DNA of 26,798 nucleotides from a virus: positions 1-26,798 of IMG/VR virus record IMGVR_UViG_3300021137_000815; one strand, 5' to 3'. The notes beneath the pieces were generated by a model. The model did no database searches. It saw nothing but the letters and a program-made list of their open reading frames with translations, and was not told where the DNA came from. Positions 1-26,798 of the stretch are shown here, piece by piece. Position 1 is the stretch's first letter, and every line of letters begins with the position of its first letter. The translations under genes and the position numbers were made by a program.

Positions 1-450
1 ATGCTTAGAATATACAATGATTCAACAGATACAACAGTTTCAGATTTTAAAGACATAACTTGTAAATTAGACGAAATTGGAGTTTTATATAAAAATACCT
101 TTTCAACTTCAACAACATTGGATACAATTGATTATATAAAATATGAATATTCTGTCCCATACTATGATGTAGTATTTTTAAATAATAAAACTATAAATTA
201 TAACAAAATTAGAAAAGAATTTATTCGAGAACATACTCATACTGATTTTGAAATGAGATTTATAACTCATGGTACTGCTACATTTTATATTAAAGATAGC
301 AGTACCATTTATGAAATAACTGTAAACACTGGTGATCTAATAAGTATACCAGCTAATATGAAACATTGGTTTGATGCTGGTGAAACTCCAGATCTTTCAG
401 CAATACGGTTTTTTACAGATACAAATGGTTGGATTGCAAATTATACTTGA
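1..450 (+). CDS. mtnD: Acireductone dioxygenase (methionine salvage)
   Basis: A 149-residue cupin. It has the metal-binding set of acireductone dioxygenase: H78, H80, E84 and H122, with the 2/4/38 spacing of that family, in the motifs HTHTDFEMRF and ISIPANMKHWFD. The end (FFTDTNGWIANYT) also fits the family. The enzyme oxidises acireductone with O2 to the keto-acid precursor of methionine plus formate (Fe form), or to a CO-releasing product (Ni form), in the cytoplasm. The ATG is the first base of the window, so a longer N-terminus outside cannot be excluded; bacterial members are usually somewhat longer (about 180 residues). No other methionine-salvage gene is visible in the window. An auxiliary metabolic role for the phage is inference. 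Confidence 0.88.
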   Translation: MLRIYNDSTDTTVSDFKDITCKLDEIGVLYKNTFSTSTTLDTIDYIKYEYSVPYYDVVFLNNKTINYNKIRKEFIREHTHTDFEMRFITHGTATFYIKDSSTIYEITVNTGDLISIPANMKHWFDAGETPDLSAIRFFTDTNGWIANYT

Positions 451-475
451 CAGCCATTGAAAAACGATATATAAT
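447..475 (+). promoter_or_regulatory. Sigma-70-type promoter
   Basis: TTGACA at 447-452 overlaps the stop of the dioxygenase gene. A 17-base spacer separates it from TATAAT at 470-475. It would transcribe the broken secreted-protein gene that begins at 509. Confidence 0.7.
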
Positions 476-508
476 ATACACTTACTCACAACTTATCTAG
501 GATACAAA

Positions 509-707
509 ATGAAAAAAAGTTTTACTTATAACGGCATTATTTGCTTCTAATGTTCATGCTTCTGAGTTAGAATCTAAAATAAGGGTGATTGACCAATTTG
601 TAAAAAAATTCAATTACGCAGTTGAAACTAAAGACTATGCTGATGCATGTCAATTTTCACGAATACTTGAACGTGATTTTAAAGATTTTGCTACTTTTTC
701 TTTTTGA
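509..707 (+). pseudogene. Frameshifted small secreted protein, cut by an endonuclease cassette
   Basis: From the ATG at 509, preceded by AGGATA, the frame stops after 13 codons. A run of seven A at 512-518 carries one base too many. Skipping one A gives MKKVLLITALFASNVHAS, a clean signal peptide with an AxA-like cleavage site, followed by a charged mature part of about 45 residues up to the TGA at 705. The last third, from about 650, is antisense to the zinc-finger gene on the other strand, so the original C-terminus is probably lost. The frameshift could be real decay, slippage on the A-run, or a homopolymer base-calling error. Function unknown. Confidence 0.55.
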
Positions 708-949
708 ATATCTGATACTATACGTTTTTTATTATTATGTGAAGCAGCACAAGAATGATTACAAAATTTAGGTTGTTTACCTAATAATTCTTTATTACAA
801 TGTAAACAATATTTTATATTTTTTGGTTTTAATCTTCGATTGATGAATGTTAAGCACCCATTAGATGGACCATGCATTCTTTTATGACCAGATAATGATT
901 GTATAGATGGAAAAGTCTTGTGACACATGTCACAAGTATAAATATTCAT
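650..949 (-). CDS. Zinc-finger protein, remnant of a homing-endonuclease cassette
   Basis: 99 residues from the ATG at 949, which follows AAGGAG in the leader shared with the other cassettes. An in-frame ATG further upstream (991) lies inside the leader hairpin and is rejected. The protein starts with a C2H2 finger (YTCDMCHKTF...SGHKRMHG). A second cysteine/histidine cluster follows (KYCLHCNKEL...FCNHSC), then a basic helix (KEKVAKSLKSR) like the NUMOD-type tails of phage endonucleases. No GIY-YIG or HNH catalytic core is present. It therefore looks like the DNA-binding half of a homing endonuclease that has lost its nuclease, or a stand-alone cassette protein. Its 3' end truncates the secreted-protein gene at 509. 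Confidence 0.6.
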   Translation of the reverse strand: MNIYTCDMCHKTFPSIQSLSGHKRMHGPSNGCLTFINRRLKPKNIKYCLHCNKELLGKQPKFCNHSCAASHNNKKRIVSDIQKEKVAKSLKSRSSIREN

Positions 950-974
950 GTTGATACTCCTTGATAGTATTAAA

Positions 975-1017
975 GTAGTTGGGAACTCCAATTCCGCGAA
1001 CTACCCCTTTATTTATC
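975..1017 (-). promoter_or_regulatory. Cassette leader 1: late promoter plus hairpin
   Basis: Read on the minus strand: GATAAATAAA at 1017-1008, a T4-type late promoter, then a hairpin at 1004-975. The outer stem is GTAGTT/AACTAC and the inner stem GGAA/TTCC, with CGC on the 5' side and a single C on the 3' side. AAGGAG and the ATG of the zinc-finger gene follow. Four other cassettes in this window share this layout with compensating stem changes. Confidence 0.7.
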
Positions 1018-1029
1018 AAAAAATAAATA

Positions 1030-1057
1030 TTGACAAAACATTTTAATATGTTATAAT
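1030..1057 (+). promoter_or_regulatory. Sigma-70-type promoter
   Basis: TTGACA at 1030-1035, 16-base spacer, TATAAT at 1052-1057. It lies 23 bases before the ATG at 1080 and drives the small-gene operon 1080-1606 and perhaps tRNA-Thr. Confidence 0.75.
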
Positions 1058-1079
1058 ATACAAAAATAAGAGGAAAAAC

Positions 1080-1259
1080 ATGGCTGGTAAAGGCAGTAGA
1101 CAAAGACCTACAGATATGAAAAAATATGCTGATAATTGGGATGCAATCTTTGGTAAAAAAGAAAAGGTTGACACAGAAGTATTAGATGTGTATAATGAAG
1201 AAAGATTAGTTTCTAAATTTGATAAAGAAAGTAATAAACCACTTGACAACAACAACTAA
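1080..1259 (+). CDS. Small conserved-looking phage protein
   Basis: 59 residues, beginning MAGKGSRQRPTDMKKYADNWD. The ATG follows AAGAGG at a good distance and sits behind a strong promoter, so the gene is well supported even though it is short. It is basic at the N-terminus and acidic later, with no membrane segment or metal motif. Short proteins beginning with a similar G-x-RQRPTD stretch occur in large phages, but I know of no function. It is the first gene of a three-gene operon (1080, 1272, 1454). Confidence 0.7.
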   Translation: MAGKGSRQRPTDMKKYADNWDAIFGKKEKVDTEVLDVYNEERLVSKFDKESNKPLDNNN

Positions 1260-1271
1260 ATAGGATATAAT
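1243..1271 (+). promoter_or_regulatory. Possible internal sigma-70 promoter
   Basis: TTGACA at 1243-1248, a 17-base spacer and TATAAT at 1266-1271, overlapping the end of the 1080 gene. The -10 box abuts the ATG at 1272. A transcript from it would therefore start inside that gene and serve the zinc-finger gene at 1454 and tRNA-Thr instead. Confidence 0.5.
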
Positions 1272-1454
1272 ATGTCTATACAAAGTAAATCTAGTAGACC
1301 TAGAAAAGCACCTAATTTAACTCGTAATGGTAAAATTAGATTTCTTGGATTTTCATTAGCTAAATTACAAGAATTGGTTGAAAAATCAAGTAGACCTAAA
1401 GATAAAAGTAAATATAACAATCGTATTAAAATTTTAACTAAAAGAGGCTTATAA
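1272..1454 (+). CDS. Small basic hypothetical protein
   Basis: 60 residues and strongly basic (about 18 K/R). It opens with MSIQSKSSRPRKAPNLTRNGK and ends in KILTKRGL. The sequence SSRPKDKSKYNN echoes the earlier SSRPRKAPN, so the protein has two similar basic patches around a central LGFSLAKLQELVE helix. AGGA lies just upstream of the ATG. The stop overlaps the next ATG by one base, which suggests coupling. The composition suggests nucleic-acid binding, but this is inference and I do not recognise the family. Confidence 0.6.
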   Translation: MSIQSKSSRPRKAPNLTRNGKIRFLGFSLAKLQELVEKSSRPKDKSKYNNRIKILTKRGL

Positions 1455-1606
1455 TGGCAACAACAGCAGAAGTTAAACGATGTGGATGTACTGGTACACC
1501 GGCAGCTAAGTTTCAAGATGAAACATATGGTAAAGGTATGCGAGTATGTAATGAAGATCAGAAAAAAGGTTATACCTGCACTGTTTGTGGTGCAAAAGTA
1601 AAGTAA
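1454..1606 (+). CDS. Small four-cysteine zinc-binding protein
   Basis: 50 residues, starting at the ATG that overlaps the previous stop (TAATG). Cysteines occur as CGC near residue 10, then C32, and a CTVC pair near the end (GYTCTVCGAKVK), which would suit one structural zinc. RBS-like AGAGG lies upstream. There are no catalytic motifs. It is the last gene of the small operon and lies directly before tRNA-Thr. Family not recognised. Confidence 0.6.
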   Translation: MATTAEVKRCGCTGTPAAKFQDETYGKGMRVCNEDQKKGYTCTVCGAKVK

Positions 1607-1613
1607 GAATAAT

Positions 1614-1693
1614 GCTAGGTTCGCATAGTGGCAATTGCAACGGTTTTGTAAGCCGTCGGGAAACCTACATCGGTTCGAGTCCGATACCTAGCT
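1614..1693 (+). tRNA. tRNA-Thr(TGT), with an unusually long variable region
   Basis: The acceptor stem GCTAGGT/ACCTAGC pairs fully, and the T-arm ATCGG-TTCGAGT-CCGAT is standard. The D-arm contains GTGGCAA. The anticodon stem ACGGT/GCCGT closes the loop TTTGTAA, which reads anticodon TGT. CCA is not encoded (AACC follows). The variable region is 12 bases (CGGGAAACCTAC), with a possible GGG/CCT mini-stem. That is class II size and odd for threonine. The loop contains TTGTAA, so a modified tRNA-Tyr(GTA) origin is a second reading. Confidence 0.75.
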
Positions 1694-1705
1694 AACCATC
1701 TCTAG

Positions 1706-1784
1706 TATAAATATGTATTATGGGACAGCCTAGATCCTCTAGAACTGGGTTTTGAATTATTCGAAGTAATTCAATTACCATAAT
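1706..1784 (+). ncRNA. Possible structured RNA in the intergenic gap (weak family member)
   Basis: TATAAATA at 1706-1713 matches a T4-type late promoter. Just after it, ATTATGG (1717-1723) can pair with CCATAAT (1778-1784). Two hairpins lie inside: CTAGA/TCTAG and GAATTA/TAATTC with loop TTCGAAG. An ACAGC directly inside the 5' strand recalls the conserved block of the Y-like elements downstream, but AGG and CCTGTTA are missing. A structured RNA is plausible. Membership of the family is doubtful. Confidence 0.3.
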
Positions 1785-1800
1785 TATTTATCAAAAACAC

Positions 1801-1829
1801 TTGACAAATAAATAAAAATACTGTATAAT
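1801..1829 (+). promoter_or_regulatory. Sigma-70-type promoter
   Basis: TTGACA at 1801-1806, 17-base spacer, TATAAT at 1824-1829. Transcription should begin near 1836, just before RNA element E1, and continue into the small gene at 1925. Confidence 0.75.
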
Positions 1830-1844
1830 ACACAGAATAAATAA

Positions 1845-1904
1845 TTTTAGGATGTTTTCAGCAATTAAAACAATTTCATTGGCGAAAATAAACACATCCT
1901 GTTA
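1845..1904 (+). ncRNA. Y-RNA-like element E1
   Basis: A 60-base element with closing stem AGGATGT (1849-1855) / ACATCCT (1894-1900). The conserved block TTTCAGCAA follows the 5' strand, there is a small CAAT/ATTG hairpin inside, and GTTA follows the stem. The identical 60 bases recur at 2133-2192. It lies directly behind a strong promoter. The same architecture with different but compensating stems occurs at 2940, 3845 and 3905. Assignment to a Ro-binding RNA is inference from the covariation and from the Ro-like gene downstream. Confidence 0.65.
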
Positions 1905-1924
1905 TAAACAACAATGAGAACCAC

Positions 1925-2110
1925 ATGCAAATTTATATTCCAAAAGACAAACAAAAACTTACATTTATGGGTGAACTAATTGACAGGTATAGTAATTTAC
2001 ATAAACAGTATAAAATAGAACAAAATGAAGTTACCAGAACGATAATATCAGCCGAAATTATACACATTTCCAATCAAATTGCATCTGGTATGTATGATGA
2101 AACAGAATAG
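1925..2110 (+). CDS. Small helical hypothetical protein
   Basis: 61 residues, MQIYIPKDKQKLTFMGELID onward. It is predicted almost wholly helical and charged, with heptad-like spacing (YSNLHKQYKIEQNEV), so it may form a short coiled coil. There is no signal, membrane or metal motif. The ATG follows a GAG-containing leader that carries element E1, so this gene and E1 share a transcript. If a Ro-like protein binds E1, it could influence this gene's expression. I do not recognise the family. Confidence 0.6.
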   Translation: MQIYIPKDKQKLTFMGELIDRYSNLHKQYKIEQNEVTRTIISAEIIHISNQIASGMYDETE

Positions 2111-2120
2111 ATAATATATC

Positions 2121-2129
2121 TGGTATAAT
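2121..2129 (+). promoter_or_regulatory. Extended -10 promoter
   Basis: TGGTATAAT (TGN plus TATAAT) at 2121-2129, without a clear -35. Initiation about seven bases downstream would place the RNA start almost exactly at the first base of element E2, followed by tRNA-Gly. Confidence 0.5.
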
Positions 2130-2132
2130 TAG

Positions 2133-2192
2133 TTTTAGGATGTTTTCAGCAATTAAAACAATTTCATTGGCGAAAATAAACACATCCTGTTA
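2133..2192 (+). ncRNA. Y-RNA-like element E2 (exact copy of E1)
   Basis: All 60 bases are identical to 1845-1904: stem AGGATGT (2137-2143) / ACATCCT (2182-2188), TTTCAGCAA block, final CCTGTTA. The flanks differ. Perfect identity in a genome that otherwise drifts suggests recent duplication or strong constraint. It ends six bases before tRNA-Gly, so tRNA 5' processing could release its 3' end. Confidence 0.65.
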
Positions 2193-2198
2193 AATATT

Positions 2199-2272
2199 GC
2201 GGTCTTGGTATATTGCTCGTGCCATGCCTTTCCACGGCATAGAAAGGGGTTGGATTCCCCTAGACCGCTCCA
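2199..2272 (+). tRNA. tRNA-Gly(TCC), atypical D-arm and T-loop
   Basis: The acceptor stem GCGGTCT/AGACCGC pairs fully and is followed by T and an encoded CCA. The anticodon stem ATGCC/GGCAT closes loop TTTCCAC, giving anticodon TCC. The T-stem AGGGG/CCCCT is intact, but the T-loop is TTGGATT, with G where C56 is almost always found. The D-arm is irregular and lacks a clear GG. It may be a functional but divergent phage tRNA or a tRNA-like decoy. It is preceded directly by element E2. Confidence 0.75.
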
Positions 2273-2287
2273 ATTTATAAAGGCTAT

Positions 2288-2854
2288 ATGACATTACAAG
2301 AAATGTTAAACAAAACTTATGTACGTCAGCGATCATTTGAAATAATGATTGAACACTTGGATACAATTAACAATCCATTAATTGTTGAAACTGGATGTGC
2401 TAGACAAGAAGATAACTTTGCTGGTGATGGAATGAGTACCTTGATATTTGATAGATATATTAACGATAAAGGTGGAGAATTCCATTCAGTTGATATAAAT
2501 CCTTCTAATATCAAATTTGCTAAAAGCAAAGTTAGTAATAAAAGCAATTTACATGTAAGTGATAGTGTATCTTGGTTATGGGAATTTAACAAAACTGGTA
2601 AACAAATAGATCTATTATATTTAGACAGTTTTGATTTTGATAGAAATAACCCTTATCCAAGTTGTATACACCATTTAAAAGAATTAACTGCTATTATAGG
2701 TAGTTTAGGTGAAACCACAGTAATTGCGGTAGATGATAACTTTGGGCAAGGTGCTTCTCGCATTGGTAAAGGCCAATTAGTTGAAGAATTTATGAAATCA
2801 ACAGGTAGAAATCTTCTTTTATATGAAGGATACCAATTACTGTGGAAATGGTAA
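2288..2854 (+). CDS. Class I SAM-dependent methyltransferase
   Basis: 188 residues with a Rossmann-type methyltransferase pattern. Motif I is LIVETGCARQ (31-40), followed by a GDGMST loop. The acidic end of strand 2 is HSVDINP (66-72), and motif IV is DLLYLDSFD (108-116), with a second acidic pair AVDD (147-150). The size and motif series fit the small Methyltransf_24-like group. The substrate cannot be read from the sequence. AGG lies upstream of the ATG at 2288, between tRNA-Gly and tRNA-Met. Given these neighbours, RNA or capsule-sugar modification are both possible. Neither is shown. Confidence 0.7.
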   Translation: MTLQEMLNKTYVRQRSFEIMIEHLDTINNPLIVETGCARQEDNFAGDGMSTLIFDRYINDKGGEFHSVDINPSNIKFAKSKVSNKSNLHVSDSVSWLWEFNKTGKQIDLLYLDSFDFDRNNPYPSCIHHLKELTAIIGSLGETTVIAVDDNFGQGASRIGKGQLVEEFMKSTGRNLLLYEGYQLLWKW

Positions 2855-2864
2855 TATAAACAAT

Positions 2865-2938
2865 CGCAGGTTATTTTAATGGTAGAATTCTGGGCTCATA
2901 ACCCAGAGATGATAGTTCGACTCTATCACCTGCTTCCA
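2865..2938 (+). tRNA. Initiator-like tRNA-Met(CAT)
   Basis: The anticodon stem CTGGG/CCCAG closes loop CTCATAA (anticodon CAT), and the T-arm GATAG-TTCGACT-CTATC is standard. Counting back from the T-loop, base 1 is C2865 opposite T2934, so position 1-72 is unpaired and pairing starts at G2866. An unpaired 1-72 and three consecutive G-C pairs at the base of the anticodon stem are the classic marks of bacterial initiator tRNA. CCA is encoded. The 11-24 pair looks elongator-like, so identity needs testing. It is followed immediately by element E3. Confidence 0.8.
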
Positions 2939-2939
2939 A

Positions 2940-3061
2940 TTTTAGGATACATTCAGCAATACAACTTTGACAAGCAGATGGTCATTGGTTCAAATCCAAT
3001 ATGTTAGTAATAACATTAGCTCAGCTGGTAGAGCATCCGCCATAAAAAACGTATCCTGTTA
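2940..3061 (+). ncRNA. Y-RNA-like element E3 with permuted tRNA-like domain
   Basis: Closing stem AGGATAC (2944-2950) / GTATCCT (3051-3057), conserved ATTCAGCAA block and final CCTGTTA. Inside is a tRNA fold in permuted order. Anticodon 3' strand GCAGA (2974-2978), five-base variable TGGTC, T-arm ATTGG-TTCAAAT-CCAAT, and acceptor strand ATGTTA come first. A GTAA tetraloop (3007-3010) is followed by acceptor strand TAACAT, TA, D-arm GCTC-AGCTGGTA-GAGC, A, and TCCGC (3036-3040). TCCGC pairs with GCAGA except for one C-A. Bacterial Y RNAs such as YrlA combine a Ro-binding terminal stem with a tRNA mimic, so this is the strongest Y-RNA candidate. TTGACAA before GCAGA suggests a tRNA-Val(GAC) ancestor. 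Confidence 0.75.
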
Positions 3062-3079
3062 AAATTAAAAGAGGTAATA

Positions 3080-3352
3080 ATGACACAAGTAACAGCAAGA
3101 CATATTTTAGTTCAATCTCTTTCAGAAGCAGAAATCTTACATAAACAACTTATTGAAGGTTCAGATTTTGGAATGTTGGCTAGAACACATAGTAAATGTC
3201 CAAGTGGACAAAATGGTGGTAATTTAGGTACATTTGGTCGTGGTCAAATGGTACCACCATTTGAAAATGCAACATTTGATTTAGATGTTGGCGGGTTAAG
3301 TGAACCAGTCCAAACATCATTTGGATATCACATTATCAATAGAACAGCATAG
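3080..3352 (+). CDS. Parvulin-type peptidyl-prolyl isomerase
   Basis: 90 residues, close in length to E. coli PpiC (93). It shows ARHILV at the start, DFGMLARTHSKCPSG in the middle, GGNLGTFGRGQMVPPFE and the closing FGYHII, all hallmarks of the rotamase fold. There is no signal peptide, so it acts in the cytoplasm. It catalyses cis-trans isomerisation of peptidyl-proline bonds. AAGAGG precedes the ATG, and GroES follows after eight bases, so the two folding factors form one operon. Its leader is element E3. Confidence 0.9.
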   Translation: MTQVTARHILVQSLSEAEILHKQLIEGSDFGMLARTHSKCPSGQNGGNLGTFGRGQMVPPFENATFDLDVGGLSEPVQTSFGYHIINRTA

Positions 3353-3360
3353 GAATAATA

Positions 3361-3648
3361 ATGAATTTTCAAGTATTATATGATCGTGTAGTAGTAAAGA
3401 AAACAGTAGATACTAAAGTTAGTGCATCTGGAATTATTATTGCTGCTGATTCAAAAGAAAGAACAATTACTAGCGAAGTTGTTGCAGTTGGTGATGGAAA
3501 ACAGTATGAAAATGGTAATGTTATACCAACTACTGTTAAAGTAGGTGAACGAGTAATGTATTTAAAAGATACTGGCATTGATATTAAAATTGATGGCGTT
3601 GACTATCTTATATTGCATGAAAGTGAAATTCTTGGTATCATAGAATAA
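3361..3648 (+). CDS. groES: GroES-type co-chaperonin
   Basis: 95 residues (E. coli GroES has 97). The N-terminal strand FQVLYDRVVVKK is followed by a mobile loop, VDTKVSASGIIIAADSKE, with the hydrophobic GIII tripeptide that docks on GroEL. Then come VVAVGDGK, a roof loop, VGERVMYLKDTG and a C-terminal ILHESEILGIIE. It would cap host GroEL (no groEL is visible here), probably to fold phage structural proteins, as T4 gp31 does. It looks more like bacterial GroES than gp31. AGGA precedes the ATG. The gene sits between the parvulin and tRNA-Cys. Confidence 0.92.
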   Translation: MNFQVLYDRVVVKKTVDTKVSASGIIIAADSKERTITSEVVAVGDGKQYENGNVIPTTVKVGERVMYLKDTGIDIKIDGVDYLILHESEILGIIE

Positions 3649-3655
3649 ATTATAC

Positions 3656-3730
3656 GCTGAAGTGACAGAACGGCTATGTAGCGGTCCGCAAAACCGTTTA
3701 ATGTGGGTTCGAATCCCATCTTTAGCTCCA
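3656..3730 (+). tRNA. tRNA-Cys(GCA) with C at position 33
   Basis: The acceptor stem GCTGAAG/CTTTAGC pairs with one G-T. The D-arm and the TATGTAGCGG stretch resemble E. coli tRNA-Cys. The T-arm GTGGG-TTCGAAT-CCCAT is standard, and the discriminator T plus CCA are encoded. The anticodon stem GCGGT/ACCGT closes loop CCGCAAA. The anticodon is GCA, but position 33 is C, where U is nearly universal. This may affect the U-turn or codon reading. It begins seven bases after groES. Confidence 0.85.
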
Positions 3731-3751
3731 TTTTTAATAGTTAAATTTAAA

Positions 3752-3846
3752 TGAATAGTTTCAGCAAACAATATTGCGACTAATAATCGCTCCAGAGATA
3801 CTTCATTGCTGTTAGAAGTAAAATGACGGCAACAGCTATTCAGTTT
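3752..3846 (+). ncRNA. Y-RNA-like element E4 (divergent)
   Basis: TGAATAG (3752-3758) pairs with CTATTCA (3836-3842), and the block TTTCAGCAA follows the 5' strand directly, as in E1/E2. GTT follows the 3' strand. The AGG/CCT start of the stem seen in the others is absent. Inside are GCGA-CTAATAA-TCGC, an anticodon-arm-like hairpin, and ACTTC/GAAGT. It abuts element E5. Confidence 0.5.
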
Positions 3847-3899
3847 TTAGGTTCCATTCAGCATATACTTTCACTGCAAATGAAAAACGGAACCTGTTA
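3845..3899 (+). ncRNA. Y-RNA-like element E5
   Basis: Stem AGGTTCC (3849-3855) / GGAACCT (3889-3895), block ATTCAGCA, final CCTGTTA. The stem differs from E1 and E3 at four positions with matching changes opposite. The interior holds TTTCA-CTGCAAA-TGAAA, whose seven-base loop looks like a tRNA-Cys anticodon loop (T33, GCA). It is about 55 bases long. Confidence 0.65.
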
Positions 3900-3904
3900 T
3901 TACA

Positions 3905-4010
3905 TTTAGGCTAGATACAGCAACCCATACAACTTATAATGTTAGACTGGTATATCCGGTCACACTGGAAGGAAGAACCAGTATAAAAACTCAACAAACA
4001 CTAGCCTGTT
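3905..4010 (+). ncRNA. Y-RNA-like element E6
   Basis: Stem AGGCTAG (3908-3914) / CTAGCCT (4001-4007), block ATACAGCAA (one change), and GTTT after the stem. The interior has ACTGGT/ACCAGT enclosing CCGG/CTGG, plus AAC-TTATAAT-GTT. With E4 and E5 it fills the 300-base gap between tRNA-Cys and the gene at 4031. Confidence 0.6.
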
Positions 4011-4030
4011 TCCCCATCCACCTTACATTA

Positions 4031-4255
4031 ATGGACCTTATAATGTCTTTAGAATTGATTGACCAACTTGTAAAAGAAACTGTTGACGTCGCAAATTATC
4101 TAGATTACGCAGTTGATATCGATGAAGAACTGATGTTACTTGCAATTAAGAATAATCAAGAACTTATCGATGAATTAAATAACCTACCACATCGTGAATA
4201 TAAAGAAATTGTTGAAATTGTTTTAGATAAAGCATATGACAATTTTTATGCATAA
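4031..4255 (+). CDS. Small acidic helical protein
   Basis: 74 residues, or 70 from the second ATG at 4043, which has GGA at a better distance and may be the true start. The protein is acidic and helical (LELIDQLVKETVDVANYLDY, later REYKEIVEIVLDKAYDNFYA). It has no signal, metal or membrane motif. It lies just downstream of three Y-like RNAs and just upstream of the Ro-like gene's promoter. The position hints at a link to that system, but nothing in the sequence proves it. Family not recognised. Confidence 0.6.
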   Translation: MDLIMSLELIDQLVKETVDVANYLDYAVDIDEELMLLAIKNNQELIDELNNLPHREYKEIVEIVLDKAYDNFYA

Positions 4256-4261
4256 TATAAG

Positions 4262-4289
4262 TTGACAAAAAAATTAAATCTGTTATAAT
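4262..4289 (+). promoter_or_regulatory. Sigma-70-type promoter of the Ro-like gene
   Basis: TTGACA at 4262-4267, 16-base spacer, TATAAT at 4284-4289. Initiation near 4296 would put element E7 at the extreme 5' end of the mRNA for the Ro-like N-terminal fragment. Confidence 0.75.
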
Positions 4290-4297
4290 ACATCTAT

Positions 4298-4334
4298 AGT
4301 TTAGAAACAGCAAACAATAACACACTAACCTGAG
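4298..4334 (+). ncRNA. Element E7: short Y-like motif in the Ro-like mRNA leader
   Basis: AGTTTAG (4298-4304) can pair with CTAACCT (4325-4331) with one mismatch. AAACAGCAA follows the 5' strand, in register with the block of E1-E6. The interior is short and unpaired. It ends right at the ribosome-binding site (GAGAG) of the gene at 4345, so protein binding there could repress translation. This reading is inference. Confidence 0.4.
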
Positions 4335-4344
4335 AGATAATAAA

Positions 4345-4812
4345 ATGACTACAAAATTAAATACAAACAAAACAGTCACTAGTAATGGCATGAAATGTAA
4401 TAATGATACAGGTGATGCAGTTGTTTCATTATTCTTTAAAATAGGTGCAAGTCGTGGTAAAGATATAATTCCAGCATTTACTGATGCATATTACCAAAAT
4501 AAAGAACTAGCGTTACGAGTTGCATTATGGTCACGTGATGTGCGTGGTGGTTCTGGCGAACGAAAATTGTTCAGAGATATTCTAACACATTTAGAAACTA
4601 TTGATATTGATGCTGCTAAAGCTTTAATTGATAAAACAGTTGAGATAGGAAGATGGGATGACCTATTGGTGTTCAAAAAACCAGAACTACAACAAGTGGC
4701 TTTCTCTAAAATAAAAAGCACACTTGAGGCAGGATTGAACGCTAAAAGTTTATTAAAAAAAATCGATTCTCTTACGGAAGAAGAATGTCAAAAAATCATT
4801 GACAAGTTTTAA
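4345..4812 (+). CDS. Ro60-like (TROVE/DUF2828) protein, N-terminal fragment
   Basis: 155 residues matching the first half of the helical-repeat ring of Ro-like proteins: GDAVVSLFFKIGASRGKD (23-40), ELALRVALWSRDVRGGSGER (54-73) and IGRWDDLLVF (101-110). Family members are single proteins with this ring followed by a von Willebrand A domain. Here the ring stops at residue 155. Its last residues (DKF) are encoded by bases that also form the 3' end of the GIY-YIG gene on the other strand, so the original sequence was cut at about 4796. The rest resumes as a separate gene at 5652. Ro proteins bind Y RNAs and misfolded RNAs in the cytoplasm. The two halves probably assemble after translation. Confidence 0.85.
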   Translation: MTTKLNTNKTVTSNGMKCNNDTGDAVVSLFFKIGASRGKDIIPAFTDAYYQNKELALRVALWSRDVRGGSGERKLFRDILTHLETIDIDAAKALIDKTVEIGRWDDLLVFKKPELQQVAFSKIKSTLEAGLNAKSLLKKIDSLTEEECQKIIDKF

Positions 4813-5509
4813 TATGTTTAGAAAAATTCCCAGGATCAAATTGGCGTTTGCAATATATACAACACCTATATGATATATCTACGGGAATTTTTCTCTTTTT
4901 ACCTAGTAATTTGTTTTTTTCTCTAGTAATACGTCGTTTTTCCTCTATTATTTGGTTTTCAATATCAGATCTATTTTTTGCAATATTACGAACTGAATTA
5001 GATATTTTTTGTATAATTTCTTTAGAACGATTTTTATTTGCATCTGAAATTTTTTTAGATCTTATTTTTTTAGTTTCTTCGGTCATATTTGCATGACCAC
5101 ATTTAGCACCAATTGAAATGTTTAATATAACCTGTTGATGCTCAATCAATGACCGATTGTTTTTTCTATCTATACATTTTTGGATAGATTCTTTAGTTGG
5201 GATAAATTTGGTAGCAGAGAATCTTTTATTTAACCAAAAATCTCTGAACTTCCATAATCTAGAAAGTATTTTACCTTCCCAGATAATTGCATCTTGTTTA
5301 GATTTAAACGTTTTTCTAATCAATATTATATCTGGTTCTCCATGATTTTTTCTAAAATCTTTCACTATTGTTGAACTTGTAAAATAAGAATTCCACAAGT
5401 CTGCTGGTTGACAATTATTTGCATATCGAACACCATAATACCATTTATTATGGGTAGTCCAACCAATTAAATAAGTAAACGGGATTGTTTTTGATTGATA
5501 AATAGACAT
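4796..5509 (-). CDS. GIY-YIG homing endonuclease
   Basis: 237 residues. The GIY-YIG core appears as TYLIGWTT followed by KWYYGVRYANNCQP near the N-terminus, then IRKTFKSKQDAIIWEGKIL with the catalytic glutamate. A basic middle (MTEETKKIRSKKISDANKN) resembles NUMOD-type DNA-binding repeats, and a C-terminal finger reads CCIYCKRQF...HIKTC. The ATG at 5509 follows AAGGAG in the shared cassette leader. The gene lies between the two halves of the Ro-like protein, in the opposite orientation, and overlaps the N-terminal half by 17 bases. Such enzymes cut cassette-free alleles and spread by repair copying. It is closely similar in plan to the gene at 7316. Confidence 0.88.
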   Translation of the reverse strand: MSIYQSKTIPFTYLIGWTTHNKWYYGVRYANNCQPADLWNSYFTSSTIVKDFRKNHGEPDIILIRKTFKSKQDAIIWEGKILSRLWKFRDFWLNKRFSATKFIPTKESIQKCIDRKNNRSLIEHQQVILNISIGAKCGHANMTEETKKIRSKKISDANKNRSKEIIQKISNSVRNIAKNRSDIENQIIEEKRRITREKNKLLGKKRKIPVDISYRCCIYCKRQFDPGNFSKHIKTCQ

Positions 5510-5534
5510 GTTGATACTCCTTCATAGTATTAAA

Positions 5535-5576
5535 GTAGATGGGAACGGCTAATTCCGCGATCTACACTTATTTATC
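5535..5576 (-). promoter_or_regulatory. Cassette leader 2: late promoter plus hairpin
   Basis: On the minus strand, GATAAATAAG at 5576-5567 precedes a hairpin at 5565-5535: outer GTAGAT/ATCTAC, inner GGAA/TTCC, CGC on one side and C on the other. AAGGAG and the ATG follow. Compared with leader 1, the outer stem changed T-A to A-T. Confidence 0.7.
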
Positions 5577-5584
5577 TTTTTTGC

Positions 5585-5613
5585 TTGACATTTCTTCTCA
5601 CCTATTGTATAAT
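5585..5613 (+). promoter_or_regulatory. Sigma-70-type promoter of the Ro-like C-terminal gene
   Basis: TTGACA at 5585-5590, 17-base spacer, TATAAT at 5608-5613. The leader contains TAACCTGA, also present before the N-terminal fragment, and a short ACCT/AGGT hairpin. The second half of the split protein is therefore expressed on its own. Confidence 0.75.
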
Positions 5614-5651
5614 ACAATTTTATATTAACAAATAACCTGACAGGTACAATC

Positions 5652-6725
5652 ATGACAGCAAAAGAAGAATTAAAACAAAAATTACAATCACAGCTATTTG
5701 ATGCAAACACAGCTGCAAAATGGATGCCTAGAGAAAAATCATCGAAGCGAAATATCGCCAGAGACTTAATTAAATTCTTTGGATGGTCTCCAAAATTTTA
5801 TCGTAAAACTTTAGTTTCATTAACTTCAGTCGTTGAAACACAAATGTGTGCAAATGATTGGGATAATATTAACTTTAGTCATGTACCATCATTGGCTAGT
5901 TCACGATACAAAAAAGCATTTAATAGACATACTACTAAATTTGCTGACTATGTTGAATCTTTAATTAAAGGTGATACATCAGTTAAGGTAAATGCCGGTG
6001 CAGTATTTCCATATGATGTTTTAAAAGGTATCGGTGGATACGGATTTAAAGCAGAAACGGACCATATCATTGCACAATGGAATGCATTACCAAATTTTGT
6101 CGGCGATGCTAATATTTTACCATTAGTTGATGTTAGCGGATCTATGAGTTGCCCAGCAGGTGGATATAACTCTAAAAGTTCAGTTACTTGTATGGACGTT
6201 GCGGTATCATTGGGATTATACTTAGCAGACAAAAATGCTGGTAAATTTAAAGATACATTTATCACATTTAGTGAAAAACCAGAGTTATTAACACTTCAAG
6301 GCAATATTGTTAATAAAGCTTCACAAATGATAGGATCACACTGGGGTATGAGCACTGATTTACATGCTGCATTTGATTTAATATTGAAAATGGCAGTTAA
6401 ATTAAATATACCACAAGCAGAAATGCCAGAAATGTTATTGATAATGTCAGACATGCAATTTAACTGTTGCAGAAACTATGATGATAGTGCAATTCAAATG
6501 ATAGAACGAAAATATTCTACTGCTGGATATGTTGTACCAAAGGTTGTATTTTGGAATATCAATGCATCAGATAATGTTCCAGTAACTGCTGATAAATCAG
6601 GTGCTGCATTGGTATCTGGATTTAGTCCAGCTATTGTAAAAGCATTATTAGCTGCTGATATGAGTGATTTCACACCATATGGCATTATGATGTCAACGAT
6701 AACTAACCCAAGATATGACGTATGA
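5652..6725 (+). CDS. Ro60-like protein, C-terminal fragment with vWA domain
   Basis: 357 residues. Residues 20-130 continue the helical ring (AAKWMPREKSSKR, FFGWSPKFYRKTLVSL, HVPSLASSRYKKAF, NAGAVFPYDVLKG). Residues about 154-350 form a von Willebrand A domain with a complete metal site: D160-S162-S164 in VDVSGSM, T235 in GMSTDL and D267 in MSDMQF. In Ro60 this domain closes the ring, while the ring's surface and hole bind Y RNA and single-stranded RNA ends. The gene has its own promoter and start codon, so it is a genuine second gene. Its stop overlaps the next ATG (ATGA). The first 18 or so residues have no counterpart I recognise and may be recruited sequence. Confidence 0.88.
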   Translation: MTAKEELKQKLQSQLFDANTAAKWMPREKSSKRNIARDLIKFFGWSPKFYRKTLVSLTSVVETQMCANDWDNINFSHVPSLASSRYKKAFNRHTTKFADYVESLIKGDTSVKVNAGAVFPYDVLKGIGGYGFKAETDHIIAQWNALPNFVGDANILPLVDVSGSMSCPAGGYNSKSSVTCMDVAVSLGLYLADKNAGKFKDTFITFSEKPELLTLQGNIVNKASQMIGSHWGMSTDLHAAFDLILKMAVKLNIPQAEMPEMLLIMSDMQFNCCRNYDDSAIQMIERKYSTAGYVVPKVVFWNINASDNVPVTADKSGAALVSGFSPAIVKALLAADMSDFTPYGIMMSTITNPRYDV

Positions 6726-6910
6726 ACTATATTGACAAAACCATAGGTAGAATTAATGGTGTTTTGTTGGAACAAGGGTATGGATTATCCCAATCAGAAT
6801 TAAAAGACATTGGCTACATTGTAGCCAATGCAATAATGTCTGGTATAATTGATACTTCTATTATTGAAGATACTGAACAATGGTTGACTAACAATCAGGA
6901 TACAAAATGA
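6722..6910 (+). CDS. Small hypothetical protein, translationally coupled
   Basis: 62 residues. Its ATG overlaps the stop of the Ro-like C-terminal gene, and its stop overlaps the next ATG, so it is the middle of a three-gene coupled operon. It is mainly helical (SQSELKDIGYIVANAIMSG) with no metal or membrane motif. The position implies it is made with the vWA half of the Ro-like protein. I do not recognise the family. Confidence 0.6.
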   Translation: MNYIDKTIGRINGVLLEQGYGLSQSELKDIGYIVANAIMSGIIDTSIIEDTEQWLTNNQDTK

Positions 6911-7200
6911 CACATAATATTAAGAAAATATGGTATTTTATTATATGGCTTATCGCTGATATTCGTAAAAATATAAGTTTTTGGCCAGTATATCTAACAC
7001 TTGTTGGTATATCTATTCCTTCAATGATGATGACTGATAAAGAAACTAGTAAACTCATAGCAGGTTGTATACTTCTGTCAATACTATTAATATCATTTTT
7101 ATATATGATTTTGTGGTGTATAATAAACCCAATAAAATACAAATACGAACAATATAAGCAAGAACAGCGCGATTTATTAAAAACTATCAAAGGTGATTAG
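6907..7200 (+). CDS. Small membrane protein
   Basis: 97 residues. Hydrophobic segments lie at about 7-20, 26-42 and 48-73 (LIAGCILLSILLISFLYMIL), followed by a charged tail (KYKYEQYKQEQRDLLK). A two- or three-pass inner-membrane protein with a cytoplasmic tail is likely. It is coupled to the preceding gene by an ATGA overlap. The final bases overlap the frameshifted end of the endonuclease gene on the opposite strand. Function unknown. Confidence 0.6.
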   Translation: MTHNIKKIWYFIIWLIADIRKNISFWPVYLTLVGISIPSMMMTDKETSKLIAGCILLSILLISFLYMILWCIINPIKYKYEQYKQEQRDLLKTIKGD

Positions 7201-7315
7201 CCAAAATACTTATTTGTGCATTTTTCAAAATGCCATCGTTGCATATTTAATCTATTAGAACTGGAAGCACTACAAAATGGACAATAAATTATTGGTTTTG
7301 GTAGTGTGACCGGTT
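7197..7315 (-). pseudogene. Detached second zinc finger of the endonuclease at 7316
   Basis: Downstream of the stop at 7316 the minus strand still codes, in another frame, for IIYCPFCSAS...QRWHFEKC and a stop at 7197. This is nearly a repeat of the preceding finger (CCPYCLLEV...KRWHFENC). Adding one A to the run of seven A just before the stop joins both frames into NCKKNPN, matching the CxxNPN linkers of the related protein at 16674. The finger was therefore lost by a one-base deletion, or the base is missing from the sequence. Confidence 0.6.
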
Positions 7316-7915
7316 TTATATAATTTGGATTTTTTTACAATTTTCAAAATGCCATCTTTTAGCATTAGATGCTCCCACAACTTCCAATAAACAATATGGA
7401 CAACATAATGTTTTCGCAGGTTTTGGTATTCCTTTCAAAGCTGTGGAAATTTTTAATTTAGCTTCATCTGTTACTATTCCACGTTTCCCCTTTCTTACAT
7501 TTTGTCTTCCTTTTGATGAGTTACTTATCTTTTCTCTTGTTTCAACTGACATTGTTTTTCCTCTATGTTTTAATCCGCATTTTGCTGAACTTTCTGGAGT
7601 GCAGTGAAACTTACCTCCACTATTTGATAAATTTAACCATTTTGGATTTTTTGCAGCATTTATTTTTGTTAAAAATTTATGTTCATAATTACATGCGTCG
7701 GTGGCAGATAAAAACGTTTTTCTTATTTCGTATAAAAATACATCAGTTCCATGCAAATTAATTAAATTTTTAATGATAGATGAAGATGTGAAGTATGTTG
7801 TCCATAATTGAGATGGGTGGCAGTTTTTTGCGTATCGAACACCGTAATATTTCTGCCCAGTTATTGTAAATGTAATACAATAAGTAAATGGTGTATAAAT
7901 AGTATTGCTGGTCAT
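7316..7915 (-). CDS. GIY-YIG homing endonuclease, C-terminus frameshifted
   Basis: 199 residues. The nuclease core has FTYCITFT, KYYGVRYAKNCHPSQLW and IRKTFLSATDACNYEHKFL with the catalytic glutamate. A NUMOD3-like stretch follows (SVETREKISNSSKG, DEAKLKISTALKG), then a CCPYC...HFENC finger. The ATG at 7915 follows AGGA. A one-base loss in an A-run removes a second finger (7197-7315). The gene separates the membrane-protein gene from a fragment of an HNH-like gene (8003-8125), which its leader truncates. It is the closest relative of the gene at 4796 in this window. Confidence 0.85.
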   Translation of the reverse strand: MTSNTIYTPFTYCITFTITGQKYYGVRYAKNCHPSQLWTTYFTSSSIIKNLINLHGTDVFLYEIRKTFLSATDACNYEHKFLTKINAAKNPKWLNLSNSGGKFHCTPESSAKCGLKHRGKTMSVETREKISNSSKGRQNVRKGKRGIVTDEAKLKISTALKGIPKPAKTLCCPYCLLEVVGASNAKRWHFENCKKIQII

Positions 7916-7949
7916 ATTAGTTCCTGTAATTAATGTAAGAATGATTAGA

Positions 7950-7996
7950 GTTAGTGAGACGGCAATCTGCGACTAACACCTTATAATGTATTTATA
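7950..7996 (-). promoter_or_regulatory. Cassette leader 3: late promoter plus divergent hairpin
   Basis: On the minus strand, TATAAATA lies at 7996-7989, then a hairpin at 7977-7950. The outer stem is GTTAGT/ACTAAC and the inner stem AGA/TCT, with the same CGC on the 5' side and single C on the 3' side as the other leaders. Every stem base that differs is compensated, which is strong support for a conserved RNA structure. Confidence 0.65.
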
Positions 7997-8002
7997 TAAA
8001 AT

Positions 8003-8125
8003 TCAATAAAACTTATAAACAAAGTCCGCAATGACAACTTCTGTTGTCAAATCAAATTCAATCCCACGTTTTTTAGCAGAACTCTTTAATCTATTAATAA
8101 TTTGTTTATATTCTGGTCCATTCAT
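8003..8125 (-). pseudogene. Truncated HNH-like gene fragment
   Basis: 40 codons from an ATG at 8125, containing KSSAKKRGIEFDLTTE. Small phage HNH-type proteins carry a similar RAKKRGIxFDLT segment just before their CPxxG zinc knuckle. Here the frame stops 12 codons later, right at the GIY-YIG cassette, and the metal-binding part is missing. It is probably the 5' remnant of a gene invaded by the cassette. No good ribosome-binding site is visible. Confidence 0.4.
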
Positions 8126-8136
8126 ACAATTATTTA

Positions 8137-8165
8137 TTGACATTTATAGTTTGATGTTATATAAT
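8137..8165 (+). promoter_or_regulatory. Sigma-70-type promoter
   Basis: TTGACA at 8137-8142, 17-base spacer, TATAAT at 8160-8165. It lies inside the long open frame that starts at 8031 and so sets the true start of that gene at 8199. Confidence 0.75.
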
Positions 8166-8198
8166 TTAATTTTACTAACACATAACATAGAGATTAAC

Positions 8199-8564
8199 AT
8201 GGATAACAACAAAATTAAAGAAATACACAGTAAAATTGAAAAATATAAACAACATATGGCTACACTACGACGTCTTAAACAAGATTTAATAGATGAAAAC
8301 AACTTAGCTGAGCTTGAAAAGTGTAAAAGTAAAATTTTGCAAGTTCAAGGTAAGTTAAATGAGCTAATTGAAACATATAAGTTGCCAATGGTGTCAGAAC
8401 ATGCTATAATACGATACTTAGAACGAGTTAAAGGTATTGATATTAATGAAATTAAGAATGAGATACTAACTGATAACGTAAAAACTATGATGGAGTTTTC
8501 AAATAACAAACATATTACTGTAAAACGTGGTGATCATACTCTAGTGATAGAAAAAACACTGTAG
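8199..8564 (+). CDS. Coiled-coil hypothetical protein
   Basis: 121 residues from the ATG at 8199, which has AGAG upstream and a promoter 34 bases away. The in-frame ATG at 8031 lies before that promoter and is rejected. Residues 1-65 form a long charged helix (KIKEIHSKIEKYKQHMATLR). Residues 67-121 make a compact domain with VSEHAIIRYLERVKGID and HITVKRGDHTLVIEKTL. The motif SEHAxxRYLxR recurs in phage proteins of unknown role and is loosely reminiscent of DUF4258/RelE-like folds. It is the first gene of an operon running to the RNA ligase. Confidence 0.65.
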   Translation: MDNNKIKEIHSKIEKYKQHMATLRRLKQDLIDENNLAELEKCKSKILQVQGKLNELIETYKLPMVSEHAIIRYLERVKGIDINEIKNEILTDNVKTMMEFSNNKHITVKRGDHTLVIEKTL

Positions 8565-8592
8565 TAACAGTAATACCAGCTTAGGGACATAT

Positions 8593-8844
8593 ATGACTAG
8601 TGTAATAATAGAATTTGATAAATTAAAACCACCAAAATTTTGGATTAATATTCAAAATTATATAGAAAATAAACATCCAGATAATTATGATATGTATAAA
8701 ATGCTTCTTACAGCTGAATTAAGACGATATGATGGTCTACTAAACCCATTATTTGCATCTAATTACAATATGAACACTTTATATTTTAATAATAAACGTG
8801 GATATGATGCATTTGTTACTAAATGGAGTACACATAAACGATGA
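8593..8844 (+). CDS. Small hypothetical protein
   Basis: 83 residues, soluble, rich in aromatic and asparagine residues (PPKFWINIQNYIENKHPDNY). It ends GYDAFVTKWSTHKR. AGGGA precedes the ATG. The stop overlaps the start of the phosphoesterase gene (CGATGA), so the two are coupled. There is no catalytic or metal motif, and I do not recognise the family. Confidence 0.6.
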   Translation: MTSVIIEFDKLKPPKFWINIQNYIENKHPDNYDMYKMLLTAELRRYDGLLNPLFASNYNMNTLYFNNKRGYDAFVTKWSTHKR

Positions 8845-9380
8845 AAACTTGGATAGGCAGTGATTTCCATTTTGGACATAAGAAAATTATGACTTTTTGT
8901 CCTAATACACGTGTATATGATGACGTAACTCATATGAATGAATCAATGGTAGTAGACTGGAATACCATGGTTGACCCAGAAGACCTTGTATATATGTTGG
9001 GAGATATTGCTTTTCTATCAGTTGCACAGGCAGTTGGCTATATTTCACGATTAAATGGACGAAAAATACTAATAATTGGTAATCACGATCACATTTTATT
9101 AACACATCAACAATTTCGTGATTGTTTTGAAGAAATACACCAATATTTGGAAATAAAATATAATGGTAGAGATATTGTTATGTTTCATTACCCTATATGT
9201 GAATGGGCTAAAATGCATTATGGTAGTGTTCATTTCTATGGTCATTTACATGATAAGGTAAGTGGATTAGAACAGTACCGTGCACGAAATGTTGGTATGG
9301 ATACAACTGGTAGTATTTTAACACTTCTCGATGATGCAATTAATGATGCATTGTCAGGACAAATTAAACAACATCATTAA
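8841..9380 (+). CDS. Calcineurin-like metallophosphoesterase
   Basis: 179 residues with the full metallophosphoesterase series: DFHFGH (8-13), GDIAF, GNHDH, FHYPI and GHLHD near residue 135. These residues bind two metals and the substrate phosphate. The size and the DxHFGHxxI start match the small phage group of single-domain phosphoesterases, whose substrates are mostly unknown (phosphodiesters or 2',3'-cyclic ends are possible). It is coupled to the preceding gene. A second, different phosphoesterase lies at 11642, with an RNA ligase between them. Confidence 0.88.
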   Translation: MKTWIGSDFHFGHKKIMTFCPNTRVYDDVTHMNESMVVDWNTMVDPEDLVYMLGDIAFLSVAQAVGYISRLNGRKILIIGNHDHILLTHQQFRDCFEEIHQYLEIKYNGRDIVMFHYPICEWAKMHYGSVHFYGHLHDKVSGLEQYRARNVGMDTTGSILTLLDDAINDALSGQIKQHH

Positions 9381-9397
9381 ATTAACAGGAAAAAACA

Positions 9398-9607
9398 ATG
9401 AAAAATTTATATGAGGTAGCATTTATTAAAATAATATCAATCATAGCAGCCGCATTTCTACTTAGCTTGGTGATGTCATATCCATTGATGTTATTATGGA
9501 ATGGCTGCTTAGTACCAGCGTTTTCTTTACTTAGTGAAGTTTCTTGGTTGCAAATGTGGGGTATTACATTTCTAATTCAATCATTGTGTAAAACTAGCAA
9601 CAAATAG
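9398..9607 (+). CDS. Small membrane protein
   Basis: 69 residues. A strong hydrophobic segment lies at about 8-33 (FIKIISIIAAAFLLSLVMSY) and a second at about 40-62. AGGA precedes the ATG. It may be an inner-membrane protein with two passes. It lies between the phosphoesterase and RNA ligase genes with short gaps, so it is cotranscribed. Function unknown. Confidence 0.55.
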   Translation: MKNLYEVAFIKIISIIAAAFLLSLVMSYPLMLLWNGCLVPAFSLLSEVSWLQMWGITFLIQSLCKTSNK

Positions 9608-9615
9608 GAAATAAA

Positions 9616-10497
9616 ATGGATCGAAATTTATTAAAACAATTTGTAATAGATAATCCAAATTTAGTAACTATGAAAGAATCATCATATCCAGGTGTTTATG
9701 TCTTAAAATACAAGAAAAAAGTATTTTATGACAATTTATGGAATGAATATTTAGAAGAATGCCGTGGAACATTAGTTGATGATGATTTCAACATTGTTTC
9801 ATATCCATTCACTAAAATTTATAATTATGGGGTTGAATCAAAGTCGCCTGTATTAGAACCAGATACTATTGTTGATGCATATCGTAAAATTAATGGATTT
9901 ATGGTATCTGTAACTTGGTATAATGATGATATATTAGTATCAACTACTGGAACTACAGATTCTGATTTTGTCACAATGGCGCGTGAAATAATTGAACCAA
10001 CAATAGAAAAATATCGTGAAACTTGTAAAATGCTTCCAGAATATACTTTTATATTTGAATGTGTTCATAGAAATGATCCACATATTATTCCAGAACACGA
10101 AGGAATGTATTTTCTTGGGTGTCGAATTAAATTATATGGTTCAAAAATTGAAAGACCAGTCAATATTGACTTTGGATGTTTTGATGTTGAAAAAACTAGT
10201 TGCACCATTACTGAATTATTGAATACAATTAAAACTGTTAAACATGAAGGTTTTGTATTCTATACAAGTGATGGAATAAGTGCCAAAATCAAAAGTCCTT
10301 ATTATTTGGTTAAAAAGTTTGTAGCTCGTAATAAGAATACAACTAAGCTAATGGCACATAATGTAAAAGAAAAAGTTGATGAAGAATATTATCCATTAAT
10401 TGACCATATTCAATCAAATATTGAAGAATTTACATTATTAGATGAGCAATCCCGCTTAGAATTGGTTAGAAACTTCTTAGAATACTATGAAAATTAA
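9616..10497 (+). CDS. ATP-dependent RNA ligase (T4 Rnl1-like group)
   Basis: 293 residues with the nucleotidyltransferase motifs in order: ECRGTLVDDD (48-57), nucleophile lysine K91 in YRKINGFM (motif I, KxNG), FIFECV with E148 (motif III), HEGFVFY at 210-216 (motif IV) and AKIKSPYYLVKK at 223-234 (motif V, K224 and K226). Such enzymes adenylate a 5'-phosphate RNA end and seal it to a 3'-OH; T4 Rnl1 repairs cleaved tRNA. The C-terminal domain is short. With four tRNAs and a Ro/Y-RNA-like locus in the same window, RNA repair is a likely role (inference). The next gene starts inside its last 11 bases. Confidence 0.87.
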   Translation: MDRNLLKQFVIDNPNLVTMKESSYPGVYVLKYKKKVFYDNLWNEYLEECRGTLVDDDFNIVSYPFTKIYNYGVESKSPVLEPDTIVDAYRKINGFMVSVTWYNDDILVSTTGTTDSDFVTMAREIIEPTIEKYRETCKMLPEYTFIFECVHRNDPHIIPEHEGMYFLGCRIKLYGSKIERPVNIDFGCFDVEKTSCTITELLNTIKTVKHEGFVFYTSDGISAKIKSPYYLVKKFVARNKNTTKLMAHNVKEKVDEEYYPLIDHIQSNIEEFTLLDEQSRLELVRNFLEYYEN

Positions 10498-10729
10498 TAT
10501 TGTATTAAAATGGGTTGCATGTGCAGTAACATTAGTTGCTGCACTTCTTACCAGCTTTCAAATATATCCTTTAAACATATATATGTTAAATGCTGGTTCA
10601 TTCTTATATATGATATGGAGTATACGGGTTAAAGAACTTAATTTGGTTCTTGTGAATGCCGGATTATTAATAATTTATTTTATCGGCGCATTAAAAAGCT
10701 TCTTGACTTTATCTATAAATGCTATATAA
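10487..10729 (+). CDS. Small membrane protein
   Basis: 80 residues that are almost entirely hydrophobic. Three segments lie at about 3-22, 27-45 and 52-76 (NAGLLIIYFIGALKSFLTL). The start overlaps the ligase stop. Small proteins with the pattern NAGSFLYMIWSIRVKELNLVLVNAG resemble phage and bacterial inner-membrane proteins of unknown function, a little like PnuC fragments. Transport or superinfection roles are speculative. Confidence 0.6.
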   Translation: MKINIVLKWVACAVTLVAALLTSFQIYPLNIYMLNAGSFLYMIWSIRVKELNLVLVNAGLLIIYFIGALKSFLTLSINAI

Positions 10730-10730
10730 T
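10703..10730 (+). promoter_or_regulatory. Sigma-70-type promoter
   Basis: TTGACT at 10703-10708, 16-base spacer, TATAAT at 10725-10730, overlapping the end of the membrane-protein gene. It would drive the operon 10745-12658, which contains IF-1. Confidence 0.6.
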
Positions 10731-10744
10731 ATAAATGAATCAAT

Positions 10745-11275
10745 ATGACAAAAATATTAACTATAAGCCCAGAAAAAGGGTCATTTATAAAAACTAACAG
10801 GATAAAACAATTAATGGAAGAAGGAAAAGATCCCAATGAAGATGAATATCTTAATTCAATTTTAAGCTTGGAACAACAAAAGATTGAAAGAGAAAATGAT
10901 GTAGAATGGCAAAAAAATAATTTAGAATATGACTTGCGTTCAACTGAATGGATCATTGACAAAGTAAAAAAATCTGATACATATGCACAAAATTTATATG
11001 CTGCATTATGCAATAATGAATTTATTCAACCAGATAATACTTGGGATATTCTTAAAGAACAATATTGGGGTTGCAGTTGGCGATATGCCGGTGGAATAAT
11101 TTCAGATATTCAAGAAAAAGGTGATTATATTGATTGGTATTGTTCTGGATTTAGATCAGACACTGCATTTGTTAATGGATTTGTTAGTGAAAGTATAATT
11201 ACTGAAGAAGTTAAAAATGATCTTAAAAAAATAGGATGGGTAGTAATACCAAATAAAGATAATGACAGTATATAA
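10745..11275 (+). CDS. Conserved phage protein of unknown function
   Basis: 176 residues. The N-terminal half is charged and helical (LEQQKIERENDVEWQKNN). The C-terminal half is the recognisable part: AQNLYAALCNNEF, WGCSWRYAGGIISDI, GDYIDWYCSG and ITEEVKNDLKKIGW. This domain recurs in many large tailed phages, where it is annotated only as hypothetical. It has no known catalytic motif, though its conserved W/C/D residues suggest a ligand pocket. The stop region overlaps the start of the AbrB-like gene, so they are coupled. Confidence 0.75.
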   Translation: MTKILTISPEKGSFIKTNRIKQLMEEGKDPNEDEYLNSILSLEQQKIERENDVEWQKNNLEYDLRSTEWIIDKVKKSDTYAQNLYAALCNNEFIQPDNTWDILKEQYWGCSWRYAGGIISDIQEKGDYIDWYCSGFRSDTAFVNGFVSESIITEEVKNDLKKIGWVVIPNKDNDSI

Positions 11276-11429
11276 AGTAGAAGATATCTTCACTGATATA
11301 CCAGATGACCCTGATAATATTCTGATGAAGATACCAGAGGAAATCTGTAAACAACTTGGATTAAACCCAGGTGATAACGTAACAATTAAATTGGAGGATG
11401 GTGGATTAATAATCCAGAAAAATGAGTAA
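11262..11429 (+). CDS. AbrB/MazE-like DNA-binding protein
   Basis: 55 residues starting inside the preceding gene. Residues about 20-53 give the swapped-hairpin signature of the SpoVT/AbrB fold: ILMKIPEEICKQLGLNPGDN followed by VTIKLEDGGLIIQ. Proteins of this type bind DNA as dimers, as transition regulators or as antitoxins (MazE). No toxin partner follows; the next gene is IF-1, overlapping by eight bases. An autoregulator of this operon or a transcription factor are equally possible. Confidence 0.75.
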   Translation: MTVYKVEDIFTDIPDDPDNILMKIPEEICKQLGLNPGDNVTIKLEDGGLIIQKNE

Positions 11430-11640
11430 ATCAGATATGATAGAAATGACCGGAAAGGTCAATGATGTATTACCAGGTAATATGTTTAAGGTACAAGTAG
11501 AAAATACTGACCATATATTATTATGCTACTTAGGTGGTAAACTAAAACAGCATAAAATACGTGTTATACAAGGTGATTCAGTTAAAGTTGAAGTAAGCCC
11601 GTATGATTTAACACGTGGTCGAGTAACATATAGGTTATAA
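11422..11640 (+). CDS. infA: Translation initiation factor IF-1
   Basis: 72 residues, exactly the length of E. coli IF-1, with the same OB-fold sequence pattern end to end: IEMTGKVNDVLPGNMFKVQV, then GGKLKQHKIRVIQGDSVKVE and SPYDLTRGRVTYR. The basic IR and SPYDL..GR stretches are those that contact the ribosomal A site near helix 44 of 16S rRNA. IF-1 helps IF-2/IF-3 select initiator tRNA. Phage-encoded copies are rare as far as I know. This genome also has an initiator-like tRNA at 2865. Overlap with the AbrB-like gene suggests coupled expression. Confidence 0.92.
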   Translation: MSKSDMIEMTGKVNDVLPGNMFKVQVENTDHILLCYLGGKLKQHKIRVIQGDSVKVEVSPYDLTRGRVTYRL

Positions 11641-11641
11641 T

Positions 11642-12481
11642 ATGAAAATTACTGTAATAAGTGATTTACATCTTGAATTTAGTACACTTAAAATAGAAAA
11701 CAGTCAAGAAGCAGATGTATTAATACTTTCTGGTGATATTCTTATGGCTGAAATTTTACATGAATACCCTGTAACTTTAACAGAACTTTCTCTTAATGCA
11801 ATTAGACATTCTAAAGCTATTAAATTTAGAGAATTCTTACAATCATGCTCTGACAAATTTAAAAATGTAGTGTATGTAGCAGGAAACCATGAATTTTATA
11901 GTGGCAAATTTTATTCTGGATTGGATTATTTAAAAGAAGAATGTTTAAAATATCCAAACATACATTTCTTAGAAAATAAATCAGTTATTATAGATGATGT
12001 TATATTTATAGGGGCGACATTATGGACAGATTGTCACAAAGAAGATCCACTTACCATGTACCATTTACCATATCTAATGAATGACTACGTTACTATAAAA
12101 AATGATAATGCTGATTATAGAAAATTAAGAATATCTGATACAATCAATCGTCATAAAAATTCTTTAGCTTATATAGAAAATGCTGTAAAAAATGCGCCAT
12201 CTGATAAAAAAGTAGTAGTGGTAACACATCATTCACCAAGTTATTTAAGTATAAGTGAGAAATATAAAAAAGATCATGAAATGAATGGTGGATACCATAG
12301 TGATTTATCTAGCTTTATTTTGGATAATCCAAACATCTTACTATGGACTTTTGGTCATACCCATGAAGTATTAGATTATAAAATAGGAACTACCCGACTA
12401 GTATGTAATCCTCGTGGGTATGAAGGTGATTCATACAATGAACGTACAGGTTGGAATCCTAATCTTTTACTGGAGATATAA
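11642..12481 (+). CDS. Metallophosphoesterase
   Basis: 279 residues. It has SDLHLEF (8-14), LSGDIL (about 29-34), AGNHEFYSG (about 79-87), VTHHSPSY and FGHTHEV near the C-terminus, the five metal-binding motifs of calcineurin-like enzymes. The long insert between GNHE and THH is typical of the larger phage and bacterial phosphoesterases. The substrate is unknown. It starts two bases after IF-1 and its stop abuts the next ATG, so it is part of the operon. It is a different subfamily from the gene at 8841. Confidence 0.87.
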   Translation: MKITVISDLHLEFSTLKIENSQEADVLILSGDILMAEILHEYPVTLTELSLNAIRHSKAIKFREFLQSCSDKFKNVVYVAGNHEFYSGKFYSGLDYLKEECLKYPNIHFLENKSVIIDDVIFIGATLWTDCHKEDPLTMYHLPYLMNDYVTIKNDNADYRKLRISDTINRHKNSLAYIENAVKNAPSDKKVVVVTHHSPSYLSISEKYKKDHEMNGGYHSDLSSFILDNPNILLWTFGHTHEVLDYKIGTTRLVCNPRGYEGDSYNERTGWNPNLLLEI

Positions 12482-12658
12482 ATGACTAACGAACTCAGTA
12501 TAAGTAACATGATACGACAAACAGCATTTGATACTGCAGATTTTTATGCAAAAGTCGCCGACCATATTGAACAGTTAGAAGAAACTATTGAAGTTCTTAA
12601 ACACAAAATAGACGAACAAAATAAATTATTGAATGCAGAAGTAGATGATTTAAAATAA
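12482..12658 (+). CDS. Small coiled-coil protein
   Basis: 58 residues, starting directly after the phosphoesterase stop. The C-terminal 35 residues are a regular heptad helix ([20 protein letters not shown]), so a dimeric or trimeric coiled coil is likely. The N-terminus ([20 protein letters not shown]) is also helical. No other motif is present. It is the last gene of the operon, before the clpP promoter. Function unknown. Confidence 0.6.
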
Positions 12659-12661
12659 TCA

Positions 12662-12690
12662 TTGACAACTCACACAATATAAACTATAAT
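12662..12690 (+). promoter_or_regulatory. Sigma-70-type promoter of clpP
   Basis: TTGACA at 12662-12667, 17-base spacer, TATAAT at 12685-12690. The ATG at 12721 follows AAGAGGA. Confidence 0.8.
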
Positions 12691-12720
12691 ACACACAACT
12701 TAAACACAAGAGGAAATAAA

Positions 12721-13305
12721 ATGCCAGCATTGATACCAATGGTAGTTGAACAAGAAGCACGCGGTGAACGTTCTTATGACATCTATAGTCGATTATTAAA
12801 AGATCGAATTATTATGTTAGATACAGATGTAAATGAACATTCAGCAAGTATTATAGTTGCGCAGTTGTTATTCTTAGAAAGTCAATCTAATGATGAGATT
12901 CAATTCTATATTAATAGCCCAGGTGGCAGCGTGACAAGTGGGTTAGGTATTCTAGACACGATGGATTTCATAAAACCGGATATTTGTACTATAGTGATAG
13001 GAACTGCCTGTTCTATGGGTTCATTGCTAGCTAGTTCTGGAACACCTGGGAAGCGTTTTATTCTTCCTAGATCGAGCCATATGATACATTCAGTTTCAGG
13101 AGGGTCGCGTGGAACTGTATGGGATGCTGAAATTCAAATGGAAGAAATGGTGAGATTAAATAATCTTTTAACTGAAATTTATGCTAAAAATACTGGAAAA
13201 ACAGTTGAAGAATTGAAACAGGCAATGGCTAGAGATAATTATATGGATGCCAACTCCTCAGTTGCATTTGGGTTAGCTGACAAGGTATTGACATCCAGAA
13301 TTTAA
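12721..13305 (+). CDS. clpP: ClpP-type serine protease
   Basis: 194 residues. The catalytic triad is present with the E. coli spacing: S98 in TACSMG, H123 in HMIH and D172 in ARDNY (E. coli mature 97/122/171). [20 protein letters not shown] at the N-terminus and INSPGGSV for the oxyanion strand are classic. It assembles as a 14-subunit chamber in the cytoplasm and needs a Clp ATPase, which must come from the host, or mixed rings could alter host ClpP. In some phages a ClpP-like protein serves as prohead protease. This one is closest to cellular ClpP, but that alternative is open. The 3' end is overlapped by an endonuclease gene on the other strand. Confidence 0.93.
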
Positions 13306-14269
13306 CACTATTATTTAATTTACATTTTGGCCCATGATATCTTCTATAAGTATTATGGGTCACTTGTTTATTACATAATTCACAAACCCTACCTTCTATA
13401 AATCCTTCTATTGGTACAACACTCTGAATAGTATTCACACCGTCAGTATACCATTTAGGTTTATTATATCTACCAGGCCAAAAACCCAATGGGATATCAT
13501 CATTAGTTTTGACCATTTTATTAATACTTCCATTTGTATACCATTTAAATGAATTATACGTTCTCTTATTTTTTAATATACCGCTACCATATGAATGCCC
13601 ATTAAACCACCCATCTGGACATTCGAAACTTAAAATAGAATCAGTACCGTTCGTATACCATCTTTTTCCATGAATATATACTTTTTTCAGTGTATCACTT
13701 ATTTTTTTATTTGTTTCTGAACTGGATGGTAATCTTCCTGGTTTAAATCCTTGTGGGATGTTAGTGGGTAATACTAATCGTTGATGTATTCCATCATTAC
13801 ACCATATGTATCCTTTTACAGTTTTTGTTTGTTTTGGGAATGGATTAAATAATCTACCATCTATAAATCCATTTGGACAGATGTGACAATGACGTTCTTC
13901 TTTACCATTATTAAACCATCTTTTATTTTTATTAATTTCTCGCACCCGTGCTATACCTTCAACGGTGCTCTTAAACCGCTTTTTATTATTATTAGATACA
14001 TGTTTATTTAATAAAAGAGGATCACCCCAATTTTCAAGAATTGTTGAGTTTTCATAATCATATGATTCTTCTGGGTTCTTGGATTTAAACAAAATTTCTA
14101 TATTATATTCATGAATATTTGATTTATTTATATACGAAGAAGAAGTAAAATAATGTATACCTATATCATCTTCAGGGTGAATTTTTAATGCAATATTGGC
14201 ATATCTATATCCAATATAAAATTTGTTAGATTTTTGGTGTGTCAATCTATACACGTATGATAAATACAT
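13229..14269 (-). CDS. GIY-YIG homing endonuclease with five tandem WYTNG...GR repeats
   Basis: 346 residues from the ATG at 14269, which follows GGAG; the upstream in-frame ATG lies in the leader hairpin and is rejected. The N-terminus has YVYRLTHQ and [12 protein letters not shown], then [20 protein letters not shown], a GIY-YIG core. Residues about 115-325 hold five repeats of the form (K/R)WYTNG...(I/P)xGFxxGR, a DNA-reading repeat seen in phage homing endonucleases. A finger CELCNKQV...YHGPKC follows. The last 25 residues run antisense into clpP and were probably gained on insertion. The gene sits tail-to-tail with clpP. Confidence 0.85.
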
Positions 14270-14294
14270 AGCTGTGACTCCGACAAGTTGTAGA

Positions 14295-14338
14295 GTAGTT
14301 GGGAACCCCACGTTCCGTGAACTACATCTTTATTTATC
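14295..14338 (-). promoter_or_regulatory. Cassette leader 4: late promoter plus hairpin
   Basis: On the minus strand, GATAAATAAA at 14338-14329, then a hairpin at 14325-14295: outer GTAGTT/AACTAC, inner GGAAC.../GTTCC. The 5' side has CAC instead of CGC and the 3' side a single C. GGAG and the ATG follow. Confidence 0.7.
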
Positions 14339-14357
14339 AAAAATCATATAATTTCGA

Positions 14358-14386
14358 TTGACAAAATAAATTATATCTAGTATAAT
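14358..14386 (+). promoter_or_regulatory. Sigma-70-type promoter of the ligase operon
   Basis: TTGACA at 14358-14363, 17-base spacer, TATAAT at 14381-14386. It serves the small genes at 14415 and 14488 and the DNA ligase. Confidence 0.78.
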
Positions 14387-14414
14387 ATGATTTTTAATCA
14401 AATTGGAACGAATT

Positions 14415-14486
14415 ATGAATATATCAATATCTAATATCTCAAATAGGGATACAACATCATTAAAAATAGTTAAAAAGAGGGTATAA
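14415..14486 (+). CDS. Possible 23-residue leader peptide
   Basis: ATG at 14415 behind GGAACG and a strong promoter, ending in TAA one base before the next ATG. The product, MNISISNISNRDTTSLKIVK plus three residues, is polar then basic. It could be a leader that couples translation to the membrane protein, or simply untranslated leader. There is no homology I recognise. Confidence 0.35.
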   Translation: MNISISNISNRDTTSLKIVKKRV

Positions 14487-14487
14487 T

Positions 14488-14646
14488 ATGTTGTTGTTTT
14501 TATGGTTTGCACTATGTATTGCTGTTGCAGTAGGTGCTAATAATAGAGGTCGGAATGGCCTTGGTTGGTTTGTTCTTGGTTTAATATTTTCACCGGTGAT
14601 TGCTGGTATATTTTTAATGATACTAGGTGTATCAAAAGAGAATTGA
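14488..14646 (+). CDS. Small two-pass membrane protein
   Basis: 52 residues. Hydrophobic helix 1 is LLFLWFALCIAVAVGA, then a NNRGRNGLGW turn, then helix 2 (FVLGLIFSPVIAGIFLMILG). The RGR-x-GxGWF turn between two helices is common in small bacterial and phage inner-membrane proteins of unknown role. AAGAGG precedes the ATG. The stop overlaps the ligase start (TGATG), so the two are coupled. Confidence 0.65.
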   Translation: MLLFLWFALCIAVAVGANNRGRNGLGWFVLGLIFSPVIAGIFLMILGVSKEN

Positions 14647-15959
14647 TGAAAGAACCTTGGGAAGTTATATCTTTACTAGAAGCAGACAATAGTAGATTAG
14701 CAAAAAAAAGTATTATCTGCACAGAAATAATATCATCAAATGATATATTTTTTAATGGATGTAAACTAGCATTAGATGCTATGATTACATTTGGTATTAA
14801 AAAAGTTCCTGAAAAAACTGAAGATACTGGACCTGGGTTATCGTGGGACGATTTCTTAAATGTTGCTAATACATTTATTAATCGTTCCTGTACTGGCAAT
14901 GCTTCTAAAGATGCAGTAATTCAACTAATGGAAACTGCAACACAAGAACAATGGAATAAGTGGTATCGTAGAATACTTATTAAGGATCTGCGATGTGGAG
15001 TTAGTATAAAAACACTAAACAACACAACTAAAAAGTATCCACAATACCAAGTTCCTGTGTTTACTTGCCAACTTGCACAAGATAGTATAAAATATGAGTC
15101 TAAAGTATGTGGAAAAAAACTTATTGATATCAAAATGGATGGGGTTCGTGTTATTACTATCGTTTATCCTACTGGTAAGGTTAATCATTTTAGTAGAAAT
15201 GGTAAAGAATTGTTCAATTTTGAACATATAAAACAACAATTTTCTTTTGCAGCTTCTAAATTTACAGAACCAATGGTATTTGATGGTGAAGTAATGAGTT
15301 CATCTTTTCAAGATATGATGAAACAACTGTATAGAAAAGAGAATGTTTTAACAAACGATGCAGTTCTGTATTTATTTGATATGCTTACCTTAGCAGACTT
15401 TGAAAAAGGTATTTGTAAAATACCACAAGAAAAACGTTCTGAAAATCTAACAAATTGGTTTCAAGATAAGTTATTTTTGCAAATGTTAAATGTGCGAGTG
15501 ATTAAACAAGAATTAGTTGACTTAGATACAAACGAAGGATATAGTAGATTACTTGAAATTAATAAAACTGCAATTGATGGTGGGTATGAAGGGATAATGA
15601 TAAAAGATCCATTGGCACCATATGAATGCAAGAGAACATTTTCATGGCTCAAACTTAAACCATTTATTGAAATAACTTTGGAGGTAATTGGTGTTTATGA
15701 AGGAAAAGACAAAAATACAGGGCTACTGGGTGGATTTATCTGTTCAGGAAAAGATGATGGAAGGCAGATTACCGTTAACGTTGGTGGGGGGTTTAATGAT
15801 AATAATAGATCTACTTTTTGGGAATCCCGTAATGAAATTATTGGTCAGCTTGTTGAGGTAAGAGCTGACGGAATAACGCAAAATCAAGATGAGACATACA
15901 GTTTGAGGTTTCCACGCTTTAAAAGTTTCAGAGGATTTGAACCAGGTGAAAAACTATGA
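14646..15959 (+). CDS. ATP-dependent DNA ligase
   Basis: 437 residues from the ATG at 14646; the longer open frame back to 14565 overlaps the membrane gene and is rejected. An N-terminal helical DNA-binding domain of about 150 residues precedes the core. Motif I is KMDGVR with nucleophile K163, then FSRNG, FDGEV (E215), LFDML, EGIMIK (315-320) and WLKLK (334-338). The OB domain follows, with LEVIGVYEGKDKNTGLLGG and a closing RFPRFKSFR. It seals nicks in replicating phage DNA by the ATP-adenylate route. The size and plan fit T4 gp30-like phage ligases. The stop overlaps the next gene (ATGA). Confidence 0.92.
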   Translation: MKEPWEVISLLEADNSRLAKKSIICTEIISSNDIFFNGCKLALDAMITFGIKKVPEKTEDTGPGLSWDDFLNVANTFINRSCTGNASKDAVIQLMETATQEQWNKWYRRILIKDLRCGVSIKTLNNTTKKYPQYQVPVFTCQLAQDSIKYESKVCGKKLIDIKMDGVRVITIVYPTGKVNHFSRNGKELFNFEHIKQQFSFAASKFTEPMVFDGEVMSSSFQDMMKQLYRKENVLTNDAVLYLFDMLTLADFEKGICKIPQEKRSENLTNWFQDKLFLQMLNVRVIKQELVDLDTNEGYSRLLEINKTAIDGGYEGIMIKDPLAPYECKRTFSWLKLKPFIEITLEVIGVYEGKDKNTGLLGGFICSGKDDGRQITVNVGGGFNDNNRSTFWESRNEIIGQLVEVRADGITQNQDETYSLRFPRFKSFRGFEPGEKL

Positions 15960-16144
15960 ATGCAAAAGAAAATACATTTAGAGCATTAGAAGGTAAAACA
16001 TTATTAGTTAAAAGTTGGAAATGCTCGGTTAAATGGCATAAATGGACAATGTGGATGGAAGCAAAAGAACATACTACAGAGTATTATCGTTCACGTACAC
16101 AAAAACGATATTGTATAAACTGTAATTTACGAGAAGACCTATAA
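15956..16144 (+). CDS. Small basic protein with a CxxC tail
   Basis: 62 residues, coupled to the ligase by ATGA. It is rich in K, W and aromatic residues (VKSWKCSVKWHKWTMWMEAK) and ends RYCINCNLREDL. The CINC pair plus the upstream C and H could bind one zinc. Small W-rich zinc proteins of this kind occur in T4-like phages without known roles. The stop overlaps the ATG of the next gene. Confidence 0.65.
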   Translation: MNAKENTFRALEGKTLLVKSWKCSVKWHKWTMWMEAKEHTTEYYRSRTQKRYCINCNLREDL

Positions 16145-16287
16145 TGAATAATGTCGAATGCCCAATATGTGGTGCTAGGATGTTATTGTTTACATCACTC
16201 AATGTAAAAATATGCGTAGATTGTTGTAAAGAATTTGACTGGCAATTAAAACCAAAACAACAACCACTAATAAAATATCAACGATAA
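16144..16287 (+). CDS. Small zinc-ribbon protein
   Basis: 47 residues starting on the previous stop (TAATG). It has CPICGARM, and CVDCC further on, the two CxxC knuckles of a zinc ribbon, then a basic tail (KPKQQPLIKYQR). A nucleic-acid- or protein-binding ribbon is likely. It is the third member of a coupled run ligase-15956-16144. No family name is known to me. Confidence 0.65.
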   Translation: MNNVECPICGARMLLFTSLNVKICVDCCKEFDWQLKPKQQPLIKYQR

Positions 16288-16304
16288 ATTCAATAAGGAC
16301 ATGG

Positions 16305-16625
16305 ATGTCTATAATAAAACCAATCACATCAAAATCAAGAATATTATCTGCACAATTTAGTGTAGAACCAATAATAGATATTGATCCATTGTCAACAGAA
16401 ATGGCAGATCAAATTAGCAAAGAAATCGATAAAGAAATAATATTTGATTTACACAAACTAAATTTAAACTGGCAGTTTGTAGAATTACCGGAATCGTGTA
16501 TAGAACCCGATGTAAAAGAATGGTGTGAACAAAATTTAAAAGGAAAATACATCAACCATTATTCAAAATGGCTGATAGAACAACAAGAAGACGCTACTTG
16601 GTTTATACTAAGATGGGTTAATTAA
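16305..16625 (+). CDS. Hypothetical protein
   Basis: 106 residues. The ATG at 16305 follows AAGGA at good spacing; another ATG at 16301 is in a frame that soon stops. The middle is acidic (DIDPLSTEMADQISKEIDKE). The C-terminal half contains NWQFVELPESC, WCEQNLKGKY and WFILRWVN, with conserved-looking tryptophans. There is no signal or metal cluster. Family not recognised. Confidence 0.6.
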   Translation: MSIIKPITSKSRILSAQFSVEPIIDIDPLSTEMADQISKEIDKEIIFDLHKLNLNWQFVELPESCIEPDVKEWCEQNLKGKYINHYSKWLIEQQEDATWFILRWVN

Positions 16626-16631
16626 CAACAA

Positions 16632-16660
16632 TAGGAATACAAATGAATAATACTCGATAA
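16632..16660 (+). pseudogene. Duplicated mazG start left of the cassette
   Basis: GGAATACAAATGAATAATAC at 16634-16653 nearly repeats the mazG start GGAATACAAATGAACAATTC at 17682-17701, then stops after five codons (TAA). The two copies flank the endonuclease cassette. This looks like the original start of mazG left behind, with a working copy carried in or regenerated on the right side. Confidence 0.5.
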
Positions 16661-16673
16661 TAACTTTATACAA

Positions 16674-17600
16674 TTATTTTAACTTTTTATATTTTCTAGT
16701 TATTCGTTTTGGATTTTCTTTACATGATTTAACATGTCTAGTGATTCCTGTACCTTGTCCAAACAGTTGATGACAAAATGGACATGATTCTTTTTCAATT
16801 AATTTACCTGTTAATGGATTCGCAATTTTATTTGGGTTATGCAAACATCTAGATTCGTGTGCCTTTATGTTATTAGTCGCAATATTTGATGAACAAAACT
16901 TACAACTAACAATTGCAGGTTTTGATTTAACTAATGGGGGTTTTTTATTAGGATTGTGAGTACAATAATAGGTTTCGTGAAATACGATACCATTACCAAT
17001 TGAAAATAATTTATTACAGTATTTACATGGAGCCTTTGTAATTTTTTTCCCGGCATATTTATGAATTTTCTTATTAGGGTTGTTAATGCAAAACATTTCA
17101 TGAAGCAAAATTGCACTATTTTTTGCAAAATGTTCTCCGCAAAATTTACATTGTGTTGTTTCATATACTTTTCCAAGCGGTCCCCAATTATTTGCTCCAC
17201 TGGTTTTATTCATCAATATTCCAGTATGAATATCAATTCTACCATAATGATTTATTAAAATAATTTCATAATTGGTAGCAGTATCTTTTGTAATATTATC
17301 AGAAAAAATTACAATTAATGATGGGTCTGGTGTTTTTACATTATTATGTTTTTCAGATGGTCTATTAGATCTTCCTTCTCCAATATAATATAAACTACCA
17401 GAGGGGCCGTATTCATCATCGTGTTCACGTAAATACCCATATACACAACACCCAGAAAGTTGTTTGATATGTGTTAATAATGTAGGATTTAGATAATTTT
17501 TTATATATTCTGGTAGATTACTTATATCCTCTACAAATAAATTTTGAGGTTGATTGACAGAATCGATTTCATGTGGTAAAATATGTTTACTAAATAACAT
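16674..17600 (-). CDS. GIY-YIG-like endonuclease with four zinc fingers
   Basis: 308 residues. After about 45 residues the GIY-type core shows CCVYGYLREH, then SLYYIGEGRSNRPSEKH and TATNYEIILINHYGR with the catalytic glutamate, closest to the LEM-3-like branch of the fold. From residue 150 four fingers follow at regular spacing: CKFCGEHF, CKYCNKLF, CKFCSSNI and CPFCHQLF, each with H-x(3-5)-C and an NPN/NPK linker. The array would read a long DNA site. The ATG at 17600 follows AAGGAG in the shared leader. The gene sits directly in front of mazG. Confidence 0.82.
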   Translation of the reverse strand: MLFSKHILPHEIDSVNQPQNLFVEDISNLPEYIKNYLNPTLLTHIKQLSGCCVYGYLREHDDEYGPSGSLYYIGEGRSNRPSEKHNNVKTPDPSLIVIFSDNITKDTATNYEIILINHYGRIDIHTGILMNKTSGANNWGPLGKVYETTQCKFCGEHFAKNSAILLHEMFCINNPNKKIHKYAGKKITKAPCKYCNKLFSIGNGIVFHETYYCTHNPNKKPPLVKSKPAIVSCKFCSSNIATNNIKAHESRCLHNPNKIANPLTGKLIEKESCPFCHQLFGQGTGITRHVKSCKENPKRITRKYKKLK

Positions 17601-17626
17601 TGTTGATGCTCCTTCAAAGCATTAAA

Positions 17627-17668
17627 GTGGTTGGGAATTGGTAGTTCCGTGAACCACACTTATTTATC
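17627..17668 (-). promoter_or_regulatory. Cassette leader 5: late promoter plus hairpin
   Basis: On the minus strand, GATAAATAAG at 17668-17659, then a hairpin at 17657-17627: outer GTGGTT/AACCAC, inner GGAA/TTCC, CAC on the 5' side, C on the 3' side. The A-T to G-C change in the outer stem is matched on both strands. Confidence 0.7.
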
Positions 17669-17690
17669 TACTTAAACAAAAGGAATACAA

Positions 17691-18062
17691 ATGAACAATT
17701 CAATATTTGAAGATCAACGTAAGTTTATGCAAGCGAGTGATCAAACAGTTGACAAATACAATGAAGGACAGTATAATCTATACTACAACTTAATTAAAGA
17801 AGAAGTGCAAGAATTAAAAGAAGCTTTTGAAGCAGACGATAAAGTTGAAGTTCTTGATGCGCTTCTTGATATTATTGTGGTATCCATTGGTATGGCGTAT
17901 TCTGCTGGTTTTGATATTGAAGGTGCGTGGAATGAAGTTATTCGTTCTAATATGAGTAAAGTAGACCCAGAAACTGGTAAAGTATTAAAAAGAGAAGATG
18001 GAAAAGTATTAAAACCGGCTACCTTTTCAGCACCTAATTTAACCCCATTCTTAGTAAGGTAA
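17691..18062 (+). CDS. MazG-like nucleotide pyrophosphohydrolase
   Basis: 123 residues, all-alpha. The metal-binding pattern is KEEVQELKEA (EExxE at 37-41) followed by EVLDALLDIIV (E53, D56, D60), as in MazG/dUTPase-like enzymes. It hydrolyses nucleoside triphosphates to monophosphate and pyrophosphate. Phage copies are thought to clean the nucleotide pool or lower alarmone signalling (inference). AAGGA precedes the ATG. A cassette has inserted just upstream, and the gene seems intact. Its own promoter is not visible, so the upstream operon may have served it before insertion. Confidence 0.85.
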   Translation: MNNSIFEDQRKFMQASDQTVDKYNEGQYNLYYNLIKEEVQELKEAFEADDKVEVLDALLDIIVVSIGMAYSAGFDIEGAWNEVIRSNMSKVDPETGKVLKREDGKVLKPATFSAPNLTPFLVR

Positions 18063-18067
18063 TAAAT

Positions 18068-18913
18068 ATGGCACAATATTCAAGATACTGGTCCTGCTCC
18101 AAATTGGCAGATTGGATACGTGGAACTGAAAAAGGTTCTTCTAAATCTGGTCGTGGATGGTCTGAATGGACAAAGGCATCAAAAGAAAATCATCCCTATA
18201 GACATTGGTTAGCAGAAGACGGATTAGATTATCTTCAGAATTTTGTTTATTGACCATCTAATAGAATTAATGACATTATATACTATTTCAATAATAGATG
18301 GGTTACTAAATCACACGCATTAACAGCCCATCCACGTGATGTTAAACCAGGTGCCTGGTGTGATGTTGGCCGTAGATTTCTTCCTTGCATGTTTAATGAA
18401 TTAGTTGATTTTGTTGAAATAGAACAAGCTTGGTCTCAAGTAGTGTGGGATGAAGATGCTAGAAAGAAATTTAAAACACCATGGTGGAGAAAATCGTTCC
18501 TTAGACTTCGTACTTGGCGTTCACCCGAAGCTGGAATGGAATATTTAAATTGGGCATCAACCTTAATAGTGGATGAGACCTGGGGTATAGATAAATCTCA
18601 TCCAGATTATGGAAAACTATCACTCCAAGCAGAAAATGCATTAGAAATTAAAGCATTATATCAATGGTGGACTGAAGTATATCTAAATAGACCAGATCCT
18701 TATGATATAAGTGGATGGAGTGAAATATGTAACAGAACTCGTGCAGATGGTGATATATTATCAATGTTTGACCGTGAAAATACAACACCAGATGAAGTTG
18801 CTGAACGAAATGTTTCTCATACTGAATTAAAACGGATAGAAGAAGAATATGAAAAGGAAGAAGAAGAAATGATGATACGACTAATACGTATTAGAAATAG
18901 TTTATGGACATAG
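18068..18913 (+). CDS. Conserved phage protein with an in-frame TGA
   Basis: The first 61 codons (MAQYSRYWSCSKLADWIRGT onward) end at TGA 18251-18253, but the same frame stays open to 18913 and clearly codes on (ALTAHPRDVKPGAWCDVGRR, FLPCMFNELVDFVE, WRSPEAGMEYLNWA). Together they make about 281 codons. Related phage proteins, as I recall them, run through this point with tryptophan (FVYWP), so the TGA stands where TGG is expected. It could be a nonsense mutation, readthrough (TGA followed by C is a leaky context), or an error. TGA ends many other genes here, so the code is not generally changed. Without readthrough, the downstream part could start at 18389. Function unknown. Confidence 0.65.
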
Positions 18914-19086
18914 TTAGTAATTTTTGTAATAAATGCTGTAATGAGCGTCACTATTCTAATAAATATGATGCTTATTACTGTGAATTATGTAATAAATGGA
19001 TGGAAGAGAAATGTGATGATGAAAATTGTGAATTTTGCTCATCGCGTCCAAATAAACCTAGTCAAATGGAACTGAATAATGGCTAA
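18904..19086 (+). CDS. Small cysteine-rich zinc protein
   Basis: 60 residues with eight cysteines in CNKCC, CELC, and CDDENCEFC, enough for two zinc sites. It is acidic overall (KWMEEKCDDENCEF). The start overlaps the end of the preceding gene and the stop overlaps the next start, so it is coupled on both sides. Similar short zinc proteins accompany phage structural or replication genes, but I cannot assign a role. Confidence 0.65.
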   Translation: MDIVSNFCNKCCNERHYSNKYDAYYCELCNKWMEEKCDDENCEFCSSRPNKPSQMELNNG

Positions 19087-20296
19087 AATAATCAAAGTTG
19101 CTGGATCTTCGGCAAAACCTAAAAAATCTAAGAAAACTAAAATCACAAGTGCTACTATTAGAGAAAATAGGGGCAAGGATTTAAGTCCAACTTGGGATAA
19201 TTGTGAACAATTAGATGCATTACAATTTCTAAAACACTATCATAGTGCAATGCAATATTATAATGTACAATTCAATGGTAAAGATCTTAAACCGGCAGTT
19301 ATTAAATGGATGGAAGCTAATGAATTAGACAAAACTTTAATAATTTCATATAAGAAGACTAAAGACTGGCGTACAAGTAGTACAATGGGTGCTATTGCCA
19401 GTTGTTTATTAAGAGGTATGCCAGAACAACGAGATGATTTTAATAATGGCTCAAATATAAAAGAATGGTTGATAAATTCTATTAATACAACGGTAGAAGC
19501 TGGCAAAGCAGACATCGAATCTGATGAAGAAACCGATAAAAAGGCAGCTGCTCCTGTTATTAACATTCAAGAACGTGTTCGTGAAGCAACGGTTAGAATG
19601 ACGGATGAGATAGAAGATGCTATTGAAGTATGGATAGAAGCACCAGATAAATTTGATCCAAAACAAATTAAGATTCTTAATTTACTTAAAGGAAAAGAAG
19701 CAAAACCAGTCCATGCTAGGATAATTAAAGAATTTTATTATTCTGGTTTACAGGAAATTACTGAAGTTATTGAAGGTACTGATGAAGATCTGAAAGAAGG
19801 ATATAGTCACCGTAATAAAAAACAACTTAATAATTTATTAGCATTCTATAAAGAAATTGACGCAGCTTGTACCATGTTAATGGAGGAAGCAAAAGTAACT
19901 AGGAAACCTAGAGTTAAAAAATCAGTACCAAAAGATAAAGTAGTTGAAAAACTTAAGTATTTAAAGACTTTTGAACCATTGAAGATAGTATCAATTAATC
20001 CAACTGATGTAATTGGTTCTAATATCCTATGGATATATAATACTAAGACAAGAAAAATCGGTAAATATATAGCAGATGAATTGACAGGACCACTTACGAT
20101 AAAAGGAACTACTATAGTTGGTTTTGATGAGCATAAAAGCGTTCAAAAAACAGTTAGAAAACCGGAAGAGAAGATAATTGAATTTAAAAATTCTGGAAAA
20201 ATAGCATTAAGAAAATTCTTAGAAGATATCAATGCTACTGATACCAAAATGAACGGCAGAATTAATGAAGATACGGTATTATTGAAGGTTGAATAA
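19079..20296 (+). CDS. Conserved phage protein of unknown function
   Basis: 405 residues. A lysine-rich N-terminus (SSAKPKKSKKTKITSATIRE) is followed by a helical domain (LDALQFLKHYHSAMQYYNVQ). A charged linker (about 138-165) comes next, then a second helical domain to about 280. The C-terminal beta-rich part contains ILWIYNTKTRKIGKYIA and GTTIVGFDE. Proteins with this order occur in T4-like and related phages as hypothetical proteins. The basic N-terminus suggests DNA or RNA binding. There are no catalytic residues I can name. Confidence 0.7.
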   Translation: MAKIIKVAGSSAKPKKSKKTKITSATIRENRGKDLSPTWDNCEQLDALQFLKHYHSAMQYYNVQFNGKDLKPAVIKWMEANELDKTLIISYKKTKDWRTSSTMGAIASCLLRGMPEQRDDFNNGSNIKEWLINSINTTVEAGKADIESDEETDKKAAAPVINIQERVREATVRMTDEIEDAIEVWIEAPDKFDPKQIKILNLLKGKEAKPVHARIIKEFYYSGLQEITEVIEGTDEDLKEGYSHRNKKQLNNLLAFYKEIDAACTMLMEEAKVTRKPRVKKSVPKDKVVEKLKYLKTFEPLKIVSINPTDVIGSNILWIYNTKTRKIGKYIADELTGPLTIKGTTIVGFDEHKSVQKTVRKPEEKIIEFKNSGKIALRKFLEDINATDTKMNGRINEDTVLLKVE

Positions 20297-20337
20297 TACA
20301 GTAGTATAAAAACACCGTATTATATGTAAATACTAAT

Positions 20338-20679
20338 ATGATACGGTTTAATAAATTAATAAACGCACATACTAAAGATATGGATGCAATAAACCAACAA
20401 AGACGATATTGGTTAGTTGCTAGTTCTATCGTATATGTTGCTGTTATAATTTTAATATTTGGATGGGATTGGATCACTAACGTCCATCAAAAATCACTAT
20501 GGTGGATATTCATCTCACTATCATTACTAATAAGTATTAATTGGTGGTATTGGACAATGGAAGTCATATCACATTTATTAGTGCATCAACAGAAAGAAGT
20601 AGAATTTATTAAAGAATTATTAAATGATATAAAAGAACTTCAAGACATCATTAAAAATAACATTGACAACCAAGATTAA
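20338..20679 (+). CDS. Two-pass membrane protein with a coiled-coil tail
   Basis: 113 residues. Transmembrane segments lie at about 22-41 (YWLVASSIVYVAVIILIFGW) and 51-70 (SLWWIFISLSLLISINWWYW), followed by a charged helix (HQQKEVEFIKELLNDIKELQ). Both ends probably face the cytoplasm. It sits alone between the 405-residue protein and the repair gene. Roles in lysis or superinfection control are possible, but there is no specific motif. Confidence 0.6.
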   Translation: MIRFNKLINAHTKDMDAINQQRRYWLVASSIVYVAVIILIFGWDWITNVHQKSLWWIFISLSLLISINWWYWTMEVISHLLVHQQKEVEFIKELLNDIKELQDIIKNNIDNQD

Positions 20680-20698
20680 ATACTATATGATAGTATTT
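20663..20698 (+). promoter_or_regulatory. Promoter overlapping a perfect dyad before uvsE
   Basis: TTGACA at 20663-20668, 17-base spacer, TATGAT at 20686-20691. The same stretch holds AAATACTAT (20678-20686) and ATAGTATTT (20690-20698), a nine-base perfect inverted repeat followed by T. It may be an operator over the promoter, or a weak terminator for the upstream gene. Confidence 0.5.
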
Positions 20699-20721
20699 TT
20701 TAACTTTTATAAGACATAATA

Positions 20722-21750
20722 ATGAATAAAATTGGATTTGCCTGTAAAATTTCTGCTGTTAATGATAAAAATGAAATTGTTTCTATCCCAAAATATAATA
20801 CAAAAACAACAACTATTGCATGGTTGAATAAACAAACTAAAAAAACTGCTGAAACTAAATTGATGTTATTATTACGGCATAATTTAGAAGCAACTTGTAA
20901 AGCAGTAGAATATGTTTCTAAACAAAATCCATCATTGAGACTTTTCAGATTAACGTCTGATATTTTACCAGTCTATACTCATACGGACTGGACATATTTT
21001 TATCAATCAGAATCTATTCAACAACTATTACAGCAAAAATTTGCGGCAATTGGTGATTTAGCAAGACACCACGATGTGCGATTATCTTTTCATCCTGGAC
21101 AATTTTGTTGTTTAGCAAGCGATCGACCAGATGTGGTAGAAAATAGTATTGCAGAATTTGAATACCACGCTGATATGGCACGTTGGATGGGATATGGTAA
21201 AACCTTCCAAGATATGAAAATTAATGTACACATTGCTGGTAAACGTGGTCCTGCAGGAATGCTTGAAGCATATGAAAAATTAAGTGATGTTGCTAAAAAC
21301 TGTATAACAATTGAAAATGAGGAAATGACCCATGGACTTGATGCTTGTCTTACTATTGCTGACAGGATTCCTGTCGTTCTCGATATTCACCATCATTTTA
21401 TCAAAACTGGAGAATACATCAACCCCGATGACCCACGGGTTGAAATGGTTATTCAAAGTTGGCGAGGTGTTCGCCCTACTTTACATTATTCTATTAGTAG
21501 GGAAGATGTTTTGGCCAATCATTGCGCCAGCACTAAACCAGATCTTAACTTACTTTTAGAAGCTGGACATTCTAAACAAAAACTTCGCGCACATTCTGAT
21601 TTCTACTGGAACGATGCTGTTAATAACTGGGCATTGACATTCTCAGATAAATTTGATATACTTTGTGAATCAAAAGCCAAAAATTTAGCGAGTTTTAAAT
21701 TATATGATTATAGAACAAGAAAATATCTGGACCAATCAGTGGTTTTATAA
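20722..21750 (+). CDS. uvsE: UV-damage endonuclease (UvsE/UVDE family)
   Basis: 342 residues, a TIM-barrel repair nuclease. Family motifs in order are IGFACKI at the N-terminus, RLFRLTSDILP (73-83), LSFHPGQF (121-128), INVHIAGK (167-174), ITIENEE (195-201) and LDIHHH (220-225). These H, E and D residues bind three metals. The enzyme nicks DNA 5' of UV photoproducts and other lesions and so starts excision repair. This length is usual. The gene has its own promoter. The next gene starts within its last 47 bases in another frame. It suggests phage particles or hosts exposed to sunlight (inference). Confidence 0.93.
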   Translation: MNKIGFACKISAVNDKNEIVSIPKYNTKTTTIAWLNKQTKKTAETKLMLLLRHNLEATCKAVEYVSKQNPSLRLFRLTSDILPVYTHTDWTYFYQSESIQQLLQQKFAAIGDLARHHDVRLSFHPGQFCCLASDRPDVVENSIAEFEYHADMARWMGYGKTFQDMKINVHIAGKRGPAGMLEAYEKLSDVAKNCITIENEEMTHGLDACLTIADRIPVVLDIHHHFIKTGEYINPDDPRVEMVIQSWRGVRPTLHYSISREDVLANHCASTKPDLNLLLEAGHSKQKLRAHSDFYWNDAVNNWALTFSDKFDILCESKAKNLASFKLYDYRTRKYLDQSVVL

Positions 21751-21955
21751 TAATGCTAAATGGCAACTAAAATTTGTCTGGTTGCCAGTACGCTGTGATA
21801 AATCTAATAGATTATTATGGTTTACGTATGCTTATCGTGGTGATATTTCAGTAAATACTTTGGTTGACTCTGGTATGAATAAAGTAACGATACCTGAAAC
21901 CAGGTGGCTTAGAAAACAAGAGTATATATTCGGTAAAATAGCAGGAACGATATAA
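21704..21955 (+). CDS. Small tryptophan-rich phage protein
   Basis: 83 residues, starting inside uvsE. It shows the pattern WQLKFVWLPVRCDKSNRLLW, AYRGDI and PETRWLRKQEYIFGKIAG. Phage proteins that combine a LP.RC..S...IW strand pair with a final RW....E.I...L helix are common next to structural or repair genes, with no function known to me. A later start would shorten the overlap; none with a good ribosome-binding site is obvious. A terminator follows directly. Confidence 0.65.
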   Translation: MIIEQENIWTNQWFYNNAKWQLKFVWLPVRCDKSNRLLWFTYAYRGDISVNTLVDSGMNKVTIPETRWLRKQEYIFGKIAGTI

Positions 21956-21956
21956 T

Positions 21957-21977
21957 AAAGGGGCTTAATGCCCCTTT
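21957..21977. terminator. Two-way intrinsic terminator
   Basis: AAAGGGGC/GCCCCTTT, an eight-base perfect stem with loop TTAAT. It is followed by T-rich sequence on the + side and preceded by A-rich sequence that serves the minus side. It separates the convergent genes ending at 21955 (+) and 21980 (-). Confidence 0.88.
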
Positions 21978-21979
21978 AC

Positions 21980-22249
21980 TTATTTTGCTTTTTTCGGTCT
22001 ACCACGTTTTTTAGGAACAAATGATACAACTGTTGGTCCTTTTGCTACTAATTCTTTTTTAGTTCTTTTAGGAACTTTTTTTACAACTTCTTTTATTTCT
22101 ACAACCTCAGATATTTCTGATACTACTTCTTCTTTAATTTCTTTTGGTTTTTTAACACGTTTTACTACTTTCTTTTCAACAACAGCAACTTCTGCTACTA
22201 CCGCTACTTCTTCTTTAATTCCAAATAATTTTTTAATAAAATTTAACAT
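21980..22249 (-). CDS. Lysine/valine-rich protein with a C-terminal AT-hook
   Basis: 89 residues. The amphipathic start MLNFIKKLFGIKEE resembles a membrane-attaching helix. Then come low-complexity V/E/K repeats (EEVAVVAEVAVVEKKVVKRV), and the last ten residues are PKKRGRPKKA, a classic AT-hook (core RGRP at 82-85). AT-hooks grip the minor groove of AT-rich DNA, which suits this genome. AAGGAG precedes the ATG, and a late promoter (TATAAATA) lies just upstream. A late DNA-condensing or DNA-tethering protein is a reasonable inference. Confidence 0.7.
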   Translation of the reverse strand: MLNFIKKLFGIKEEVAVVAEVAVVEKKVVKRVKKPKEIKEEVVSEISEVVEIKEVVKKVPKRTKKELVAKGPTVVSFVPKKRGRPKKAK

Positions 22250-22266
22250 AATTTCTCCTTGTTATG

Positions 22267-22274
22267 TATTTATA
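22267..22274 (-). promoter_or_regulatory. T4-type late promoter
   Basis: TATAAATA on the minus strand at 22274-22267, 18 bases before the ATG of the AT-hook gene. It overlaps the end of the zinc-protein gene at 22270. Confidence 0.55.
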
Positions 22275-22557
22275 ATTGATCAATTGTCTTCATACAACTT
22301 ACTGGTAAATCCCAAATATGTTGTTTTTCTAATCCTTTTTCTTGTGCAAATCTTTTTGCATCACAATTTCCACATACATGGTAATAATGATTATTAATTC
22401 TGTTTGGATCCATTTTACCACGTTCTCTTTGAAATAACTCACCACAACAGTCACACATTAACGTAATAATAGTCTTTCGTCTATTATAATTGTGTATAAC
22501 CCCCAATTTACTAGTTCTTTCATGAACTGTCATTATATATTCTGATTTAATAAACAT
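22270..22557 (-). CDS. Small zinc-ribbon protein
   Basis: 95 residues. CDCCGELF near residue 35 and CGNCDAKRF near residue 62 give paired CxxC knuckles separated by a helical insert, a zinc ribbon. The N-terminal part (TSKLGVIHNYNRRKTIITLM) is basic. There is no HNH histidine pattern, so a nuclease is not claimed. The start is uncertain: the second ATG at residue 9 is equally possible, and neither has a clear ribosome-binding site. It is transcribed with or just ahead of the AT-hook gene. Confidence 0.6.
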   Translation of the reverse strand: MFIKSEYIMTVHERTSKLGVIHNYNRRKTIITLMCDCCGELFQRERGKMDPNRINNHYYHVCGNCDAKRFAQEKGLEKQHIWDLPVSCMKTIDQL

Positions 22558-22590
22558 AATACTATTTACATTAAGATTATAAAACCTATT

Positions 22591-22598
22591 GATAAATA
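22591..22598 (+). promoter_or_regulatory. T4-type late promoter of the tail genes
   Basis: GATAAATA at 22591-22598, the same box found before the endonuclease cassettes, 33 bases ahead of the first tail gene. This links it to late transcription. Confidence 0.55.
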
Positions 22599-22624
22599 CT
22601 TAGAAATAACCCAACGAGGTATAA

Positions 22625-24336
<1,712 letters not shown>

Positions 24337-24337
<1 letters not shown>

Positions 24338-25254
24338 TGACAAAACAAGTAATTAATATAGGTGTAACAGCAAATGACAGAAGTGGTGACCCGATACGCA
24401 CAGCTTTTAATAAAGTAAATCAAAATTTTACCGAACTTTATACATTAACTGGCGGTACTGCTGCTGATTTACAAGAATTAGTACAAGATTACGCTGCCCC
24501 TTTATTTACACATAATTATCATACTGGTATAACCTTTACATATGATGATATTAATAATAGATTAGTAGCAGTAGTTTCTGATAACGACAGTTCATACGTA
24601 ACTAGTACTAATTTAACAACAATTTTAGATTCTTATGCTACGGAAAGTTTTGTAACAACCCAAGGATATATTACATCTAACGGATTACCAAGTCAAACTG
24701 GAAATAATGGAAAATATTTATCAACTGATGGAAATGGTACATTAACCTGGAAAAATGTAAACAGTTTAAATAACGGGTCTTATGTATTAAATATTGATTC
24801 ATATGGTAATGTTACACTACCAGGGACAACTGTGTTTCCAGGTAATAATTACGGACAGTTTCAAACACCGCCCGCACAAAATACATATGTAACAGAGATA
24901 ACACCAATTGTTATATTTTCAGGAACAAATAATTTAGTTGAAACCATGAAAGCAACTATTCAAGTTCAAGCAGATGGGGTTGATGTAGGAAATGTTTTTA
25001 CATATCATTCGCAAATTTGTGAAATATTAGTTGTTCGTAAAAGAATATATGATGCAAACATTGATTCTACGTCTTATGCAGTTGAGGCAATGGTATATGG
25101 TGTGATTCATACTTCAACAAATCAATTAGCAACATTTGATGCACACTGGAATCCAACAACAAACAAGATTGAAATTACTATGACTCGCGATCCATCTTAT
25201 ATTGGAGTTAATGCAAGAGTAATTGCAATAGAATCAGTTAATTTAGCACCTTAA
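24337..25254 (+). CDS. Phage structural protein, N-terminal paralogue of the preceding one
   Basis: 305 residues. Residues 1-40 (QVINIGVTANDRSGDPIRTA then FNKVNQNFTELYTLTG) repeat the start of the preceding protein, so the pair shares an attachment module. After a repetitive middle (YLSTDGNGTLTWKNVNSLNN), the C-terminal 130 residues form a beta-rich domain (IVIFSGTNNLVETMKATIQV, VEAMVYGVIHTST). That domain resembles those found near receptor-binding ends of fibres. The start overlaps the preceding stop (TAATG), so the genes are coupled. Confidence 0.78.
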
Positions 25255-25264
25255 GGAAATAAAA

Positions 25265-25477
25265 ATGGCAATTAAACCGTTCGCAATACAAGGCGCCGAC
25301 CTAATACTAGGTGGCGTAAATTTACAAGCAGGTACAACTGGTGTTGTTATTCCTGGCATTACTCAAGCAACTAGCTATAAAGTAGAAGAAGTTAATACTG
25401 TCTGTGTCAAACATAAAATTACCGTTGTAAGGTTGACTTGCTATTTGACTTTCACTATAAAAGAAACTGAATCCTAA
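25265..25477 (+). pseudogene. Truncated structural protein at a rearrangement junction
   Basis: AAGGAA precedes the ATG. Residues 1-44 (MAIKPFAIQGADLILGGVNL, AGTTGVVIPGITQATSYKVE) are a recognisable start of a phage structural protein. From about base 25399 the frame is merely the antisense of the PP-loop gene (VCVKHKITVVRLTC...). The native sequence therefore stops abruptly near 25398, where the opposite-strand gene also loses its end. It may still yield a 70-residue product. Confidence 0.6.
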
Positions 25478-25669
25478 TTGTTCAAGTTCCGTTAACACTT
25501 GTTTTACTATGATAGATTCTGCCTTATCTCTATGTTCTATATTTTGGTTGTGAATATGATGTATATGTAGGTTATATTGTTTGTATTCAGATTCTGTTAA
25601 TAATTTGTAAATCATACCAAGACTATCTAGTCCGCCTGAGTACATGGCTAAGATTGTTTGTTGTTCCAT
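25400..25669 (-). pseudogene. PP-loop ATPase (QueC-like), 3' end missing
   Basis: From the ATG at 25669, about 90 native residues remain. The PP-loop AMYSGGLDSLGM lies at residues 8-19, then HIHHIHNQNIEHRDKAE, FFYSES and YNGNFMFDTDS. This resembles the start of 7-cyano-7-deazaguanine synthase-like enzymes, which activate a carboxyl group with ATP. Phage members can belong to DNA or tRNA deazaguanine pathways, but no other such gene is visible. After about residue 90 the frame continues to 25322 as antisense of the structural gene, so the C-terminal half, including any zinc site, is lost. Its start overlaps the end of the methyltransferase-like gene. Confidence 0.65.
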
Positions 25670-26106
25670 ATATAAAATGTATAAACCTCATTAATAGGAT
25701 GTTCAAATGGGAAAGGTGTTAGTTCTTCTGCTTTGGGAAAATACACAGCATATTTTGTTGACCAATTTGGGTTAAGAAAAGACCGAGATATAAACCGATC
25801 ACAGTTAGGTAATATTACACTTAGGAGGTTTTCTGTAAATTCTTTTCCAAATGATAACCCACCATCTATAATAATAGTATCCCAATGATTGTTTAATTCA
25901 AACCAATCTTTATTCTGTATTTTAGGATCTGTATACTTTGGTTATAAATCCCATGCTTCTGTTGCAAGTGGTAATAATAAATGTGTACTGCCAAGTAATA
26001 AAACGCTACCTATGCAATATTGTTCAAATACGCGATAATCAGTTTCATCAGGAGCTGCTGGCCATTTTAATGATGTCCAAAATTCTTTATCGGTATGTAT
26101 GCTCAT
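25648..26106 (-). pseudogene. Methyltransferase-like gene interrupted by an in-frame TAA
   Basis: From the ATG at 26106, 54 codons (MSIHTDKEFWTSLKWPAAPD, VLLLGSTHLLLPLATEAWDL) end at TAA 25942-25944. The same frame then stays open for 97 codons to 25648 with sensible coding (WDTIIIDGGLSFGKEF, FISRSFLNPNW, HPINEVYTFYIW). VLLLGST, an acidic turn and WDTIIIDGG resemble motifs I-IV of a degenerate class I methyltransferase fold. The end overlaps the start of the PP-loop gene by 22 bases, so they formed an operon. Expected activity is unclear, and a nonsense mutation is the simplest reading. Confidence 0.6.
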
Positions 26107-26161
26107 AACGATATTTAGGCTAAATATAGGAACAACATAAAAAAAGAGAGTAATACAAATT

Positions 26162-26798
26162 ATGACAACAATATTATGGACAGAAAATACTGGATATTCT
26201 TTAGGAACATTACCAGAAAGAGCTGCTGTCACAATACAATTACCAGTACCATCTACACCAATTGGTGTTTTATATTCTGTTATATCAGGTGAACTGCCTC
26301 CTGGATTGGAGTTAATTGGACATACAATAACTGGAAATCCATTCATAGTTGCAACGGCTACTACATTTTCATTTTGTATTAGAGCTACGTATAATAATGA
26401 AATATCCGATAGAACATTTTTTATTACTATTACTGGCGCAAATCCACCAGAATTTGTAATTCAAGATGCTAATTTAGATATAGGACCAGTTCATCAGTTT
26501 TTTGCAATTGATAAGACATATATTGAATACAAATTAGAAGCTACTGAATTAATACCATCCTTACGCCCAAATTTAACATTTATAATTATTGATGGAATAC
26601 TACCACCTGGATTAACATTAAGTAAAAATGGTGTAATATCAGGAATTGTTGATGAATTGACCGCAATTCCACCAGATAATGCACAAGGAATTTATACTTT
26701 TACAGTATCAGTTACGGATGGGTTCTTATATACAAATAAACAATATACTATTTATATAGTTGGTCCATCATACTTATCAGCTGATAATATATCAATAT
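26162..26798 (+). CDS. Large structural protein with Ig-like (He_PIG) repeats, runs off the window
   Basis: Open from the ATG at 26162 (AGAGAG upstream) to the window end, 212 residues so far. Repeats of the form GELPPGLELIGHTITGNP and GILPPGLTLSKNGVISGIV are the signature of putative-Ig (He_PIG) domains. Each is followed by strands such as TFTVSVTDGFLYTNKQYTIY. These stacked beta domains are common in large phage tail or fibre proteins and give surface binding. It continues the tail gene order broken by the insert at 25.4-26.1 kb. Confidence 0.8.
   Translation, partial: MTTILWTENTGYSLGTLPERAAVTIQLPVPSTPIGVLYSVISGELPPGLELIGHTITGNPFIVATATTFSFCIRATYNNEISDRTFFITITGANPPEFVIQDANLDIGPVHQFFAIDKTYIEYKLEATELIPSLRPNLTFIIIDGILPPGLTLSKNGVISGIVDELTAIPPDNAQGIYTFTVSVTDGFLYTNKQYTIYIVGPSYLSADNISI

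What the first reader, a model, noticed from the sequence alone, without database searches (positions are those of the whole stretch)
1845..4334. A cluster of Y-RNA-like elements with a covarying closing stem, upstream of a Ro60-like gene
Seven elements (1845, 2133, 2940, 3752, 3845, 3905, 4298) share one plan. A seven-base 5' strand is followed by (A/T)TTCAGCAA or a one- or two-base variant, then a variable interior, then the pairing strand and, in most, CCTGTTA. The stem pairs are AGGATGT/ACATCCT, AGGATAC/GTATCCT, AGGTTCC/GGAACCT, AGGCTAG/CTAGCCT and TGAATAG/CTATTCA, so pairing is kept while sequence changes. They lie among tRNAs directly before a Ro60-like protein. Bacterial Ro (Rsr) works with Y RNAs, and phage Ro/Y-RNA pairs are known in a mycobacteriophage. 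A family this large, with exact and divergent copies and a new conserved block, looks undescribed.
Basis: partly seen in the sequence, partly recalled or inferred. Interest (0 to 1): 0.93.

Follow-up and report, generated by a model that had tools for sequence, protein, structure and literature searches.

The report
Phage Y-RNA family beside a Ro-like gene
This virus carries a cluster of small RNA genes that look like 'Y RNAs', handles for the ring-shaped Ro protein encoded next door; the same handle, carrying swappable pieces that imitate tRNA, occurs in phages of many bacteria and closely resembles an unexplained RNA class of social amoebae.

Summary
Six of seven elements have a perfect 7-8 bp closing stem followed by NNCAGCA. 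The seventh (4298) has one mismatch and lies in the leader of the Ro-like gene. In relatives, selecting by sequence anchors only, 92 of 129 elements have four further matched stem bases (shuffled partners: mean 8, maximum 18). The gene next door (DUF2828/DUF7788) models as a Ro60/TROVE protein. The 2943 element contains a YrlA-type permuted tRNA domain with strong covariation across phages. Thirteen of 17 sampled cultured Ro-encoding phages carry canonical elements near the gene; the other four show a leader variant or tRNA chimeras. Elements found by DNA pattern alone lie on contigs with the Ro-like gene in 34 of 50 cases.

Phage Y RNAs are known in kind. The handle differs from sampled bacterial YrlA and matches no Rfam family at cut-off. 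RNA-protein binding and function were not tested.

The parts
1801..1829 (+). consensus sigma70-type promoter TTGACA-N17-TATAAT before element 1
   Evidence: sequence
1848..1901 (+). element 1, short class: 8-bp closing stem (T.G outermost), TTTCAGCAA, hairpin TTTC-ATTGGC-GAAA resembling a tRNA D-arm
   Evidence: RF01414 hit 30.8 bits
2136..2189 (+). element 2, exact copy of element 1; TATAAT at 2124-2129 puts the expected start at its 5' end
2943..3058 (+). element 3, T class: handle plus permuted tRNA-like module (T-arm, closed acceptor hairpin, D-arm)
   Evidence: YrlA match at 2977-3037; covariation of the class
3752..3842 (+). element 4 (91 nt): handle plus two hairpins, one GCGA-CTAATAA-TCGC; relatives in L006, L007, L013
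3848..3896 (+). element 5, short class; hairpin TTTCA-CTGCAAA-TGAAA resembling a tRNA-Cys(GCA) anticodon arm
   Evidence: sequence
3907..4008 (+). element 6 (102 nt): handle plus multibranch interior; homologues in L006, L010, L013
4262..4289 (+). promoter TTGACA-N16-TATAAT of the Ro-like gene; expected start is at the 5' end of element 7
4298..4332 (+). element 7, leader element in the 5' UTR of the Ro-like gene (one mismatch in the stem), ends 12 nt before the ATG
   Evidence: conserved position in relatives
4345..4812 (+). N-terminal part of the Ro-like protein (DUF2828, PHROG 850)
5652..6725 (+). C-terminal part of the Ro-like protein (end of DUF2828 plus DUF7788 vWA domain with DVSGSM), own promoter 5585-5613
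1614..3730 (+). four tRNA genes interleaved with the elements: Thr 1614-1693, Gly 2199-2272, Met 2865-2938, Cys 3656-3730

Best explanation
The cluster is a family of phage Y-RNA-like noncoding RNAs that serve the Ro-like ring protein encoded beside them. Each RNA joins its two ends in a 7-8 bp stem followed on the 5' side by (T)TACAGCAA; this 'handle' is inferred to be the Ro-binding site. The handle displays an exchangeable payload: a permuted tRNA body (T-arm, closed acceptor, D-arm), a single D-arm or anticodon-arm mimic, a T-arm, or larger multibranch folds. The RNAs come from their own consensus promoters or are co-transcribed with tRNAs. A copy of the handle sits at the 5' end of the Ro mRNA next to the ribosome-binding site, so surplus Ro probably represses its own translation. 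The payloads probably tether Ro to, or decoy, host factors that read tRNA (nucleases, modification enzymes, PNPase), supporting or protecting the phage tRNA set. Shown: conserved sequence and structure, covariation, gene association, leader position, Ro fold. Inferred: binding, autoregulation, tethering or decoy role.
For: Anchor-only covariation 92/129 vs shuffle mean 8. T class: 20 pairs, 19 with changes on both sides, covariation score 0.742 vs 0.214 shuffled and about 0.1 slid. YrlA domain in 2943. Ro fold. Canonical elements near the Ro gene in 13 of 17 cultured phages of Gram-negative and Gram-positive hosts and mycobacteria; two more have a TCAACA leader variant, two have five-armed tRNAs. 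In complete genomes they cluster beside Ro, e.g. Whirlwind 3 of 3 within 250 nt, JH2 4 of 5 within 1.1 kb. Reciprocal test: 119 pattern hits vs 0 for a scrambled motif; 34 of 50 such contigs carry the Ro-like gene. Leader element in 71 of 72 Ro genes vs 56 of 795 other ORF starts; ribosome-binding-like motif between stem and ATG in 45 of 47 unique leaders. Anticodon-arm-like hairpins in 22 of 96 short interiors vs 1.3 in shuffles. Listeria phage CKA15: the Ro homologue is found in purified virions and three noncoding regions within 2 kb upstream are highly transcribed (PMC12282133); three elements lie there behind a TTGACA promoter.
Against: No binding or expression data for this phage. The window's 4298 leader stem has a mismatch and no stable fold alone. 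YrlA and RF01414 matches stay below their gathering scores. The only coordinates PMC12282133 gives for an abundant RNA (26,236-26,727) are not one of these elements. Relatives share ancestry, so counts of sequences overstate independent events. The D-arm pattern was defined after seeing sequences, and the element definition after seeing the cluster.
Confidence: 0.8

Rival explanations
1. The elements are not Ro ligands but processing or structural signals of the tRNA operon, for example RNase recognition hairpins that separate tRNAs and mRNAs in a polycistronic transcript.
For: Many elements lie directly between tRNAs and genes on the same strand.
Against: A processing hairpin needs neither a constant unpaired ACAGCAA nor 50-120 nt tRNA-like payloads; elements also lie beside Ro in phages with few tRNAs nearby (Whirlwind, S-CoN_Ph7), and an element sits in the Ro leader far more often than before other ORFs.
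Confidence: 0.1
2. The elements act mainly as decoys: anticodon-arm and tRNA-body mimics that absorb tRNA-cleaving host defences, with Ro only as scaffold.
For: Anticodon-arm-like loops CTTTTAA, CTGCAAA, CTTCTAA and others are enriched; relatives carry large tRNA arrays; RNA ligases or RtcB lie near Ro in Listeria, GAP32, Munch and LAh_6 phages.
Against: No nuclease target is known; other payloads (multibranch, D-arm) are not obvious decoys. It is a special case of the best explanation rather than an alternative to Ro binding.
Confidence: 0.3
3. The elements are mobile repeats (MITE-like) with terminal inverted repeats that happened to accumulate near tRNAs.
For: Exact duplicate at 1848 and 2136; terminal complementarity.
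Against: Stem sequences differ between copies while pairing is kept, no target duplications shared between copies were seen, and association with Ro holds across distant phages.
Confidence: 0.03

Closest known systems
Bacterial Y RNA YrlA (Rfam RF02553) with Rsr/Ro60
   Same: Encoded beside a Ro-fold protein; ends pair in a stem; permuted tRNA module T-arm/acceptor hairpin/D-arm.
   Different: The handle differs: of 48 YrlA-like RNAs from bacterial genomes only 1 has CAGCA in the 60 nt before the T-arm (no closing stem), while 26 have TACTTC. Below the gathering score. Many phage elements lack the tRNA body, and one sits in the Ro mRNA leader.
Phage Y RNAs and phage Ro proteins already reported
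   Same: Mycobacteriophage Y RNAs are cited in PMC12282133; 'Ro-like RNA binding protein' annotations in mycobacteriophages; putative Y RNAs suggested for Listeria phage CKA15; Ro60-like ORF in Vibrio phage pir03 (PMC7765460); solved Ro60 of Thermus phage phiLo (9l5y).
   Different: None of the texts I could read describes the shared ACAGCAA handle, the leader element, single-arm payloads, multibranch payloads or five-armed tRNAs. The primary 2014 paper and reviews of the Wolin group were not readable here; from memory, the 2014 abstract speaks of likely Y RNAs near Ro60 in more than 250 bacterial and phage species, at least one per species with a tRNA-like domain.
Dictyostelium Class I RNAs (Rfam RF01414)
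   Same: 42-65 nt, short stem joining the ends, conserved 11-nt motif next to the 5' strand, variable rest, many abundant copies (PMC7919456). The Rfam consensus CCUUACAGCAA shares CTTACAGCAA with the cultured-phage consensus. The model hits the phage elements, 8 of 8 places in phage LAh_6.
   Different: Reported as unique to Dictyostelia and bound by the RRM protein Rnp1A; matches are below the gathering score (30.8 vs 41.5 bits). Whether Dictyostelia have a DUF2828 Ro-like protein could not be tested here.

Membership tests
Y RNA (Ro-associated noncoding RNA) | encoded next to a Ro60/Rsr-type protein gene | tested here: met
   window; fold; 34 of 50 pattern-found contigs
Y RNA (Ro-associated noncoding RNA) | 5' and 3' ends pair in a conserved stem | tested here: met
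Y RNA (Ro-associated noncoding RNA) | binds Ro in the cell | not testable with these tools
   needs pull-down or gel shift
Y RNA (Ro-associated noncoding RNA) | expressed as a discrete small RNA | not testable with these tools
   only indirect: promoters and Listeria phage CKA15 RNA-seq (PMC12282133)
YrlA (RF02553) | tRNA-like module T-arm, closed acceptor, D-arm in that order | tested here: met
   element 2943 only in the window; class covariation
YrlA (RF02553) | reaches the Rfam gathering score | tested here: not met
   33.4 vs 69 bits in the window; best relative 48.9
YrlA (RF02553) | bacterial Ro-binding stem sequence | tested here: not met
   CAGCA handle in phage, TACTTC or GAATGC types in bacteria
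Dictyostelium Class I RNA (RF01414) | terminal stem plus CCUUACAGCAA-type motif, 42-65 nt | tested here: met
   short class only
Dictyostelium Class I RNA (RF01414) | reaches the Rfam gathering score | tested here: not met
   30.8 vs 41.5 bits
Dictyostelium Class I RNA (RF01414) | bound by Rnp1A or a homologue | not testable with these tools
   no amoeba genome or binding data here
Ro60/TROVE protein | helical-repeat ring plus vWA domain fold | tested here: met
   full-length relative L013, pLDDT 70.8; VIA Z 12.4-16.2 over 369-399 residues to Ro60/TROVE entries, next unrelated 9.8
Ro60/TROVE protein | Pfam TROVE sequence match | tested here: not met
   hits DUF2828 and DUF7788; vWA_Ro60 only at E 0.012 in 6 of 33 members

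The most novel reading that the evidence does not exclude
One RNA-protein system built on an ACAGCAA handle and a DUF2828-type Ro ring spans phages and eukaryotes: the unexplained Class I RNAs of social amoebae are its eukaryotic branch, and phages use it as a modular tRNA-mimic display with handle-bearing five-armed tRNAs and feedback on the Ro mRNA.
Probability: 0.35. Interest if true: 0.95.

Novelty: new variant of a known kind. Interest (0 to 1): 0.84.

Why it matters
If right, Ro in hundreds of phages, including phages of E. coli and Mycobacterium smegmatis, comes with a recognisable RNA code, so phage Ro RNPs can be studied in simple hosts. It gives a candidate protein partner and function for dictyostelid Class I RNAs, whose function is unresolved. 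It shows how one protein handle can carry many tRNA imitations, and predicts feedback control of Ro through its own mRNA leader.

Tried and rejected
Rfam at gathering threshold finds only tRNAs in the window. Sequence search of the PDB with the Ro alignment found no relative, so the fold comparison was needed. A mobile-repeat reading was rejected on covariation. Bacterial YrlA as parent of the handle was rejected: 0 of 81 pattern places have CAGCA with a closing stem, and many of those places are tandem tRNAs. A perfect-stem leader was sought for the window gene and for L013 and not found; they keep a one-mismatch version. The multibranch class X matches no Rfam family. RF01414 also rings weakly in 4 of 14 control genomes, so single weak hits mean little; its coincidence with elements is the evidence. 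Hits of YrlA at E near 0.1 ring in 11 of 14 control genomes, so only the strong ones were used. The minus-strand coordinates used for L344 in alignment A5 were wrong, so that row was ignored.
Full report
OBSERVATION. The window is a 26.8 kb virus fragment. A scan for a 7-mer, two or three bases, CAGCA and a complementary 7-mer finds six elements on the + strand, all inside the reported cluster, and one in the reversed sequence. The seventh reported element (4298) has one mismatch. The same plan occurs many times upstream of related genes in 80 viral contigs fetched by the Ro-like protein. To avoid selecting on pairing, I took only the sequence anchors AGG-N4-N2/3-CAGCA and the nearest CCTG downstream. 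The four free bases on each side pair perfectly in 92 of 129 non-redundant cases; shuffled partners give a mean of 8 and a maximum of 18 in 1000 trials; the other strand and reversed sequence give none.

THE PROTEIN. The gene behind the cluster is DUF2828 plus DUF7788, split in this virus into 4345-4812 and 5652-6725. A model of the full-length relative in L013 (33-sequence alignment, pLDDT 70.8) has as its best solved matches the Ro60 of Thermus phage phiLo and a Ro60 autoantigen with RNA (2i91). In the second comparison the nine best rows are all Ro60/TROVE, Z 12.4-16.2 over 369-399 residues, and the next row is 9.8 with the vWA domain only. The protein occurs in about 680 cultured phage records; some are annotated as Ro-like RNA-binding protein.

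THE RNA FAMILY. With a score cut-off, 277 elements on the gene strand face 24 on the other strand in the same loci; 212 are unique and fall into classes. Short elements (44-74 nt) carry a small hairpin. T-class elements (100-140 nt) carry T-arm, closed acceptor-like hairpin and D-arm, the permuted tRNA order of bacterial YrlA; the window's 2943-3058 matches RF02553 at E 2e-4 but below its cut-off. On 30 T-class sequences from phages of many hosts, 19 of 20 pairs in four helices show changes on both sides; covariation score 0.742 against 0.214 shuffled and about 0.1 with slid partners. A third class (145-170 nt) is a multibranch fold with 18 of 31 predicted pairs showing double changes and no Rfam match. 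Among 96 unique short interiors, 22 contain a 5-bp stem with a 7-nt anticodon-type loop, mostly CTNNNAA, against 1.3 (maximum 4) in dinucleotide shuffles. D-arm-like hairpins occur in 13 against 0.6, though that pattern was set after looking. The window's element 3848-3896 has TTTCA-CTGCAAA-TGAAA and elements 1848 and 2136 have TTTC-ATTGGC-GAAA.

GENERALITY. I sampled 17 cultured phages with the Ro-like gene, from Escherichia, Vibrio, Aeromonas, Pseudomonas, Klebsiella, Campylobacter, Sinorhizobium, Synechococcus, Bacillus, Listeria, Staphylococcus, Enterococcus, Mycobacterium and others. Thirteen have canonical elements near the gene. GAP32 and Munch show a leader variant with TCAACA. Ci1 and Ahp1 have five-armed tRNAs instead. 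In four complete genomes the elements cluster at the Ro gene. Starting from DNA alone, the pattern GGATRCTAACAGCAA-N25-55-GYATCCTG hits 119 viral stretches and a scrambled motif none; 34 of 50 of these contigs, mostly fragments, carry DUF7788, against roughly 1.3% of phage records in general (680 of 50,697).

LEADER. In 71 of 72 related Ro genes an element ends 3-45 (median 14) bases before the start codon, against 56 of 795 other ORF starts; 45 of 47 unique leaders have a ribosome-binding motif between stem and ATG (sequences). Leaders of this type are also in LAh_6, F361, phiN3, Munch and BUCT-ZZ01. In the window, TTGACA-N16-TATAAT at 4262-4289 would start transcription at the element itself. 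Autoregulation by Ro is the natural reading but is inferred.

FIVE-ARMED tRNAs. Beside Ro genes or in tRNA arrays of BUCT-ZZ01, Ci1, Ahp1, KVP40, LAh_6 and viral contigs L060 and L070 there are complete tRNAs, most with encoded CCA, that carry the handle as an extra hairpin closed by a short loop between D-arm and anticodon arm. Minimum-energy folds of Ahp1 and one BUCT-ZZ01 copy show all five arms. The scan finds 9 with C(A/T)GCA and 0 or 1 with eight scrambled motifs. They are circular permutations of the T class and the Ahp1 and BUCT-ZZ01 copies share its GAGCAACGTAAAA junction. Similar sequences lie in Aeromonas phages such as Aeh1 and phiAS5.

COMPARISON WITH KNOWN RNAs. YrlA-like RNAs picked from bacterial genomes use another handle: of 48, one has CAGCA before the T-arm and 26 have TACTTC. 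The Rfam model of Dictyostelium Class I RNA hits the window's short elements at 30.8 bits (E 1e-4 for the 76-base stretch, E 0.009 in the 6.8 kb search). In whole phage genomes it picks out the elements: all 8 places in the 101 kb genome of LAh_6 are elements. The cultured-phage majority around the motif is C-T-T-A-CAGCAA (CAGCA was required and the flanking A's were favoured by the scan, but CTT was not selected); the Class I consensus is CCUUACAGCAA. PMC7919456 describes Class I RNAs as 42-65 nt with a terminal stem, an 11-nt motif beside its 5' strand, variable rest and many abundant copies, unique to Dictyostelia, bound by Rnp1A. No match reaches the cut-off, so I do not file the phage RNAs as members, but the resemblance deserves a direct test.

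EXPRESSION EVIDENCE FROM ELSEWHERE. In Listeria phage CKA15 (PMC12282133) the Ro homologue CKA15_055 is in purified virions (20 peptides, 57% coverage) and three noncoding regions within 2 kb upstream are among the most transcribed; the authors suggest Y RNAs as one explanation. In that genome three elements lie at 25,289-25,553 behind TTGACA-N17-TATCAT. Two similar promoters, at 26,764 and 27,181, precede other noncoding stretches. The only coordinates given in the text (26,236-26,727) belong to another of the three regions, so the match of our trio to an abundant RNA is an inference.

MECHANISM AND STATUS. Shown: structure, covariation, association, leader position, Ro fold. Inferred: Ro binds the handle; payloads imitate tRNA to tether or decoy tRNA-reading host factors; Ro limits its own synthesis. 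As a kind, phage Y RNAs are known; the common handle, the leader element, the single-arm payloads, the multibranch payload and the five-armed tRNAs were not found in Rfam at cut-off or in the papers I could read. The main primary papers on bacterial Y RNAs were not held, so some of this may have been noted there.

Noticed in passing
window 4796-5651: The Ro-like gene is cut into two ORFs by an insert with a homing-endonuclease-like ORF (4796-5509, minus strand). The second half has its own promoter (5585-5613) and start, so a two-piece Ro may be made. Relatives outside L003-L005 have one intact gene.
   Followed up: partly
window 932-1017, 5492-5577, 14291-14326, 17584-17669: A conserved block (GTAG-TGGGAAC...TTCCGCGA-CTAC hairpin) precedes several minus-strand homing-endonuclease-like ORFs, perhaps a shared leader or mobility signal.
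   Followed up: no
L083 9581-9697 and 9713-9829; L084 9482-9600 and 9602-9721; L089 11728-11848; KVP40 loci L105, L115; L265; L060; L070: tRNAs with a fifth arm that is the Ro handle, inserted between D-arm and anticodon arm; annotated as pseudo-tRNA or not at all.
   Followed up: partly
L049 7165-7326, L036 4841-5003, L031 6771-6935 and 14 others: A conserved 145-170 nt multibranch RNA module carried on the handle, without an Rfam match.
   Followed up: partly
L047 5527, L055 7131, L063 4, window 3752: Conserved hairpin with loop CTAATA in the 91-122 nt elements; it resembles an anticodon arm, and from memory also a 16S rRNA hairpin.
   Followed up: no
window 3080-3352, 3361-3648, 12721-13305: Phage-encoded parvulin-type prolyl isomerase, GroES-like co-chaperonin and ClpP-like protease.
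   Followed up: no
Listeria phage CKA15 OR088597, 26,236-26,727 and about 26,880-27,180: Two further noncoding stretches behind TTGACA promoters near the Ro gene; the first is the most transcribed region of the phage according to PMC12282133 and has no CAGCA handle.
   Followed up: no
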